Assembly (NCBI RefSeq): GCF_001049495.1
Contig: NZ_CDWI01000011.1
Location: 806,001-870,000, forward strand
DNA length: 64,000 nt
Source of the DNA: Microbacterium sp. 3J1
GTDB taxonomy: Bacteria > Actinomycetota > Actinomycetes > Actinomycetales > Microbacteriaceae
Direction of reading: 5' to 3'
A program made the translations under genes and the position numbers. The notes beneath the pieces are model-generated. The model made no database searches and had not been told where the DNA came from. It was given only the letters and a program-made list of their open reading frames with translations. Below are positions 1-64,000 of this stretch, piece after piece; position 1 is the first letter of the stretch, and each line of letters starts with the position of its first letter.

Positions 1-279
1 GCGCAGGCCCTCGCCGCTGGCTTCCTCGGAGCAACGCTCCTCGCCGACGTCGCTTGGTCGACGGTCTTGCAGGCCGCGATCATCGCCGCATTCACCTCGC
101 TGCTGCGCCTGATCCTCGCCACCCTCCCGAACGACCCGACTCCCACCGTCGTGCTCGCTCAAGTGGACGACGGAAGTTGGCGGCTGCCGGAAGAAACCGT
201 CGGTGTCGACGTCGAGCAGGTCGCGGATCTCGCCACTCAGGAGCGCTACCCGCTGCGCCGAGACCGTCAGATCGACTAA
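1..279 (+). CDS. Phage holin, 3' part (r1t-like), cut by window edge
   Basis: The reading frame is open from base 1 and stops with TAA at 277-279; the true start lies left of the window. The visible 92 residues begin with a short hydrophobic run (about residues 4-15, AAGFLGATLLAD), then a second hydrophobic helix (about 18-41, around TVLQAAIIAAFTSLLRLIL), then a charged tail ending in RYPLRRDRQID. Two short membrane helices and a charged C-terminus fit small phage holins of the r1t type, which open the cell membrane so that the endolysin can reach the wall. The next gene starts inside its stop codon (TAATG), so the two are translationally coupled. The position next to late tail-type genes supports a lysis role. 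The family call is from overall likeness only; another small phage membrane protein is possible. Confidence 0.55.
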   Translation, partial: AQALAAGFLGATLLADVAWSTVLQAAIIAAFTSLLRLILATLPNDPTPTVVLAQVDDGSWRLPEETVGVDVEQVADLATQERYPLRRDRQID

Positions 280-737
280 TGGCGACGTTCACCTACACCG
301 GCACCTTGACCGACATCGGTCTCGGCGACCTGGACGGGTGGCTCCCCGAGATGACCGTCCGCCCGAAGGTCTCGGCCTTCGGACCAGACGGGCTGGTGTC
401 CGATGTGCGCGTGGCCGTCGCCCTCACCGGGGACACGTTCTCGATGAATCTCACCCCGTCCGCAGAGCTCACCGCGGCCGCAACCCGCACGCCGAACGTC
501 CTCTACGTCATCGAGGTCGGCCGGTACGAGCTCGCCGACGACCTCGTCAAGATCTGGCACGGGACCGAGGCGTGGGAGTTCACGGCGGTCGTCGGCGGCG
601 GCAGCATCGGCGAGATGCCCGGCGTCACACCCGAGTCGCTCGTCCCCTTCGGCTTCGGCCCACCCGATCCGGACATGCCCGGTCTCTACTACGACGCAGA
701 CACCGGGATGATGTACGGCCAAACAGGAGGTAACTGA
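279..737 (+). CDS. Phage late-gene protein of unknown function (152 aa)
   Basis: The ATG at 279 shares its A with the TAA stop of the holin-like gene. The protein begins MATFTYTGTL and looks like a small beta-rich domain (alternating hydrophobic and polar residues through about residue 110). It ends in a glycine/proline-rich tail that includes GFGPPDPDMPG and a YYDADTG segment. No catalytic motif is visible. The gene lies one base upstream of the SGNH hydrolase and carries the strong AGGAGG ribosome site for it within its last codons (725-730). That places it in the virion tail or receptor-binding cassette. A role as a baseplate or tail-fibre attachment protein is a guess from position; I do not recognise a named family. 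Confidence 0.7.
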   Translation: MATFTYTGTLTDIGLGDLDGWLPEMTVRPKVSAFGPDGLVSDVRVAVALTGDTFSMNLTPSAELTAAATRTPNVLYVIEVGRYELADDLVKIWHGTEAWEFTAVVGGGSIGEMPGVTPESLVPFGFGPPDPDMPGLYYDADTGMMYGQTGGN

Positions 738-738
738 C

Positions 739-2139
739 ATGCCGATGATGCCGATAGGGAAGCCGCAGCTCGCGTCCGACGTGACCACAGCCGGGGTAAT
801 TAGCGCGCCTGGCTCCGCGGCCGGCGCCGCGGTCGATGCGCGCTTCCAGGGCGTCGCAGCTGAGATCATCGGGGCGGACCCGACCCTCGCCGCAGCCGCG
901 GCGCTCAAGGTGGAGGAGTACGCGCCCGCGGCCGTGGCCTCGGCGCTATCCTCGGTCCTCACGCAGGGCGTCATGGCGGTGTCGTACGGCGACTCGATCA
1001 CGCAAGTCGGCGGCTACCAGCCGTACGTCACCGCCCGTCTCACCCTCGCCGCGTACGTGAACCGCGGCGTCTCCGGACGGTCGATGGCGGACGGCACCGC
1101 GAACGGCGCGGGCACGGTGACCACGGTCCTCGCCAACAACGATCACGCCGCGTACGGGCTGGTGACGATCGCGGCGGGCACGAACGACTTCCGCCTGAAC
1201 GTGCCCCTGGGGACGCTCGGCACGTGGGCGACGACACCGCTCGATCGCAACACGTTCTTCGGCGCGTACCGGACTGCGATCGACCACGTCCTCGCTCAGA
1301 ATCCGCGGGCGCGGATCGTGCTGTGCACGCCGCTCAAGCGGAACAACGCCGGCTACACGGACGAGTCGACGAACACCGCCGGGCACAAGCTCCGCGACTA
1401 CGCCCAGGCCGTCCGAGACATCGCCACGATGTACGGGCTGCCGATCTGCGATTGGTACGCCGACTCGGGGTTCAGCGAGCGCACCCTGGCCGCGCTGACC
1501 CTCGACGGCCTACACCCGAACGACGCGGGGAACGCCCGACTCGGACGATTCATGGGGGACTACCTCGCCTCCATCCTCGGCATCGTCCCGCCGAAGGTGC
1601 TCGTCTCCGACACGTTCACGCGCGGGAACGCCACGACACTCGGGAACGCAGAGTCCGGGCAGCCGTGGTTGCTGCAGACGACGACCTCGGCGACCTGGGG
1701 CATCACGGACGGGCGCGCGCACCAGATCGCGGGAACCACAGGGTTCTGCTCTGTCGACAGCGGCGCGAACGACGTGCGCGTGCGCTCGACACTGGGTGCC
1801 GTCCCGACGAGCGCGGGCGTCGGCGGCATCGCCGCCTGGGTCGGCGACGGCAGCAACGGCCTGTACCTCGTCGCCACCGCGACGTCATACGTCTTCGGCC
1901 GACGCTCCGCCGGAGTGAACACGAATCTGCAGACCCTGAACACCGCCCCGCAGGCCGGAGACGTGCTTGAGATCGTGACCGTCGGCACCGTGGTCCGGGC
2001 GCTCGTGAACGGTGTCCTCATCATCGAGCACCCGAACCTGACCGCCCCGGCGCCGACCACCAAGGTCGGCTTCTACGGATCAAATCCGACCGGCGGCCCT
2101 CGGTTCGACGACATCACCGTCTACGGACTCGCAGCCTGA
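739..2139 (+). CDS. Phage tail-associated SGNH/GDSL hydrolase with C-terminal lectin-like domain
   Basis: The 466-residue protein has three parts. Residues 1-75 are alanine-rich and low in complexity, like the N-terminal part of phage tail proteins. Residues 78-280 are an SGNH hydrolase domain: block I is YGDSIT (nucleophile Ser86), a GTND motif at 147-150 supplies Gly and Asn, and DGLHPND at 256-262 supplies Asp256 and His259. Residues 287-466 form a beta-rich domain (starting VSDTFTRGN) that resembles laminin-G/concanavalin-type sugar-binding folds. Enzymes of this fold in phage tails usually cut acetyl or other esters from surface polysaccharide; esterase activity on the host envelope is inferred. 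A strong AGGAGG at 725-730 fixes the start. A terminator follows at 2159-2192, so this ends the late operon. Confidence 0.85.
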   Translation: MPMMPIGKPQLASDVTTAGVISAPGSAAGAAVDARFQGVAAEIIGADPTLAAAAALKVEEYAPAAVASALSSVLTQGVMAVSYGDSITQVGGYQPYVTARLTLAAYVNRGVSGRSMADGTANGAGTVTTVLANNDHAAYGLVTIAAGTNDFRLNVPLGTLGTWATTPLDRNTFFGAYRTAIDHVLAQNPRARIVLCTPLKRNNAGYTDESTNTAGHKLRDYAQAVRDIATMYGLPICDWYADSGFSERTLAALTLDGLHPNDAGNARLGRFMGDYLASILGIVPPKVLVSDTFTRGNATTLGNAESGQPWLLQTTTSATWGITDGRAHQIAGTTGFCSVDSGANDVRVRSTLGAVPTSAGVGGIAAWVGDGSNGLYLVATATSYVFGRRSAGVNTNLQTLNTAPQAGDVLEIVTVGTVVRALVNGVLIIEHPNLTAPAPTTKVGFYGSNPTGGPRFDDITVYGLAA

Positions 2140-2158
2140 CTTCCCCCGCACCGCCACG

Positions 2159-2192
2159 GACCCCCACTCGCCCAGGGCGGGTGGGGGTCTTT
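2159..2192 (+). terminator. Terminator after phage late genes
   Basis: A 15-base-pair stem with one G-T pair (2159-2173 with 2175-2189, allowing a very small loop by fraying of the inner pairs) is followed by TTT. It sits 20 bases after the SGNH hydrolase stop and closes the late operon before the separately promoted TIR gene. Confidence 0.8.
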
Positions 2193-2284
2193 CGCGTGTC
2201 AGCGGTCGCTCGGGTAGAGAGTGTCCTCCGCTGAGCCAACGCCCGCCGCGCATGCAATTCCATTTGCTCCGATCATGAGGCCAC

Positions 2285-2290
2285 TATGCT
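2285..2290 (+). promoter_or_regulatory. -10 box of the TIR gene (leaderless)
   Basis: TATGCT lies six bases before the GTG at 2297, so the RNA would start at or next to the start codon. A weak -35 (TTGCTC at 2264 or a shifted form) is upstream. The gene therefore has its own promoter after the late-operon terminator, which suits expression in the lysogen. Confidence 0.55.
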
Positions 2291-2296
2291 CAGGGC

Positions 2297-3178
2297 GTGA
2301 AGAGAAAGACCGCCAACTACCGATACGTGCATTTTGATTCCGCCACCATCAAGCGGGCGGTGAGCGAGATGCAAGACATTGGCCGCGCGGAGCTGAAGGC
2401 GGTCGGTTCGACGCAGTTCACGGAGCCAGTACTCACCTTCAACATGATGTCTGTCGCTCGCTACGACGAGGAGTGGACATTCGATTCGATCGACGAGTTC
2501 CTCGCGGATCTGACGAAGGCTGGCGGTGACCCTATCTTCGAGGGCGCGACTGTATGGGTCGACTCAGCGCCGCCGCTTGCGGGAGACGGATCTGTGTTCC
2601 TCAGACTCAACCAATATCCCGAGTATGCCAAGGTCCAGGTGGAGGCTCACGAGCGGGCGTACATCGAGCGTGTGCACTCGATCTTCGGAGAAGCCGCCGC
2701 AACTCTGCGGAAGGAGCCGCCGGCGGTTCCCGAGCCTCCGACAGTCAGACCACGGATCTTCATCGGGCACGGGGGGGCGAGCACGGCATGGCACGACCTC
2801 CTGCATCATCTGAATCAGCAGCACGGGCTTGAGGTCATTGCCTACGAGACGGGGAGTCGAGCCGGGCACAGTATCCGCGACATTCTCGAGGACATGCTCG
2901 CAGAGTCGACCTTCGCGATCCTCGTGATGAGCAAGGAAGATGAGCAGGTCGCTATCGAGGGAGAGAAGCCCCGGTTCCGCGCGCGGCAGAACGTCGTTCA
3001 CGAGGCTGGGCTGTTCCAGGGGCGTCTCGGATTCTCGCGCGCGATCATCGTGAAGGAGGACGACGTCGAGATGCTCTCCAACGTTGAGGGCGTGCAGTAC
3101 GTTCCGTTCACCTCTCACATCCGCGAAACGTACGGCGAGGTGCTCGCCGCGATCCGCCGCGAGTTCGGCGCGTTCTAA
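2297..3178 (+). CDS. TIR-domain protein of CAP12/Pycsar-effector type, prophage cargo
   Basis: The protein has 293 residues. Residues 1-145 (MKRKTANYRY to about RKEPPAV) are a mixed alpha/beta region I do not recognise. After a proline-rich linker (141-152), residues 153-275 match the TIR-like fold of CAP12/Pycsar effectors and the older 'predicted nucleotide-binding' family: first strand RIFIGHGG, then GSRAGHSIRDILED with Glu198 as the candidate catalytic glutamate, strand FAILVMS, and the hallmark RARQNVVHEAGLFQGRLG (229-246) before strand AIIVKE. Relatives degrade NAD+ once triggered, killing infected cells; NADase activity here is inferred. The gene sits between the late operon and the attachment site, the usual place for lysogen-expressed cargo. 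No cyclase or partner gene is nearby, so the N-terminal half may be the sensor. Its stop overlaps the convergent gene's stop by four bases. Confidence 0.8.
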   Translation: MKRKTANYRYVHFDSATIKRAVSEMQDIGRAELKAVGSTQFTEPVLTFNMMSVARYDEEWTFDSIDEFLADLTKAGGDPIFEGATVWVDSAPPLAGDGSVFLRLNQYPEYAKVQVEAHERAYIERVHSIFGEAAATLRKEPPAVPEPPTVRPRIFIGHGGASTAWHDLLHHLNQQHGLEVIAYETGSRAGHSIRDILEDMLAESTFAILVMSKEDEQVAIEGEKPRFRARQNVVHEAGLFQGRLGFSRAIIVKEDDVEMLSNVEGVQYVPFTSHIRETYGEVLAAIRREFGAF

Positions 3179-3450
3179 GCCGATCGCACGGAGAGCACCT
3201 GCCAGCCGTCAGGCACCCTCGCCTCAAGCGCGGCCATGTCGTCGGCTTCTATCTCGCGGATCCCGTCGACGCGGCGAAACGTGCCAGTTGCTTCCATCTT
3301 CGCCTCACCCTTCAGCATCCGGACCGGGGACGACACAAGATCGAAGCCGGGTTGCCGCTGCGCGGCGAGTTGCTCGGCCACGTCCTCGAGTGTCGTCCCG
3401 ATGACGTCGGCGGTGGCGGTCTCACGGGGGCGGATCATGGCGACGAGCAT
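3175..3450 (-). CDS. Hypothetical phage protein (91 aa)
   Basis: The protein starts MLVAMIRPRE and reads as a small alpha/beta domain: a TTLEDVAEQLAAQ helix, strands around VRMLKGEAKMEATGTF, then EIEADDMAALEARVPDGWQVLSV at the end. The last segment resembles the 'length-limited helix then WQVL strand' endings common in small phage proteins, but I do not recognise a family. A TAAGCT at 3457-3462 (minus sense) six bases before the ATG suggests a leaderless mRNA. The stop TAG overlaps the TIR stop by four bases. It lies nine bases downstream of another small gene on the same strand. I am fairly sure it is coding; its function is unknown. Confidence 0.6.
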   Translation of the reverse strand: MLVAMIRPRETATADVIGTTLEDVAEQLAAQRQPGFDLVSSPVRMLKGEAKMEATGTFRRVDGIREIEADDMAALEARVPDGWQVLSVRSA

Positions 3451-3456
3451 GGCCCC

Positions 3457-3462
3457 AGCTTA
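3457..3462 (-). promoter_or_regulatory. -10 box of the 91-aa phage gene
   Basis: In minus sense this reads TAAGCT, six bases before the ATG at 3450. It lies at the end of the upstream gene, so the downstream gene may be transcribed alone as well as from upstream. Confidence 0.4.
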
Positions 3463-3765
3463 CGAGCGGTGACGGATGCCGAGCGGCGGCGTCGAGTGAT
3501 CTTTCAGCGATCGCCGGTGCGCGCCGAGAGCGAGCCACGGGTCGAGTCCGGGGAGCTCACGCAGCGCGGTGCACAGGACGCGCGTGTAGTCGTCCTCGAA
3601 GAACCCGACCCACGTCCCTACCGACTCGGTGAGAATGTCGACTCGGTCGCCGGCCGCGGCGTATAACTCGGCGATCACCGGTTCCGGATTCTTCGTGTAC
3701 CGGTTGCGGGAGCAGATCGCGTCGAGATGGATGGTGAGCATCGTCTCGCGGGAGAGTCTGGTCAT
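3460..3765 (-). CDS. Hypothetical phage protein (101 aa)
   Basis: The 101-residue frame starts MTRLSRETML. It contains a confident-looking middle (TIHLDAICSRNRYTKNPEPVI split over residues 11-30, then AELYAAAGDRVDIL, then FFEDDYTRVLCTALRELP) and a less ordered end rich in Arg and His. A second ATG at 3741 would give MLTIHLDA and is a real alternative; upstream of 3765 there is GGAGGAAGGA, though it is about eleven bases away. The amino acid composition is balanced, unlike the Arg/Pro-rich antisense frames in this window, so I take it as coding. Family unknown. It sits in the small-gene cluster between the TIR gene and the attachment site. Confidence 0.5.
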   Translation of the reverse strand: MTRLSRETMLTIHLDAICSRNRYTKNPEPVIAELYAAAGDRVDILTESVGTWVGFFEDDYTRVLCTALRELPGLDPWLALGAHRRSLKDHSTPPLGIRHRS

Positions 3766-3864
3766 GGCCGGTATGTTCCTTCCTCCGGCCGAGAGGAATC
3801 GATTCTACGTGAGCGCGCTGACGTCGAGGAGTCGGTGTCGGTGGTTCACGGCAGGATCGGAACC

Positions 3865-4101
3865 GTGACGCCTGAACGACTCCTCGCCTTTGAAGCCGCC
3901 CATCCGACACATTCGCCCGCTCGTGACGAGCTGATCCGCCGCGAGCTTGGCATCACGCCGATCCGGTACGCCGTGCTGCTGATACGCGCGGCCGAGTCCG
4001 TCGACGGGATCGCCGCTCAGCCGATCACCGCGCGCCTCGTGCGCGAGCGGGCGCAATGGCGTGCAGAGGTCCGGGAGCGGCGGACGCGGCTGGCGGCGTG
4101 A
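3865..4101 (+). CDS. DUF3263-like small phage protein (78 aa)
   Basis: Starting at the GTG at 3865, with AGGA at 3853-3856, the product begins VTPERLLAFEAAHP and continues with RDELIRRELGITPIRYAVLLIRAAES. This matches the pattern of DUF3263 proteins (a helix with 'FE', then a helix-turn-helix-like 'I..ELG.TP.RY...L' and a final Arg-rich helix), which are common in actinobacterial phages and often stand near integration functions. A DNA-binding role is likely from the helix-turn-helix-like core but unproven. GTG at 3841 is an in-frame alternative start. It is the last gene before the attachment site. Confidence 0.65.
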   Translation: MTPERLLAFEAAHPTHSPARDELIRRELGITPIRYAVLLIRAAESVDGIAAQPITARLVRERAQWRAEVRERRTRLAA

Positions 4102-4225
4102 CCTGGGCGCGTGCCCACATTTTGCCCACGCCTCCGCCCACCAGGCGCCGGAAGCCGCCGTCACTTACCAACGCTTTCGCCGCGTTATTCCGCGGCCGCG
4201 ACGTTCTGATGCGGGTCGAGGCATA

Positions 4226-4249
4226 GTTCGATTCCCCCCAGCTCCACCA
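4226..4249 (+). repeat. Prophage attachment site: 3' end of tmRNA gene (attR)
   Basis: The 24 bases hold the T-loop TTCGATT, the 3' T-stem CCCCC, the 3' acceptor strand AGCTCCA-like end and CCA, as in actinobacterial ssrA (tmRNA). The base pairs of the T-stem are not there: the five bases before the T-loop are CATAG rather than GGGGG, so this is a fragment and not a working gene. Phages that integrate into ssrA leave just such a duplicated 3' end at the far side of the prophage. The intact ssrA should therefore lie left of the window, at the other prophage end. Confidence 0.75.
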
Positions 4250-4269
4250 GGTCGCTGTCACAAGCAAAG

Positions 4270-4308
4270 AGGCCCGCCTCCCTATAATCACGAGGGAGGC
4301 GGGCCTTT
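4270..4308 (+). terminator. Strong terminator (probably the original tmRNA terminator)
   Basis: A perfect 14-base-pair stem (4270-4283 with 4293-4306) encloses a 9-base AT-rich loop and ends in TTT. It follows the tmRNA 3' fragment by 20 bases, which is where the ssrA terminator would have stood before phage integration. Confidence 0.85.
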
Positions 4309-4407
4309 GCGTGTGTGTGAGCTTTTTCTGCACCGTCGTCACGTCGGCACCGTCGCCGCCGGTATGTTGGTCACGAGGAGCCCGATGGGCACCAGGGGAG
4401 GCATCGC

Positions 4408-5265
4408 ATGTCGACGACCACCGCCCGCACGGAGTCCGGATGGATTCGCTTCTGGAACCAGGGCACCTGGTGGAAGGCGGTGCTCCTCGTCGTCGTCTAC
4501 TGGCTCGTCTACCAGGGGATCGCTCTCATCACGAGTACCGTCTTCGCCAGTTCGATCGACACGTCGGACCTGTTCGGGACGCCGCAGAGCATCTTCGTCG
4601 CGATGGCGCTCCCGATCCTTCTGGCGGGTCTTCTGCTGGTGCTGTTCATGCGGTCGGTCGGATGGCTCGGTGACTCCTTCGCGCGGCAGCCGCGCTCGGC
4701 ACGGCCGTGGATGTGGGTGGCGGTCGTGCTGGTGCTCATCCCGAACGCCATGCGACTGTTCGGCACGGAATGGTCGCAGTGGACGATCACGCAGGTTCTG
4801 ACGATCCTGTTCCTCGGCCTCTGCATCGGGTTCGCAGAAGAGCTGCTGACCCGTGGCGCGGTGGTCACGATGCTTCGCCGCGGCGGATACGGTCAGCGCG
4901 CGGTGATGGTGCTGTCTGCGTTCCTCTTCGCGATCCTGCACTCCGGCAACGCCATCACGGGCGAGGGGGGAGCGGCCGTCATCTTCACGGTCGTCTACAC
5001 CTTCGGGTTCGGTGTGCTGATGTACCTCTCGATGGTGGTCACCGGTCGTCTGATCTGGGCGATCCTCCTGCACGCCTCCACCGACCCGACCACGATGCTC
5101 GTCATCAGCGGCGTCGACGGGCACGGACACACTGTCGGACACCCGGACGGTCTCGTCTCCATCGCGGGACTGTTCAACTTCGTGTACGTCGCGTTCGCGG
5201 TCCTCGCCATCTTCCTCGTGAAGAAGCACAGCGACGCGAAGAACGTCTCATCCGGGTCCCACTGA
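4408..5265 (+). CDS. CPBP-family intramembrane metalloprotease
   Basis: The 285-residue protein has several membrane helices (about 22-45, 62-82, 101-115, 128-143, 165-178, 190-212, 216-230, 247-265). The CPBP/Abi signature is complete: EE at 144-145 followed by Arg149 (FAEELLTRG), His178 in FAILHSGN, and His222/Asp226 in LLHASTD. These residues form the metal site of glutamic/metallo-type intramembrane proteases related to Rce1. Family members process lipidated or membrane proteins, and some give immunity to bacteriocins; no partner is visible here. It is the first host gene after the prophage. Its substrate is unknown. Confidence 0.85.
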   Translation: MSTTTARTESGWIRFWNQGTWWKAVLLVVVYWLVYQGIALITSTVFASSIDTSDLFGTPQSIFVAMALPILLAGLLLVLFMRSVGWLGDSFARQPRSARPWMWVAVVLVLIPNAMRLFGTEWSQWTITQVLTILFLGLCIGFAEELLTRGAVVTMLRRGGYGQRAVMVLSAFLFAILHSGNAITGEGGAAVIFTVVYTFGFGVLMYLSMVVTGRLIWAILLHASTDPTTMLVISGVDGHGHTVGHPDGLVSIAGLFNFVYVAFAVLAIFLVKKHSDAKNVSSGSH

Positions 5266-5440
5266 AGCACTCACCCGCGTCGCGTGATAAGGATGACCGT
5301 GGAGGCGTGCAGGTAGTCGTCCCGCACGACACCGTCCTCGACGCCGTTCGGGTGACGGTGCCATCGCCTGTCTCGAGGTCAGTCCGAGGGCACCCTCACC
5401 GGTAAGGTGCCGACCGAAGGCGAGTTCTGCGGGGCCGAGG

Positions 5441-6304
5441 TCAGCGCCGTGACGGCAGAGCATCCAGTGCCTGCTGCGCCTTCTGGACAGCCTTCTCCGT
5501 CTCGCCGAGGGTCTTTGTCGCGTCCGTACGTCGGTTGTCCGCCTGCTCCGCGTCAGCTCGCGCGCGCTCCGTGTCCCGGCGCACTCCCGCGAGCTCGGCC
5601 TCGAGCTCTGCGGCGCGTGTCTCGAGCTCTCGGATGCGCGTACGCGACTCTGTCGCGGAGCGCTCGGCGCTCGTGACATCCCGCGTCGCGCGATCGTGCG
5701 CCGCTTCGGCGTCGCGCAGGGCGCGTTCGGCCTCTCGGCGTCGTCTGCGCGCCGCCACCTCGTCCGCCGGCTGTGCGGGGGCCGGCGCGGCATCCGGTGC
5801 TCCGCCTGCGACCAGGGTGTCGGCGATGTCGGAGAACGTCCCCGCGGGCTCAAGCTCTCGTACCAGACGTCCGGATGCGACGGCGGCCGCGGCCGTCTGG
5901 TCGAAGAAGGCGGCGGCGATGGTCTGCGTCACCGCCTCGAGAGTCGACGCCGTGACGGTCTCGCCGCGGGCTTTCGCCAGCTCCGCCGCGGCGGAGGCGA
6001 GCCTGCGCGTGAGGGCACGGCGATCGCGGCCGAGCTGTGCCAGAGCTCGAGCATCGAGGTCCGCCTGCGCCTCTCTGAGCTCCTCAGCCAGGTGCAGCGC
6101 CTCGCCGAGCTGAGAGGCGCGCTCCCGCGCGAACACATTCACCACCCACGCTGCGACCGAGGGCTTGCGCAGAGCGCGGATGCTCGCGGCGAGTTCCGCG
6201 TCGGATGTCTCCTTGGCGCGGGCATTCCGCGCGGCGACGAACTCGCCGAGGGGCGCGGTGTACAGCTCCGCGGCGATGCCCTCGAGAGTGGTGTCCCCGC
6301 TCAT
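5441..6304 (-). CDS. Coiled-coil protein of unknown function (287 aa)
   Basis: Residues 1-165 form an alpha-helical region (KPSVAAWVVNVFARER near residue 47 is distinctive), a Pro/Ala-rich link stands near 170-182, and residues about 185-280 are one long coiled coil with heavy Arg, Glu and Ala (for example ERALRDAEAAHDRA). No signal peptide or membrane helix is seen. Proteins of this make-up occur in Microbacteriaceae as unnamed hypotheticals. I do not know a function; the coiled coil suggests self-association or scaffolding. A TAGTGT seven bases before the ATG suggests leaderless expression. Confidence 0.7.
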   Translation of the reverse strand: MSGDTTLEGIAAELYTAPLGEFVAARNARAKETSDAELAASIRALRKPSVAAWVVNVFARERASQLGEALHLAEELREAQADLDARALAQLGRDRRALTRRLASAAAELAKARGETVTASTLEAVTQTIAAAFFDQTAAAAVASGRLVRELEPAGTFSDIADTLVAGGAPDAAPAPAQPADEVAARRRRREAERALRDAEAAHDRATRDVTSAERSATESRTRIRELETRAAELEAELAGVRRDTERARADAEQADNRRTDATKTLGETEKAVQKAQQALDALPSRR

Positions 6305-6311
6305 GCGAGCG

Positions 6312-6317
6312 ACACTA
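6312..6317 (-). promoter_or_regulatory. -10 box of the coiled-coil gene
   Basis: In minus sense this reads TAGTGT, seven bases before the ATG at 6304, giving a leaderless or near-leaderless mRNA. Confidence 0.45.
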
Positions 6318-6358
6318 CACCGCGACGTGGGCGAGAGCCGCGACGCATCGTGGGCCGA

Positions 6359-6928
6359 TCAGCTCGTCCATTCGATGAGGATGAGCCCCTGACGGGTGTC
6401 GGCGAACTTCACCCAGCCATCGCCGAACAGGTAGGTCATGCCATAGCCGTCCTCGTCGGTGCCCATCGCGAACTGCGGATTCTCGGTGATGTAGATCCCG
6501 TCGGGACCGTCCTCGCGCGTCCAGCCCTCACCGAGGAGCGAGCTCTGTGCCTGCGTCGCGTCCTCCGCACTGATCTCAGACCACCCGTACAGCTGGCCGT
6601 GGTCGGAGGCGACGGTGTAGTCCGCCCAGAAGCACAGCAGACCTTGTTCGAGGGTCACGTCGCCGATGACAAACGGCTGCTCCTCGAAGGTCCATCCCTC
6701 GTCGGTCAGCGCCTTCACCGTACCTGCGGAGACGATCGTGTCGCAGGTGGGTTCGGTCTGCGACGTAGCCGGTGCCGCGGTCTCGATCGGCGTCGCCGTG
6801 ATCGTCGGCGTCGGCCGGGGAGCGTCGGGCGTGGGGGATGCCGATTCGTCCGGGGCACCTGCGCAGGAGGCGAGTACGAGGGCGAGCATGAGCGCGCCGG
6901 CGGCGGCTGTGGTGGTGCGGAGGGTCAT
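6359..6928 (-). CDS. Secreted lipoprotein of unknown function
   Basis: An N-terminal export signal (residues 1-22) ends in the lipobox LASC, so Cys22 should be lipid-modified and the protein anchored on the outer face of the membrane. A Pro/Thr/Ser-rich spacer (about 24-60) leads to a globular domain with two cysteines (in PTCDTI and LLCFWADY) that may form a disulfide. The domain contains the repeated WT/GW segments DEGWTFEE and GEGWTRED. No known family is recognised. The start is 20 bases after the hisN stop on the same strand, so the two are probably one operon, though a functional link is not obvious. Confidence 0.75.
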   Translation of the reverse strand: MTLRTTTAAAGALMLALVLASCAGAPDESASPTPDAPRPTPTITATPIETAAPATSQTEPTCDTIVSAGTVKALTDEGWTFEEQPFVIGDVTLEQGLLCFWADYTVASDHGQLYGWSEISAEDATQAQSSLLGEGWTREDGPDGIYITENPQFAMGTDEDGYGMTYLFGDGWVKFADTRQGLILIEWTS

Positions 6929-6948
6929 CGCTGGCCTTCGTCTGGGTG

Positions 6949-7761
6949 TCAGTCGTGCAGGAGCTCGAGGAAGGCGTCGTGGAGGATGCCGTTGGTGGCG
7001 AGTGTCGAACGGTCGGAGATCGTCTCTTGGCCACTGAAACCGGTCATCCGGCCGCCGGCTTCGCGGACGATGGGCACGGCCGCGGCGACGTCGTACTCCT
7101 TGACGTCGAACTCGGCCACCATGTCGATGCGCCCCTCGGCGAGCAGCATGTACGCGTAGACGTCGCCGTAGGCCCGGTCACGCCAGACGCGGTCCGCGAG
7201 GGTCAGCAGCTGCTCGAGGTGGCCGGAGCGTGCCCACTGCGCGATGCTCTGGAAGCTCACGCTCGCATCGTCCAACGAGGAGACCGCAGACGTCCGGAGA
7301 CGCCGCGGCCCGGCATCCGTCGCCGTCCACGCACCGGCTCCTGCCGATGCCCACCAGCGTCTCCCGAGGGCGGGCATGCTCACCACGCCGACCTGAGGGA
7401 CGCCGTCGATCGCGAGCGCGATCATGGTGCCCCACAGCGGCACGCCCCGGAGGAAGTTCGCGGTGCCGTCGATCGGGTCGATGATCCACTGCCGTTCGGT
7501 GCTTCCCTCCGCGCCGAACTCCTCACCGAAGATGCCGTCGTCCGGACGCTCGGCCGCCAGCAGCTCGCGGATGGCGCGTTCGGTGGCGAGATCGGCGTCG
7601 GTGACGTGCGAGCGGTCGGGCTTGGTGGAGATCTGCAGGTCGGAACTGTCGAACCGCGGCAGCGACTGCGCATCGGCCAGGTCGGCCAGCCGGAGGGCGA
7701 GTTCGAGGTCGCGCGAATGGTCGTCGTCGCGAGGGGAGGCGGCGCTGGGGGAGGCGGTCAC
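6949..7761 (-). CDS. hisN: Histidinol-phosphatase, inositol monophosphatase fold
   Basis: The 270-residue protein has the metal-binding motifs of the inositol monophosphatase superfamily: GEE at 79-81, WIIDPIDGT with Asp95, Asp98 and Thr100, and a C-terminal EYDVAA segment supplying the last metal-binding Asp. The HisN subgroup of actinobacteria removes phosphate from L-histidinol phosphate in histidine synthesis. The short N-terminus and the NFLRGVPLWG segment after the DGT motif fit HisN rather than CysQ or SuhB, but the substrate cannot be proved from sequence. The GTG start at 7761 is six bases after a TATCCT box, so the mRNA is likely leaderless. The lipoprotein gene follows by 20 bases. 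Confidence 0.8.
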   Translation of the reverse strand: MTASPSAASPRDDDHSRDLELALRLADLADAQSLPRFDSSDLQISTKPDRSHVTDADLATERAIRELLAAERPDDGIFGEEFGAEGSTERQWIIDPIDGTANFLRGVPLWGTMIALAIDGVPQVGVVSMPALGRRWWASAGAGAWTATDAGPRRLRTSAVSSLDDASVSFQSIAQWARSGHLEQLLTLADRVWRDRAYGDVYAYMLLAEGRIDMVAEFDVKEYDVAAAVPIVREAGGRMTGFSGQETISDRSTLATNGILHDAFLELLHD

Positions 7762-7767
7762 CCTCTC

Positions 7768-7773
7768 AGGATA
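7768..7773 (-). promoter_or_regulatory. -10 box of hisN
   Basis: In minus sense this reads TATCCT, six bases before the GTG start of hisN, predicting a leaderless mRNA. Confidence 0.55.
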
Positions 7774-7907
7774 ACCGCCCCGCGGCGCGCGCCCGTGAGC
7801 GCCGACTCACGGCGACACGCGCGGACGGATGGAAGAAGTCGCCCCGATTTCCACTCGCGGCTGTCGGCTGGTAATGTAATTCCTCGGCCGGGGGATTCCC
7901 GGGCCAC

Positions 7908-7980
7908 GCACCTCTAGCTCAATCGGCAGAGCAACTGACTCTTAATCAGTGGGTTCTCGGTTCAAGTCCGAGGGGGTGCA
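7908..7980 (+). tRNA. tRNA-Lys (CTT)
   Basis: A full cloverleaf can be drawn: acceptor GCACCTC with GGGGTGC, D-arm GCTC/GAGC, anticodon arm CTGA-CTCTTAA-TCAG with anticodon CTT, and T-arm CTCGG-TTCAAGT-CCGAG. The discriminator base is A7980 and no CCA is encoded. A TAATGT at 7872-7877 may be its -10 box. A hairpin with a T run follows at 7989-8022. Confidence 0.97.
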
Positions 7981-7988
7981 CGGAACAG

Positions 7989-8022
7989 CCTCGATGACTC
8001 TCGCCAGTCCTCGGGGCTTTTC
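7989..8022 (+). terminator. Terminator after tRNA-Lys
   Basis: Arms 7989-7998 and 8007-8016 pair over 9 of 10 positions with an 8-base loop and are followed by CTTTTC. It begins eight bases after the tRNA. Confidence 0.75.
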
Positions 8023-8090
8023 TGCATCCAGGAGGCATTCCCCGCTCCGCACGTGTGCGCTAGCGTGTTGCCAACGCGAGGGGGACGGCG

Positions 8091-8498
8091 ATGCGGGATG
8101 GGTTGAGACTGTACGTCGCGGGTGCGGTGGCCCTCCTCGGCCTGTGCTTGAGCGGTTGCGCCGCCGCCGCCGAGCAGCGCGTCGATCACACGACATCGTC
8201 GGTCTCCCTCACCCCCGGGGAGGCACTCGTGGTCGACTTCGGCACGATCAATCCGACGGTCGGCGACGCCTGGGTGATCACCCGGGAGCCCGACCCCGAG
8301 GTCCTCGGACCGGGGGAGGAGCGCTCGCGCTATCTGGGGCAGGACGGCGAGGCCGGCGCGCCGAGCGAGGTGTCCTACAGATTCCCACCGGCAGGGCAGG
8401 GCACCACCGTGATCCAGTTCGAGTATCAGTTCCGCGGCGAGGCCCCGGATGATGCGGAGGATCGCCAGCGCGCGGAGATCACGGTCACCGTGAAGTGA
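8091..8498 (+). CDS. Small lipoprotein, possibly chagasin-like (I42) fold
   Basis: The 135-residue protein has an export signal ending in LSGC, so Cys23 should carry lipid. The rest is a compact beta-rich domain. It contains INPTVGDAW, close to the NPTTGxxW loop of chagasin-type cysteine-protease inhibitors, and later FPPAGQGTTVIQFEYQF, similar in place to the late inhibitor strands. That similarity is only in pattern, so the inhibitor fold is a tentative call. A TAGCGT at about 8059 may be the promoter, and GAGGGGGA precedes the ATG. It stands alone between tRNA-Lys and the YbaK-like gene, whose stop is three bases away on the other strand. Confidence 0.6.
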   Translation: MRDGLRLYVAGAVALLGLCLSGCAAAAEQRVDHTTSSVSLTPGEALVVDFGTINPTVGDAWVITREPDPEVLGPGEERSRYLGQDGEAGAPSEVSYRFPPAGQGTTVIQFEYQFRGEAPDDAEDRQRAEITVTVK

Positions 8499-8501
8499 GG
8501 G

Positions 8502-8975
8502 TCAGACCACGGCGATGACCCGACCGCCGGTGAGACCGCGGAGAGACGAGAAGGTCAGCGGCATGACGGTGTGCGGATGTCCCGCCGCTGCCCAGATCTC
8601 GGCGTGGGTCTCCAGCGCCTCGTCGATGTAGGTGGGGAGCGGCGCGGGATGCCCGACGGGAGCCACGCCGCCGATCGCCTGTCCGGTCGCTGCGCGGACG
8701 ACCGCTGCCGGCGCCATGACGACGATGCGCGCGCCGATCTGTCTGGCCACGGCATCGAGGTCGGCGCGGTGCCCGCCGCTCGTGAGCACCAGCACCGGGG
8801 AGTCGTCGGCGAGGAAGACGAGGCTGTTCGCGATGGCCGTCACATCGCATCCGATCGCGGCTGCGGCTTCGGGGGCTGTGCGCGCCGAGTCGGGGAGGAC
8901 CCGGATCTCCGTATGGATCCCCGCCGCGCGAAGGTGCTGCTCGACGATCCGGCTGCGTTCGGGAAGGGCGTCCAT
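8502..8975 (-). CDS. YbaK/EbsC-family aminoacyl-tRNA deacylase-like protein
   Basis: The 157-residue length and the whole layout fit the YbaK/ProXp family: the CDVTAIANSLVFLA segment, VLVLTSGGHRADLDAVARQIG, then TGQAIGGVAPVGHPAPLPTYID, where the GGVxPxGH motif lines the active site. Members hydrolyse mischarged aminoacyl-tRNAs such as Cys-tRNA(Pro) or Ala-tRNA(Pro) in the cytoplasm. Which tRNA is edited here is not visible. TACGGT lies six bases before the ATG, giving a leaderless mRNA. Confidence 0.88.
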   Translation of the reverse strand: MDALPERSRIVEQHLRAAGIHTEIRVLPDSARTAPEAAAAIGCDVTAIANSLVFLADDSPVLVLTSGGHRADLDAVARQIGARIVVMAPAAVVRAATGQAIGGVAPVGHPAPLPTYIDEALETHAEIWAAAGHPHTVMPLTFSSLRGLTGGRVIAVV

Positions 8976-8981
8976 CCGCCC

Positions 8982-8987
8982 ACCGTA
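8982..8987 (-). promoter_or_regulatory. -10 box of the YbaK-like gene
   Basis: In minus sense this reads TACGGT, six bases before the ATG at 8975. Confidence 0.5.
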
Positions 8988-9025
8988 TCGAAGCCGGGAT
9001 GCGTTCCGTCAGGCGGCACGTCCGG

Positions 9026-10252
9026 TCACGCCGCGTCCCCGAGCAGGATCGCCTGAGCGTCTTCGGCGGCCGCATCCTCCGGCTCGTCGTCGATGTGGGC
9101 CAGGACCCCTCGCCCGAGGAGGACCGTGAGCGCCGACAGGAGGACCGCTACCGCTGCGACGAGGTACGGCACCGTGGCATCGAAAGCGTGCCAGAGGGCC
9201 GCGGCGAGCGGCGGCGCCATCGCTCCGCCGAGGAAGCGCACGGAGGAGTATGCAGAAGAGGCGACGGAACGGGGGAGATCCGTGGCCTCCATCACGGCCT
9301 CCGTGAGGACGGTGTTCATGATGCCGAGCAGCAGACCGCCGATGACGATGCACGCCACGAGCGCTGCGGCGGAGGAGACGACGAGTCCTGCGACCACGAG
9401 GTCGACGGCGAGCAGAGGCAGCACGACGAGGATCACGCGCGTCCGTGGCATCCTGCGCATGAGGAACGGCGCGACCCAGACGCTCGTGACGGCGAGAGCG
9501 ACGCCCCACCCGAAGAACGTGAAGCCGATGCCCATGGCGCCGAAGCCGAGCGGGAACGGCGAGAAGGCGAGCAGGATGAAGAAGCCGATGTTGTAGAAGA
9601 GCGCGGCGATGGCGAGGACCGCGAGCGCCGGACGGCCGAGGGCCTTGAACGGGGCGGAGAAGGGCACAGGGGTGCGCGTCTCTTCCGGGCCGCGGAGCAG
9701 GAGGAGGACGGCGAGGAACGCGATCGCCATGAGCACGACCACGCCGAAGAACGGGGCGCGCCAGCTCTGCTCCCCGAGGATGCCGCCGAGAAGCGGGCCG
9801 ATCGCGATCCCGAGTCCCAACGCGGCCTCGTAGAGAACGATCGCCGCTGCGCTGCCGCCCGACGCCGCACCGACGATGGTGGCCAGCGCCGTGGAGATGA
9901 ACAGCGCGTTGCCCAGGCCCCACCCGGCACGGAAACCGATGACCGCGTCGACGCTGCCGCTCAGGGCGCAGAGCAGGGCGAAGACGACGATGAGTGCCAG
10001 ACCGATCAGCAGCGTCCGCTTGGCGCCGATGCGGCTGGAGATCCAGCTCGTGACGAGCATGGCGAGGCCGGTGACCGCGAGGTAGCTCGTGAAGAGCAGC
10101 TCGGTCTCGAACGGGCTGGCCTGCAGTGACTCCGCGATGGCGGGGAGGATCGGGTCGACCAGGCCGATGCCCATGAATGCGACGACGCACGCGAAGGCGA
10201 CGGCCCAGACCTGTGCGGGCTGCTTCCACACTGAGGGGGCGGGGGTGTTCAC
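9026..10252 (-). CDS. MFS drug-efflux transporter (12 membrane helices)
   Basis: The 408-residue product starts at a GTG (10250-10252) that overlaps the TGA of the marR gene by two bases (GTGA), so the pair is translationally coupled. It begins VNTPAPSVWKQPAQVWAVAF, has the MFS motif-A-like loop after helix 2 (SRIGAKRTLLIG) and the motif-C-like run ALGLGIAIGPLLGG at helix 5, typical of drug:proton antiporters (DHA1 type). Twelve hydrophobic helices can be counted. Co-transcription with a MarR repressor is the classic set-up of an efflux pump induced by its substrate; the substrate is unknown. Start codons further upstream in this frame would run over marR and are rejected. Confidence 0.88.
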   Translation of the reverse strand: MNTPAPSVWKQPAQVWAVAFACVVAFMGIGLVDPILPAIAESLQASPFETELLFTSYLAVTGLAMLVTSWISSRIGAKRTLLIGLALIVVFALLCALSGSVDAVIGFRAGWGLGNALFISTALATIVGAASGGSAAAIVLYEAALGLGIAIGPLLGGILGEQSWRAPFFGVVVLMAIAFLAVLLLLRGPEETRTPVPFSAPFKALGRPALAVLAIAALFYNIGFFILLAFSPFPLGFGAMGIGFTFFGWGVALAVTSVWVAPFLMRRMPRTRVILVVLPLLAVDLVVAGLVVSSAAALVACIVIGGLLLGIMNTVLTEAVMEATDLPRSVASSAYSSVRFLGGAMAPPLAAALWHAFDATVPYLVAAVAVLLSALTVLLGRGVLAHIDDEPEDAAAEDAQAILLGDAA

Positions 10253-10686
10253 CGTGTTTCTCCTGTCGGGTCGTTCGTGGTGTGCGCGGCGAGGATCTCC
10301 GCGGCGCGAGTGAGGATGCGCCAGTCGTCGTCGTCCACGTCGACGAAGCGCGGCGCGAGCGTGTCTCGGAACTCGGAGCGCCACGCCGTGAGAGCAGCGG
10401 CGCCGGCGTCGGTGATGTCCACCGCGATGGCGCGCGAATCCTCGGGTACGGGGGAGCGCTGGACCAGACCGTCCCGCTCGAGGTGACCGATGAGCCTGGT
10501 CATGCCGGGCTGAGTGGTGCGGGCGGCCGAGGCCAGCTCGCCCACGCGCTTCGGCCCGGTCTGCTCGAGCAGGCTGAGCACCCGCCATTGGGCGGCGGGA
10601 GCGTCGTTTCCGGCGTCCTGTGCGGCGATACGGCCGAGCGCGTACCCGGAGAGCACGAGCGACGGGATGACATCCTGACGATTCAT
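10249..10686 (-). CDS. MarR-family transcriptional regulator
   Basis: The 145-residue protein shows the MarR winged helix-turn-helix: QWRVLSLLEQTGPKRVGELA, then the recognition-helix region TTQPGMTRLIGHLERDGLV, then the wing QRSPVPEDSRAIAVDIT. MarR dimers usually repress their own gene and the efflux pump next to it and let go when a ligand binds. Here the start codon lies inside a near-perfect inverted repeat (10681-10716), the probable operator. The MFS pump follows with a GTGA overlap. Confidence 0.92.
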   Translation of the reverse strand: MNRQDVIPSLVLSGYALGRIAAQDAGNDAPAAQWRVLSLLEQTGPKRVGELASAARTTQPGMTRLIGHLERDGLVQRSPVPEDSRAIAVDITDAGAAALTAWRSEFRDTLAPRFVDVDDDDWRILTRAAEILAAHTTNDPTGETR

Positions 10687-10716
10687 ATCACCAAGTATAT
10701 ACCCGGTGGTATGAAT
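10681..10716. promoter_or_regulatory. Inverted repeat: candidate MarR operator
   Basis: The arms are ATTCATATCACC (10681-10692) and GGTGGTATGAAT (10705-10716), matching at 11 of 12 positions with a 12-base AT-rich spacer. It covers the marR start codon and the bases before it. Autorepression of the marR-MFS operon is inferred. Confidence 0.65.
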
Positions 10717-10728
10717 ATGAACGATCGG

Positions 10729-11517
10729 TCAGCGTCGGGTCGCGGCGATCCGTGCAGAGAGCTGATGCGCATGCGCAAGCAGCGTGCGGCCGAGATCGGC
10801 GATGCGGTCGGGGCCGAAGCGGAAGCCGACACCGGTCAGGCTCAGTGCCCATTCGGGTCGTCCCGCGCGATCGAACACCGCCGCGCCGAGGCCCCAGCTC
10901 CCTTCCACGATGAGCCCGGGATTGACGGCGTAGCCACGCGCCTTCGTCTCGGCGATGCGCGTGCGGAGCGACGGCTCGGCATGCGAGCGCCCCCAGTCCT
11001 GCGGCAGCTCGGGGTGTCGGGCGAGATACGCATCCACATCGTGGTCAGGAAGGAACGAGAGGATGGCGAGTCCCGCGCTGGCGACGCCGAGAGGGAACCG
11101 CACGCCCTCGCTGAGGACGAAGGATCGGATCGGGAACGCCCCCTCCTCGCGCAGCAGGCAGACGGTCTCGTCCGCTCTGCGCACCGAGAGGAACGCGCTC
11201 TCCTCCGTCGTGACCGCGAGAGACCGCACGATGTCCCGAGCGAGCGTGGTGACGTCGTATCGAGCCGCCGCCACGGACCCCATGAGGAAGAGCTCAGGGC
11301 CCGGAGTCCATCGCGCGCTCTGCTCGTCGCGATCCACCAGGCCCTCGACCCGGAGAGCAGAGAGCAGTCTGTGGACGGTGGACCGCGTCAGCCCGGATGA
11401 TCGGGTCAGATCCTGTACGGTGGCGCCCTGCGCGCCGCTCGCGCTCACCAGACGAAGAAGAGCAGCGGCGCGCGCGATGGCCTGCGCACCGGGCACGGAT
11501 CGAGACTGGTTGTCCAT
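10729..11517 (-). CDS. IclR-family transcriptional regulator
   Basis: From the ATG at 11517 the product is 262 residues, the usual IclR length. The N-terminal winged helix spans about 12-75 (AIARAAALLRLVSASG, then LTRSSGLTRSTVHRLLSAL), and the C-terminal effector domain follows, with the SLTGVGFRFGP segment near its end. IclR proteins sense small acids and control breakdown operons. The gene is divergent from the CoA-transferase/thiolase operon with 105 bases between the starts, so it most likely controls that operon. No clear Shine-Dalgarno site stands before the ATG. Confidence 0.88.
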   Translation of the reverse strand: MDNQSRSVPGAQAIARAAALLRLVSASGAQGATVQDLTRSSGLTRSTVHRLLSALRVEGLVDRDEQSARWTPGPELFLMGSVAAARYDVTTLARDIVRSLAVTTEESAFLSVRRADETVCLLREEGAFPIRSFVLSEGVRFPLGVASAGLAILSFLPDHDVDAYLARHPELPQDWGRSHAEPSLRTRIAETKARGYAVNPGLIVEGSWGLGAAVFDRAGRPEWALSLTGVGFRFGPDRIADLGRTLLAHAHQLSARIAATRR

Positions 11518-11622
11518 GATGTGGACGCTACGGGGAGCGGGGACCACATCGCAAGCACCGTCTTCGTGAAGTGACGGGTGATGACGGATGCTGGGAGAGC
11601 GCACGTCTTCGAAGGAGCACAC

Positions 11623-12396
11623 GTGATCGACAAACAGTGGGCATCGGCGGCTGAGGCCGTGGCCGACATCTCGGACGGATCGTCCCTGGCCGTGGGCGGG
11701 TTCGGGCTGTCCGGCAACCCGATCGCCCTCATAGAAGCGCTGCTCGCGCAGGGGACGAGCGACCTCAGCGTCGTGAGCAACAACTGCGGCGTCGACGACT
11801 GGGGGCTCGGGATCCTGCTGGCCGCGCACCGCATCCGCAAGATGACATCTTCATACGTGGGGGAGAACAAGGAGTTCGAGCGACAGTTCCTCTCCGGCGA
11901 GCTCGAGCTCGAGCTCACCCCGCAGGGCACGCTCGCCGAGAAGCTCCGTGCCGGCGGATCGGGGATCGCGGCGTTCTTCACACAGACGGGAGTCGGCACG
12001 CAGGTGGCGGAGGGCGGCCTCCCGCGCCGATACGCCGAGGACGGCACGATCGCGGTCGCTTCCCCCGTCAAGGACGTGCGGACCTTCGACGTCGACGGGA
12101 CGCCGCGGGAGTACGTCCTCGAGGAGGCGATCACGACCGACTACGCCATGGTGCACGCGCTCGTGGGGGATCGGCACGGCAACCTGATCTTCAACAAGGC
12201 GGCGAGGAACTTCAATCCACTCGCGGCCATGGCGGGACGCGTCTGCATCGCACAGGTCGAGCAACTCGTGGAGCCTGGCGAGCTCGACCCCGACCGGGTG
12301 CACCTGCCCGGCGTCTTCGTGCACCGGATCGTCGAGGTGGGTGCAGACATCCCCAAACGGATCGAGCGGCGCACCGTCGCCGCGGAAGGAGCCTGA
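11623..12396 (+). CDS. scoA: 3-oxoacid CoA-transferase subunit A
   Basis: GAAGGAG at 11611-11617 sets the GTG start at 11623 (257 residues). The family I CoA-transferase A-subunit marks are present: GGFGLSGNP near the N-terminus, [26 protein letters not shown], and [12 protein letters not shown]. These fit the succinyl-CoA:3-ketoacid (SCOT/ScoA) branch closely. With the B subunit it moves CoA from succinyl-CoA to a 3-oxo acid: acetoacetate in ketone-body use or 3-oxoadipate in aromatic breakdown. The next genes (subunit B, thiolase) complete the route to acetyl-CoA. The choice between acetoacetate and 3-oxoadipate cannot be made from the sequence; no other aromatic-pathway gene is nearby. Confidence 0.9.
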
Positions 12397-12397
12397 C

Positions 12398-13054
12398 GTG
12401 GCGCTCACGAGAGACGAGATGGCGGCGCGCGCCGCCGCCGAGCTGCAGGACGGCTCGTACGTGAACCTCGGGATTGGATTGCCGACACTCGTGCCGAATC
12501 ACGTCCCGCACGGTGTGACGGTCGTGCTGCAGTCGGAGAACGGCATCCTCGGCGTGGGTCCCTACCCGCGCGAGGACGCCGTCGACCCCGACCTCATCAA
12601 CGCCGGCAAGGAAACGGTGACGGTCCTCCCCGGCGCTGCCTTCTTCGACTCCGCCACGAGCTTCGGCATGATCCGCGGAGGCAAGATCGACGCGGCGATC
12701 CTCGGAGCCATGCAGGTGTCGGCCACCGGTGATCTGGCCAACTGGATGATCCCGGGCAAGATGGTCAAGGGGCCCGGCGGAGCGATGGACCTGGTGCACG
12801 GCGCAGCCCGCGTGATCGTGCTCATGGAGCATGTGGCGAAGGACGGCAGCGCCAAGATCGTCGACCAGTGCTCGCTGCCCCTGACGGGTCGTGCGGTCGT
12901 CGACAGGATCATCACGGACATCGCCGTGCTCGACGTCACGGAGGACGGGCTGGTGCTCGTGGAGACCGCACCCGGCGTGAGCGTCCAGCAGGTCGTGGAC
13001 GCCACACAACCGCCCCTGATCATCCATGAATCCCTGAAGGACCGAAATGAATGA
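12398..13054 (+). CDS. scoB: 3-oxoacid CoA-transferase subunit B
   Basis: The GTG at 12398 follows the subunit A stop by one base and has GGAAGGA before it. The 218-residue product has the B-subunit catalytic motif SENG with Glu47, which forms the covalent CoA thioester, plus [10 protein letters not shown] near the N-terminus and the [10 protein letters not shown] loop. It forms an alpha/beta enzyme with the gene before it. Its last codons overlap the start of the thiolase gene by eight bases, so all three are made together. Confidence 0.92.
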
Positions 13055-14261
13055 GGATGCCGAGATGAGCCACCACGAGACCGACCAGGACATCGTCATC
13101 GTCGCCGCCGCCCGCACGCCGCAGGGCAGACTCAAGGGTCAGCTCGCGAGCTTCACGGCGCCGCAGCTCGGCTCCTTCGCCATACGTGGAGCGCTGGAGC
13201 AGGCGTCGATCGATCCGGGCGCGGTGGACGCGGTGATCCTCGGGCAGGTTCTCGCCGCCGGCTCCGGACAGAACGCGGCGCGGCAGGCGGCGATCGGCGC
13301 GGGGATCGGCTGGGACGTCCCCGCACACTCCGTGAACAAGGTCTGCCTGTCCGGGCTGACGGCGGTCATCGACGCGGCACGCATGATCCGCACGGGCGAT
13401 GCGTCGGTCGTGGTCGCCGGGGGCATGGAGTCGATGACCCGGGCACCGCATCTGCTCATGGGCTCGCGCGACGGGTGGACGTACGGCAGCGTCGAGGTCC
13501 TCGACCACATGGCCTACGACGGGCTCACCGACGCCTACGACCGCGAGAGCATGGGGGCGTCCACCGAAAGGCACAACGCGCGCTTCGAGCTGACGCGGGA
13601 GGCCCAGGACGCGGTGGCGGCCCTGTCGCACCAGCGCGCGGCCGCGGGGCGGGCCTCCGGCGTCTTCGACGATGAGATCGTCGCCGTCACGGTGCCGCAG
13701 CGGCGGGGCGAGCCGGTCGTGGTCGACGCGGACGAGGGCATCCGCCCGGACACCACGGTGGAATCGCTGGCCGGACTCCGAGCCGCCTTCGCCGAGGGCG
13801 GCTCGATCACGGCGGGCAACTCCTCGCAGATATCGGACGGGGCGTCGGCGGTCGTCGTCACGACCCGTGCCACGGCCCGGGCCGAGGGATGGGCCGTGCT
13901 CGTGACGGTGGGCGCCAGCGGGCAGACCGCGGGACCGGACAACTCCCTGCAGGCGCAACCCGCCCGTGCCATCGAACGCGCCTGCGCGAAGCAGGGCATC
14001 ACGCCCGCTGATCTCGATCTCGTAGAGATCAACGAGGCCTTCGGGGCCGTCGTGGCCCGCTCGCAGACCGAACTCGGTCTCGACGCCGAGATCGTGAACG
14101 TCCACGGCGGCGGTATCGCCATCGGTCATCCGATCGGCGCCTCAGGGGCACGTCTCGTCGTCCACCTCGCGCATGAACTGTCACGACGGGGGCGCGGAGT
14201 CGGCGCCGTCGGCCTCTGCGGTGGCGGTGGTCAGGGCGAGGCGCTCATCCTCACCCGCTGA
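13047..14261 (+). CDS. Thiolase (acetyl-CoA acetyltransferase or 3-oxoadipyl-CoA thiolase)
   Basis: The 404-residue protein has all three thiolase active-site motifs: Cys100 in NKVCLSG (nucleophile), His361 in GHPIGASG, and Cys391 in LCGGGGQG. The GGGMESMT-like segment ([14 protein letters not shown]) is also standard. It cleaves a 3-oxoacyl-CoA to acetyl-CoA plus the shortened acyl-CoA. After the CoA-transferase it would split acetoacetyl-CoA into two acetyl-CoA, or 3-oxoadipyl-CoA into acetyl-CoA and succinyl-CoA. The start at 13047 has AAGGA before it and overlaps scoB; ATG at 13065 (MSHHETDQ) is a good alternative. Confidence 0.92.
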
Positions 14262-14263
14262 CC

Positions 14264-14542
14264 TCACCGCTTCTTGCGCTTGAGCTCCTTGTTGAGCTGC
14301 TTCGCGTCCTTCTCCTGCTCCTTCTGCTGCTTCGCGTAGACGGGGGAGTCGTGGGCGATGGGCTTGCCCTGCTTGAGGCGGCGTGTGTCGACGATCGCGC
14401 CGACGGCCAGGGCGAGCGTGATGCCCCAGCTCGCCCACGAGAGGATCGCCCGCCACGTGAGCGGCTCGTCTCGAGACCCACGCAGAAGCGTGCGTCCCGC
14501 CGTGATCGCGCCGATGAGTCCGGTGCCGAAGAGGTAGTTCAT
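14264..14542 (-). CDS. Small membrane protein of unknown function (92 aa)
   Basis: From the ATG at 14542 the product begins MNYLFGTGLIGAI, has one or two membrane helices (about 3-15, and 31-50 around LSWASWGITLALAVGAIV), then a basic, glutamine/lysine-rich tail from about residue 55 with a coiled-coil look (KQQKEQEKDAKQLNKEL). The tail is probably cytoplasmic. No family recognised. It is convergent with the thiolase gene (two bases apart). TAGCGT seven bases before the ATG points to a leaderless mRNA and fixes this start against the longer frame. Confidence 0.75.
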   Translation of the reverse strand: MNYLFGTGLIGAITAGRTLLRGSRDEPLTWRAILSWASWGITLALAVGAIVDTRRLKQGKPIAHDSPVYAKQQKEQEKDAKQLNKELKRKKR

Positions 14543-14549
14543 GGCCCTC

Positions 14550-14555
14550 ACGCTA
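14550..14555 (-). promoter_or_regulatory. -10 box of the 92-aa membrane protein gene
   Basis: In minus sense this reads TAGCGT, seven bases before the ATG at 14542. Confidence 0.5.
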
Positions 14556-14642
14556 CCCGGCGTCGACGGCGCGGTGCCCCGCCTTGACAACCGGTGCGGA
14601 TCCTGAAAGGTGGCTCTCGGACACCGGCGCTATCATGGGGGA

Positions 14643-14660
14643 GCCGCGGTTCGCCGCGGC
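14643..14660 (+). promoter_or_regulatory. UUCG-capped 5' hairpin before an MFS gene
   Basis: A 7-base-pair GC stem (14643-14649 with 14654-14660) closes a TTCG tetraloop. A TATCAT at 14631-14636 could be the -10 box, which would put this stem at the very 5' end of the MFS mRNA. It may protect the RNA end. The remaining 80 bases to the start show nothing else. Confidence 0.4.
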
Positions 14661-14743
14661 CGCACACCCGTGTATCTACCGGCCGCCGGCTCTCCGGCGG
14701 ACAGCGGCGGCACCCGACCCGCGTCGGCTGACGCGCGAGAGCC

Positions 14744-16009
14744 ATGACACACGCAGAATCTCAGATCCAGTCCTCCTCGCCGTCGACGGACCAGCCCGGT
14801 CTGCTCCGCATCGCCGGCCTTCCCTACTTCGTGATCGCCTTCATCGCGCGACTTCCGTTCGCGATGATGGTCGTCGGCGTCCTCACCGTTGTCGTCTCCG
14901 CACGGGGCTCCCTCGCGCTCGGCGGCCTCACCTCAGCGGCGGTCGGGCTCGGCACCGCCTGCTTCGGACCTCTGCTCGGCGCCGCGGCCGACCGGTTCGG
15001 CCAGCGCGTGGTCCTGCTCATCCTCGCCCTCGCGAACGGGACGACGCTCATCCTGTTCACGCTCGTGGTCTACGGAGGGGCGGCCGACGTCCTCGTGCTG
15101 CTTGCCGCGTTCGGGATCGGCGCGACGGCTCCCCAGGTCGCGCCTATGTCGCGATCCCGGCTCGTCACGATGATCGCCGACCGCATGCCGGAGGCCGTGC
15201 GCGCGCGCACCGTCTCGGGCACGATGGCGTACGAATCCGCGGCAGACGAGACCGTGTTCGTCTTCGGACCCTTCATCGTCGGCATCCTCGCGTCCGCGCT
15301 GGCCCCCTGGGCCCCGCTGGTGGGCGCTGCCGTGCTCACCGTGGTGTTCGTCGGAGCCTTCGCCCTGCATCCGAGCGCTCGGGTCGTCTCCGCGCACCGC
15401 GACGGTGACGGTCGGGCTCCGTCCGCGGTCTCGGAGCTCTTCCAGGCGCGGCTCCTCGTCGTGGTCGTCGGCATCCTCGGCGTCGGGATGTTCTTCGGCA
15501 CGATGCTCACGTCTCTCACGTCCTTCATGGCGGACCGCGGGGCATCGGAGCAGGCCGGGCTCCTCTACGGCGTCATGGGCGTAGGGTCGGCCATCCTGGC
15601 GCTCGGTGTGGCCTGGCTCCCGGTGCGCTTCTCGCTGCGTGCGCGCTGGCTCGTCTTCTCCGGCGTCCTCCTCGCCGGATCGCTGCTGCTGCTCCTCGTC
15701 GACACTCCCGCGATGATGATGGTCGCCCTGGCGATCATGGGCATCGGAATCGGCCCGACCCTCGTCACCCAGTACAGCTTCGGCGCGGCGCGGAGCCCTC
15801 TCGGCCGCTCGGCGACGGTCATGACGATGCTGGGCTCCGGCATCGTCGTGGGCCAGTCGCTCGGTGCCGCCGTCGCCGGCGAGCTCGCGGAGAACGCGAG
15901 CACAGGGACGGCGCTGATGCTTCCGATCGTCGCGGCGGCGGTAGCGTTCGCCGCTGGGCTTGTCAACTGGCGGCTGAGTGCGCGCCCCCGTCGCGTAGCC
16001 TCGGTCTGA
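14744..16009 (+). CDS. MFS transporter
   Basis: The 421-residue protein has about twelve membrane helices and the motif-A-like loop ADRFGQRVVLLI after the second helix. After a charged central loop (HPSARVVSAHRDGDGR, near 206-222) a second set of six helices follows. The pattern fits the MFS broadly, close to unassigned Microbacteriaceae 'MFS transporter' proteins; the substrate is unknown. GAGAG lies just before the ATG. It has no regulator gene next to it and stands alone before otsA. Confidence 0.85.
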   Translation: MTHAESQIQSSSPSTDQPGLLRIAGLPYFVIAFIARLPFAMMVVGVLTVVVSARGSLALGGLTSAAVGLGTACFGPLLGAAADRFGQRVVLLILALANGTTLILFTLVVYGGAADVLVLLAAFGIGATAPQVAPMSRSRLVTMIADRMPEAVRARTVSGTMAYESAADETVFVFGPFIVGILASALAPWAPLVGAAVLTVVFVGAFALHPSARVVSAHRDGDGRAPSAVSELFQARLLVVVVGILGVGMFFGTMLTSLTSFMADRGASEQAGLLYGVMGVGSAILALGVAWLPVRFSLRARWLVFSGVLLAGSLLLLLVDTPAMMMVALAIMGIGIGPTLVTQYSFGAARSPLGRSATVMTMLGSGIVVGQSLGAAVAGELAENASTGTALMLPIVAAAVAFAAGLVNWRLSARPRRVASV

Positions 16010-16060
16010 GGCTTCTGTAGCCTGAGGAGAATCCCCACAGCACCGTCAGGAGCGCCACCC

Positions 16061-17470
16061 ATGCCAGCCGCAGATTTCGTCGTCGTCGCCAACCGACTCC
16101 CGGTCGACCGAGTCGAAGGGCCCAACGGCGAAGAGGTCTGGCGCACCTCGCCCGGCGGACTCGTCGCCGCGCTCGAACCCATGATGCGCAGCGCCCACGG
16201 AGCATGGGTGGGATGGGCGGGGCAGCCGGACGTCGCACTCGACCCGTTCGAGATCAACGGCATCGACCTCGTCCCCGTGCCGTTGAGCGCGGAGGAGATC
16301 GCGGATTACTACGAGGGATTCGCGAACGACACGATCTGGCCGCTGTACCACGACGTGATCGCGCCTCCGCAGTACCACCGCGAGTGGTGGGACGCGTACG
16401 TCCGTGTCAACCGCCGCTTCGCCGAGGCCGCGGCGTCCGTCGCCGCCCAGGACGGCACGGTGTGGGTGCACGATTATCAGCTCCAGCTCGTCCCGCAGAT
16501 GATCCGGGAGCTCCGACCGGACGTCACGATCGGATACTTCCACCACATCCCGTTCCCGCCGCACGGGCTCTATGCCCAGCTTCCCTGGCGCGACCAGGTG
16601 ATCAAGGGCCTGCTCGGCGCCGACGTGATCGGCTTCCAGCGCGCTCAGGACGCGACGTACTTCCTCACCGCCGTACGCCGCCGGCTGCGGTACGAGGTGA
16701 AGGGTTCTTCCGTCACCGTGCCGACCGACGACGGAGGCAGGCGGACGGCGGTGGCCCGCGCCTTCCCGATCTCGATCGACACCACGCCTTATAAGGAGCT
16801 CGCGGCGAGTCCGGAGATCCGGGCACGGGCCGCAGAGATCAGGGCGAGCCTCGGCAACCCGAAGAAGATCCTGCTCGGCGTCGACCGCCTCGACTACACG
16901 AAGGGCATCAACCACCGTGTGAAGGCGTACGGAGAGCTGCTCGAGGACGGACGCATCGGCGTCGAGGACGTCACCCTCGTGCAGGTCGCGAGCCCGAGTC
17001 GTGAGCGCGTGGACGCCTACGTGCACCTCCGCGATGAGATCGAGCTCGCGGTCGGGCGGATCAACGGCGACCACGACACGATGGGGCACACGGCGATCCG
17101 CTACCTGCACCAGGGATACCCCCGCGAGGAGATGGTCGCGCTGTACCTCGCGGCGGACGTCATGCTCGTGACCGCCCTCCGCGACGGGATGAACCTCGTG
17201 GCGAAGGAATATGTCGCGACGCGGGCGGACAACCACGGCGTCCTGGTGCTCAGCGAGTTCACGGGCGCTGCGGACGAGCTGCGCCAGGCCGTTCTCGTGA
17301 ACCCGCACGACATCGCGGGATTGAAGGACGCGATCATGAGGGCCATCGAGATGCCTCCTGCCGAGCAGTCCAGGCGGATGAGGGCGCTTCGCAGACGCGT
17401 CCTCGAGAACGACGTGAGCGCCTGGTCCGCGTCGTTCCTGCAGGCGCTCTCGGACGTCCGCCGACCGTGA
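16061..17470 (+). CDS. otsA: Trehalose-6-phosphate synthase
   Basis: The 469-residue protein is a GT20 glycosyltransferase. It starts with VVVANRLPV, followed by the GGLVAALEP loop, the WVHDYQLQLVP motif, the HHIPFPP segment, the LGVDRLDYTKGI motif and the DGMNLVAKEY nucleotide-sugar site near the end, all hallmarks of OtsA. It joins UDP- or GDP-glucose with glucose-6-phosphate to trehalose-6-phosphate in the cytoplasm. AGGAG lies eleven bases before the ATG. otsB follows directly, so the two steps are co-expressed. Trehalose is a compatible solute and stress protectant in actinobacteria. Confidence 0.96.
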   Translation: MPAADFVVVANRLPVDRVEGPNGEEVWRTSPGGLVAALEPMMRSAHGAWVGWAGQPDVALDPFEINGIDLVPVPLSAEEIADYYEGFANDTIWPLYHDVIAPPQYHREWWDAYVRVNRRFAEAAASVAAQDGTVWVHDYQLQLVPQMIRELRPDVTIGYFHHIPFPPHGLYAQLPWRDQVIKGLLGADVIGFQRAQDATYFLTAVRRRLRYEVKGSSVTVPTDDGGRRTAVARAFPISIDTTPYKELAASPEIRARAAEIRASLGNPKKILLGVDRLDYTKGINHRVKAYGELLEDGRIGVEDVTLVQVASPSRERVDAYVHLRDEIELAVGRINGDHDTMGHTAIRYLHQGYPREEMVALYLAADVMLVTALRDGMNLVAKEYVATRADNHGVLVLSEFTGAADELRQAVLVNPHDIAGLKDAIMRAIEMPPAEQSRRMRALRRRVLENDVSAWSASFLQALSDVRRP

Positions 17471-17517
17471 TCCCTGCAACGCCACCGGCCGCGAAGCCCT
17501 TCGGATCGGAGATTTCT

Positions 17518-18315
17518 GTGACACGCACCTGGACCCCCGGAACAGCGGATGCCGCGCTGAGCGCGATCGCTGCCACGCCTCGTCTCGTCGTCGCACTCGA
17601 CTTCGACGGCACCGCGTCACCTCTCGTGCCCGACCCCATGGCTGCCCGCGCGCTCCCCGAGGTCGCCGAGCAGGTCGCGCGACTCGCCGCGCTGCGCGAC
17701 ACCGTGGTCGCCTACGTCTCCGGACGCAGCATGCACGATCTGCGCGTGATCACCGAGCACACCGACGATTCGCTGATCGCGCTGGCGGGTTCGCACGGGG
17801 CACAGTACTGGTACCCGGGGATCGGCGATGCCGCCGCGACCGGGCCCGACACCGACGACGCCGAGCGGGAGGCGCTGTGGGCGGCGGCCCGGCCGATCAT
17901 CGATCGCTATGACGGCGCGGAGTTCGAGCCGAAGACCTTCGGCATGGGCGTGCACACGCGGACCGCGACGGCGGAGGTGGAGCGCGCGGTGTTCGCCGAG
18001 ATCGACGCGCTCGTCGCCGAGCGATTCCCGCATTGGCGCCGCCGCTCGGGGCATCGCGTGCTGGAGTTCTCGTCCAGGTCCGAAGGCAAGGATGCCGCCA
18101 TGTCGGCCCTGCGCGATCACTTCGCCGCCACAGGGATCCTGTTCGCCGGCGACGACGTCACCGACGAGGACGCGATGCGGGTGCTCACCGGGGACGACCT
18201 GGGGGTCCGCGTGGGCCCGGGGGAGACCGCGGCCGCGCTGCGTGTGGAGAACCCACAAGAGATGGCCCGGCTTCTGGAGGCCGTGGCGGACGAGAGGGCC
18301 TCGCGTCGGGAATAG
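17518..18315 (+). CDS. otsB: Trehalose-6-phosphate phosphatase
   Basis: The protein carries the HAD-type motif DFDGT(A) with the nucleophile Asp in VALDFDGTASP, the SGRSMHDLR segment (motif II region), and GDDVTDEDAM (motif IV), all typical of OtsB. It removes phosphate from trehalose-6-phosphate to give trehalose. I chose the GTG at 17518 (265 residues) because GGAG stands six bases before it and the product then begins VTRTWTPG as expected. An in-frame GTG at 17467 overlaps the otsA stop (GTGA) and would add 17 residues; coupling from there is possible. Confidence 0.93.
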   Translation: MTRTWTPGTADAALSAIAATPRLVVALDFDGTASPLVPDPMAARALPEVAEQVARLAALRDTVVAYVSGRSMHDLRVITEHTDDSLIALAGSHGAQYWYPGIGDAAATGPDTDDAEREALWAAARPIIDRYDGAEFEPKTFGMGVHTRTATAEVERAVFAEIDALVAERFPHWRRRSGHRVLEFSSRSEGKDAAMSALRDHFAATGILFAGDDVTDEDAMRVLTGDDLGVRVGPGETAAALRVENPQEMARLLEAVADERASRRE

Positions 18316-18318
18316 ACT
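18313..18318 (+). promoter_or_regulatory. -10 box of ilvD (leaderless)
   Basis: TAGACT lies six bases before the ATG of ilvD. With no Shine-Dalgarno site before ilvD, a leaderless mRNA is likely even though otsB ends only nine bases upstream of the start. Confidence 0.6.
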
Positions 18319-18324
18319 CTCGTC

Positions 18325-20043
18325 ATGTCCTCGCATGATCCCTCCCGCAGCGCGCCCATCGACATCAAGCCCCGCAGTCGCGTCGTCACCGACGGCATCG
18401 AGGCGACCACCTCACGCGGCATGCTCCGTGCCGTCGGCATGGGCGACGCGGACTGGGACAAGCCCCAGATCGGCATCGCTTCCAGCTGGAACGAGATCAC
18501 ACCCTGCAACCTGAGCCTCGACCGTCTCGCGCAGGGCGCGAAGGAGGGCGTGCACTCGGGCGGCGGCTACCCGCTGCAGTTCGGCACCATCTCCGTCTCC
18601 GACGGCATCTCGATGGGGCACGAGGGCATGCACTTCTCGCTCGTGTCGCGCGAGGTCATCGCCGACTCGGTCGAGACCGTGATGATGGCCGAGCGCCTCG
18701 ACGGCTCGGTGCTCCTGGCGGGCTGCGACAAGTCGATCCCCGGCATGCTCATGGCGAGCGCGCGTCTCGACCTGTCGAGCGTCTTCCTCTACGCCGGTTC
18801 CATCGCGCCCGGCTGGGTCAAGCTGTCGGACGGCACCGAGAAGGACGTCACGATCATCGACTCGTTCGAGGCCGTCGGCGCCTGCCGCGCCGGTCTCATG
18901 AGCGAAGAGGACCTCAAGCGCATCGAGTGCGCGATCGCGCCCGGTGAGGGCGCCTGCGGTGGCATGTACACCGCGAACACGATGGCGTCGGTCGCCGAAG
19001 CTCTGGGTCTCAGCCTCCCGGGTTCCGCAGCACCGCCCGCGGCCGACCGCCGCCGTGACTACTTCGCCCACCGCTCCGGCGAGGCCGTGGTGAACCTGCT
19101 CCGCCAGGGCATCACGACCCGCGACATCCTCACCAAGGAGGCGTTCGAGAACGCGATCGCCCTCGCGATGGCACTCGGCGGCTCGACGAACGTCGTGCTG
19201 CACCTGCTCGCGATCGCCCGTGAGGCCGAGGTCGAGCTGAGCCTGCACGACTTCAACCGCATCGGAGACAAGGTCCCTCATGTCGCCGACATGAAGCCGT
19301 TCGGCAAGTACGTCATGAACGACGTCGACCGCCACGGTGGCATCCCGGTGATCATGAAGGCGATGCTCGACGAGGGACTGCTGCACGGCGACGCGCTCAC
19401 CGTGACGGGAAAGACGCTCGCCGAGAACCTCGCGGAGCTCGACCCGCAGCCCATCGACGGCGAGGTCATCCACACGTTCGACAACCCGATCCACGCCACG
19501 GGCGGCCTGACGATCCTGCACGGGTCGCTCGCTCCCGAGGGCGCCGTCGTCAAGACGGCAGGCTTCGATGCCGCGGTGTTCGAGGGGTCGGCGCGAGTGT
19601 TCGAGCGGGAGCGCGCCGCCATGGACGCCGTGGCCAACGGCGAGATCGAGGCGGGCACCGTCATCGTCATCCGCTACGAGGGCCCGAAGGGCGGACCCGG
19701 TATGCGCGAGATGCTGGCGATCACCGCGGCCATCAAGGGCGCGGGGCTCGGAAAAGATGTACTACTCTTGACGGACGGACGATTCTCAGGCGGCACAACC
19801 GGCCTGTGCATCGGCCACATAGCACCCGAAGCGGTGGACGCAGGTCCTATCGCCTTCGTGCGCGATGGTGATCTGATACGGGTCGATATCGCAGCTCGCT
19901 CTCTCGACCTACTCGTCGACGAGGCGGAGCTCGCCTCCCGCCGTTCCGGCTGGGAGCCGCTACCCCCGCGCTATACCCGTGGCGTTCTTGCCAAGTACTC
20001 GCGTCTCGTGCGGTCCGCCGCAGAGGGCGCGACGACCGGCTGA
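18325..20043 (+). CDS. ilvD: Dihydroxy-acid dehydratase
   Basis: The 572-residue length is normal. The three iron-sulfur ligands are visible: Cys61 (TPCNLS), Cys134 (GCDKSIPG) and Cys211 (GACGGMYT). The C-terminal [16 protein letters not shown] is the family signature. The enzyme dehydrates 2,3-dihydroxy acids to the 2-oxo acids used for valine, isoleucine and leucine. It heads the ilvD-ilvB-ilvN-ilvC group. From about 19750 to the end, codon choice shifts (CTA, TTG, ATA, TCA, ACA, CGA appear in a gene that otherwise uses C/G-ending codons almost only), although the protein stays intact. Confidence 0.96.
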
Positions 20044-20051
20044 TCCGCGTC

Positions 20052-20079
20052 GGCCCCCGGCCCCCGGCCCCCGGCCTCC
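20052..20079 (+). repeat. Four copies of the heptamer GGCCCCC between ilvD and ilvB
   Basis: GGCCCCC occurs three times in tandem and a fourth time as GGCCTCC. It lies in the 68-base gap between ilvD and ilvB, upstream of the ilvB ribosome site. The copy number may vary by slippage. Confidence 0.75.
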
Positions 20080-20111
20080 GACGTCGCCAACAGACCATCA
20101 GAAGGAGTGTC

Positions 20112-21914
20112 ATGACTGCTGACACCGTCTCGGCTGTGCCGAGGCCGCCCGCCCCCAAGTCCGCCGCACCGGAGATCTCCGGAGCCGAGGCCGTGGTCCG
20201 CACGCTCGAGCTCCTCGGCGTCAAGGACGTCTTCGGTCTGCCCGGCGGCGCCATCCTCCCGGTCTACGACCCGCTCATGGACGCGTCCGAGCTCCGCCAC
20301 ATCCTGGTGAGGCATGAGCAGGGCGCAGGACACGCCGCCGAAGGGTACGCATCCTCGTCGGGCAAGGTCGGCGTCTGCATCGCGACGTCGGGCCCCGGCG
20401 CGACGAACCTCGTCACCGCGATCGCCGATGCGTACATGGATTCCGTGCCGCTGCTCGCGATCACCGGTCAGGTGTTCTCGACGCTGATGGGAACGGATGC
20501 GTTCCAGGAGGCCGACATCGTCGGCATCACGATGCCCGTGACCAAGCACTCGTTCCTCGTGAAGGACGCGTCGGAGATCCCGGGGGCGCTGGCAGCGGCG
20601 TACGAGATCGCATCGACGGGCCGCCCCGGCCCGGTGCTCGTCGACATCACGAAGGATGCGCAGCAGCAGATCGCACCCTTCGTGTGGCCGGCGAAGATCG
20701 ACCTCCCCGGCTATCGCCCGGTGACCAAGGCGCACGGCAAGCAGATCCAGGCCGCAGCGGCCCTGCTCGCCGAAGCCAAGAAGCCGGTGCTCTACGTCGG
20801 CGGCGGCGTGATCCGCGGTCGGGCTTCGGCGGAGCTGCTCGCCCTCGCAGAGACGACCAACGCTCCTGTCGTGACGACGCTCATGGCGCGAGGCGCCTTC
20901 CCCGATTCGCACCAGCAGCACCTCGGCATGCCCGGGATGCACGGCACCGTCCCCGCGGTCCTGGCGCTGCAGGAGGCAGACCTCATCGTGTCGCTCGGCG
21001 CGCGGTTCGACGACCGCGTCACCGGCAAGGCCGCTCTGTTCGCGCCGCACGCGAAGGTCGTGCACGTCGACATCGACCCCGCCGAGATCTCGAAGATCCG
21101 CACGGCCGACGTGCCGATCGTGGGCGACGTGCGCGACGTGCTGGTCGATCTGGAGTCGGCCTTCCGCACCGCGGCCAGCGCCACGACGCCCGACATCGAG
21201 GAGTGGTGGTCGTACCTCGACGGTCTGCGCACGGAGTTTCCGCTCGGCTACGCGCCGACGACCGACGGCCTGCTCGCTCCGCAGTACGTGATCCAGCGCA
21301 TCGGCGAGCTCACCGGCCCCGAGGGCATCTTCGCCTCGGGTGTCGGACAGCATCAGATGTGGGCCGCGCAGTTCATCAAGTACGAGCGACCGAACGCATG
21401 GCTGAACTCGGGCGGCGCCGGCACGATGGGGTACTCGGTGCCCGCGGCGATGGGTGCCAAGGTCGCCGAGCCCGACCGCGCCGTCTGGGCGATCGACGGC
21501 GACGGGTGCTTCCAGATGACCAATCAGGAGCTCGCGACCTGCACGATCAACAACATCCCGATCAAGGTCGCGATCATCAACAACTCGTCGCTGGGCATGG
21601 TGCGCCAGTGGCAGACGCTGTTCTACGACGGCCGCCACTCGAACACCGACCTGAACACCGGTCACGGCACTGTCCGCATCCCCGACTTCGTGAAGCTCGC
21701 GGAGGCATACGGCTGCCTGGCGATCCGCGTGGAGAAGGAGGAGGAGGTGGACGCGGCGATCACGCTCGCCCTCGAGACGAACGACCGCCCCGTCGTCATC
21801 GACTTCGTGGTCAGCGCGGACTCCATGGTGTGGCCGATGGTGCCGCAGGGCGTCAGCAACAGCTACGTCCAGTACGCCCGCGACCACGCGCCCGCATTCG
21901 ACGAGGAGGACTGA
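20112..21914 (+). CDS. ilvB: Acetolactate synthase large subunit
   Basis: The 600-residue thiamine-diphosphate enzyme has the N-terminal GGAILPVYD segment, catalytic Glu69 in [12 protein letters not shown], and the cofactor motif [12 protein letters not shown] with the closing NN (INNSSLGM). The central FAD-like domain includes [12 protein letters not shown]. It condenses two pyruvates to acetolactate, or pyruvate with 2-oxobutyrate, the first common step of branched-chain synthesis. GAAGGAG precedes the ATG. The small regulatory subunit starts three bases after its stop. Confidence 0.97.
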
Positions 21915-21916
21915 CC

Positions 21917-22426
21917 ATGTCGACTCACGTGCTGAGCCTCCTCGTGGAGAACACCCCCGGGCTCCTGACCCGCGTCGCCGGCCTGTTCGCCCGCCGAGGA
22001 TTCAACATCGACTCGCTGGCGGTGGGCGTCACCGAGGTGCCCGGCATCTCGCGGATCACCGTCGTCGTCGACCTCGACGACCTACCTCTCGAGCAGGTGA
22101 CGAAGCAGCTCAACAAGCTGATCAACGTCATCAAGATCGTCGAGCTCGACTTCTCGACCTCCGTGCAGCGCGAGCACATGCTGATCAAGGTGCGCACCGA
22201 CAACTCGACCCGCTCGAACGTCATCGAGGTGGTCAACCTCTTCCGCGCATCCGTCGTCGACTACGCCTCGGACGCGCTGGTGGTCGAGGTCACCGGCGAT
22301 CGAGGCAAGATCGAGGCCCTGCTGCGCGCTCTCGAGCCGTTCGGCATCAAGGAGATCGCCCAGTCCGGCCTCCTCGCGATCGGACGCGGCGGCAAGAGCA
22401 TCACCGAGCGCGTCCTGCGCGGCTGA
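21917..22426 (+). CDS. ilvN: Acetolactate synthase small (regulatory) subunit
   Basis: The 169-residue protein starts MSTHVLSLLVENTPG and has an ACT domain in residues about 4-78 (the VENTPGLLTRVAGLFARRGFN pattern, split here) followed by the C-terminal IlvN domain. ACT domains of this family bind valine and give feedback inhibition; the small subunit also raises the activity of IlvB. The ATG is three bases after the ilvB stop, with GAGGA in the last ilvB codons as ribosome site. The subunits are thus made in step. Confidence 0.96.
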   Translation: MSTHVLSLLVENTPGLLTRVAGLFARRGFNIDSLAVGVTEVPGISRITVVVDLDDLPLEQVTKQLNKLINVIKIVELDFSTSVQREHMLIKVRTDNSTRSNVIEVVNLFRASVVDYASDALVVEVTGDRGKIEALLRALEPFGIKEIAQSGLLAIGRGGKSITERVLRG

Positions 22427-23509
<1,083 letters not shown>

Positions 23510-23521
23510 TCCCAGTGACGA

Positions 23522-23563
23522 GAGAAGAGGGGCCCGATGCGATCGCATCGGGCCCCTCTTCTC
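23522..23563. terminator. Terminator hairpin between ilvC and the convergent gene
   Basis: A perfect 19-base-pair stem (23522-23540 with 23545-23563) closes a GATC loop. The purine-rich 5' arm and pyrimidine-rich 3' arm give TCTTCTC at the end instead of a T run on the plus strand. It lies between convergent genes (ilvC stop 23509; next stop 23577) and may act in both directions. Confidence 0.85.
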
Positions 23564-23576
23564 GTTCGTCCGCCTG

Positions 23577-24509
23577 TCACTCCGCCGTGGCGTCCTCCAC
23601 CACGATGGGGGCGTCGGTCGGGTCTGCCCACTCCGGGGCGGGAAGCGGGGTGTCGATCTGCCCACCCTGGATCGCGCGCAGAGCCTCCTCGATCTCGTCC
23701 GCGTTGTCGGGCACAGTGAGACCGCAGGCGGTGAGCTCCGAGGCGAACTTCAGGGTCAGCCGGATCTTGCCGGCCTCCACTGCTTCGGCGGTGGTGCCGA
23801 AGCGCTTCTCGCTGCCCGTCTGGATGTCCGACACGTCCTCGCACACGTGGTAGACGGCGCCGCCGTCTACCCAGACGACCTCGTCCTTGCCGAGCAACTG
23901 GATCACCGCCGACTGATCGGCGGTGTACTGCTCGACGGACGGCGGGTCGAAATCGATCCCCAGCGCGACCGCGAGGGCTGCGAGAACGACGCCGACGACG
24001 CCCGCCGTCGCCTTCTGCCCCTTGTCCATGTCCTTGTTCAGGAAGACCAGGATGATCAGCGGCAGGAAGGCCACCACGGCGATGATCGCGCCGAGCTGAT
24101 TCTGCACGAAGAAGCGGGTCGGCTCGGATCTGCGGGCGGGGTCGAGGCGATTCGCCTTCTTCCACAGCACCGAGCCCGTGATCGACAGGACGGCGATGAG
24201 CATGAGGAGTCCGAGGAGTGTCAGGAAGGCCCACTGCGGGAACTGCGCAGTGACGCCCTGCTCCTGGAGAAGGCCGGTGTCGGGATCGCGCACGAGCGTA
24301 CCGTCCTCGCCGACGTACTCCCGCTGGCGCAGAAGCCAGAAGATCCCGACCGCCTCGGCAGCGATGGCGACGACCCACAGCACTGCGGCGATCCAGCGGA
24401 ACGTCCTCGCCTTCGACTTCGCGGCAGGCGTCGGCGTCCAGCCCGCAGCGGGATCGACCGTCGCGTCGTCCGGAGCGCTGCGCTCCGCGTTCTTCCTCGG
24501 CTCCAGCAC
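23577..24509 (-). CDS. Four-helix membrane protein of unknown function (310 aa)
   Basis: A charged N-terminus (1-35) is followed by four membrane helices: about 37-60 (TFRWIAAVLWVVAIAAEAVG), 90-114, 138-158 (GAIIAVVAFLPLIILVFL) and 168-186. A soluble C-terminal domain of about 120 residues then faces one side. It contains paired cysteines (YHVCEDVSD and LTACGLTV) that could form a disulfide outside the cell, and a TAEAVEAGKIRLTLKF segment. No known family is recognised. It is convergent with ilvC. Related Microbacteriaceae proteins are unnamed as far as I know. Confidence 0.7.
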   Translation of the reverse strand: MLEPRKNAERSAPDDATVDPAAGWTPTPAAKSKARTFRWIAAVLWVVAIAAEAVGIFWLLRQREYVGEDGTLVRDPDTGLLQEQGVTAQFPQWAFLTLLGLLMLIAVLSITGSVLWKKANRLDPARRSEPTRFFVQNQLGAIIAVVAFLPLIILVFLNKDMDKGQKATAGVVGVVLAALAVALGIDFDPPSVEQYTADQSAVIQLLGKDEVVWVDGGAVYHVCEDVSDIQTGSEKRFGTTAEAVEAGKIRLTLKFASELTACGLTVPDNADEIEEALRAIQGGQIDTPLPAPEWADPTDAPIVVEDATAE

Positions 24510-24577
24510 GACGTTCGTCCCCTCCCGGCGCAGGCCCCAGCGGCCCGGATGCCCCGAGCCTAATGGACGCCGTGTCC

Positions 24578-24583
24578 TACGCT
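24578..24583 (+). promoter_or_regulatory. -10 box of the 24590 gene (leaderless)
   Basis: TACGCT lies six bases before the ATG at 24590. This is the reason for preferring 24590 over the in-frame ATG at 24563, which lies upstream of the -10 box. Confidence 0.55.
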
Positions 24584-24589
24584 GGAGAC

Positions 24590-25093
24590 ATGACTCCCGA
24601 TTCCGACGCCCTGAACTGGGACGGCGATGAGGATGCTCCGCCGCACCGCCCCGAGCCGGAGAAGGTGCCTCGGACAGCGCCGCCGGTCACCGTGCCGCCG
24701 CCGGCCGACGGCGGGGATCTCGACCGCCAGGAGAGCGAGGAGGCGGAGACCGAGGCTCTCGATGCGGATGGGGATGCGGAACTTGACGAGCGCGCGCCGC
24801 TCAGCGCCGCGATGCTGCTGGTCGCCGGTGTCGTCGGCGGCATCTTCCTGCTGTACAGCGCGGGGTGGGTGGCCGGGGGTCTGCGGCTCAAGCCTCTCGC
24901 CAACCTCATCGTGGCCGACGCCATGTACGTCCCGTGGTTCGTGCTCGCGGTGGCGGCGCCTGCCCTGTGGTTCCTCGCCGTCTGGGTCCTCACTCGAGGC
25001 AGAGCGAGCTGGGTGCGCATCGGTCTGCTGTTCCTCGGAGTCGTTCTGCTCGTGCCCTGGCCCTTCGTGACCGTGGGGGTGGTCGGAGTATGA
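24590..25093 (+). CDS. Membrane protein with acidic N-terminus (167 aa)
   Basis: Residues 1-70 are acidic and proline-rich (TPDSDALNWDGDEDAPP at the start), low in complexity and likely disordered in the cytoplasm. Three hydrophobic helices follow (around AAMLLVAGVVGGIFLLYSAG, VPWFVLAVAAPALWFLAVWVL and IGLLFLGVVLLVPWPFV). This fits the actinobacterial small DNA polymerase III subunit gamma/tau-like annotated membrane proteins only loosely, so I leave it unnamed. It overlaps the next small membrane gene by an ATGA, and the two probably work together. Confidence 0.75.
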   Translation: MTPDSDALNWDGDEDAPPHRPEPEKVPRTAPPVTVPPPADGGDLDRQESEEAETEALDADGDAELDERAPLSAAMLLVAGVVGGIFLLYSAGWVAGGLRLKPLANLIVADAMYVPWFVLAVAAPALWFLAVWVLTRGRASWVRIGLLFLGVVLLVPWPFVTVGVVGV

Positions 25094-25440
25094 CCCGCGC
25101 AGCGGCATCCGTCGAAGGCGTGCGGTCGCCCCGCTGGCTGCGCGGCCTCATTCTGGGGCTCGCCGGTCTCTTCTACGCGTACGCGGTGTGGAACGCCGTC
25201 GCGCATCTCGTCTCGATGGCGCAGAGCGGTCTCACCGGACTGGGGTGGGTGACCCTGCTCTTCGGCGTGGTCTTCCCCGCTCTCGTCTTCGTCTTCGCCA
25301 CGGCGATCGGTCTCCGCCGCGGCGTCGGTGAGCTGGCGCTCGTGCTGCTCGCCGGACTCGGGGTCGTGGCGGTCTTCTGGCTCAGCCTGATCGGCTACAG
25401 CATCCTCAACATGGCCGATCTGGTCGTCCCCTCGGCGTGA
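25090..25440 (+). CDS. Small membrane protein (116 aa)
   Basis: The ATG at 25090 overlaps the previous gene's TGA (ATGA). After a short basic start (TRAAASVEGVRSPRWLR) the protein has three hydrophobic helices: about 19-40, 53-74 and 82-105. No motif is recognised. The coupling to the preceding three-helix protein suggests a small membrane complex of unknown role. It ends 115 bases before serA. Confidence 0.75.
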   Translation: MTRAAASVEGVRSPRWLRGLILGLAGLFYAYAVWNAVAHLVSMAQSGLTGLGWVTLLFGVVFPALVFVFATAIGLRRGVGELALVLLAGLGVVAVFWLSLIGYSILNMADLVVPSA

Positions 25441-25554
25441 TCGGCGACGTCACACGGCACGGAGCAGCGGGCGCCCTCGGGTACAGTTGAGGTGATCGCG
25501 CCCCCACGGTGTGCGGCGCATCGGCCCCCTGTCGCGCTGCCCCGAAGGATCCCT

Positions 25555-27159
25555 GTGCCGAAGCCCGTCGTGCTCATCGCCGAAGTTCTCTCTCCCGCCA
25601 CGATCGAGGCCCTCGGCCCCGATTTCGACGTCCGCAACGTCGACGGAACCGACCGCGAGGCACTGTTCGCCTCACTCGCGGACGCGGACGCCGTGCTCAT
25701 CCGGTCGGCGACTCGGATCGATGAAGAGGCGCTGACCCACGCGCCGAAGCTCAAGGTCGTCGCTCGTGCCGGCGTCGGTCTCGACAACGTCGACATCAAG
25801 GCCGCGACGTCGGCCGGTGTCATGGTGGTGAACGCGCCGACGTCGAACATCGTGTCGGCGGCCGAGCTCACCGTCGGTCACATCCTCAGCCTCGCCCGTC
25901 GCATCCCCGCGGCCCACGCATCGCTGGCCGCCGGTCAGTGGAAGCGCAGCTCGTTCACGGGCGCAGAGCTCTTCGAGAAGACAGTCGGCATCGTCGGCCT
26001 CGGCCGCATCGGTGCACTCGTCGCCGCACGCCTCGCCGCATTCGACATGCGCGTCGTCGCCTACGACCCCTACGTCACCTCGGCACGAGCGCAGCAGCTC
26101 GGAGTGCAGCTCCTCTCGCTCGACGAGCTCGTCGCCGAGTCGGACTTCCTCACCATCCACATGCCGAAGACGCCCGAGACGACCGGCATGATCGGCGCCG
26201 AGCAGTTCGCGGCCATGAAGCCGACCGCATTCGTCGTCAACGTCGCCCGTGGCGGGCTGATCGACGAGGAAGCCCTGCACGCCGCGCTCGTCGCCGGTGA
26301 GATCGCCGGTGCGGGGCTCGACGTCTTCACCTCGGAGCCTCCGGCAGAGGGCGGCACCGCACGTCCGCTGCTCGACCTGCCGAACGTCGTCGTCACGCCC
26401 CACCTGGGCGCGAGCACCGACGAGGCTCAGGAGAAGGCCGGGGTGTCGGTCGCTCGCTCGGTCCGCCTCGCCCTCGGTGGCGACCTGGTTCCCGACGCGG
26501 TCAACGTCGCCGGGGGAGTCATCGACCCGTACGTGCGTCCCGGGATCTCGCTCGTCGAGAAGCTCGGTCAGATCTTCGCTGCCCTCGCGACGTCGCCTCT
26601 CACGAGCCTCGACGTCGAGGTGCACGGCGAGTTGAACGACTACGACGTCAGCGTGCTGAAGCTCGCGGCCCTCAAGGGGGTCTTCACGAACATCGTCAGC
26701 GAGACGGTCTCGTACGTCAACGCCCCGCTGCTCGCGGACCAGCGCGGCATCGCGGTGCGCCTGCTCAAGGACGACGCGAGCGACGAGTACCGCAACGTCA
26801 TCACCCTGAGCGGCGCGCTGTCCGACGGCTCGCAGCTCTCGGTGTCCGGCACCCTCACCGGTCCGAAGCAGTCCGAGAAGCTGGTCGCCATCAACGACCA
26901 TGCGCTCGAGCTGCCGATCGAGAAGCACCACGTCGTGATGCTCTACACCGATCGGCCCGGCATCGTCGCGGTCTACGGTCAGAAGTTCGGCGAGGCCGGC
27001 ATCAACATCGCAGGCATGCAGATCTCGCGCCTCGGCGCGGGCGACCAGGCGCTCAGCGTGCTCACGCTGGATTCGCCGGTACCGGACGAGCTGCTCGACG
27101 ACCTCCGCAGCGAGATCGACGCCGACCTCTTCCGTCAGATCGAGATCACCGAGATCTGA
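25555..27159 (+). CDS. serA: D-3-phosphoglycerate dehydrogenase
   Basis: The 534-residue protein is the long actinobacterial form. It has the N-terminal substrate half, the NAD-binding motif VGLGRIGALVAARL, the GLDVFTSEPP and VVTPHLGAST segments that carry the catalytic acid and histidine, an intervening domain at about 310-450, and a C-terminal ACT domain (VVMLYTDRPGIVAVYGQKFG onward). It oxidises 3-phosphoglycerate as the first step of serine synthesis; the ACT domain gives serine inhibition in relatives. The GTG at 25555 has AAGGA before it. A TACAGT at 25482-25487 could be the -10 box, giving a leader of about 60 bases. Confidence 0.96.
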   Translation: MPKPVVLIAEVLSPATIEALGPDFDVRNVDGTDREALFASLADADAVLIRSATRIDEEALTHAPKLKVVARAGVGLDNVDIKAATSAGVMVVNAPTSNIVSAAELTVGHILSLARRIPAAHASLAAGQWKRSSFTGAELFEKTVGIVGLGRIGALVAARLAAFDMRVVAYDPYVTSARAQQLGVQLLSLDELVAESDFLTIHMPKTPETTGMIGAEQFAAMKPTAFVVNVARGGLIDEEALHAALVAGEIAGAGLDVFTSEPPAEGGTARPLLDLPNVVVTPHLGASTDEAQEKAGVSVARSVRLALGGDLVPDAVNVAGGVIDPYVRPGISLVEKLGQIFAALATSPLTSLDVEVHGELNDYDVSVLKLAALKGVFTNIVSETVSYVNAPLLADQRGIAVRLLKDDASDEYRNVITLSGALSDGSQLSVSGTLTGPKQSEKLVAINDHALELPIEKHHVVMLYTDRPGIVAVYGQKFGEAGINIAGMQISRLGAGDQALSVLTLDSPVPDELLDDLRSEIDADLFRQIEITEI

Positions 27160-27181
27160 TCGGGGGAGACCCCGACACGAG

Positions 27182-27217
27182 AGCGGGAGGAGCGACCGTG
27201 AGGTCGCCCCTCCCGCT
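27182..27217. terminator. Terminator between serA and the convergent tetR
   Basis: A 16-base-pair stem with one mismatch (27182-27197 with 27202-27217) closes a GTGA loop and ends in TTCG. It lies between two converging genes and may serve both. Confidence 0.8.
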
Positions 27218-27235
27218 TCGTCGTTCCGTGGCGCG

Positions 27236-27781
27236 TCAGGGCGCCGTGGCGCGGAGTACGAGCGCGATCAGGTCGGACAGCTCGTCGCTTCTCGGGACCA
27301 GACGCTCAGGGCCGTGCACATCCAGGGAGTTGTTGAAGTACAGGCCGTCGCTCAGCAGCATCACGAGGTCGAGGCTCGCGGCATCCCGCACGTGAGGACG
27401 GATGGTGTCCTCCCAGCGATCCCGATTGCGGCGCAGCGCGTCGGCGGCGGGTGCCGACCCGCCCTGGGCCAGCCGAGTGGCGGCGATGAGGGCGCGGTCG
27501 AGCGCGTCGTCCTCCATCACCGAGGTGCGTATGTAGTACGCCACCGGCCCTTCCTCGGCCGTCGTCATACGCTCGAGGTCGAGTGTGGTGAGCGCATCGA
27601 GACGCTCGATCAGACCTGCCGCGAGCTCCTCCTTCGAGCCGAAGTGGTACAGCAGCCCGCCCTTCGAGACGCCGGCGGCCTTGGCCGTCGCGTCGAGCGT
27701 GGCCGCGCGTTCACCGTCTTCGATGACGATCTCTTCGAACGCGTCGAGAACGCGTTCGCGGGCCAGGGGAGGTCGGGGCAT
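27236..27781 (-). CDS. TetR-family transcriptional regulator
   Basis: The 181-residue protein has the TetR N-terminal DNA-binding domain: RERVLDAFEEIVIEDG, then the helix-turn-helix TLDATAKAAGVSKGGLLYHFGSKEEL at about 27-53. The C-terminal ligand-binding part (55-181) varies, as usual. It is divergent from a 14-helix MFS exporter with 112 bases between the starts, and a strong inverted repeat lies there at 27835-27864. Such repressors release the exporter gene when the drug binds. Confidence 0.93.
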   Translation of the reverse strand: MPRPPLARERVLDAFEEIVIEDGERAATLDATAKAAGVSKGGLLYHFGSKEELAAGLIERLDALTTLDLERMTTAEEGPVAYYIRTSVMEDDALDRALIAATRLAQGGSAPAADALRRNRDRWEDTIRPHVRDAASLDLVMLLSDGLYFNNSLDVHGPERLVPRSDELSDLIALVLRATAP

Positions 27782-27834
27782 CGGGAATCCTCTGTTCGTC
27801 GCGCTTCACAGTATCGCGACCCTGTGACGGTTCT

Positions 27835-27864
27835 GTTACTATACCATCTGGACGGTTTAGTAAC
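27835..27864. promoter_or_regulatory. Inverted repeat: candidate TetR operator
   Basis: The arms GTTACTATACC (27835-27845) and GGTTTAGTAAC (27854-27864) match at 10 of 11 positions around an 8-base spacer. It lies between tetR and the MFS gene and holds AT-rich hexamers that could be promoter parts of the MFS gene. Confidence 0.75.
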
Positions 27865-27893
27865 GAGGCCGTCGTGATCCTGAGAGGTGTTCC

Positions 27894-29429
27894 ATGACCC
27901 GTACTGCGTCGATCCCGACGACAGAGACGGATGCTCCCCGTGTCGGAGCCCGCGGCTGGGCGGCGCTCGTCGTCCTGATGCTGCCGGTGCTCCTGGTGTC
28001 GGTGGACAATACGGTGCTGAGCTTCGCACTGCCCGAGATCTCCATCGCGCTCGCGCCCACCGGCGCCGAGCAGCTGTGGATCATCGACGTCTACCCCCTC
28101 GTGCTCGCCGGCCTCCTCGTCACCATGGGAACCCTCGGCGACCGCTTCGGCCGCCGGCGGATGCTGCTGATCGGCGCCACGGGCTTCGCCGCGGTATCGG
28201 CTCTTGCGGCGTTCGCCCCGACGGCGGGTCTGCTGATCGCGGCCCGAGCGCTGCTCGGGTTCTTCGGCGCGATGCTGATGCCGTCGACACTCTCCCTGCT
28301 GCGCTCGATCTTCACGAACCGCGACCAACGAAGGCTCGCCATCGCCGTCTGGGCCTCCGCCTTCTCGGCCGGATCGGCTCTCGGACCGATCGTCGGCGGC
28401 TTCCTGCTCGAGCATTTCGACTGGGGCTCGGTCTTCCTGATCGCCGTGCCCGTGCTCATCCCGCTCCTCATCGCCGCGCCGCTTCTGGTCCCGGAGAGCC
28501 GCGACCCCGCGCCGGGCCGGATCGACCTCGTGAGCATCGTGCTGTCGATGGCCGCGATGATCCCCGTCGTGTACGCGATCAAGTCGCTGGCGGTCGACGG
28601 TCCGAGCCTCACCGCGGGGATGTGGGCGCTGCTCGGAGTCACGATGGGCTACCTCTTCGTGCGCCGTCAGCTTCGTGCCGACGTCCCCATGCTCGACATG
28701 GCTCTGTTCCGCCGCGGGTCGTTCTCCGGTGCGATCCTCGTCAATCTGCTGAGCGTCGTCGCGCTCGTCGGCTTCCTCTACTTCGTGTCCCAGCACCTCC
28801 AGCTGGTCCTCGGTCTCTCACCGATGGCCGCGGGCGCGGCACTCGTGCCTGGCATGGCCGCGATGATCGTGGCCGGGCTCTCCGTGGTGCCGATCTCCCG
28901 GCGCGTCCGTCCGCATGTGCTGGTGCCGGCGGGACTCGCGTTCTCCGTGGCGGGATACCTGCTCGTGGCCTTCACGACCGCCGACCACGGCGTCGCCCCG
29001 TTGATCATCGCCTTCGTGGTGCTGGGCATCGGCATCGGTGCCGCCGAGACGATCTCGAACGAGCTGATCCTCTCGAGCGCTCCGGCGGAGAAGGCAGGGG
29101 CTGCCAGTGCCGTGTCCGAGACCGCCTACGAGCTCGGAGCCGTGCTGGGCACCGCCGTCCTCGGTGGTCTCATCACCGCGTTCTACCGTGGCGCGCTGGT
29201 GATACCGACGGACATCCCCGCAGAGGCTGCGCGTGCCGCGAGAGAGACGCTCGCCGGGGCCTACACCGCTGCTCAGGACCTCCCGGCGCAGCTGGGTGAC
29301 GCGCTGTGGGATGCAGCGTCGGCCGCGTTCGGATCGGGTGTCATGGTGACCTCGCTCATCGGTGCCGCACTGGTCGTCCTGGCCGGTGCGATCGCGGCCG
29401 TCACACTGCGCAAGGCCCCCTCGCACTGA
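27894..29429 (+). CDS. DHA2-type MFS exporter (14 membrane helices)
   Basis: At 511 residues with about fourteen hydrophobic helices, this fits the DHA2 (EmrB/QacA) family. Helix 1 carries VDNTVLSFALPEI, motif A reads GTLGDRFGRRRMLLIG, and the helix-5 motif C reads GSALGPIVGG, the mark of proton-coupled antiporters. The loop between helices 13 and 14 is long (about 440-475). It likely expels drugs or lipophilic cations; the substrate is unknown. Control by the divergent TetR through the 27835-27864 repeat is inferred. GAGAGG precedes the ATG. Confidence 0.92.
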   Translation: MTRTASIPTTETDAPRVGARGWAALVVLMLPVLLVSVDNTVLSFALPEISIALAPTGAEQLWIIDVYPLVLAGLLVTMGTLGDRFGRRRMLLIGATGFAAVSALAAFAPTAGLLIAARALLGFFGAMLMPSTLSLLRSIFTNRDQRRLAIAVWASAFSAGSALGPIVGGFLLEHFDWGSVFLIAVPVLIPLLIAAPLLVPESRDPAPGRIDLVSIVLSMAAMIPVVYAIKSLAVDGPSLTAGMWALLGVTMGYLFVRRQLRADVPMLDMALFRRGSFSGAILVNLLSVVALVGFLYFVSQHLQLVLGLSPMAAGAALVPGMAAMIVAGLSVVPISRRVRPHVLVPAGLAFSVAGYLLVAFTTADHGVAPLIIAFVVLGIGIGAAETISNELILSSAPAEKAGAASAVSETAYELGAVLGTAVLGGLITAFYRGALVIPTDIPAEAARAARETLAGAYTAAQDLPAQLGDALWDAASAAFGSGVMVTSLIGAALVVLAGAIAAVTLRKAPSH

Positions 29430-29433
29430 CCAG

Positions 29434-29439
29434 TACGCT
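29434..29439 (+). promoter_or_regulatory. -10 box of leuB
   Basis: TACGCT here would start the RNA at about 29446. The leader is about 60 bases and begins with the inverted pair at 29445-29453 and 29475-29483, which can form a 9-base-pair stem. Confidence 0.5.
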
Positions 29440-29504
29440 GGGAGAACCGGCCGGTTCGGCGTCCGTCTGAGCGTCGGCCGGTTCATCCCGATGCAAGGAG
29501 TGTC

Positions 29505-30548
29505 ATGTCGCGTGTCGTGAAGCTGGCCGTCATCCCCGGTGACGGCATCGGTCCCGAGGTCGTCGCCGAGGCGGAGAAGGTCCTCGACGCGGTCACCGCC
29601 GAGAGCGACGTGACCTTCGACAAGACCCGGTTCTCGCTCGGCGCTGCCCGCTACCTCGAGACCGGCGACACGCTCACCGACGACGACCTGAAGGCGATCG
29701 CGCAGAACCACGCGATCCTCCTCGGCGCCGTGGGCGGCACCCCCGGGGACGTCCGCCTCAAGAACGCCAACATCGAGCGCGGTCTCCTGCTGAAGCTGCG
29801 CTTCACTCTCGACCACTACGTCAACCTGCGCCCGTCGAAGCTCTTCGTCGGCGCCCCCGGCCCCCTCGCGAGCCCGGGGGAGATCGACTTCGTCGTGGTG
29901 CGTGAGGGCACCGAGGGGCCGTACGTCGGCAACGGCGGGTCGATCCGACAGGGCACCCCGCAGGAGATCGCCAACGAGACCTCGGTCAACACCGCCTTCG
30001 GCGTCGAGCGCGTCGTCCGCTACGCCTTCGACCTCGCCGAGCGCCGCCGCCGGAAGCTCACGCTGGTGCACAAGACCAACGTGCTCGTCCACGCCGGAGC
30101 GATCTGGCAGCGCATCGTGAACGAGGTCGCTGCCGACCACCCGGACGTGGAGGTCGACTACCTGCACGTGGACGCCGCCACGATCTTCCTCGTGACGGAT
30201 CCCGCGCGCTTCGACGTGATCGTCACCGACAACCTCTTCGGGGACATCCTCACCGATCTCGCCGGCGCGGTCACGGGCGGGATCGGCCTCGCCGCCTCGG
30301 GCAACATCAACCCGGACGGCGCGTTCCCCTCGATGTTCGAGCCCGTGCACGGGTCTGCTCCGGACATCGCGGGTCAGCAGAAGGCCGACCCGACCGCGGC
30401 CATCCTCTCTGTCGCCCTGCTGCTCGATCACCTCGGTCTGACGGAGGAGGCCGCGCGGGTGAGCGCGGCGGTCGAGGCCGACATCGCGGCTCGTTCCACC
30501 GCCCGCACCACGGCGGAGATCGGCTCCGCGATCGCTGCACGCGTCTGA
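29505..30548 (+). CDS. leuB: 3-isopropylmalate dehydrogenase
   Basis: The 347-residue protein has the decarboxylating-dehydrogenase pattern: [11 protein letters not shown] at the N-terminus, the substrate arginines in [19 protein letters not shown], the LVHKTNVL lysine region, the metal-binding aspartates in [17 protein letters not shown], and [13 protein letters not shown] for NAD binding. It oxidises 3-isopropylmalate in leucine synthesis. The short actinobacterial type fits. AAGGAG stands before the ATG. ilvE follows 62 bases after its stop. leuC and leuD are about 17 kb away in this window and leuA is not here. Confidence 0.95.
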
Positions 30549-30557
30549 GCGACAGGC

Positions 30558-30563
30558 GTAGGC
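30558..30563 (+). promoter_or_regulatory. -10 box of ilvE
   Basis: TAGGCT ten bases after the leuB stop would start an RNA at about 30570, with a 40-base leader. ilvE may thus be transcribed separately from leuB. Confidence 0.4.
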
Positions 30564-30610
30564 TGAAAACGGCGCGAGGATGCGCCCACACCACAACGAA
30601 CGGAAGACAG

Positions 30611-31711
30611 ATGACGACCATCGACGCCCAGGCCACCGTGGCTCCGCTGGAGTTCGCCGTGACCAGGAACCTCAACGCGGCCACTCCTGCGCGAGTCGCC
30701 GAGGTGCATGAGAACCCGGGATTCGGCGTCGTCTTCACGGATCACATGGTCGACATCTGCTGGTCCGTCAAGGGCGGGTGGCACCGACCCCGCGTGCAGC
30801 CCTACGGTCCGATCCCGCTCGACCCGGCGGCCTCCGTCCTGCACTACGCGCAGGAGATCTTCGAAGGGATCAAGGCCTACCGCCACGAAGACGGATCCGT
30901 GCACACCTTCCGTCCCGACCGCAACGCGGCGCGGATGCAGGAGAGCGCCCGCCGCCTGGCCCTCCCCGAGCTGCCGACCGAGTACTTCATCCAGTCCCTG
31001 CGCGAGCTCATCGCGGTGGACGGGCGATGGGTGCCCTCCGGTGCCGACCAGAGCCTCTACCTGCGTCCCTTCATGTTCGCGAAGGAGGCCTTCCTCGGCG
31101 TCCGCGCCGCGCAGAAGGTCGCCTACTACGTGATCGCCAGCCCGGCGGGGGCCTACTTCACCGGTGGCGTGAAGCCCGTGCGCATCTGGCTGTCGGAGGA
31201 GCACTCCCGTGCCGGTCGCGGAGGCACCGGCAAGGCGAAGACGGGTGGCAACTATGCGTCGAGCCTGCTGCCGCAGGCCCTGGCGAGCGCGAAGGGCTGC
31301 GACCAGGTCGTGTTCCTCAATGAGAACCGCGACGTCGAAGAGCTGGGAGGCATGAACGTCGTCTTCGTGTTCAAGGACGGACGCGTCGTCACGCCCCAGT
31401 CCGACAGCATCCTCGAGGGCATCACCCGCGACTCCCTGCTGCAGCTCGCCGAGGACCGTGGCTACGCGGTGGAGAAGCGACCGATCTCGATCGACGAGTG
31501 GCGCGACGGCGTGGCCTCCGGCGACATCGTCGAGGTCTTCGCGTGCGGGACGGCAGCGGTCGTGACTCCGATCGGCGCTCTCGTGGGCGACGGCTTCGAT
31601 GAGCCGCAGCCGCTCGGCGAGCTCGCCCTGTCGCTGCGCGAGGAGCTCACGGACATCCAGTACGGACGCCGGGAGGACAGGCACGGCTGGCTCGTGCGAC
31701 TCGACGCCTGA
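30611..31711 (+). CDS. ilvE: Branched-chain amino acid aminotransferase
   Basis: The 366-residue class IV (D-amino-acid/branched-chain) PLP enzyme shows LHYAQEIFEGIKAYR, the FMFAKEAFLGVRAAQ region, and the lysine-bearing KAKTGGNYASSL loop typical of the longer BCAT II-like enzymes. VEELGGMNVVFVF and the EGITRDSLLQLAED segment follow. It makes leucine, isoleucine and valine from their 2-oxo acids with glutamate. Together with ilvDBNC, leuB and leuCD this window holds all branched-chain steps except leuA and ilvA. GGAAG precedes the ATG. Confidence 0.95.
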   Translation: MTTIDAQATVAPLEFAVTRNLNAATPARVAEVHENPGFGVVFTDHMVDICWSVKGGWHRPRVQPYGPIPLDPAASVLHYAQEIFEGIKAYRHEDGSVHTFRPDRNAARMQESARRLALPELPTEYFIQSLRELIAVDGRWVPSGADQSLYLRPFMFAKEAFLGVRAAQKVAYYVIASPAGAYFTGGVKPVRIWLSEEHSRAGRGGTGKAKTGGNYASSLLPQALASAKGCDQVVFLNENRDVEELGGMNVVFVFKDGRVVTPQSDSILEGITRDSLLQLAEDRGYAVEKRPISIDEWRDGVASGDIVEVFACGTAAVVTPIGALVGDGFDEPQPLGELALSLREELTDIQYGRREDRHGWLVRLDA

Positions 31712-31779
31712 CTGCTTCGACTCCGAGACCCCGCTCCGCCCCGTCGGCGAAGCGGGGTCTCGTCGTCGGTGCCGCTGGC

Positions 31780-31785
31780 TAGGCT
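31780..31785 (+). promoter_or_regulatory. -10 box of the FAH-family gene
   Basis: TAGGCT lies seven bases before the ATG at 31793. It supports that start over the in-frame ATG at 31769, which is upstream of the box. Confidence 0.5.
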
Positions 31786-31792
31786 GGGAACC

Positions 31793-32569
31793 ATGAAGAT
31801 CGCCCGATTCAGCCATGATGACGCCATCCTCTTCGGGATCGTCGATGACACCGACCTCGTCGTCCTCGTGGGAGACCCGCTCTTCGCGGGGTACGAGACG
31901 ACGGGCGATCGGGTGCCGATCGCGGATGCGGTGATCCTGGCTCCCGTCATCCCTCGCTCGAAGATCGTCTGCGTGGGCAAGAACTATCACGACCACGCCG
32001 CCGAGATGGGCGGTGAGGCACCCGAGGAGCCGCTGCTGTTCCTCAAGCCCAACACCTCCGTGATCGGTCCGGGAGACGCCATCGTGCGCCCGGCGATCTC
32101 GGAGCGCACCGAGCACGAGGGCGAGCTCGCCGTCGTGATCGGGAAGGTCGCGAAGAATGTGACGGCCGAGCGTGCCCTCGACCACGTCCTCGGATACACG
32201 ATCGCCAACGACGTCACGGCGCGCGACCTCCAGCGCAAGGACGGGCAGTGGGCTCGTGCGAAGGGGTTCGACACGTTCTGCCCCCTCGGCCCGACGATCA
32301 ACACCGATTTCGACCCCGCGACCGCGACGCTCGAGACCCGGGTCAACGGAGAGGTGCGCCAGAAGGCCCCGCTGACGGACATGATCCACTCGGTGGCCGA
32401 CATCATCGCGTACGCGTCTGCGGTGTTCACGCTGCTGCCCGGCGATGTGATCCTCACCGGCACCCCGGCCGGTGTCGGTGAGTTCGGCGCCGGAGACACG
32501 GTCGAGGTGGAGATCACCGGCCTGGGGATCCTGCGCAACTCCGTGGGCGACGCACCACGCGCCTCATGA
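31793..32569 (+). CDS. Fumarylacetoacetate hydrolase-family protein
   Basis: The 258-residue protein has the FAH C-terminal fold: [17 protein letters not shown], the metal-binding EGELAVVIG glutamates and [11 protein letters not shown], followed by [11 protein letters not shown] and [11 protein letters not shown]. Relatives hydrolyse acylpyruvates or decarboxylate oxaloacetate, or act in homoprotocatechuate breakdown; the exact substrate is open. The stop overlaps the start of an MFS gene (ATGA), so the hydrolase and that transporter are co-translated and may serve uptake and breakdown of one compound. Confidence 0.88.
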
Positions 32570-33846
32570 CCGTCGTCGCGCTCACGGCCGCCCAACAGGC
32601 TGCCGTGCAGCGTCGGACGGTGCTCGTGCTGTCCCTCGGCCAGGTGCTCGGCGGGATCGCCTTCGGCGCCACGGTGTCGCTCGGTGCGCTGCTCGCAGCC
32701 GATCTCTCCGGCAGCGATGCGCTCTCGGGGCTCGCGACGGCATCCGTCACCCTCGGTGCGGCGCTGTGCGCGATCCCGCTCGCCCGCCTCGCGGCGAAGG
32801 TGGGTCGACGCCGGGCGCTCACCCTCGGCAACCTGTTCGCCCTCGTGGGCATCGCGGTGGTGATCCTCGCGGCATCGCTCAGAGTGTTCCCGTTGCTGTT
32901 GGCGGGGATCCTCATGATCGGCGCCGGGAACGCCGGGAACCTGCAGTCCCGTTTCGCCGCGACCGATCTCGCTGCTGCACAGCACCGGGGTCGTGATCTG
33001 TCGATCGTCGTGTGGGCGACGACGATCGGCGGAGTCGCCGGCCCGCTGCTGCTCGGACCCGGCGAGATCGTCGGTGCGGCGATCGGCATGCCGCCGCAGA
33101 CCGGGTCTTATGCGTTCTCCTTCGTGGCGCAGTGCGCGGCGCTCATCCTCTACCTCGTCGCCCTGCGACCGGATCCCCTGCTCGCGGCCCAGCTGCTCGC
33201 GACGGCGGCTGCGGCGGCGACAGGGAAGGCGATCGTCGATCGTCCGCTCGTGGCGCGGTACGCCATCTTCGCCGTCGCCGGCTCGCACGTCGTGATGGCG
33301 TCGGTGATGGCGATGACGCCCGTGCATCTCGCGCACATGGCGCACGGCAGCGAGGGCATGGCGCCGACCCCGGCCGATGTCTCGGCGCTCGTGGGCATCA
33401 CGATCGCTCTCCACGTCGGCGGGATGTACGCGCTGTCGCCGGTCTTCGGCATCCTGGCCGACCGTTGGGGGCGCCTGCGGGTCGTGCTGCTGGGACAGCT
33501 GCTGCTCGGCGGAGCGCTCGCGTTCGCCGTGTTCGCCAACGACAAGGAGTGGGGAGTGATCGTCGCGTTGATCCTGCTCGGACTGGGCTGGAGCGCAGCG
33601 ACGGTCGCCGGAGCCGCCCTGCTCACCGAATCGAGCGCCCCCGAACTGCGGACGCGTCGACAGGGCCGCAGCGACTCGCTCATGAGCCTCTCCGCTGCGG
33701 CGGGCGCGGTACTCGCCGGTGTGATCCTGTCGAACTTCCAGTACGCAGGCCTCGGTATCGCGGCATCCGTCATCGTCGTCGCGATCGTCGCGCTGTCGCC
33801 GCTGGCCTCCCGCGGCCGCGCGGGGGCGAGCCCGGCCGCGCCGTAG
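32566..33846 (+). CDS. MFS transporter
   Basis: The ATG overlaps the stop of the FAH-family gene (ATGA). The 426-residue protein has about twelve hydrophobic helices, the motif-A-like loop [15 protein letters not shown] after helix 2, and a second copy in the C-terminal half ([13 protein letters not shown]). It contains HLAHMAHG, a His-rich stretch in the outer loop between halves, of unknown meaning. The substrate is unknown. The tight link to the FAH gene is the only functional hint. gltX begins 12 bases after its stop, and a TAGAAT for it lies inside the end of this gene. Confidence 0.85.
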
Positions 33847-33858
33847 AATCAAAGGGCT

Positions 33859-35364
33859 ATGGCTACTCCTCACCCCCTCACCACGACTGCCAGTGGTGCC
33901 GACGTCCGCGTCCGCTTCTGCCCCTCGCCGACCGGTCTGCCGCACGTCGGCATGGTCCGAACCGCTCTGTTCAACTGGGCGTACGCCCGCCACACCGGCG
34001 GGAAGATGGTGTTCCGCATCGAAGACACCGACGCCGCTCGCGACAGCGAGGAGAGCTTCCGCCAGCTCGTCGACGCGCTCACCTGGTTGAAGATCGACTG
34101 GGATGAGGGTGTCGAGGTCGGCGGCCCGCACGCGCCGTACCGTCAGTCCGAGCGCCACGACATCTATCGCGGCGTGATCGAGAAGCTCATGGCCACAGGG
34201 GCGCTCTACGAGAGCTTCTCGACGGCAGAGGAGATCGACGCCCGCAATGAGGCCGCAGGCCGAGCGAAGCAGCTCGGATACGACAACTTCGACCGCACGC
34301 TCACTGACGAGCAGAAGGCCGCCTTCCGGGCCGAGGGCCGTGAGCCGGCTCTGCGTCTGCGCGTGCCGGATGAGGACCTGACGTACGTCGACCTCATCCG
34401 CGGCGAGGTCACGTTCCCGGCTGGGTCCTTCCCGGACTTCGTCGTGGTGCGGCCGAACGGCATCCCGCTGTACACCTTCGTCAACCCCGTCGACGACGCC
34501 CTGATGGGCATCACGCACGTGCTCCGAGGCGAGGACCTCATGCCGTCGACGGCTCGTCAGCTGGCCCTCTACGCGGCGCTCATCGATGCCGGCGTCACGA
34601 CGTTCGTCCCGCGTTTCGCGCACATGCCCCTCGTGCTCGGCGAGACGGGCACCAAGAAGCTCTCCAAGCGCGATCCGCAGGCGGACCTCTTCCTGCATCG
34701 CGAACGCGGGTTCATCCACGAGGGACTGCTCAACTATCTGGCCCTGCTCGGCTGGTCGATCGGGCCGGATCGCGATGTGTTCTCGCTCGAGGAGTTCACC
34801 GAGGCGTTCGACATCGTGAACGTCAACCCGAACCCGGCGCGTTTCGACCAGAAGAAGGCCGAGTCGATCAACGGCGACCACATCCGCATGCTGGGGGAGA
34901 AGGACTTCGCCGAGCGCACGATCCCGTACCTCGCCGCGGCCGGGCTCTTCGACGAGCCCTCTCACGACCAGCTCGTGCTGGCGTTCCGGGTGGCGCCTCT
35001 CGTGCAGGAGCGTGTGCAGATGCTGGGCGAGGTCCCCGGAATGGTGGGCTTCCTGTTCACCGATGAGGTCTCGTACGACGCCGATGCGCTCAAGGGCCTG
35101 CCTGCGAATGCCGCGCAGGTGCTCGACGCCTGCGTCGCGGCACTGGAGCCGGTGAAGGACTTCACGCCCGAGAAGGTGCAGGAGGCGCTGGCAGCGGCGC
35201 TCGTGGAGAAGCTCGAGCTGAAGCCGCGCGTCGCCTACGGGCCTCCGCGTGTCGCGATCACCGGCCGCCGCATCTCGCCGCCGCTGTTCGAGTCGATGGA
35301 ACTGCTGGGCAAGGACGAGTCGCTGCGCCGCCTTCGCGCGCTGTCGGAGTTCCTGACGAGGTGA
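33859..35364 (+). CDS. gltX: Glutamyl-tRNA synthetase
   Basis: The 501-residue class I synthetase has the HIGH-type motif in [12 protein letters not shown] and the KMSKS-type motif KKLSKRD, along with [15 protein letters not shown] and [14 protein letters not shown]. It charges tRNA-Glu and, in bacteria that lack GlnRS, also tRNA-Gln for later amidation. Actinobacteria generally use the GatCAB route, so a non-discriminating enzyme is expected; this is from family knowledge. A tRNA-Gln gene follows 97 bases downstream. TAGAAT nine bases before the ATG may be its -10 box. Confidence 0.96.
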
Positions 35365-35399
35365 AGGCGCGCCCGGGCGGCGAGCGGCTGTCGGCCGTT

Positions 35400-35429
35400 T
35401 TGGTATTCCTGTCGCCGCTCGGGTAAGCT
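35400..35429 (+). promoter_or_regulatory. Promoter of tRNA-Gln
   Basis: TTGGTA (35400-35405) and TAAGCT (35424-35429) are 18 bases apart, a good sigma-70-type pair. Transcription would begin near 35436, about 26 bases before the mature tRNA. An outer inverted pair (GAGCGGC and GCCGCTC) flanks the -35 box. Confidence 0.6.
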
Positions 35430-35461
35430 TGACTCTCGGTGCGGAACTCCGGTTTCGCCCT

Positions 35462-35533
35462 TGGGGTATGGTGTAATTGGCAACACGGCGGTTTCTGGTT
35501 CCGTTGTTCTTGGTTCGAGTCCAGGTACCCCAG
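35462..35533 (+). tRNA. tRNA-Gln (CTG)
   Basis: Acceptor TGGGGTA pairs with TACCCCA, as in bacterial tRNA-Gln. The D-arm is GTGT/ACAC, the anticodon loop TTCTGGT gives anticodon CTG, and the T-arm is TTGG-TTCGAGT-CCAG. The innermost anticodon-stem pair is a T-T mismatch and the outermost is G-T. The discriminator is G; CA rather than CCA follows. It lies just downstream of gltX. Confidence 0.93.
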
Positions 35534-35542
35534 CACGATGAG

Positions 35543-35568
35543 AAGCCCGCGGATATCCGCGGGCTTTC
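35543..35568 (+). terminator. Terminator after tRNA-Gln
   Basis: A 24-base perfect palindrome (35543-35566) forms a GC stem ending in CTTTCG. It begins ten bases after the tRNA. Confidence 0.8.
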
Positions 35569-35724
35569 GTCGTTCACGGACGATGCGAGGTCGCGACGAC
35601 AGGCCCCGTGCGCCCCTGCATAGCAGGTTGCTTCCGCTCGGCGCCATGCCCTTCTCCGCTCGGCCGCATCTGCGCAGGCTGTTCCCGTCGGCACGCGGTG
35701 ATGGTCGGCAGGGAGAGGAAGCGG

Positions 35725-36684
35725 ATGGCACTGACACGAGTCGTTCCGGGGGAGGAGCCGGGGTTCCGGAGAGTCCGCTCGGGGTCGGGATTCCGCTACC
35801 TGGACGCCGCGGATCAGCCGGCCGGTGAGGCCGATCGCGAGCGCATCCGCGATCTGGCGATCCCACCTGCCTGGACTGACGTGTGGATCGCCGCCGAACC
35901 GCTCGCGCATATCCAGGCTGTGGGCACAGACGGTGCCGGCCGGCGCCAGTACCTCTACCACCCGCTGTGGCGAGCCGGGCGTGACCAGCGCAAGTTCGCG
36001 CGCGCTCTCAAGCTCGCCGCGGCCCTCCCGTCGGCGCGCGCACAGGTCACCCGTGCGATCAACCAGCCCGGGCTGACGCGGGAGCGGGCTCTCGCCGTGG
36101 CCTTCCGGCTGCTCGACGACGCGGCGCTGCGGATCGGCTCCGAGCGCTACCTCGTCAAACACGGCAGTCGCGGGCTCAGCACCCTCCGCCGGCGCGACGT
36201 GCGCGTCGACGGAAGCACCGTCGCGCTGAGCTTCCCGGCGAAGAGCCGCCAGCTCGCGTCCATCGAGATCACGGACGGGCCGCTCGCCGATGCGCTGTCG
36301 GAGTTCGCCGTCGGCGCTCCCCGCGCGCCCCTCCTGGCCTACCGCAAGGGCCGTCGCCGGGTGCGTCTGACGTCCGGAGAGGTCAACGACTACCTGCGAA
36401 AGGTGGCGGGATCAGCATTCACGGCCAAGGACTTCCGCACCCTGCACGGGACGATCCTCGCCGCCGACGCGCTGGCGCGGATCGGACGACTCGAGACCGC
36501 GAACGAGCGGCGACGCGCCGAGCGCCTGGCCGTCCAGGCCACGGCATCCGCTCTCGGCAACACGATCGCCGTGGCGCGCAACAGCTACATCGATCCGCGG
36601 GTGTTCCGTCTCTATGCGCGCGGTCGGATGCTCGACCTCAGCGTCTCTCCGGAGACGGCGATCAGAAAGCTCCTGGGCAGATAG
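35725..36684 (+). CDS. DNA topoisomerase IB
   Basis: The 319-residue protein has the poxvirus-type topoisomerase IB layout. The N-terminal domain (1-75) includes GFRYLDAADQP and IPPAWTDVWIA. The catalytic domain has the LRIGSERYLVKHGSRGLSTL arginine region, RTLHGTILAA, and ARNSYIDPRVF with Tyr288 as the likely nucleophile. These enzymes relax supercoils by nicking one strand and forming a 3'-phosphotyrosine bond. I chose the ATG at 35725 because AGGGAGAGGAAG precedes it; 35701 is an in-frame alternative. The 156 bases upstream, after the tRNA terminator, hold nothing else I can name. Confidence 0.93.
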   Translation: MALTRVVPGEEPGFRRVRSGSGFRYLDAADQPAGEADRERIRDLAIPPAWTDVWIAAEPLAHIQAVGTDGAGRRQYLYHPLWRAGRDQRKFARALKLAAALPSARAQVTRAINQPGLTRERALAVAFRLLDDAALRIGSERYLVKHGSRGLSTLRRRDVRVDGSTVALSFPAKSRQLASIEITDGPLADALSEFAVGAPRAPLLAYRKGRRRVRLTSGEVNDYLRKVAGSAFTAKDFRTLHGTILAADALARIGRLETANERRRAERLAVQATASALGNTIAVARNSYIDPRVFRLYARGRMLDLSVSPETAIRKLLGR

Positions 36685-36758
36685 TTCCTCCGGCTGGAGC
36701 CGGGCGGTGGTGACCGACGCCATCGAACCCGACAGCCACTCGATGACAGGATGGTGGC

Positions 36759-39242
36759 ATGCACACAGCCAACCTCACCCGCGGCGAGACCGCCACACGA
36801 TCCGCCGCGGTCTCGGTGCGCAGCATCACGGTCGAACTCGACCTGACCGGGGCGCCGGAGCGCGCGCGGTCGGGATTCTCGACCGTCACGACGCTGGACT
36901 TCGCGTCCACCGAGACCTCGACGTGGCTGGACTTCATCGGAGAGTCCGTCGACCGCGTCGTCGTCAACGGGGCCGAGCAGGCCGTGGTCTGGGACGGAGC
37001 CAGGATCACGCTCTCCGGACTCTCGGCGCAGAACGTCGTGCGCGTCGAGGCGATGGGGGCGTACAGCCGGTCGGGCGAGGGGATGCATCGGTTCCATGAC
37101 CCCGCCGACGACCTCACCTACCTGTACACGCAGTACGAGCCCGCGGACTCCCGGCGGGTGATGGCGTGCTTCGAGCAGCCTGACATCAAGTCGCCGTACA
37201 CCTTCGTGGTCGACGCGCCCGCCGGCTGGGAGGTCCTCTCGAACCAGGCCGCGGCCTCGGTGGACGTCGGTGTCGGTGTTCAGCGCGTGACGTTCCGGCC
37301 CACCCTGCCGATCTCCAGCTACATCACGGCGGTCGCCGCGGGGCCGTACGCGCGCGTCGACGGCGAGTGGCAGCGCGACGACCAGCGCCTCCAGCTGGGA
37401 CTGCTGGCACGCCGCTCGCTCGCGCAGTACCTCGAAGCCGAAGAGATCCTCGAGATCACCCGACAGGGGCTCGACTTCTTCACCGACGCGTTCGCCCACC
37501 CGTATCCCTGGGGCAAGTACGACCAGATCTTCGTGCCCGAGTACAACCTCGGCGCGATGGAGAATCCCGGGCTCGTGACGTTCACCGAGTCGTACCTCTC
37601 GCGCGGTGCCGCGACCGAGGCGCAGCGGGCCGCGCGCGCGAACACGATTCTCCACGAGATGGCGCACATGTGGTTCGGGGACCTCGTCACCATGAAGTGG
37701 TGGGACGATCTCTGGCTCAAGGAGTCCTTCGCCGACTACATGGGAGCGCACGCCTCAGCCGTGGCGACGCGCTTCCATGACGCCTGGGTGAAGTTCGCCG
37801 CCAGCCGCAAGGCCTGGGCGTATCAGCAGGACCAGCTGCCGACCACGCATCCGATCGTCGCCGACATCACCGACCTGGAGGCCGCGAAGCTGAACTTCGA
37901 CGGCATCACGTACGCGAAGGGTGCGGCGGTGCTGAAGCAGCTCGTGGCGTTCGTCGGCGATGACGCGTTCTTCGAGGGCGCGCGCAGGTACTTCGCGGCG
38001 CACGCGTTCGGCAACACGACGCTCGACGACTTCCTCGTGCAGCTCAGCGCCGTGTCCGGACGGGACATGACCGAGTGGTCTCAGGCGTGGCTGCAGACGA
38101 CCGGTGTGTCGACGCTTCGGCTCGAGCGGGACGCGGATGGCACGGCGACCCTCGTGCAGAGCGAGCCTCGGCCGCACCGCCTCCGCATCGGTCTGTACGA
38201 CAGGACCGAGGGGCGGATCGTGCGGCGCGACCGCGTCGAGCTCGACGTGCACGACGAGCGCACGTCGATCGAGCTCGCCGAGGCCGATCTGGTTCTGCTC
38301 AACGACGACGATCTCACCTACGCCAAGGTGCGCCTGGACGGGCGCTCTCTCGCGACCGTCGAGGAGTCCCTGTCATCCATCGAAGACCCCCTCGCAAGGG
38401 CCGTCGTCTGGTCCGCGCTCTGGAACGCGACTCGTGACGGAGAGCTCGCGGCGGCTCGATACACCGCGATCGTCCGCGCGCATGCCCCGCACGAGCCCAA
38501 CATCGGATTGCTCACGGGGGTGCAGGCGAACGCACTCTTCGCCATCCGGCACTTCATGCCCGAGGAGATGCGTGCGCAGGAGCACCGCGAATGGGTGGAG
38601 GCGACGTGGCAGGCGCTGCAGACCGCTCAGGCGGGCAGCGACGCGCAGCTGTCGTGGGCTCGCGCGCTCGCTACGGCGTCGGCGTTCGACGACGAGCGTC
38701 ACGAGGAGCTGCGGGCCCTGCTCGACGGCGCGGTACCCGCCGGGCTGACCGTCGATCCCGACCTGCGCTGGCAGCTGCTCACCGCGCTCGCGACCACCGG
38801 TCACGCCGATGCCGCGGCGGTCGCGAGCGAACTGGAGCGCGACGACACCGGAACCGGGCGGACGGCTGCGCGACGCTCTCTCGCGTCCCGGCCCGAGGCC
38901 GCCGTGCGCGCAGCGGCGTGGGACGCGGCGTGGACCGACGAGTCGCTGAGCAACGATCACCTCGACGCCGAGATCGCCGGGTTCCGCGCGGGCGGGCGAC
39001 GAGATCTCGTGGCCCAGTACGACGGGGAGTACTTCGAGCGTATCGAGGGCGTCTGGCGCACTCGGAGCATCGAGCTGGCGCAGCGCCTCGTGGTAGGGCT
39101 GTTCCCCGCGGCGGAGTCGCTCGACCAGGTGGATGCGTGGCTCGACGGGCACGAGGATGCCCCCGCCGCGCTGCGCCGAATCGTGATCGAACAGCGCGAC
39201 CACCTCGCACGTGATCTCCGCGTCCGTGCGACGGGGTCCTAG
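36759..39242 (+). CDS. pepN: Aminopeptidase N
   Basis: The 827-residue M1 metallopeptidase has the exopeptidase motif GAMEN (265-269) and the zinc site HEMAH (His299, Glu300, His303) with Glu322 in KESFADY as third ligand. The N-terminal beta domain and a long C-terminal helical domain (about 510-827, the ERAP1_C-like part) complete the actinobacterial PepN form. It trims N-terminal residues from peptides in the cytoplasm. GGTGG stands before the ATG but no strong ribosome site is seen. The stop overlaps the stop of the convergent acetyltransferase gene by four bases. Confidence 0.95.
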   Translation: MHTANLTRGETATRSAAVSVRSITVELDLTGAPERARSGFSTVTTLDFASTETSTWLDFIGESVDRVVVNGAEQAVVWDGARITLSGLSAQNVVRVEAMGAYSRSGEGMHRFHDPADDLTYLYTQYEPADSRRVMACFEQPDIKSPYTFVVDAPAGWEVLSNQAAASVDVGVGVQRVTFRPTLPISSYITAVAAGPYARVDGEWQRDDQRLQLGLLARRSLAQYLEAEEILEITRQGLDFFTDAFAHPYPWGKYDQIFVPEYNLGAMENPGLVTFTESYLSRGAATEAQRAARANTILHEMAHMWFGDLVTMKWWDDLWLKESFADYMGAHASAVATRFHDAWVKFAASRKAWAYQQDQLPTTHPIVADITDLEAAKLNFDGITYAKGAAVLKQLVAFVGDDAFFEGARRYFAAHAFGNTTLDDFLVQLSAVSGRDMTEWSQAWLQTTGVSTLRLERDADGTATLVQSEPRPHRLRIGLYDRTEGRIVRRDRVELDVHDERTSIELAEADLVLLNDDDLTYAKVRLDGRSLATVEESLSSIEDPLARAVVWSALWNATRDGELAAARYTAIVRAHAPHEPNIGLLTGVQANALFAIRHFMPEEMRAQEHREWVEATWQALQTAQAGSDAQLSWARALATASAFDDERHEELRALLDGAVPAGLTVDPDLRWQLLTALATTGHADAAAVASELERDDTGTGRTAARRSLASRPEAAVRAAAWDAAWTDESLSNDHLDAEIAGFRAGGRRDLVAQYDGEYFERIEGVWRTRSIELAQRLVVGLFPAAESLDQVDAWLDGHEDAPAALRRIVIEQRDHLARDLRVRATGS

Positions 39243-39757
39243 GCGAGCTGCATGCCCATGACCGTGCGCACGATCCAGGGGTGCGCACGGTCATCGTCGA
39301 TGTGCGTCATGCCGAGGTTCTCGGCCACCCTCCGCGACGCCGTGTTGTCGGGGTGGATGATCGCCGTGAGCAGCGTCGGGGCGAGCTCACGGCGCACCAG
39401 GGCGACGCATGCGGTGGCGGCCTCCGTGGCATAGCCTCGCCCCTGCAGATCCGTGCGCACGTGGTAGCCGACCTCGAGGACGGGACGACCGTTCGACGAC
39501 TGCCAGGTGATCCCGCAATCGCCCACGAAGTCGCCCTCCTGGGTCTCGACGATCCAGAGGCCGTGCCCGTGCTCCTCGTAGCTGCGACGAGCACGGTCGA
39601 TCCAATCGGCGCTCTCGCCGCGTGTCTTCGGTGCGGGGTAGAAAGCCATCACGGTGGGATCGCCGAGCATCTCGGACATGCGGTCGAGGTCGCCGTCGAT
39701 CATCTCGCGGAAGCGAAGGCGAGCGGTCGGTTCGGGCAGCAGCCTGCGTGGGCTCAC
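39239..39757 (-). CDS. GNAT-family acetyltransferase
   Basis: From the GTG at 39757 the product is 172 residues. It follows the RimJ/RimL-like pattern: RLRFREMIDGDLDRM near the start, GDCGITWQ, VLEVGYHVRTDLQGRGYATEAATA (the acetyl-CoA loop RTDLQGRGYA), and IHPDNTASRRVAENLGM near the end. These proteins acetylate an amino group, often a protein N-terminus or a small molecule; the target is unknown. It begins two bases after the stop of the metallo-hydrolase gene on the same strand, so both are one operon. Confidence 0.88.
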   Translation of the reverse strand: MSPRRLLPEPTARLRFREMIDGDLDRMSEMLGDPTVMAFYPAPKTRGESADWIDRARRSYEEHGHGLWIVETQEGDFVGDCGITWQSSNGRPVLEVGYHVRTDLQGRGYATEAATACVALVRRELAPTLLTAIIHPDNTASRRVAENLGMTHIDDDRAHPWIVRTVMGMQLA

Positions 39758-39759
39758 GA

Positions 39760-40398
39760 TCAGACGTCGAGGGAATCGCCGGGCTCGAGCGTGAAGAACT
39801 CCCCGCCGTCCTGCTCGGTCGCCCACTGCAGGCGCTGACGGTGCATGGTCTTCCCGGCGACCGACAGCGTCATGTCGTGCGTGCCGAACGCTCGTCGGGG
39901 CTTCACGGCGAGCACGTAGTCCATCGCTTCCCCGATCTTCAGCCACGGAGCTCCGAGCGGAGCCGCGAGGGTGCCTACGTCGATGCCCTCGGGGATCGCG
40001 TAGGAGTCACCGGGATAGTAGAACGCGTCGTTCACGAGCACGCCCACGTTCTCGACCACCGGGAGGGAGGAGTGGATGACCTCATGCGTGCCGCCGAAGA
40101 ATCGCAGCGTGAAGGCGCCGACCTCGAGGACATCGCCGGGGGCGACGACCGTGATGTCGTAGCCGTCGGCCGCTCGCGCGACGCCGGAGGGCGCGTAGAT
40201 CGGGGTGCCAGGCGCGGCGCGCAGGATGCGGTCGAGATGCTCGGGGGTCCAGTGATCGGGATGCTCGTGGGTGATGACCACACCGACGAGGGCGCTGAGG
40301 TCGCTCAGGGGAGAGGTGAAGGAACCAGGATCGACGAGGAGGACGTCGGCACCCTGTTCGATGCGGAGGGCGGCATGTTCGAATTTCGTGACGCGCAT
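39760..40398 (-). CDS. MBL-fold metallo-hydrolase (UlaG-like)
   Basis: The 212-residue protein begins MRVTKFEHAALRIEQG and has the metallo-beta-lactamase-fold motif THEHPDH (His44, His46, Asp48, His49). Further ligands are likely in GGTHEVIH, FYYPGDS and AFGTHDM. This is the small UlaG-like group of unknown-substrate hydrolases, not a beta-lactamase. The ATG at 40398 fits the usual start of the family; an upstream ATG adds seven residues. The acetyltransferase gene follows two bases downstream. Confidence 0.88.
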   Translation of the reverse strand: MRVTKFEHAALRIEQGADVLLVDPGSFTSPLSDLSALVGVVITHEHPDHWTPEHLDRILRAAPGTPIYAPSGVARAADGYDITVVAPGDVLEVGAFTLRFFGGTHEVIHSSLPVVENVGVLVNDAFYYPGDSYAIPEGIDVGTLAAPLGAPWLKIGEAMDYVLAVKPRRAFGTHDMTLSVAGKTMHRQRLQWATEQDGGEFFTLEPGDSLDV

Positions 40399-40484
40399 GG
40401 CATGAGTCAACTCCCTCATCGCCCGGGAGGCAAACGCCCGTCACGGCGCGCCACGCCCGGGAATCGTATGGCTCCGGCGTCGAT

Positions 40485-40514
40485 TTGGCGAGGTGAGAAT
40501 CGCCGTGGCATACT
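40485..40514 (+). promoter_or_regulatory. Promoter of tRNA-Glu
   Basis: TTGGCG (40485-40490) and CATACT (40509-40514) are 18 bases apart. Transcription would begin near 40521, thirty bases before the mature tRNA. Confidence 0.55.
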
Positions 40515-40550
40515 TGAACAGTTGTCGCGCGGAGGAATCCTCCGCCAGAC

Positions 40551-40623
40551 GGCCCCATCGTATAGCGGCCTAGTACGCCGCCCTCTCACGGCGGTAACGC
40601 GGGTTCGAATCCCGCTGGGGTCA
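40551..40623 (+). tRNA. tRNA-Glu (CTC)
   Basis: Acceptor GGCCCCA pairs with TGGGGTC (one G-T pair). The anticodon arm CCGCC-CTCTCAC-GGCGG gives anticodon CTC, and the T-arm is GCGGG-TTCGAAT-CCCGC. The discriminator is A and no CCA is encoded. It is followed by a strong terminator. Confidence 0.97.
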
Positions 40624-40632
40624 CACAACACC

Positions 40633-40667
40633 AAGAAAGCCCTCCGGCACGCCGGAGGGCTTTCTTC
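40633..40667 (+). terminator. Terminator after tRNA-Glu
   Basis: A perfect 15-base-pair stem (40633-40647 with 40652-40666) closes a CACG loop, and the 3' arm ends in CTTTCTT. It starts ten bases after the tRNA. Confidence 0.9.
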
Positions 40668-40742
40668 ATTTCTGCACTGCTCCATATTCCACGGAGCAGC
40701 GGCGGGCGCTGCTCCGCGGACGGAGGGTGACGGGGGCGAACG

Positions 40743-41840
40743 TCACTCCTCGGAGCGCGGCTCTGCGACCGCGCGACGGGTACGACGCGCACGGCGGATG
40801 AGCCAGACCACGAGGACGACCACGCCGGCGAGCGCGAGCCATGGCAGCAGGAAGCCGGCTGCGATGACGACCGCGTTGAGCGAGACCACCAGCCCGTTCC
40901 ACCCCGCGAGGAGTCCGTCGCCGAAGCCCGCCGGATCTGCGGTGGTCGGCTCGGCGGTGCGTGTGAGCTGCACCTGCAGACTCGACATCGACACCTGATC
41001 CTCGAGAGCCGTGAGCTGTTGCTCGTACGACTCCAGCTGGGCCTGACGGTCCGTCAGGGCCACTTCGGCTTCGATGAGCTCGGCGACCGTCCCAGACTGG
41101 GACATGAGCTCCGTGAGCCGCTGAACCGAGGCGCGCGTGGCATCGACCCGCGCCCGGAGGTCGATCGCCGTCGACGTCACATCCTGCTTCGTCACTGAGG
41201 ATGAGACGACGTCCCCGGTGTCGGAGAGCGCGTCGATCACCGCGGTCAGATCCGCAGAGGGCACGCGGATGCTGATCCACCCGTAGCCCGGGTCCGCGGG
41301 CATCGGTGCGGAGGCGCCGTCCACGGCGACGCTCTTGCCGACCTCCGTGCTCTCGACGTAGCCGCCGCGGGACTCAGCGAGAGCTGCGACAGCGTCGGCG
41401 GCCGCAGAGATGTCGTCCACTTCGACCGTGGCGTTGGCGTTCGCGATGATCTCGCGGTTCACGTCCTCGGCGGCGCCAGGGACGACGGTCGACATCTCCG
41501 CCTCATCCGATACCGATCCGGGGAGGCTGCGATCCGCAGAGCCGACCGCGGACTCCGGACCGCTCTCCTGCGTCACGGTGTATGCGCCGTCCGCGGTGCT
41601 GCTGCTCCCCGATCCTCCGACGGAGGTGAGGATCGGGGGAGTGATGAGCACGCCCGCGACGAATGCGGCCGCGATGCCCGCTCCGGTGAGCCAGTTCCGG
41701 CGTCGCGAGCGCGCACGGACGGAGGGCGCTGTGGCCTGGGGCCGTCCCTTCACGATCTCTGCGAACACGGCGTCCTCGATCCGCCTCACACGGGCGTCGG
41801 ACAAGGGGGGCAGGTCGGTGTTCGTGGTGTCGTCGCTCAT
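40743..41840 (-). CDS. DUF4349 membrane protein, cognate to the sigma factor
   Basis: The 365-residue protein has a cytoplasmic N-terminus (1-48, with LSDARVRRIEDAVFAEIV), a membrane helix (about 50-70), an outer DUF4349 domain (about 140-320) with a coiled-coil stretch LIEAEVALTDRQAQLESYEQQLTA, and a C-terminal helix (about 325-350) before a basic RRARRTRR tail. The start overlaps the stop of the sigma-factor gene (ATGA). The N-terminal cytoplasmic part next to a membrane helix, in the place of an anti-sigma factor, suggests it holds the sigma factor at the membrane; this is inference. DUF4349 proteins otherwise have no assigned role. Confidence 0.85.
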   Translation of the reverse strand: MSDDTTNTDLPPLSDARVRRIEDAVFAEIVKGRPQATAPSVRARSRRRNWLTGAGIAAAFVAGVLITPPILTSVGGSGSSSTADGAYTVTQESGPESAVGSADRSLPGSVSDEAEMSTVVPGAAEDVNREIIANANATVEVDDISAAADAVAALAESRGGYVESTEVGKSVAVDGASAPMPADPGYGWISIRVPSADLTAVIDALSDTGDVVSSSVTKQDVTSTAIDLRARVDATRASVQRLTELMSQSGTVAELIEAEVALTDRQAQLESYEQQLTALEDQVSMSSLQVQLTRTAEPTTADPAGFGDGLLAGWNGLVVSLNAVVIAAGFLLPWLALAGVVVLVVWLIRRARRTRRAVAEPRSEE

Positions 41841-42394
41841 GCGTCGCTCGCTTCCTTCACGGCACCGCGCAGTCGGGTGCGGACTCGGGAGAGACGGTTC
41901 CGGACGATGGCGTGGCTCACCCCGAGCTCCTCGGCGGCAGCCTGATAGGCGTAGCCCTCCGCCGCGCACAGCCGGAAGATCGCTCGATCGAGATCGCTCA
42001 TCGTGCCGACCTCGACGGCGATGCGCTCCGCCAACGCGGCCGTGATCACCTGCTCCTCGACGCTGACCGTCGAGGGCACGCTGTCGTCGACCGCCTCGGC
42101 GGTGTGCGCCTGATCCCTCCTGCGCTGTCGCAGTCGATTCGCCGCCTGGAAGCGGCAGATGGTGGCCAGCCACGGCAGGATCGACTCGCCCCGCAGCTCG
42201 AGATCCGGAAGCTTGCGCCACGCGGTCACGAAGGTCTCCTGGGCCACGTCCTCGGCATCCGCAGGGGAGCCGAGGATGCCGTGGGCGATCCAGTAGACCG
42301 GCCGCACGTGGAGGCGGTACAGCTCGCGGAAGGCGCTCTCGTCACCTGCCGCGGCCTGTGCCGCCCATCTCTGATCACTCGTCTGCACGGGCAT
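41837..42394 (-). CDS. ECF-type RNA polymerase sigma factor
   Basis: The 185-residue protein has sigma region 2 (about 18-85; ELYRLHVRPVYWIAHGILGSPADAEDVAQETFVTAW, shown by the DAEDVAQETF motif) and region 4 (about 120-175, ending in the helix-turn-helix YQAAAEELGVSHAIVRNRLSRVRTRLR). It lacks regions 1 and 3, as in extracytoplasmic-function sigma factors. It would steer RNA polymerase to stress promoters. The DUF4349 membrane protein follows with a 4-base ATGA overlap and may be its antagonist. No clear autoregulated promoter was recognised upstream. Confidence 0.92.
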   Translation of the reverse strand: MPVQTSDQRWAAQAAAGDESAFRELYRLHVRPVYWIAHGILGSPADAEDVAQETFVTAWRKLPDLELRGESILPWLATICRFQAANRLRQRRRDQAHTAEAVDDSVPSTVSVEEQVITAALAERIAVEVGTMSDLDRAIFRLCAAEGYAYQAAAEELGVSHAIVRNRLSRVRTRLRGAVKEASDA

Positions 42395-42506
42395 CCCGAT
42401 TCCGTTCGGTGTCTCTCACCAGGAAGTGTCGGACGACGCCCCATCGTCTCAGAATCGGTGCAGACCCGCCGACATACCGTTCATGCTCCGCTAGCATGGG
42501 TCACGC

Positions 42507-42633
42507 GAGAGGGAGTATCCCGCAAGCGCATCCACCGTCATCACGAGCACCGTCATCGCTGCTCCGGTCGTGCGACGCACTCTGTGCGTGGGAGAGACTT
42601 TCGGTACTTTTCATACCCATCCTCCCGAAAGGC
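42507..42633 (+). ncRNA. Probable yybP-ykoY (manganese) riboswitch before terC
   Basis: The 5' part CGAGAG (42507-42512) followed by GGAGTA, and the 3' part GAGACTTTCG (42595-42604), match the conserved ends of yybP-ykoY riboswitches, where an AAAGG-like strand and GGAGTA face GACCTTT. CGAGAG pairs with CTTTCG as the closing helix. The same CTTTCGG (42599-42605) can instead pair with CCGAAAG (42627-42633), which would hide the ribosome site of terC. So metal binding would open the site. A TAGCAT at 42493-42498 is a fitting -10 box. Confidence 0.7.
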
Positions 42634-42644
42634 CCTGAGCGCCC

Positions 42645-43649
42645 TTGGACATCCCCGTCTGGTTCGAGATCACCTCGATGATCGTCCTCACGATCATCCT
42701 GATCGGCGACCTGCTTCTCATCCGCCTTCGCCCGCACATCCCCTCGACCAGGGAGTCGACCCTGTGGGTCGTGTTCTACGTGGCGCTCGCTCTGCTCTTC
42801 GCGGTGCTGCTGGGCAACGTCGCGGGCTGGCGGAATGCGGGGGACTTCATCACCGGCTGGGCGCTCGAGTACAGCCTGTCGATCGACAATCTGTTCGTCT
42901 TCGTGCTGATCATGGCGCAGTTCGCCGTGCCGCGGCGCCTGCAGCAGCAGGTCCTGATGGTCGGCATCATCATCGCGCTCATCCTGCGCGGCGCGTTCAT
43001 CCTCGTCGGCGTGACGATCATCGAGCACTTCTCGCCCATCTTCTACATCTTCGGCGCGTTCCTCATCTGGACGGCGATCCGCCAGGCGATGCCGGAGGGC
43101 GATCACGAGGGCGAGGTCAAGAGGGAGAACTTCGTCGTCCGTCTCCTGCGCCGTCGGATCGACATCAGCGAGGACTACGACGGATCGAAGATCCGCACGA
43201 CGGTCGACGGCAAGCGCATGTGGACCCCGATGGTCATCGTGTTCATCACGATCGGCGTCACGGACCTCATCTTCGCGATCGACTCCATCCCCGCCATCTT
43301 CGAGATCACCACGAACGGCTTCCTGGTCTTCGCGGCGAACATCTTCGCTCTGATGGGTCTGCGACAGCTGTACTTCCTCCTCGGCGACCTGCTCGACCGC
43401 CTCCGCTACCTGCATTACGGCATCGCGGTCATCCTCGGGTTCATCGGCGTCAAGCTGATCCTGCACGCACTGCACGAGAACGAGCTGCCGTTCATCAACG
43501 GCGGCGAGCACGTCGAGTGGGTGCCCGACATCGACAACCTCGTCTCGCTCGCCGTGATCCTGGTCTCGATGACGGTGGCCACCGTGGCCAGCCTCATCGC
43601 GTCGTCGCGGGAGCGACGGGCCGAGAAGCGCGCCGCGATCGTGGAGTGA
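42645..43649 (+). CDS. TerC-family manganese exporter
   Basis: The 334-residue membrane protein has about nine hydrophobic helices. It contains the TerC signatures EYSLSIDNLFVFVLI, with acidic residues inside helix 3, and TDLIFAIDSIPAIF in the second half. A basic central loop lies between (near 160-190). TerC/Alx proteins export Mn2+ and may load metal onto secreted enzymes. The start is a TTG at 42645; AAAGG at 42629-42633 is eleven bases upstream, and no ATG or GTG fits better. The probable manganese riboswitch directly upstream supports the manganese role strongly. Confidence 0.93.
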   Translation: MDIPVWFEITSMIVLTIILIGDLLLIRLRPHIPSTRESTLWVVFYVALALLFAVLLGNVAGWRNAGDFITGWALEYSLSIDNLFVFVLIMAQFAVPRRLQQQVLMVGIIIALILRGAFILVGVTIIEHFSPIFYIFGAFLIWTAIRQAMPEGDHEGEVKRENFVVRLLRRRIDISEDYDGSKIRTTVDGKRMWTPMVIVFITIGVTDLIFAIDSIPAIFEITTNGFLVFAANIFALMGLRQLYFLLGDLLDRLRYLHYGIAVILGFIGVKLILHALHENELPFINGGEHVEWVPDIDNLVSLAVILVSMTVATVASLIASSRERRAEKRAAIVE

Positions 43650-43672
43650 GGCCGGGGAGGCCGACCCGGCGC

Positions 43673-44266
43673 CTACCCGGCTGACCAGAGCTGCTCGGCT
43701 CCGAGCGTGAGGTCGATGACCTGACCGAGCAGCGCTCCGATCGTCGTCGACTGCAGCAGCGTATACCGGTCGTACTCGCCCAGGGGCGCGATGGCGGCGA
43801 GCTGCCATGCTGCGGCCACCGGGTCGTCCGAGAGCTCGGTGTCGGCATCCCAGCCGGTCTCGGTGCGGGCGAGCACGCGCCGCACGATGGCCTCTGCCTC
43901 CGTCCGCAGCGGAGCGAGCGCGTCGTTCCAGGTGAGCTCGGGAAGCGGGGTGACCTCGGCGCGGGGGAACGGGGCGTCGTCCATCCACCGGTCGACGGTG
44001 AAGCGCCCCGTCCCGACCGCCACGGCATGGAGCACCTCGGCACCCGCCGAGACGGTCAACAGCCGGGCCATCGTGCCGGCGCGGCTGCGTCGGTCGCCGC
44101 CGCCGACCTCATGACCGCGCTCGATGAGCACGACGCCGAACTCCGGGTCGTCCTCGTCGAGCAGATGCCCGATCATCGTGAGGTAGCGCGGCTCGAACAC
44201 GCGCAGCGGCAGAGGCGTGTACGGGAAGAGCACCGACCCGAGGGGGAACATCGGTTGAACGGCCAT
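43673..44266 (-). CDS. LON N-terminal (substrate-binding) domain protein
   Basis: From the ATG at 44266 the product is 197 residues. It begins MAVQPMFPLGSVLFPYTPLPLRVFEPRY, cut here to the marks FPLG, LFP and LRVFEPRY, the standard start of LON substrate-binding domains. There is no ATPase or protease domain. Stand-alone proteins of this kind are common in actinobacteria and of unknown function; peptide or protein binding is a guess. It is convergent with terC. Confidence 0.85.
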   Translation of the reverse strand: MAVQPMFPLGSVLFPYTPLPLRVFEPRYLTMIGHLLDEDDPEFGVVLIERGHEVGGGDRRSRAGTMARLLTVSAGAEVLHAVAVGTGRFTVDRWMDDAPFPRAEVTPLPELTWNDALAPLRTEAEAIVRRVLARTETGWDADTELSDDPVAAAWQLAAIAPLGEYDRYTLLQSTTIGALLGQVIDLTLGAEQLWSAG

Positions 44267-44290
44267 GCCCCCAGTCAACACCGCGCGACG

Positions 44291-44296
44291 TACAGT
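44291..44296 (+). promoter_or_regulatory. -10 box of the DUF427 gene
   Basis: TACAGT lies six bases before the ATG at 44303. The divergent LON-domain gene starts 36 bases away. Confidence 0.55.
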
Positions 44297-44302
44297 GAAC
44301 AG

Positions 44303-44800
44303 ATGCGCAGACCTCGACCTCTTGCTCCCGCCCCCGGTCAGGAGTCGGTATGGGACTATCCGCGGCCGCCCCGGGTCGAGCGGGTGCCGGAACGCGTCAC
44401 GATCCGTCTCGGCGGTGAGCTGATCGCCGACACGCGCGACGCGCTGCGCGTTCTCGAGACCAGTCATCCGCCCGTCTACTACCTGCCGATGGCCGATTTC
44501 GTCGCGGGTGCGCTCACGGAGGCCTCCGGCTCCTCCTTCTGCGAGTTCAAAGGGGCCGCGCGCTATCTCGACGTGCGCGGCGGTGGCCTCGTAGCCGCCG
44601 GTGCGGCGTGGAACTACCCGCAGCCGTCGGCGGGTTTCGAAGAGCTCGACGACCGGGTCGCGGTCTACGCGGGGCCGATGGACGAGTGCACCGTCGGCGG
44701 CGAGGTCGTCTTCCCGCAACCCGGCGGCTTCTACGGCGGGTGGGTCACGTCCTCCGTCGTCGGACCGTTCAAGGGCGTGCCGGGCTCGCTGGGGTGGTAG
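44303..44800 (+). CDS. DUF427-family protein
   Basis: The 165-residue protein holds a DUF427 domain: VTIRLGGELIADTRDALRVLETSHPPVYYLP is the standard opening (marks RLGGELIADT and PPVYYLP), followed by FCEFKGAARYLDV and AWNYPQPSAGF. The fold is a small beta barrel. The function of DUF427 is unknown. It probably has a leaderless mRNA. The next gene converges on it from the right. Confidence 0.88.
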   Translation: MRRPRPLAPAPGQESVWDYPRPPRVERVPERVTIRLGGELIADTRDALRVLETSHPPVYYLPMADFVAGALTEASGSSFCEFKGAARYLDVRGGGLVAAGAAWNYPQPSAGFEELDDRVAVYAGPMDECTVGGEVVFPQPGGFYGGWVTSSVVGPFKGVPGSLGW

Positions 44801-44818
44801 CCGGTCCGCAGGGATCGG

Positions 44819-46132
44819 TCAGAAGGCCCGGAGGTTCGCCTGGAGACCGCCGTCGGCGTACTCGCGGCGCAGGATGCCGCGGCGTCGGAGGACGGGCACG
44901 AGTTCGTCCAGGGTGCGGTGCAGCGTCACGGGGTGGAAATCGCCCCACAGCAGCACGCCGTCGTTGCCCCAGTCCCCGAGCTCCTCGATGAGGTCCGCGA
45001 ACTCCTCGGCGGTGCCGACGAAGCCCGTGCGATCCGTGAATCGACCGGCGCGGGCGAGCGCGGTGAGATGGGCTCGCAGCGGTGCGCCCTCTCCGCGGTC
45101 TCCGATCAGCCGCTGGATGCTGCCCCGTGAGACGTGGGTCCCGAAGATCGACGGATCGAGGGGCCTGTCGAGGTCCAGGGCGGTGAGGTCGGTCTCGAGG
45201 TCGCTGGACTGCTTGCGTGCGATCTGTACGAGCACCGCATCGTCGGGGTCTGCGGATGCCGCCACGATGCGGTCTGCCTCCTCAGCGGACGCGGTGATGA
45301 CGGGCTGGATCGCGAACAGGATCTTGATGTCCTGCGCGGATCGTCCGGCCGCGACGGCCGCGTCGTGGATCCGCGCGCGGTAGCCGCGGACCGACTGCTC
45401 GTCGAGCGGGGCGAGCGCGAGCTGCACGTCCGAGTTCGCCCCGGCGAATCCCAGACCGCGGCCGGAGCCGCCGGGGGAGACGATCGCGGGTTCGCCGTCG
45501 TCGAAGGGGATCGCATTGAGAGGACCGTCGAACGCGAAGTGCTCCCCGCGGTGTCGGACGGCCCGGAGCCGGGAGCCGTCGGCATACACTCCCGTCGAGC
45601 GGTCCGCGACGAGCGCTCCGTCCTCCCAGCTGCGCCACAGCGAGCGGATGCCGTCGAGCCACTCCTCCGCCCGGTCATAGGCGGCGTCGTGCCCCAGCTG
45701 CGGCTCGGCCGAGAAGTGGCGGGCGCTCCCGGTGTCGGTCACGACGTTCAGGCCGAGCCGGTGCCCGCTGAGATGCTGGAGAGATGAGAACTGCCGCGCC
45801 GCGGTGTAGGGGAGGTACGCGGCGGGGTTCACCGTCGGGACGACCCCCAGGTGCCGTGTCGCCTGGAACATGTAGGGCGCCAGCAGCAGCGGGTCGTGCT
45901 TGGGCCCGCCGAAGGCGTGGCGCACCCTGAGGTCGATGGTCTCCGCGGACCCGAGCGAGGGCGCGTCCTCGATGATGACCAGGTCGAAGCCGGCCTGTTC
46001 GAGCGTGCGCGCCGCCTCCTGATAGATGTCGGGCCTCGTCCAGTCGTAGTCCCAGTCCAGCGACGGGTAGCCCCAGCCCTGGGGTCCGAATCCGCGAGCG
46101 AGGAACCATCCGAAATGCTGGAGCCCGGTCAC
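44819..46132 (-). CDS. LLM-class flavin-dependent monooxygenase (NtaA/SnaA/DszA type)
   Basis: The 437-residue protein has the luciferase-like monooxygenase fold of the NtaA/SnaA/DszA group: W(D)YDWTRPDIYQEAARTLE, FDLVIIEDAPS, the LGVVPTVNP strand, RLGLNVVTDTG, and IVSPGGSGRGLGFAG for flavin phosphate binding. Such enzymes use reduced FMN from a partner reductase to oxidise organic sulfur or amine compounds; no reductase gene is next to it. Its GTG start overlaps the stop of the sulfhydrylase gene (GTGA). That link suggests release and capture of sulfur from an organic source, which is inference. Confidence 0.88.
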   Translation of the reverse strand: MTGLQHFGWFLARGFGPQGWGYPSLDWDYDWTRPDIYQEAARTLEQAGFDLVIIEDAPSLGSAETIDLRVRHAFGGPKHDPLLLAPYMFQATRHLGVVPTVNPAAYLPYTAARQFSSLQHLSGHRLGLNVVTDTGSARHFSAEPQLGHDAAYDRAEEWLDGIRSLWRSWEDGALVADRSTGVYADGSRLRAVRHRGEHFAFDGPLNAIPFDDGEPAIVSPGGSGRGLGFAGANSDVQLALAPLDEQSVRGYRARIHDAAVAAGRSAQDIKILFAIQPVITASAEEADRIVAASADPDDAVLVQIARKQSSDLETDLTALDLDRPLDPSIFGTHVSRGSIQRLIGDRGEGAPLRAHLTALARAGRFTDRTGFVGTAEEFADLIEELGDWGNDGVLLWGDFHPVTLHRTLDELVPVLRRRGILRREYADGGLQANLRAF

Positions 46133-47424
46133 GCGACGGCCTCCCGCACGGGCTCGAGCACCCGAGCGAGGTCGGCGATGAGATCGGCGACGTCTTCGAT
46201 GCCGATCGACAGGCGGAGGGTCCCCGGCGAGACTCCGAGGATGTCGCGCTCCTCATCGGTGCGATGCGCGTGGCTGGTCGTGCCGGGATGCAGGACGAGA
46301 GACCGCACGTCGCCGATGTGCGTCATGTGGGTGAACACCGAGACGCTCTCGACGAAGTGCCTGGCCGCCTCGATCCCACCTCGCAGGGTGAATGTGAAGA
46401 TCGAGCCGTATCCGCCGTGCAGGTACCTCGTCGCGAGGGAGTGGTCGGGGTGCGTCTCGAGCCCGACGTAGTCCACGCTCTCGACCGCGTCGTGGGCGGC
46501 GAGCCAGCGAGCGACCGCGAGGGCGTTGCGGGACTGACGCTCGACGCGAAGGCCCAGCGTCTCGGCGCCCTGTCCGATGAGGAAGGCGTTGAGCGGGGAG
46601 GGCGACGCTCCGAAGCGGGGTGCAACGGATTCCCGCGCGTAGGCGATGCGGGCACGACCACCGTGGCGCGCGGCGACGCTCGCGACCCCGCCTCGGCCGG
46701 GCAGCACGAGGTGCGGGGCGTTGTGTCCGGCGCGTATGGGGTCGAAGCGGCCGTCGTCGACGATGACGCCTCCGAGCACGGATCCGTGACCCGCGAGGAA
46801 CTTCGACGCGGAATGGACGACGATCGCCGCTCCGTGCTCGAGCGGCCGCACCAGGAACGGCGTGGCCAGTGTGTTGTCGACGATGAGCGGGATGGCTGAG
46901 GAATCGGCGACCGCACCGATCGCCGCGATGTCGAGGATGTCGTTGCGCGCGTTCGCGATCGACTCGGCGAAGAGGGCGCGGGTGTTGGGACGGATGGCGG
47001 CGCGCCAGGCGTCGACGTCGCCGATGTCGTCGACGAACGTCGTCTCGATGCCGAGACGTGCGAGGTTGTCGAGGAACAGGCCGCGGCTGCCCTCGTAGAT
47101 GTGCGTGGACGAGACGATGTGGTCGCCGGCGCCCGCGACAGTGAGGAGCGCGGTGACGACGGCCGCCTGACCGCTCGCCACGAGCACGGCGTCCGCACCC
47201 GACTCGAGTGCCGCGAGCTGGCGCTCGACGGCGTGCACCGTCGGATTGCCGGTGCGCGTGTACCCGAAGCCCGCGCCTGTGCCGAAATGTCCGGCGGCGT
47301 GGTCGAAGTCGTCGAACTCGAAGCCGGCCGTCAGGTAGATCGGTGTCGCTCGAGAGGATGCGGCGCCTTGGTTCCGGGCGGCGTGCACGGCCCTGGTGGC
47401 GAAGCCGGTGGTGTCGACGGTCAT
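46129..47424 (-). CDS. O-acetylhomoserine sulfhydrylase / Cys-Met metabolism PLP enzyme
   Basis: From the ATG at 47424, with AGAGG seven bases before it, the product is 431 residues. It has the fold-type I marks of the Cys/Met family: YTRTGNPTV (59-ish), [22 protein letters not shown], and the PLP lysine Lys208 in [12 protein letters not shown]. The length and the [11 protein letters not shown] start favour O-acetylhomoserine sulfhydrylase (MetY), which makes homocysteine from O-acetylhomoserine and sulfide. Methionine gamma-lyase is possible. The flavin monooxygenase gene follows with a GTGA overlap. It is divergent from the leuC leader with 80 bases between. Confidence 0.85.
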
Positions 47425-47492
47425 CTGGATGCCTCTCGGAGCTCGGGTCACAGAAGAGTGTCACGCCGCGACTCCGACCGCGGAAGCGATGG

Positions 47493-47498
47493 TAACCT
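47493..47498 (+). promoter_or_regulatory. -10 box of the leuC leader peptide
   Basis: TAACCT lies six bases before the ATG of the leader peptide, so the leader itself would be translated from a leaderless mRNA. Confidence 0.6.
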
Positions 47499-47504
47499 GA
47501 CGTC

Positions 47505-47552
47505 ATGCGGACCGTGCTCCTTCTTAGCGGCCGCGACGAGACCTCGTTCTGA
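47505..47552 (+). CDS. Leucine-rich leader peptide of leuCD (15 aa)
   Basis: ATG at 47505 opens a 15-residue frame, [15 protein letters not shown], ending with TGA at 47550-47552. Three leucine codons stand in a row after a valine (CTC CTT CTT at 47517-47525); CTT is rare in this genome. The second half of the frame (47531-47540) is the 5' arm of a 10-base-pair hairpin. This is the layout of an amino-acid attenuation leader, where a ribosome short of Leu-tRNA stalls at the leucine codons and changes the RNA fold ahead. leuC starts 58 bases after the stop. Confidence 0.75.
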
Positions 47553-47569
47553 GCCCCTCCTCGTCGCGG
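47531..47569 (+). promoter_or_regulatory. Attenuator-type hairpin before leuC
   Basis: CCGCGACGAG (47531-47540) pairs perfectly with CTCGTCGCGG (47560-47569). The 5' arm lies in the leader peptide frame right after the leucine codons, and the stop codon lies in the loop. No T run follows, so it is not a plain terminator; CTCCT at 47557-47561 could also pair with the AGGAG of the leuC ribosome site (47599-47603). Confidence 0.65.
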
Positions 47570-47610
47570 AGTCCATCGTGGGCCGAACCGCCATCCTCAG
47601 GAGAAACGCA

Positions 47611-49062
47611 ATGAACACCCCCGCAGCAGACTCTGCGTCCGCACGCAGCAGGACCCTGGCAGAGAAGGTCTGGGACGACCACCTCGTGGTCAAGGGCGAG
47701 AACGGCGAGCCCGACCTGCTCTACATCGACCTCCACCTGGTGCACGAGGTGACGAGCCCCCAGGCGTTCGACGGTCTGCGGGCCGAGAACCGGCCGCTGC
47801 GTCGCCTCGACCTCACCATCGCGACCGAGGACCACAACACGCCGACGTGGGAGATCGACAAGCCGATCGCCGACCTGACGAGCCGCACCCAGATCGAGAC
47901 CCTCCGCCGCAACGCCGCGGACTTCGGCGTGCGGCTGCACTCGCTCGGCGACGCCGAGCAGGGCATCGTCCACGTCGTCGGACCGCAGCTCGGCCTCACC
48001 ATGCCCGGCATCACGGTCGTGTGCGGCGACTCGCACACCTCGACCCACGGTGCCTTCGGCGCGATGGCGTTCGGCATCGGCACCAGCGAGGTCGAGCACG
48101 TCATGGCCACGCAGACCCTGCCGCTCAAGCCGTTCAAGACGATGGCCATCACCGTCGAGGGCACGCTGCGCGCCGGCGTCACCGCGAAGGACATCATCCT
48201 TGCCGTCATCGCCAAGATCGGCACCGGCGGGGGGCAGGGCTACGTGCTGGAATACCGCGGCAGCGCGATCAGAGCGCTGTCGATGGAAGGCCGCATGACG
48301 ATCTGCAACATGTCGATCGAGGCCGGCGCGCGTGCCGGCATGGTGGCGCCGGACGAGACGACGTTCGCCTATCTCGAGGGGCGTCCTCACGCTCCGAAGG
48401 GCCAGGACTGGGACGACGCGGTCGCCTACTGGCGCACGCTGCCCACCGACGACGGTGCGGTGTTCGACGCCGAGGTGTTCATCGACGCCGACCAGCTGGA
48501 GCCGTTCGTGACCTGGGGGACCAACCCGGGACAGGGCAGCTCGCTCTCGGCATCCGTGCCGGACCCGGCCGAGATCGCGGACCCGAACGAACGCGCGGCC
48601 GCCGAGCGGGCGCTCGAGTACATGGACCTCGCCCCGGGCACCCCGCTCAAGGAGGTGCCGGTCGACGCCGTGTTCATGGGCTCCTGCACGAACAGCCGTA
48701 TCGAGGACCTGCGCGCGTTCGCCTCGATCATCAAAGGCAAGAAGAAGGCGGAGGGCGTGCGGGTCATGGTCGTCCCCGGCTCGGCTCGGGTGCGGCTCGA
48801 GGCTGAGGCCGAGGGCCTCGACCGGGTCATCAAGGATTTCGGGGCGGAGTGGCGCTTCGCCGGATGCTCGATGTGCCTCGGGATGAACCCCGATCAGCTC
48901 GCGCCGGGGGAGCGCTGCGCCTCGACCTCCAACCGCAACTTCGAGGGACGCCAGGGCAAGGGCGGGCGGACGCACCTCGTCTCGCCGCTCGTCGCCGCGG
49001 CGACCGCGATCCGCGGCACGCTCTCGAGCCCGAGCGACCTGAACGAGATGGCGGAGGTCTGA
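47611..49062 (+). CDS. leuC: 3-isopropylmalate dehydratase large subunit
   Basis: The 483-residue aconitase-type protein has the three iron-sulfur ligands Cys359 (MGSCTNSRI), Cys419 and Cys422 (GCSMCLGMN). It also has [17 protein letters not shown] and [16 protein letters not shown], the LeuC signatures. With LeuD it isomerises 2-isopropylmalate to 3-isopropylmalate in leucine synthesis. AGGAGA at 47599-47604 precedes the ATG. leuD starts three bases after its stop. Expression is probably tuned by the leucine leader peptide upstream. Confidence 0.96.
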
Positions 49063-49064
49063 CC

Positions 49065-49661
49065 ATGGAGAAGTTCATCACCCACACGGGCATCGCCGCG
49101 CCCCTCAAGCGCTCCAACGTCGACACGGACCAGATCATCCCCGCGGTGTTCCTCAAGCGCGTCACGAAGACGGGCTTCGAGGACGCGCTGTTCCACGGCT
49201 GGCGGCAGCAGCCCGACTTCGTCCTCAACCAGGAGGCCTTCCAGGGCGCGTCCGTGCTCGTCGCCGGACCGGACTTCGGCACCGGATCGAGCCGCGAGCA
49301 CGCCGTCTGGGCGCTGCGCGACTTCGGCTTCAAGGTCGTCCTCAGCCCGCGCTTCGCCGACATCTTCCGAGGGAACTCGGGCAAGCAGGGACTCCTCGCC
49401 GCGACGATCTCTGAAGAGGACCTCGAGCGGATCTGGGCCGCGATCGACCGGGAACCCGGGGCGCGGATCACGGTGGACCTCGAAGCGCGAACCGCCTCGA
49501 TCGCTGACGTCCAGGCCGACATCGGTATCGACGATTACACTAGATGGCGGCTCCTCGAAGGGCTCGATGACATCGGGCTCACGCTGCGCAATGAAGACAA
49601 GATCGCGCAGTTCGAGGCCCGTCGCGAGTCGTGGCGGCCCCGAACCCTTCCCGTTCAGTGA
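49065..49661 (+). CDS. leuD: 3-isopropylmalate dehydratase small subunit
   Basis: The 198-residue protein starts [27 protein letters not shown], of which NVDTDQIIP and later [14 protein letters not shown] are the LeuD marks (the swivelling aconitase domain). It completes the heterodimer with LeuC. GGAGG in the end of leuC is the ribosome site. murA begins 63 bases after its stop on the same strand and may be partly read through from this operon. Confidence 0.96.
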
Positions 49662-49724
49662 ACGGTGGGGCGGGGGAGCAGAGGGCGACCCGCCCCGAAT
49701 TCCGTTGAATGAAGTGAGGCCCGA

Positions 49725-51092
49725 ATGACGACACCTGTGCGCGACGCTCTTCCGGACGGAGTTCCCCCTCTCACCGGAGACGTCCTCGCCATTCGCGGTG
49801 GACGCCCGCTTCGCGGGCGGGTGGACGTCAAGGGAGCGAAGAACCTCGCGACCAAGGCGATGGTGGCGACGCTTCTCGGCGAGACCGCCAGCACCCTCCG
49901 CGACGTGCCGGATCTCAGCGACGTCGCCGTGGTGCGATCGCTCCTGGAGGTCCACGGCGTGCAGGTCGCCTCGGGCGACGAACCCGGCTCCCTCGTGTTC
50001 GACCCCAGCGGGGTCGAGTCGGCGCACTTCGAGGAGATCGACGCGCACGCGGGCGCCTCCCGCATCCCGATCCTCTTCTGCGGTCCTCTGCTGCACCGAC
50101 TCGGGCAGGCGTTCATCCCCGACCTCGGCGGATGCCGTATCGGCGACCGCCCGATCGACTTCCACCTCGACGCGCTGCGCAAGTTCGGCGCGATCGTCGA
50201 GAAGCTGCCCAGCGGCATCCGGCTCTCCACGGGCGGCGCCCGCCTGCACGGAGCGAAGATCCACCTGCCGTACCCGAGCGTCGGAGCCACCGAGCAGGTC
50301 CTGCTCACCGCGGTGCGGGCCGAGGGGACGACCGAGCTCCGCAACGCCGCCATCGAGCCGGAGATCATGGATCTCATCGCGGTGCTGCAGAAGATGGGCG
50401 CGATCATCTCCTACGAGCCGAACCGGGTCATCCTGATCGAGGGCGTCGAGAAGCTCCGGGGATACGACCACCGTTCGATCTTCGACCGCAACGAGGCCGC
50501 TTCCTGGGCCTCGGCCGCGCTCGCGACGGACGGCGAGATCTTCGTCGGCGGAGCGAAGCAGCAGGAGATGCTCACGTTCCTCAACGTCTTCCGCAAGGCC
50601 GGTGGCTGGTTCGACATCCAGGAGGACGGCATCCTCTTCCGCCGCGAGGGCGAGCTCAAGCCCGTCGTCGTGGAGACCGACGTGCACCCGGGATTCATGA
50701 CCGACTGGCAGCAGCCGCTCGTCGTGGCGCTGACCCAGGCGCACGGACGCTCGGTGGTCCACGAGACCGTGTACGAGAACCGCATGGGCTTCACCGAGGC
50801 TCTGGTCAAGATGGGCGCCGACATCGTCGTGCACCCGCGCGGTCTGCAGGACGGCCCGCGACGCGTTCCCCGCCGGGACCTCGAGCAGGCAGCCGTCATC
50901 ACCGGTCCGACGCCTCTGCACGGTGCGGACATCGTCGTGCCCGACCTGCGCGGCGGTTACAGTCACGTCATCGCCGCTCTGACGGCGGAGGGGGAGTCGA
51001 AGGTCTCGGGCGTCGACATCCTCAGCCGCGGATACGAGAAGTTCCTCGCCAAGCTCGACGCCGTCGGCGCCGACTTCGACGTCCTCGGGTGA
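49725..51092 (+). CDS. murA: UDP-N-acetylglucosamine 1-carboxyvinyltransferase
   Basis: The 455-residue EPSP-synthase-fold enzyme starts peptidoglycan precursor synthesis by adding enolpyruvate to UDP-GlcNAc. Visible marks are GAKNLATKAM with the active-site Lys-Asn (39-40), GGCRIGDRPIDFH with Cys137 in the place of the fosfomycin-target cysteine, and DRNEAASWASAA plus MTDWQQPLV near the end. Mycobacterial MurA has Asp at the cysteine site and is resistant; here it is Cys. The N-terminal 20 residues are longer than usual. The protein is close to the family but diverged in the loop around Cys137. Confidence 0.9.
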   Translation: MTTPVRDALPDGVPPLTGDVLAIRGGRPLRGRVDVKGAKNLATKAMVATLLGETASTLRDVPDLSDVAVVRSLLEVHGVQVASGDEPGSLVFDPSGVESAHFEEIDAHAGASRIPILFCGPLLHRLGQAFIPDLGGCRIGDRPIDFHLDALRKFGAIVEKLPSGIRLSTGGARLHGAKIHLPYPSVGATEQVLLTAVRAEGTTELRNAAIEPEIMDLIAVLQKMGAIISYEPNRVILIEGVEKLRGYDHRSIFDRNEAASWASAALATDGEIFVGGAKQQEMLTFLNVFRKAGGWFDIQEDGILFRREGELKPVVVETDVHPGFMTDWQQPLVVALTQAHGRSVVHETVYENRMGFTEALVKMGADIVVHPRGLQDGPRRVPRRDLEQAAVITGPTPLHGADIVVPDLRGGYSHVIAALTAEGESKVSGVDILSRGYEKFLAKLDAVGADFDVLG

Positions 51093-51097
51093 CGGCG

Positions 51098-51853
51098 ATG
51101 GGTTCCCGGTCTCCGGAGACCACGCGGCCGAGCCTGTTCTGGCCGCTCGCTGCGATCGCCGTGCCCCTGATCTCGCTGCTGGCGAAGATCCGCATCTCGG
51201 GCGGCGAGAAGCTGCCCCGTGACGGCGCGTTCGTGCTGGCCCCCAATCACTACTCGGAGTTCGATCCGCTGATCGTCGCCGTCGCGGTGTGGCGGACCGG
51301 ACGAGCGCCGCGGTTCATGGCGAAGGAGAGCCTGTTCCGCCTGCCCGTGCTCGGGGCGATCCTGCGGGCGACGGGCATGGTGCCGGTCGCCCGGTCGTCG
51401 TCGGCGGCCGCCGCGAAGCAGACGCTGAAGCAGTCGGAGGAGCTCGTCGAGCACGGTCGTGGCGTCATCGTCTATCCCGAGGGCACGCTCACGCGCGACC
51501 CGGACATGTGGCCGATGCGAGGCAAGTCCGGCGCCGTGCGGCTCGCGCTGGCCGACGGCATCCCGCTGATCCCGATGGCCCACTGGGGCACCCAGGAGAT
51601 CATGGGCCGCTACCAGAAGGGGCTGAGCCTCTGGCCGCTGCGCAAGCGGGTCGAGGTCGTGATCGGCGACCCCGTCGACGTCTCGGACCTCCGCGCCCGT
51701 GCATCGGAGGCGTCGGCGTTGAACGAGGCGACGGACCGGCTCATGAACGCGATCACCGCGCTGCTCGAAGACCTGCGCGACGAGAAGGCACCCGCAGAAC
51801 GCTGGAACCCCTCGTCGCACGGACAGAAGGAGACGGGTCGCCTTGACTCCTAA
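51098..51853 (+). CDS. plsC: 1-acyl-sn-glycerol-3-phosphate acyltransferase (PlsC family)
   Basis: The 251-residue protein has the acyltransferase motifs NHYSEFD (the HX4D motif), the FMAKESLFRLPVLG block, and YPEGTLTRD (the glycerol-phosphate-binding motif). A hydrophobic helix near the N-terminus (about 12-26) suggests membrane contact. It adds an acyl chain to lysophosphatidic acid in phospholipid synthesis. gpsA, which makes the glycerol-3-phosphate for the same pathway, overlaps its end. The ATG at 51098 is my choice; an in-frame GTG at 51089 overlaps the murA stop (GTGA). Confidence 0.92.
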   Translation: MGSRSPETTRPSLFWPLAAIAVPLISLLAKIRISGGEKLPRDGAFVLAPNHYSEFDPLIVAVAVWRTGRAPRFMAKESLFRLPVLGAILRATGMVPVARSSSAAAAKQTLKQSEELVEHGRGVIVYPEGTLTRDPDMWPMRGKSGAVRLALADGIPLIPMAHWGTQEIMGRYQKGLSLWPLRKRVEVVIGDPVDVSDLRARASEASALNEATDRLMNAITALLEDLRDEKAPAERWNPSSHGQKETGRLDS

Positions 51854-52976
51854 ACGGACGGCAGCCGCCGGCCCTCGCGTCGCGGTCGTCGGAGCCGGAA
51901 GCTGGGGGACCACTTTCGGGAAGATCCTCGCAGACGGGGGTGCGCAGGTCACCATGTGGGCGCGCCGCGCGGAGCTCGCCCACGAGATCCACGAGGCGAA
52001 GCGCAACTCCCGATACCTCCCGGGCATCAATCTGCCGCGGACGATGACGGCGACCCACGAGCTGGCGATCGCGATGCGCGACGTCGACCAGGTCTACCTC
52101 TCGGTACCCAGCCAGTCTCTGCGGGAGAATCTCAAGGCCCTCCGGCCGCTGCTCGCCGACAGCGACGCGAAGATCGTCAGCCTGATGAAGGGTGTCGAGC
52201 GCACATCCGGCCTGCGCATGAGCCAGGTGATCGAGCAGGAGCTGCGGTGCGACCCCGATCGCATCGCCGTGGCATCCGGACCGAATCTCGCGCTCGAGAT
52301 CGCCCGTGAGCAGCCCACCGCCGCCGTCATCTCGTCGCGGAGCCGGGAGACCGCCGAGGAGGTCGCACGCGCCGCGCGCAACGACTACTTCCGCACCTTC
52401 GTCAACACCGACGTGATCGGCACCGAGTTCGGCGGCGTCCTGAAGAACCTCATCGCCGTGGCGATCGGGATCGTCGACGGCGTCGGCTACGGAGAGAACA
52501 CGAAGGCCTCGATCATCACCCGCGGCCTCGTGGAGATGACCGACTTCGCGGTTGCCAACGGCGCCCATCCCGAGACGCTGCAGGGACTGGCAGGACTCGG
52601 TGACCTGATCGCCACATGCCAGTCGCCGCTGAGCCGCAACAACACGGCCGGGCGCCTGCTCGGCCAGGGCTACAGCTTCCAGGACGTCGTGAAGCAGATG
52701 CAGCAGACGGCGGAGGGACTCGCGTCCGTCGCGCCGGTGCTGCAGCTCGCCCGCGAGTCCGAGGTGTACATGCCCATCGTCGAGCAGGTGAAGATGGTGC
52801 TCGACGGGAAGATGGACCCGCGAGACATCGCACCCCACCTGACGACGGACGACGACACCCCCCAGGGTGAGAGGACCAACCATGGACAAGCAGACGGTGG
52901 TGGTGCTCTTCGGCGGGCGCTCCAGCGAGCATTCGATCAGTTCCGCAACGGCGGGCGGGGTGCTGGGCGCGATTGA
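51843..52976 (+). CDS. gpsA: Glycerol-3-phosphate dehydrogenase [NAD(P)+]
   Basis: The protein has 377 residues, longer than the usual 330-345. It shows VVGAGSWGTTFGKIL (nucleotide binding), SLMKGVERTSG, GPNLALEIA, the catalytic lysine in GVLKNLIAVAIG, and TRGLVEMTDFAV. It reduces dihydroxyacetone phosphate to glycerol-3-phosphate for lipid synthesis. The start is a TTG at 51843 inside the end of plsC, with AAGGAG ten bases upstream. The real domain ends near residue 335; the last 40 or so residues (rich in Gly, Arg and Gln) come from a frame running 95 bases into ddl. Confidence 0.94.
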   Translation: MTPKRTAAAGPRVAVVGAGSWGTTFGKILADGGAQVTMWARRAELAHEIHEAKRNSRYLPGINLPRTMTATHELAIAMRDVDQVYLSVPSQSLRENLKALRPLLADSDAKIVSLMKGVERTSGLRMSQVIEQELRCDPDRIAVASGPNLALEIAREQPTAAVISSRSRETAEEVARAARNDYFRTFVNTDVIGTEFGGVLKNLIAVAIGIVDGVGYGENTKASIITRGLVEMTDFAVANGAHPETLQGLAGLGDLIATCQSPLSRNNTAGRLLGQGYSFQDVVKQMQQTAEGLASVAPVLQLARESEVYMPIVEQVKMVLDGKMDPRDIAPHLTTDDDTPQGERTNHGQADGGGALRRALQRAFDQFRNGGRGAGRD

Positions 52977-53964
52977 TCGCGGTCGCTACGACGTGATCCC
53001 GGTCGGGATCACCCGCGAGGGCGCGTTCGTCCTCGAGGACGACGACCCCGCGAAGTTCCCGCTCGACGCGGCACATCTGCCCGAGGTCGCCGACAACGGC
53101 ACCCGTGTGCTGTGGCCGGAGCCCGGTGGCGACCGCACCCTCCGCGTCGTGCGGTCCGACGGGACGACGGAGGGTCTCGGAGAGATCGACGTCGTGCTCC
53201 CCATCCTGCACGGCCCGCACGGCGAGGACGGCACGATCCAGGGGTACTTCGACACCCTCGAGCTCCCTTATGCCGGCGGTGGCGTCCTGGACTCCGCGTT
53301 GTGCATGGACAAGCACTTCATGAAGATCGCCCTGCAGGCGGCGGGGATCGACGTCGCACCGTGGGTGACGGTGCGAGCGCGCCAGTGGGCACAGGACCCC
53401 GCCGCGGTCCGCGTGGCAGCCGCGGCGCTCGCTCTGCCGTTGTTCGTGAAGCCCGCTCGGGCCGGCTCCAGCGTCGGCGTGTCCAAGGTCGAGTCCATCG
53501 ACGCGCTCGATGCGGCACTCGCGATCGCGTTCGCGGAGGACGACAAGGCCCTGATCGAGACCGGCATCACCGGTCGCGAGATCGAGGTGGCGGTGCTCGA
53601 GAACGCGGACGGCGTGCGGGCGTCTCTCCCGGGCGAGATCGTGCTCACCTCGCGGGGGTTCTACGACTTCGAGGGCAAGTACCTCGGCGGTGACGGTGTC
53701 GACGTCGTGTGCCCGGCCGAGCTGTCGGATGCCGAGATCGCGGCGATCCAGGAGGCCGGCATCCGCGCCTTCGAGGCGGTCGACGGGCGTGGTCTCGCCC
53801 GCGTGGACATGTTCCTCACCCCGGCGGGCCGGATCGTCGTCAACGAGCTCAACACGATGCCGGGGTTCACGCCGATCTCGATGTTCCCCAAGTGCTGGGT
53901 CGCGTCGGGTCTCAGCTATGGCGACCTGATCTCCGAGCTGATCGAGGCGGGTCTTCGGCGCTGA
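52882..53964 (+). CDS. ddl: D-alanine--D-alanine ligase
   Basis: From the ATG at 52882, with GAGAGGA six bases before it, the product is 360 residues. It has the ATP-grasp marks: VVVLFGGRSSEHSIS at the N-terminus, PILHGPHGEDGTIQG, LPLFVKPARAGSSVGVSKV, and a metal-binding end NELNTMPGFTPISMFP. It joins two D-alanines for peptidoglycan. The first 95 bases are also read as the end of gpsA in another frame. An in-frame GTG at 52867 would extend the start by five residues. Confidence 0.95.
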   Translation: MDKQTVVVLFGGRSSEHSISSATAGGVLGAIDRGRYDVIPVGITREGAFVLEDDDPAKFPLDAAHLPEVADNGTRVLWPEPGGDRTLRVVRSDGTTEGLGEIDVVLPILHGPHGEDGTIQGYFDTLELPYAGGGVLDSALCMDKHFMKIALQAAGIDVAPWVTVRARQWAQDPAAVRVAAAALALPLFVKPARAGSSVGVSKVESIDALDAALAIAFAEDDKALIETGITGREIEVAVLENADGVRASLPGEIVLTSRGFYDFEGKYLGGDGVDVVCPAELSDAEIAAIQEAGIRAFEAVDGRGLARVDMFLTPAGRIVVNELNTMPGFTPISMFPKCWVASGLSYGDLISELIEAGLRR

Positions 53965-54013
53965 TCGGTGCCGAGGCGGGGGCCGCGCAGCCGACGGAGT
54001 CTGCGCGGTTCCC

Positions 54014-54517
54014 TCAGCCCTGGTCCGACGAGCTCTCCGAGTCCTCGGCAGGCACGCGGTCGGTGCAGCTCGCGGTCGCGGGCTGCATCCCGGCTCGGAT
54101 GCTGGTCGTGAGGCTCTCGACGACCGTGCGGAAGTCGATCTCCTCGCCGCGACGGATGATCACCTCGATCGCCGGCTCCCGGCCGTACGTCACGAGGCGC
54201 TGCCGATCCTCCTCCTGATCGAGGACGAGCCAGTCGACGTTGCCGATGGTCGTGCACACCTCGGTGGACGGTGCGGGGGGCTCGACGCCGCATCGCAGTA
54301 CGACGGTGGGGTCGCCCCATGCGCCGGTGGCCTGCGCATCCGTCCACACCCGATCGAGGTCACCGACGGCGTCGGGGAGGAGCACGGACACCTCGGCGCA
54401 GGCCGGGTCGTTCGCGTCGGCGGCGGGCTCGAGGTGGACGGTGGTCGAGCAGCCGGCGAGGGCGGCGACCACGGCCAGCACGCCCGCGGCGATGGCGAGG
54501 CGGCGAGTTCGGGGCAT
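54014..54517 (-). CDS. DUF3515 lipoprotein
   Basis: The 167-residue protein has an export signal ending in LAGC, so Cys23 should be lipidated. The outer domain has paired cysteines (DPACAEV, LRCGVE, EVCTTIG, TASCTDR), the GDPTVVLRCGVEPP segment and DWLVLDQEE, the marks of DUF3515, an actinobacterial family of unknown function almost always found beside thiL or ddl. TAGCCT six bases before the ATG gives a leaderless mRNA, and its -10 overlaps that of thiL on the other strand. Confidence 0.88.
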   Translation of the reverse strand: MPRTRRLAIAAGVLAVVAALAGCSTTVHLEPAADANDPACAEVSVLLPDAVGDLDRVWTDAQATGAWGDPTVVLRCGVEPPAPSTEVCTTIGNVDWLVLDQEEDRQRLVTYGREPAIEVIIRRGEEIDFRTVVESLTTSIRAGMQPATASCTDRVPAEDSESSSDQG

Positions 54518-54523
54518 GCATCC

Positions 54524-54533
54524 AGGCTACCTT
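54524..54533. promoter_or_regulatory. Overlapping divergent -10 boxes for DUF3515 and thiL
   Basis: The minus-sense TAGCCT (54524-54529) is six bases from the DUF3515 start, and the plus-sense TACCTT (54528-54533) is seven bases from the thiL start. They share two bases within a 23-base gap between the start codons. Polymerase can occupy only one at a time. Confidence 0.55.
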
Positions 54534-54540
54534 TGACAGC

Positions 54541-55536
54541 ATGCCCTCCCGACCCGTCGACGATGATCCGACCCTCGGTGACCTCTCCGAGGGCGAGATC
54601 CTGCGGGCGATCCTGATGCGCACCACGCCCGCCAGCCACACGGTGATCGGGCCGGGAGACGACGCCGCGGTGATCGCCGCCCCCTCCGGAACCGTCGTCG
54701 CCACGACGGACACGCTCGTCCACGGCCCGGACTTCCGGCTCGCGTGGTCGAGCGGATACGACCTGGGCTGGAAGGCCGCGGCGGTGAATCTCGCCGACGT
54801 CGCCGCCATGGGCGCCAGACCGACCGCGCTCCTCGTCGCGCTGGCGGTTCCGCGCGACCTGCGCCTCTCCTTCATCGAGCGGCTCGCCGACGGCTTCCGC
54901 GACGCATGCGCCGCGTTGGCCCCCGGCTGCGCGGTCGTGGGCGGAGACCTCACGGTCTCTGACGTGCTCACCGTCGCCGTCACGGCGCTGGGCGACCTCG
55001 AGGGACGAACACCGGTGACTCGGGGCGGAGCGCGTCCGGGCGACGTCGTCGCGGTCGCCGGAGAACTCGGCCACGCGGCGCGGGGACTCGCGATACTCTT
55101 CGGGCGTTTCCGTGACGGGGACGCGCCGGTCGCGGTGGATCCCGCGCTGCTCGCGGAGGGGGAGAGGGCCGCGCTGACCGCGCAGCTGCGCCCCTCACCG
55201 CCGATCGGCCTCGGCCCCTTCGCCGCCACCGCCGGGGCGACCGCGATGATGGACATCTCCGACGGCTTGGCCATCGACGCCGCACGACTGGCGGATGCTT
55301 CGGGGGTCACCCTCGCGCTCGACAGCGCAGCCCTGGGTGCGGAACCGCGACGCGCGCTTGCCGGCGGCGAGGACCACGCGCTTCTCGCGACGTTCCCTCC
55401 GGGGCTCCTCGCCCCGGGCTTCCGGGTGATCGGACGCGTGCAGGAGCGCTCGACGGACCCTGTGCTCGTCGACGCCGTCGCGGCGGATGTGACCGGATGG
55501 GATCCGTACCGCGACTGGGATTCCGCCTCGGGCTGA
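54541..55536 (+). CDS. thiL: Thiamine-monophosphate kinase
   Basis: The 331-residue protein belongs to the PurM/ThiL fold: GPGDDAAVI near the start binds metal and ATP, followed by TTDTLVHGPDFRL, VNLADVAAMGARP, GGDLTVSD and a late MDISDGLAIDA. It phosphorylates thiamine monophosphate to the active diphosphate, which IlvB in this window needs as cofactor. The mRNA is probably leaderless (TACCTT seven bases before the ATG). The convergent rsmD ends eight bases after its stop. Confidence 0.94.
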   Translation: MPSRPVDDDPTLGDLSEGEILRAILMRTTPASHTVIGPGDDAAVIAAPSGTVVATTDTLVHGPDFRLAWSSGYDLGWKAAAVNLADVAAMGARPTALLVALAVPRDLRLSFIERLADGFRDACAALAPGCAVVGGDLTVSDVLTVAVTALGDLEGRTPVTRGGARPGDVVAVAGELGHAARGLAILFGRFRDGDAPVAVDPALLAEGERAALTAQLRPSPPIGLGPFAATAGATAMMDISDGLAIDAARLADASGVTLALDSAALGAEPRRALAGGEDHALLATFPPGLLAPGFRVIGRVQERSTDPVLVDAVAADVTGWDPYRDWDSASG

Positions 55537-55544
55537 GGCGTGCG

Positions 55545-56117
55545 TCAGGCTGCCGGGGCTGCCGGTTCCGCCCACCACAGCGTGGTGTCGCCGTAGGTCT
55601 TCTCCCGGATCAGCCCCAACCCGGCGGCGGCGAGGTCGGGTGGCGTCGACCGCTTCGCCCGCTCGATGACGACGAGCGCCGTGGGAGCGAGCAGCGGCGC
55701 GAGGGCGACGAGGTCGGCCGTCATCGCATCGTCGGACAGGTCGTACGGAGGGTCGGAGAACACGAGGTCGTATGGTCCGGTCGCCCGCTGCAGGAACGAT
55801 CGCACGGTGCTCTCGTGCACTCGTGCAGGACTCAGCCCACCGGCCTTGGCGACGACGGCCGCGTTCTTCCGCACGACCGCCGCTGCACTTCGACCCTGCT
55901 CGACGAGGTCGGCTGCCGCGGCACCACGGCTGAGCGACTCGAGGCCGAGGGCACCGGACCCCGCGTACAGATCGAGCACCCGTGCGCCGAGGATCGCGTC
56001 CGACGACTCCAAGGCTCCGAACAATGACTCCCGCACCCGGTCGCTGGTCGGTCTGGTCCCTGAATGCGGTACGTCCAACCGCGCTCCTCGCGCCTTGCCG
56101 GCGATGATCCTCGTCAC
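55545..56117 (-). CDS. rsmD: 16S rRNA (guanine-966-N2)-methyltransferase
   Basis: From the GTG at 56115-56117 the product is 190 residues and begins VTRIIAGKARGARLDVP. It has the RsmD marks: TRPTSDRVRESLF, LDLYAGSGALGLE (SAM binding) and the catalytic DPPYDL. It methylates G966 of 16S rRNA during 30S assembly. The frame stays open for another 884 codons upstream, through the antisense of recG and coaD; the start chosen is where RsmD homology begins. rsmD and recG are divergent, and coaD follows recG, a common actinobacterial order. Confidence 0.94.
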   Translation of the reverse strand: MTRIIAGKARGARLDVPHSGTRPTSDRVRESLFGALESSDAILGARVLDLYAGSGALGLESLSRGAAAADLVEQGRSAAAVVRKNAAVVAKAGGLSPARVHESTVRSFLQRATGPYDLVFSDPPYDLSDDAMTADLVALAPLLAPTALVVIERAKRSTPPDLAAAGLGLIREKTYGDTTLWWAEPAAPAA

Positions 56118-56168
56118 CCGTTCACGATACGACAGCAGCCCCCGCTGCTCGGTGTCCGCGGCGCCTTC

Positions 56169-56174
56169 TAGACT
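56169..56174 (+). promoter_or_regulatory. -10 box of recG
   Basis: TAGACT lies six bases before the ATG at 56181, predicting a leaderless mRNA. Confidence 0.55.
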
Positions 56175-56180
56175 CGGAAC

Positions 56181-58355
56181 ATGTCGCTCACGCTGGATTC
56201 GCCGCTCGAGGAGGCACTCGGTGCGACGCCGGCGAAGACCCTCGACCGCGCCTTCGGGATGAAGATCGTGGGCGATCTGCTCTCGCACTACCCGCGCCGG
56301 TACGCGGATCCCGGCGAGCTCACACCCATTCGGGAACTGCCGGTCGGCGAGACCGTGACGATCGTCGCCGAGGTGCTGTCCTCGAGCGCGAGGGCGATGC
56401 GCAACCGTCGGGGCGCGATGGCCGAGGTGATCATCGGAGACGGCATCGGCAAGATGTCGCTCACGTTCTTCGCGAAGAACCTGGGCGCCGCCAAGTGGCG
56501 CACCGAGGAGCTCGCCGTCGGACGGAGAGGGGTCTTCTCGGGCAAGGTCGGCGAGTTCAACGGAGTGACCCAGTTCTCGCATCCGGAATACGAGCTCTTC
56601 GATGACGAGGACGCCGCGCGCCGACGCGCGGATGCTCGGGCGGCCGTGCTCATCCCGATCTACCCGGCGACGGCGAGCCTGCAGACGTGGCAGATCGCGA
56701 AGTTCGTCGGTCGCGTGCTCGACGGGCTGTCCGCGGTGCCGGAACCGCTGTCCGACGAGGTGCGCACGCGGGAAGAACTGCTGACGGCCCGAGAGGCGCT
56801 GGAGCAGATCCACCGACCGAAGACGCGCAACGACATAGATCCGGCGGTCCGCACGTTGCGGATGCACGAGGCGCTGACCCTGCAGACGGCGCTGCTGCAG
56901 CAGCGCGACGCGGTGCGCGCGCTGTCGGCGACTGCTCGCCCGGCGTCTCCGGGCGGGCTGCTCGAACGGTTCGACGCGGCGCTGCCGTACTCGCTCACGC
57001 CGGACCAGGAGACGGTGGGGGAGCAGGTCGCGGCCGACCTCGTCGCGGCGTGGCCGATGAACCGTCTCGTGCAGGGAGAGGTCGGATCCGGCAAGACGCT
57101 GGTGGCGCTCCGCGCCATGCTGCAGGTGGCCGAGTCGGGTGGGCAGGCTGCGCTCATCGCGCCGACCGAGGTGCTGGCGGGCCAGCATCTGCGCTCGATC
57201 ACCAAGATGCTCGGCCCCCAGCTGGCGCCCCTCGTGATGCCCACTCTGCTCACCGGGCAGCTCCCTGCCGCCGAGCGCCGCAAGGCCGCTCTGCGGGTGG
57301 CATCCGGGCAGTCGCTGATCGTCGTCGGTACGCACGCCCTGCTCGGCGAGAAGACCACGTTCGCCGATCTCGGCCTCGTCGTCGTCGATGAGCAGCACCG
57401 GTTCGGGGTCGAGCAGCGCGAAGCGCTCCGCGCCAAGGGCTCGAGCCCGCACGCACTCGTGCTCACGGCCACCCCCATCCCGCGCACGGTCGCGATGACG
57501 GTGTTCGGCGATCTCGACACGTCCGTCATTCGCACCATGCCGAAGGGTCGGGCGGGCATCGAGTCGTTCGTCGCCCCGCTCGCCGAGCATCCCGGCTGGT
57601 TCAACAGGGTGTGGGAGCGAGCCGGGGAGGAGATCGCGCAGGGGAGACAGGTGTTCGCGGTGTGCGCCGCGATCGATACGACGAAGAAGACGGCTGAGGC
57701 GGGGGAGCAGCTCGCACTGCAGCCGGACGGCGCCTCCGGCCCCCGCTGGGGCGTGGTGCAGCTCGACGAGGCTCTCGCGACGCATCCGACGCTGGGAGGT
57801 CTGCGACGCGCCGTGCTGCACGGGCGGATGCCGTCGGATGAGAAGGATGCCGTGATGCAATCCTTCGCCCGCGGGGACATCGACCTGCTGCTGGCCACCA
57901 CCGTCATCGAGGTCGGCGTCGACGTGCCCAACGCGTCGACGATGATCGTGCTCGACGCCGACCGGTTCGGCGTGTCGCAGCTCCATCAGCTGCGAGGTCG
58001 CGTCGGCCGGGGTGGCGTGCCCGGTCTCTGCCTGCTCGTCACCGAGGCCGAAGCGGGTTCGGTCGCGCGCGAGCGCGTGGAGGCGGTCGCTGCGACGCTC
58101 GACGGGTTCGCCCTCGCGGAGGTCGATCTCGATCTTCGCGGCGAAGGCGACGTGCTCGGCGCCGCCCAGGCCGGAGTCCGCTCGTCGTTGAAGCTCCTCC
58201 GCGTCGTCAAGGACTCGCACCTCATCGTGAGGGCGCGGGAGCTCGCCGAGGCCATACTGTCCGCCGACCCGCTGCTGCGGTCGAATCCCGGCCTCCGTTC
58301 GGCGATCGAGCGACGGGTCAGCGACGAGGATCGCGCTGCACTCGCGAAGAACTGA
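56181..58355 (+). CDS. recG: ATP-dependent DNA helicase RecG
   Basis: The 724-residue protein has the N-terminal wedge/OB domain (to about 170), then a superfamily 2 helicase: Walker A GEVGSGKT (motif I), the DEQHRFG box (motif II), LTATPIPRT (motif III), and DVPNASTMIV with the later QLHQLRGRVGRG (motif VI). It reverses stalled replication forks and moves branched DNA in repair. The length is typical of actinobacteria. coaD follows with 30 bases between, but with its own -10 box. Confidence 0.96.
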   Translation: MSLTLDSPLEEALGATPAKTLDRAFGMKIVGDLLSHYPRRYADPGELTPIRELPVGETVTIVAEVLSSSARAMRNRRGAMAEVIIGDGIGKMSLTFFAKNLGAAKWRTEELAVGRRGVFSGKVGEFNGVTQFSHPEYELFDDEDAARRRADARAAVLIPIYPATASLQTWQIAKFVGRVLDGLSAVPEPLSDEVRTREELLTAREALEQIHRPKTRNDIDPAVRTLRMHEALTLQTALLQQRDAVRALSATARPASPGGLLERFDAALPYSLTPDQETVGEQVAADLVAAWPMNRLVQGEVGSGKTLVALRAMLQVAESGGQAALIAPTEVLAGQHLRSITKMLGPQLAPLVMPTLLTGQLPAAERRKAALRVASGQSLIVVGTHALLGEKTTFADLGLVVVDEQHRFGVEQREALRAKGSSPHALVLTATPIPRTVAMTVFGDLDTSVIRTMPKGRAGIESFVAPLAEHPGWFNRVWERAGEEIAQGRQVFAVCAAIDTTKKTAEAGEQLALQPDGASGPRWGVVQLDEALATHPTLGGLRRAVLHGRMPSDEKDAVMQSFARGDIDLLLATTVIEVGVDVPNASTMIVLDADRFGVSQLHQLRGRVGRGGVPGLCLLVTEAEAGSVARERVEAVAATLDGFALAEVDLDLRGEGDVLGAAQAGVRSSLKLLRVVKDSHLIVRARELAEAILSADPLLRSNPGLRSAIERRVSDEDRAALAKN

Positions 58356-58373
58356 GTGCTGCGCGGTGTGCTT

Positions 58374-58379
58374 TAGGCT
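58374..58379 (+). promoter_or_regulatory. -10 box of coaD
   Basis: TAGGCT lies six bases before the ATG at 58386. Confidence 0.55.
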
Positions 58380-58385
58380 GGTGCC

Positions 58386-58883
58386 ATGAGCAGTCGGATC
58401 GCCGTCGTCCCGGGTTCTTTCGATCCGCCGACCCTGGGTCACCTCGACGTGATCCGTCGGGCGGCCAGGCTGTACGACGAGCTTCACGTGCTCGTCGTGC
58501 ACAACCCCGGCAAGGAGGCGATGCTGCCGATCGCGCAGCGCATGGCGCTCCTCGAGCAGTCGATCGCCGAGGACGGTGTCGACGGCAACGTCGTCGTCGG
58601 ATCCTGGAGCATGGGGCTGCTCGTCGACTATGCGCGTGACGTGGGGGCGGGCGTCCTGGTGAAGGGAATCCGCTCGCAGATCGACGTCGCGTACGAGACG
58701 CCGATGGCGATCGTCAACAGGCACCTCGCCGACATCGAGACCGTGTTCCTTCTGCCCGACCCCTCCCACGCGCTGGTATCGAGCTCGCTGGTGCGTCAGG
58801 TGGCGGGCCTCGGCGGCGACGTATCGCCCTTCGTGCCGCCCGCCGTGGCGGCATTCCTCGACACGGGGTCACGCGGGATCTGA
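58386..58883 (+). CDS. coaD: Phosphopantetheine adenylyltransferase
   Basis: The 165-residue nucleotidyltransferase has the HxGH-type motif TLGH (His19) in [15 protein letters not shown], then the substrate-binding [12 protein letters not shown] region and the [16 protein letters not shown] motif near the end. It transfers AMP from ATP to 4'-phosphopantetheine, the fourth step of CoA synthesis. The leader is absent (leaderless). The DUF177 gene begins 80 bases downstream from its own -10 box. Confidence 0.96.
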
Positions 58884-58951
58884 GGCCCGGCGTGGGTCGC
58901 GCGGGCTGCCCGCACTCAGGTCGGAACCAGCTCCAGAGCCTCTCGAGCGGA

Positions 58952-58957
58952 TAGAAT
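58952..58957 (+). promoter_or_regulatory. -10 box of the DUF177-rpmF-rnc-mutM operon
   Basis: TAGAAT lies six bases before the GTG at 58964. The next three genes follow with gaps of 2 and 13 bases and then an 8-base overlap, so this is probably the operon promoter. Confidence 0.6.
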
Positions 58958-58963
58958 CGTCTG

Positions 58964-59524
58964 GTGCGTTCCCGACTGAATGGTCCTTTCGTCCTCCCCG
59001 TCCGCGACATCGTCCGCAAGCCGGGAGAGATGCGCGAGCATGTCTTCCCCGTCACTCTCGCCGAGTCCTGGGGAGAGGGAATCGTGACGTTCGAGGCAGG
59101 GTCGACCCTCGATGTCGATGTCCGTCTCGAGTCCGTGCACGAGGGCATTCTCGTGTCCGGAACAGCCGATGCGGAGTACTCCGGCGTGTGCGGAAGATGC
59201 CTGATCGACATCGCTCGGCCCGTCGAAGTCGAGTTCCAGGAGCTTTTCGCGTATCCTGGTGAGGAAGAAACTGACTTCGAGGTTCAAGACGACCACGTGG
59301 ATCTTGAAACTCTTGTCAGGGATGCGGCCGTACTGTCGCTTCCTTTTCAGCCGGTGTGTCAGCCGGATTGCCCCGGGCTCGACCCGAAGACGGGCGAGAG
59401 GCTGACCGAGAGCACCGGAACGGAGCAGGCCGCTCCCATCGATCCTCGGTGGAGCGCGCTCCAGCAGATCACAGACCAGGACGGTGGGGCAGAGAGCCGC
59501 GCCGCCGAGAAAGAAGAGAGCTAG
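58964..59524 (+). CDS. YceD/DUF177 protein
   Basis: The 186-residue protein begins MRSRLNGPFVLPVRDIVRKPG. It has the DUF177 cysteines CGRCL and CQPDCPGL, the second pattern typical of the C-terminal part, with EFQELFAYPGEEET between. The family stands before rpmF in nearly all bacteria and takes part in 23S rRNA or 50S ribosome formation; the molecular role is not settled. The mRNA is leaderless with a GTG start. rpmF follows after two bases. Confidence 0.93.
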   Translation: MRSRLNGPFVLPVRDIVRKPGEMREHVFPVTLAESWGEGIVTFEAGSTLDVDVRLESVHEGILVSGTADAEYSGVCGRCLIDIARPVEVEFQELFAYPGEEETDFEVQDDHVDLETLVRDAAVLSLPFQPVCQPDCPGLDPKTGERLTESTGTEQAAPIDPRWSALQQITDQDGGAESRAAEKEES

Positions 59525-59526
59525 TC

Positions 59527-59736
59527 ATGGCTGGTAACCCCCCGAAGCGCAAGGTATCCCGTTCCAACACCCGCTCGCGCCGCGCGCAGTGGAAGGCGGA
59601 AGCTCCTGCCCTCGTCAAGACCGTCGAGAACGGCAAGGTCGTCTACAGCCGCCCTCACCAGGCGAAGGTCGTCACCGACTCGCAGGGCACCGAGCTCTTC
59701 CTCGAGTACAAGGGCCGCAAGGTCGCAGACGTCTGA
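59527..59736 (+). CDS. rpmF: 50S ribosomal protein bL32
   Basis: The 69-residue basic protein begins [21 protein letters not shown], whose start [11 protein letters not shown] is the bL32 mark. It lacks the two CxxC zinc-binding pairs seen in some bL32 proteins, so it is the zinc-free form common in actinobacteria. It stands between the YceD gene and rnc, the standard neighbourhood. Confidence 0.96.
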
Positions 59737-59749
59737 GTCGCGAGTCATC

Positions 59750-60442
59750 GTGACTGAGGTCCCTCGGGGGACGAGACCTCTCCCAGCCAAGCTCCGCGTC
59801 GATATCGACGCGGAGCTTCTGGAGTTGGCTCTCACCCACCGTTCCTACGCCTACGAACACGGCGGCATCCCGCACAACGAGCGCCTGGAGTTCCTCGGCG
59901 ACTCCGTGCTCGGCCAGGCGGTGACGGTCATGCTGTTCACCACCCATCCGGATCTCGACGAGGGCGAGCTGGCGAAGCGGCGCGCGAGCGTCGTCTCGAC
60001 CGTGGCTCTCGCCGAGGTCGCGCGCGGCATCGACCTCGGCAGTCACCTGCTGCTGGGCCGAGGCGAGGAGCAGACCGGCGGGCGGGACAAGGATTCGATC
60101 CTCGCGGACACCATGGAGGCCGTCATCGGCGCCACCTACCTGTCGGCGGGTCCTGAGGCGGCCACGGAGCTGGTGCTCCGACTCACGAAGCCTCTGCTGG
60201 CCGACCCCGAGAGGTACGGCGCGGCGATGGATCCGAAGACGAGCCTGCAGGAGCTCGCGGCCCGTGTGGGTTCGACACCCCCGCAGTACTCCGTGGAGGC
60301 GAGCGGGCCGGATCACGACCGCCGCTTCACCGCGACCGTCGTCGTCGGCGACGTGACGATGATCGGCAACGGAAGCAGCAAGAAGACCGCAGAGATGGCG
60401 GCGGCGCTCAGCGCCTGGCGCCTGATCAACGAGCGTGCCTGA
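59750..60442 (+). CDS. rnc: Ribonuclease III
   Basis: The 230-residue enzyme has the catalytic signature [13 protein letters not shown] (43-55; Glu47 and Asp51 bind metal), a second acidic patch [12 protein letters not shown], and a C-terminal double-strand RNA-binding domain (about 157-225; [14 protein letters not shown] and [13 protein letters not shown]). It cuts double-stranded RNA, including rRNA precursors. It starts with GTG at 59750. Its last eight bases overlap the GTG start of mutM. Confidence 0.96.
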
Positions 60443-61298
60443 GCTCCCCGAGGTCGAGGTCGTCCGCGCAGGACTGGCCCCCGCCGCGGTCGGATCCCTC
60501 ATCACTGGAGTGAGCGTCTTCGACGAGCGCGCACTCACCCGCCACGTCGCGGGGGCGGCGGACTTCGTCGGGCGCCTCGAGGGGCGGACCTTCTCGGGTG
60601 CAGCGCGTCGCGGCAAGTTCCTGTGGCTCCCTCTCGACACCGGCGACTCCGCGCTCATCGCTCACCTCGGCATGAGCGGGCAGATGCTGCTGCGACCTCC
60701 CGATGCGGCCGCCGAGCGTCACGAGCGCATCCGCCTCCACATCGAGCATCCCTCGCACGGCCAGCTTGCGATCGTGTTCGCCGATCAGCGCACGTTCGGC
60801 TCGCTCGCCGTCGTCGGACTCGTGCTCGACGGGCCGACGGCGATCCCCACCCAGGTCGTCCACATCGCGCGAGACCCCGTCGACCCGCACTTCGACGATG
60901 TGTCCTTCTTCGCAGCCCTCCGCCGCCGGGGCAGCGCGATCAAGCGGGTCCTGCTCGATCAGCAGGTGATCAGCGGAGTCGGCAACATCTACGCCGACGA
61001 GTCTCTCTGGGCGGCTCGCATCCACCCCGAGACGCCCGCGAACAGACTGTCCGCCCCTGCCGCCGGGCGACTTCTCGCCGAGATCCGCACCGTCCTCGCA
61101 CGAGCTCTGGCCGAGGGTGGCACCAGCTTCGATGCGCAGTACGTGAACGTGAACGGTCAGGCGGGGTATTTCGCGCACTCGCTGAACGCGTACGGTCGCG
61201 GCGGTCAGCCGTGCCCGCGGTGTGGCGGACCCATCCGGCGGGAGGCCTTCATGAACCGCTCGAGCCACTACTGCCCTCGCTGTCAGCGTCGACGCTGA
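60435..61298 (+). CDS. mutM: Formamidopyrimidine-DNA glycosylase
   Basis: The 287-residue protein begins [14 protein letters not shown], with the catalytic Pro2 and Glu3 exposed after Met removal. It has the lesion-recognition loops (HLGMSGQ), the helix-two-turn-helix [14 protein letters not shown], and a C-terminal zinc finger CPRCGG...CPRC (four cysteines). It removes oxidised purines such as 8-oxoguanine. The start overlaps rnc by eight bases. A GC-rich hairpin follows at 61344-61373. Confidence 0.95.
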
Positions 61299-61343
61299 CC
61301 CCTCGACCCACTCCTCGTCATCCCCGCTCCGCCGCGTGCATCG

Positions 61344-61373
61344 GCCCGGCGGATGCTCAGGCATCCGCCGGGC
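61344..61373. terminator. Terminator-like hairpin after mutM
   Basis: A perfect 13-base-pair GC stem (61344-61356 with 61361-61373) closes a TCAG loop. It has no T run on either side. It lies between the convergent mutM and acetyltransferase genes and may stop both. Confidence 0.65.
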
Positions 61374-61392
61374 GGCATCGGGCGGGTGACCC

Positions 61393-62472
61393 TCAGAGCC
61401 GCTTCTGCCACGCGCCGGCGTACGACACCGGTCGGAACCCGATCGTCTCGTTGATCGAGAGCATCGGACGGTTCTCCTCGGCGTTGAAGGTCGAGACCGC
61501 AGGGGAGAGTGGCATGAGATCGCGCCAGCGCAGCAGGTTCGCGGCCTTCACGAGCGCGCCCAGGCGATGGCCACGATGGTCACGCGCGACGAGCGTGCCG
61601 AGCTGGTGCGTCGTCCGGGTGCGGTCGGCGCCGATGAGCAGCTCGTTGTACGCCACGAGGTCTCCACTCGGCAGGTGCTGCGCCGCCGTCACGGACAGGG
61701 CCTGACCGGCTCCGGTGAGCCGCCTCTCCCGTCGCACGACGCGGTCGGCGTCCCAGTGCTCGGCGACGAACTCCATGTCCCCGCTGGGCGCGTCGGTCGA
61801 CAGCCGAGCGAGGATCGCGGCATATCCGTCCTGGAACTCCCGTGGCGTCGGAGCCATCCAGTGCAGAAGGCGGTAGTCGGCGCCTGCGGCTGCGTCGGCC
61901 TCGGCGAGCAGGGCGCGCAGTGGCGCGGGGTCGGCGCGCAGGTCGAACTCGCTGTTGCGCTCCACCTGCTCGAAGACGTAGCCCCTCGCGGCGATCGCGT
62001 CCGCCAGCGGAGTCGTGGGAATGCGTCCCCAGCCGGTCCGCGGCGTGATCATCTCGCCGGACGAAACGGGTCGGTGCAGAGTCCAGGTCTGGATGAGGGA
62101 GCGTCCATGTGCCCGTGCCTCGCTCTCCGCGAGGTCGAGCAACGCGTCCTCGACACCGGTTCCCCAATGGCGCTCCGGTACGAGGAGGTCGATCTCCGCG
62201 GCCTGCGCGTCCGCCTCCTGCGCATAGTCGATGGTGATCATGCCCACGATCTCGCCGCGCTCACGGGCGACGAACCCCGTGTGCAGGGTGTCGGTCGCGT
62301 CTTGCCAGGAGGCGAGCATCTGCGCGGCATCGGGGGCGATCTCCGGCAGGCCGACCGCCTCATCGCAGATGAGGCGGTTGAGCTCGCCGTAGGCGCGGAA
62401 CTCAGCGCCGTCGTCGTCGGTCAGCGATGCCGGGACTCTCAGCGGTGAGATCGTCAGGGTGGTGGTGGTCAT
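61393..62472 (-). CDS. Two-domain GNAT acetyltransferase, copy 1
   Basis: The 359-residue protein holds two GNAT-like halves. The first (about 10-165) has GFVARERGEIVGMITIDYAQ and LVPERHWGTGVEDALLDLAE; the second (about 180-359) has the acetyl-CoA loop VARDHRGHRLGALVK and ends STFNAEENRPMLSINETIGF. The ending with NAEENRPMLSINE is shared with the upstream gene, so these are tandem paralogues. The ATG overlaps the stop of copy 2 (ATGA), with GAAGGAG before it. The substrate is unknown. Confidence 0.88.
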   Translation of the reverse strand: MTTTTLTISPLRVPASLTDDDGAEFRAYGELNRLICDEAVGLPEIAPDAAQMLASWQDATDTLHTGFVARERGEIVGMITIDYAQEADAQAAEIDLLVPERHWGTGVEDALLDLAESEARAHGRSLIQTWTLHRPVSSGEMITPRTGWGRIPTTPLADAIAARGYVFEQVERNSEFDLRADPAPLRALLAEADAAAGADYRLLHWMAPTPREFQDGYAAILARLSTDAPSGDMEFVAEHWDADRVVRRERRLTGAGQALSVTAAQHLPSGDLVAYNELLIGADRTRTTHQLGTLVARDHRGHRLGALVKAANLLRWRDLMPLSPAVSTFNAEENRPMLSINETIGFRPVSYAGAWQKRL

Positions 62473-63557
62473 CTCAGCTCCTTCTTCCAAGCGCCTTCGT
62501 ATGCGATGGGTTCGAATCCCATCGCTTCGTTGATGGAGAGCATGGGCCGGTTCTCCTCGGCGTTGTAGGTGATCAGTTCCGGTGATCCGGGGTTCGCCTC
62601 CCTCCAGGCGAGGAGAGCGGCGCACTTGACGAGCTGGCCCAGCCGGTGGCCACGATGCTCCCTGAGCACGAGGGTGTCGTGCTGATGCGTCGTCGCGGTC
62701 GGATCCGGGCCGATGCCGAGTTCAGTGAATGCGGCCAGCTCGCCGGTGCCGACGTGATGCGCGACTGTCACCTGCATCGTCTGGCCCATCTCCGAGATCC
62801 GCGCCTCGGCATCGATCACGCGCTGCGGATCCCAGAACTCCTCATCGGTCTCGAGGTCTGCGGACGGTGCGTCGGTCGACATGCGGGATTTCAGCCACGC
62901 ATACCCCTCGAGGTGCTCTGCAGGTGTCGGGATCATCCACTGCAGCACGCGGTAGTCCGCGGAGAACGTGCGTGCGTCGTCGAGCAGCGTCTGCGCGCGT
63001 CGCACGCTCTCGTCCGTCGCCGGGAGCCGGCTCACGCGGTACACCTGCTCCAGGGTGAAGCCGTGGCGTCGGAGGAAACGTGCGACGTGATCGTCGGGGA
63101 CGCTCCCGTACCCGGTGCGCGCCTCCAGGCGCGCACCATCGCCCGCCTGCTGCTCGGTCCAGTTCTGGATCACCGTCCGCCCGTGGTCGCGAACGACGGC
63201 CTCGATGTGCGGCAGGATCGCCGAGCCGATTCCACGTCCCCACACGTGGGGATGGATCTCGATCGAGGCGATGGCGACCCGTGAGCCGTCCTCGAGCGGG
63301 ATGTCGACGACGGCACGGCCGACGATCTCTTCGTCGACCCGCACGGCCCAGACGACGGTGGTGCGCTCTTTCCGCGAACGGAGAAGCGGGAGAAGGGCTT
63401 CGGGAGTGAGGTCCTGCTCGGCGCGGCCGGTGAGTTCTCGGTAGACGGCGTTGCGCACGCGGGCGAGTTCTCGGAACTCGCCCGCGTCGGCTGCATCCGC
63501 CCGTGCGGGAAGCACGAGCGGATGCAGCGTGGCATCGGTGGTGAGGGGGATGCTCAT
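62469..63557 (-). CDS. Two-domain GNAT acetyltransferase, copy 2
   Basis: The 362-residue protein has the same two-half build as copy 1: a first half with IEIHPHVWGRGIGSAILPHIE (acetyl-CoA loop VWGRGIGS), and a second half with LREHRGHRLGQLVKCAALL and the shared ending TYNAEENRPMLSINEAMGF. Its first-half CoA loop (WGRGIG) is nearer the classic R/Q-x-x-G-x-G/A than that of copy 1 (WGTGVE), so the first half of copy 1 may have lost activity. GGAGG precedes the ATG at 63557. Copy 1 follows with an ATGA overlap. Confidence 0.88.
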   Translation of the reverse strand: MSIPLTTDATLHPLVLPARADAADAGEFRELARVRNAVYRELTGRAEQDLTPEALLPLLRSRKERTTVVWAVRVDEEIVGRAVVDIPLEDGSRVAIASIEIHPHVWGRGIGSAILPHIEAVVRDHGRTVIQNWTEQQAGDGARLEARTGYGSVPDDHVARFLRRHGFTLEQVYRVSRLPATDESVRRAQTLLDDARTFSADYRVLQWMIPTPAEHLEGYAWLKSRMSTDAPSADLETDEEFWDPQRVIDAEARISEMGQTMQVTVAHHVGTGELAAFTELGIGPDPTATTHQHDTLVLREHRGHRLGQLVKCAALLAWREANPGSPELITYNAEENRPMLSINEAMGFEPIAYEGAWKKELR

Positions 63558-63571
63558 CGATGGCCTCCGGG

Positions 63572-63850
63572 TCAGCGCAGCTGGCGATGCAGGTCGAGGG
63601 TGAGCAGAGCCAGGTTCGGGTCGCTCGGGCCGTGGAGACGGTCCAGGAACAGCGGGTCGATCGGGGCCGCAGCGAGGCGGCGCGCGTTTCGTGGACGCTG
63701 TGCCCTCTGGAGCAGCCAGAGGCCGATGCGGAGGGAGAGACGATCGGCGAGGGCGAGGCGGCGCAGGTCGTCGGGTGCGGGGATGTGCAGGACCGTGGGG
63801 TCCTCGGTATCCGGAGGGTGGACGGTGTGGTGGTGCAACGTGGTGTTCAC
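63572..63850 (-). CDS. Small protein of unknown function (92 aa)
   Basis: The 92-residue frame begins MNTTLHHHTVHPPDTEDP, rich in His and Pro, and continues with a helical part DDLRRLALADRLSLRIGLWLLQRAQRPRNARRLA and an end DPNLALLTLDLHRQLR (each only partly shown). No family is recognised. The balanced helical part and its place 14 bases before the acetyltransferase pair on the same strand suggest it is coding and first in the operon. The 150 bases from 63851 to the window end show no further gene. Confidence 0.5.
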   Translation of the reverse strand: MNTTLHHHTVHPPDTEDPTVLHIPAPDDLRRLALADRLSLRIGLWLLQRAQRPRNARRLAAAPIDPLFLDRLHGPSDPNLALLTLDLHRQLR

Positions 63851-64000
63851 GATGTGTCCTTCGGTGAGGGTGTGCGGGAGCGAGCCGTCGCACGGCGCAG
63901 AACGGCGCCGGACGAGCAGCGGAAGTGAGGCGAACCCGGAGCGTCACGAGTGGACGAGTCGCCGGGGTCGACGGAGATCCGTGATCCGAAGGGATCAGAG

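Follow-up and report, generated by a model that had tools for sequence, protein, structure and literature searches.

The actinobacterial LEU element has a second copy upstream of leuC in the Microbacteriaceae

Introduction

What is a 15-codon frame with a run of leucine codons doing upstream of leuC, and how did it come to be there? The question arises from a window of 64,000 nt of Microbacterium sp. 3J1 (assembly GCF_001049495.1, contig NZ_CDWI01000011.1, positions 806,001-870,000, forward strand), in which an earlier note had read such a frame as a leaderless leader peptide that forms part of a hairpin. Here, the features of this leader, its conservation in relatives, its relationship to a known element at leuA and its possible mode of action are examined in turn.

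The leader and hairpin at leuC

The observation proved real, and its parts are listed in Table 1. The frame with its VLLL motif (codons GTG CTC CTT CTT, 47514-47525), the spacing of six bases from TAACCT and the perfect hairpin whose 5' arm lies inside the second half of the frame were all recovered, with 10 of 10 pairs formed between CCGCGACGAG and CTCGTCGCGG around a 19-nt loop that contains the leader stop codon. The two CTT codons are rare ones, as had been claimed: the leucine codons of three window genes comprise 67 CTC, 46 CTG, 5 CTT and 1 TTG, so that CTT accounts for 5 of 119. There is likewise no T run 3' of the window hairpin. The suggested pairing of CTCCT with the AGGAG of leuC agrees with their complementarity and with the minimum free energy (MFE) fold of 47506-47640, in which the CUCCU:AGGAG stem forms alongside the hairpin. 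The energy of this fold is ordinary for its composition (z -0.71, with 50 of 200 shuffles as good), and the window sequence alone therefore proves little; the anti-Shine-Dalgarno stem of the window copy has only 5 bp and its candidate pseudoknot only 4 bp.

Table 1. Features of the leuC leader region and the genes that follow it, in window coordinates
Feature	Position	Strand	Basis and remarks
-10-like box TAACCT (TANNNT)	47493..47498	+	sequence; 6 nt 5' of leader ATG
Leader frame, predicted leaderless	47505..47552	+	sequence; ATG 47505-47507, stop 47550-47552, 15 codons
Putative Leu sensor codons CTC CTT CTT	47517..47525	+	pairing of Leu codons with Shine-Dalgarno site, own versus permuted
CTCCT, anti-Shine-Dalgarno strand of base stem, inside Leu codons	47517..47521	+	complementary to AGGAG 47599-47603
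Hairpin 5' arm CCGCGACGAG	47531..47540	+	sequence; alignment of relatives
Hairpin 3' arm CTCGTCGCGG	47560..47569	+	sequence; alignment of relatives
Loop GCCC, candidate pseudoknot 5' strand	47553..47556	+	4 bp with GGGC; helix supported in divergent copies
GGGC, candidate pseudoknot 3' strand	47580..47583	+	4 bp with GCCC; helix supported in divergent copies
leuC Shine-Dalgarno AGGAG, paired with Leu codons in predicted off state	47599..47603	+	sequence; MFE fold
leuC, 3-isopropylmalate dehydratase large subunit	47611..49062	+	ATG 47611; TIGR00170 735 bits, cut-off 560
Open frame holding leuD, second gene of unit	48849..49661	+	TIGR00171 above cut-off; match from frame residue 73

Both leuC and leuD score above their NCBIfam cut-offs, and the divergent neighbour of leuC resembles O-acetylhomoserine sulfhydrylases, with scores below the cut-offs of those models. 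No Rfam 15 family matches the leader element, and it is therefore likely to have been missed in annotation. A CCT shortly after the 5' arm (window 47542-47544; columns 49-52 of the leader alignment A1) is nearly invariant, and is kept even where the stop codon is shifted, as in the window (GAG ACC TCG); no pairing partner for it was found.

Distribution of the element

A covariance model, R1, was built from Microbacteriaceae leaders, 64 of them at leuC and 30 at leuA. The leuC regions searched represent 90 distinct genomes, mostly high-scoring ones, of the 145 in which LeuC was matched, and for 60 of the 90 only about 500 nt upstream were examined; the leuA set was drawn from 30 out of 143 genomes. 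The family placement of most genera was checked, and Rhodoluna and Terrimesophilobacter were counted as Microbacteriaceae.

The earlier note had staked its proposal on conservation of the frame and hairpin in relatives, and this is what was found: R1 detects the element upstream of leuC in 68 of the 90 family regions, spread over 40 of the 54 genera sampled, and the register of the frame is kept in all 94 aligned copies (vide infra). No R1 match was obtained in the other 22 regions. These 22, together with four regions that do have a match, are excluded from alignment A1, which thus has 64 leuC rows. Two of the four, L028 and L032, have the element farther upstream than the search range; the other two, L006 and L021, retain the hairpin but have no -10 box where one would be expected, and in L021 the Leu run is missing as well; both are read as decaying or repurposed copies. 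In the named sample, the element stands before leuC in 23 of 34 Microbacteriaceae and in 0 of 46 other loci; the closest named LeuC, from Microbacterium sp. TPD7012, is 95% identical to that of the window. In Herbiconiux daphne (L187, 742-836) some 665 nt separate the element from the start of the LeuC match, more than in the other named loci.

The complete pattern of box, 6 or 7 nt, start codon, LLL and stop codon is present within 300 nt upstream in 61 of 90 leuC and 29 of 30 leuA family regions. In 200 block-shuffled sets its mean occurrence is 0.0 (leuC) and 0.005 (leuA), with maxima of 0 and 1, and it does not occur on the reverse strand. Because the pattern is conserved so far beyond these controls, chance is rejected as its source.

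At least one R1 match is present in 144 of 150 family genomes, 46 having one, 89 two and nine three. The 28 matches located in the nine three-match genomes comprise nine at leuA, nine at leuC, nine at a second leuA-like gene and one with nothing recognised nearby. Of 248 genomes sampled across the order, 184 give a match. All 18 family genomes are among them, each with two or more, as are 166 of 230 non-family genomes, eight of these with two. When 26 matches in 18 non-family genomes were opened, 21 were found at leuA or leuA-like genes and five upstream of a tiny ORF and leuB, and none of the 26 was at leuC. The second leuA-like gene preceded by LEU elements is 54-58% identical to leuA (L139-L141, L144-L149, L171, L172, L178 and L179), and most of these elements feature a distinct pseudoknot helix, GACCGGC/GCCGGTC. 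Two R1 matches without a pathway gene, L150 (E 0.008) and L180 (E 3.9e-4), were taken as chance.

Start, frame and codon use

The distance from start codon to hairpin is 26, 29, 32 or 35 nt, i.e. it varies in steps of three, in 94 of 94 copies (64 leuC, 30 leuA), and the stop codon falls within the hairpin loop in all 94. In 93 of the 94 (64 of 64 at leuC, 29 of 30 at leuA), a TANNNT box is found 6-7 nt upstream of the start codon. Starts had been assigned by their proximity to a box, and the leuC copies were selected for having one 3-11 nt upstream; the frame played no part in that selection. The spacing at leuC is 6 nt in 50 copies and 7 nt in 14, and no TANNNT was found at any other spacing from 0 to 44 in these 64 copies, chosen as they were for a box at 3-11 nt. 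The box and its 6-nt spacing suggest a transcription start on or beside the leader ATG.

Every aligned leuC copy (64 of 64) has a run of at least two Leu codons, and in 61 it is three or four, the window having LLL. These runs contain 119 CTT, 74 CTC, 18 CTG and 1 TTG codons, so that CTT and CTC make up 193 of 212.

Covariation of the predicted helices

Across the alignment, 99.5% of 930 hairpin cells are paired, and four of the ten pairs show changes on both sides. Cells changed on both sides number 19, versus 2.4 in shuffles, and the permutation z is 7.8 for the 64 leuC copies. Pairing was scored as the contiguous helix formed with a copy's own versus permuted partners, with parallel-orientation controls, and the permutation tests correct only partly for the relatedness of the copies. 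By this score, the Leu run covaries with the Shine-Dalgarno sequence at leuC with z 4.3 (0 of 5000 permutations, 64 copies), and with z 3.0 (11 of 5000) when one copy per genus is taken (38 copies). The parallel-orientation controls give z -0.04 for the 64 and 0.06 for one per genus, and another downstream segment gives z 0.58. The paired compensatory changes that the earlier note had looked to are thus seen in both places, between the hairpin arms and between the Leu codons and the leuC Shine-Dalgarno sequence. At leuA the Leu-run covariation is weaker than at leuC: z is 2.7 (22 of 5000) for all 30 copies, where the parallel control also reaches z 1.9, and 1.6 (290 of 5000) with one per genus.

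Clear covariation of the pseudoknot is confined to a set of 36 divergent copies; in the family set it is weak. In the family, z is 1.7 for all leuC copies and 0.7 with one per genus, 0.9 and 1.1 respectively at leuA, and 2.0 and 1.2 when leuC and leuA are taken together. In the divergent copies, which include some close relatives and one misregistered hairpin (L156), z is 6.8 (0 of 5000) against -1.7 for the parallel control, with helices such as GTCAGCCA/TGGCTGAC, GACCGGC/GCCGGTC and CGGTCGGT/ACCGACCG. The contiguous-helix score superseded a comparison of whole-duplex energies, in which own and swapped partners differed only slightly: -12.03 versus -11.61 (leuC) and -9.85 versus -10.00 (leuA) for the pseudoknot, and -16.51 versus -15.53 and -16.62 versus -15.93 for the base stem.

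A paralogous copy at leuA

When the leader DNA is used as a query against its own genome, one other site is found, with 78% identity over 55 nt, directly upstream of leuA; the R1 matches in this genome are the same two sites, leuC and leuA. The leuA copy features TAGCAT, 6 nt, an ATG, the peptide MPFGGLLLLSCRDES followed by a stop, and the same hairpin as the leuC copy, with GCTTCTTCTT opposite GAGAAGAAGC at the leuA Shine-Dalgarno site. The LEU element was named at leuA, where it has a leader peptide with a Leu run that pairs with the Shine-Dalgarno sequence, a pseudoknot and no terminator (PMC1262725). The leuC leader is a second copy of this actinobacterial element (Seliverstov 2005). It departs from the original description in its place of occurrence, and because the window copy stands at leuC and not at leuA, while its paralogue does sit at leuA, it is classed as a LEU variant.

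The element appears to have been duplicated from leuA to the front of leuCD in the lineage of the Microbacteriaceae. There is no clear sign of gene conversion between the two copies of one genome, judged by mean identities in 21 genomes: own leuC versus own leuA is 0.766, compared with 0.736 between genera, and the window pair is 0.667. Leifsonia xyli was among the genomes of Seliverstov et al., and the text on LEU in that paper does not mention a leuC copy (PMC1262725). No published report of a LEU copy at leuC was found in the open-access literature searched.

Val/Ile/Leu leaders outside the family

The same fold occurs with Val/Ile/Leu codons at five non-family loci, between ilvC-like and leuB genes. 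These LEU-like leaders (L173, L174, L175 and L177 of family f18, and L176 of f2) are predicted to be leaderless; the element is placed at locus position 1501 (match strand), ahead of a tiny ORF and leuB. Their peptides are MTRRVLLIPGRDGVR, MAQRFVILTRRGEFR, MTQRVVILIRRGEFR, MARQLVILSSRGEFR and MRHALILRCRGGA, each followed by a stop. A further locus, L268, overlaps L176, and the end of the upstream gene there resembles that of ilvC. The tiny protein, of about 20-28 residues and MSEEAQKARQALQESMDLREQGHSDD-like, is conserved, with a match in 8 of 119 genomes of the order (L261-L268), and lies near leuB in several of these. A box search found no leader frame of the Val/Ile/Leu type in L263 or L264.

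Absence of the NdgR-type regulator

Outside the family, leuC is commonly preceded by a divergent IclR-type gene, found in 43 of 46 named non-family loci. NdgR and its orthologues adjoin leuCD and regulate it (PMC4340878), and the gene is therefore called NdgR-type here; NCBIfam offers only IclR-type models for the protein, which it matches below cut-off. No divergent NdgR-type gene adjoins leuC in any of 34 named or 30 further family loci, and a query with the Arthrobacter protein (L222) at E 1e-30 found no match in 150 family genomes. As a positive control, the same query matched 222 of 248 genomes in the order sample, all 222 being among the 230 non-family genomes and none among the 18 of the family. 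In 22 of the 90 family leuC regions both the RNA element and the NdgR-type gene are missing (neighbours were checked for part of them), and loss of the protein was therefore not always followed by the RNA. One of the 46 non-family loci, L230, is an unplaced metagenome-assembled genome without an NdgR-type gene; its neighbouring gene shares 55% identity with the counterpart in L214 (Rhodoluna), and the genome may belong near the Microbacteriaceae.

Proposed mechanism and alternatives

We consider it reasonably likely, with a good deal of room for doubt, that a LEU element was duplicated before leuCD in the Microbacteriaceae and acts there by translational attenuation. In such a scheme, transcription would start at or beside the leader ATG, and ribosomes would load without a Shine-Dalgarno site. 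With leucyl-tRNA plentiful, a ribosome would reach the stop codon in the hairpin loop and depart, whereupon the hairpin, with the pseudoknot, would position the freed CUCCUUCUU run beside AGGAG, and the resulting pairing would shut leuC. With leucyl-tRNA scarce, it would stall on the Leu codons, masking the anti-Shine-Dalgarno strand and the 5' arm, and leuC would be translated; the geometry of this masking predicts that leuC is on when leucyl-tRNA runs short. A leaderless start would also spare the switch a competitor, since a Shine-Dalgarno sequence in the leader would offer the pyrimidine-rich Leu run a second partner. Codon sensing is supported because the Leu codons covary with the Shine-Dalgarno sequence that they would free, and because they become Val/Ile/Leu codons between ilvC-like and leuB genes. 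Several observations count against this reading: the 22 of 90 family leuC regions in which the element is missing, the two of 68 R1-positive leuC copies without a box, one of which (L021) has no Leu run either, the short helices and ordinary fold energy of the window copy, the weaker Leu-run covariation at leuA, the small differences in duplex energy, and the S. coelicolor leuA mutants related by Seliverstov et al. (PMC1262725).

A trp-type attenuator was rejected, the longest T run within 14 nt after the hairpin being three or fewer in 64 of 64 aligned leuC copies. The same lack of a T run leaves room for Rho, and a Leu-codon sensor might instead end the untranslated leader/leuC RNA early, in a Rho- or pausing-dependent manner. 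On Northern blots, the M. tuberculosis leuA leader, with 13 codons, three of them Leu, gave short RNAs (85, 65 and 45 nt; PMC3526491), which would fit such an output, but these may also be processing products. A purely transcriptional switch would, moreover, not need the Leu codons to match the leuC Shine-Dalgarno sequence, with which they covary, and we regard this output as rather unlikely.

It is less likely still that an RNA-binding regulator recognises the fold, the leader ORF being incidental or no more than a modulator. Mutations in the S. coelicolor leuA leader had effects inconsistent with classical attenuation, as told by Seliverstov et al., who for this reason, and on phyletic grounds, favoured a binding protein for the leuA elements (PMC1262725). 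The hairpin retained without Leu codons in L021 and the nearly invariant loop CCT, for which no reason was found, would also suit a binding site. However, a regulator of this kind would not account for the retention of start codon, frame and Leu run throughout the 94 aligned copies, nor for the switch to Val/Ile/Leu codons in another gene context. That a chance short frame lies beside an unrelated hairpin would agree with the ordinary fold energy of the window, but is refuted by the conservation, covariation and shuffles and can hardly be credited.

Translational attenuation remains the preferred reading. The element is of a known kind but stands at a new gene and in a new lineage, where RNA has probably replaced a protein in control. 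We would put at about even the chances of a fuller history, in which NdgR was lost in the ancestor of the Microbacteriaceae and the leuA LEU element was copied before leuC, bringing the first two pathway steps under the same leaderless, codon-sensing translational switch. In this history, the synonymous choice of Leu codons would be constrained from two sides, by the sensing tRNA and by pairing with the Shine-Dalgarno sequence of each gene, and the leaderless start would avoid a further such sequence competing for that strand. If this is true, a whole family passed control of leucine synthesis from protein to RNA. It would provide a sequence-level case in which a cis-acting RNA took over an amino-acid regulon from a transcription factor, with lineages that clearly represent the states before and after. 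The covariation of the codons with the Shine-Dalgarno sequence and their change to Val/Ile/Leu offer testable support for codon sensing in LEU elements, the mechanism of which has been in doubt since 2005.

Comparison with known systems

The nearest relative is the LEU element of leuA, with which the window copy shares the Leu-run leader, the Leu-Shine-Dalgarno complementarity, the hairpin and the lack of a terminator (PMC1262725). The window copy also has a candidate pseudoknot, and its helices were compared with those of the published description in the text. That element was described at leuA and at one B. longum transposase gene, whereas the window copy precedes leuC and belongs to a family in which no NdgR-type gene was found, and the covariation between codons and Shine-Dalgarno sequence was tested here. 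NdgR/LtbR acts on the same target gene and pathway as the window element, but is a protein repressor/activator encoded beside leuCD (PMC4340878), and its gene was not found in the 150 family genomes searched.

Leader peptides at leuA have also been reported in C. glutamicum, C. diphtheriae and M. tuberculosis. The S. lividans leader LeuL1 (MRFGLLLLSCRGEGL followed by a stop) is reported to be transcribed leaderless and without a typical terminator (PMC8079986), as in our reading of the window. LeuL1 stands upstream of leuA and has a mapped 5' end, whereas the window leader stands at leuC, with a 5' end predicted from its box. Finally, in mycobacteria the leaderless poly-Cys attenuators (Canestrari et al. 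2020, via PMC9031893) place a leaderless short ORF with tandem codons for the pathway amino acid before a biosynthetic operon, as is predicted for the window leader. They differ from it in amino acid, sequence and fold and in being experimentally supported.
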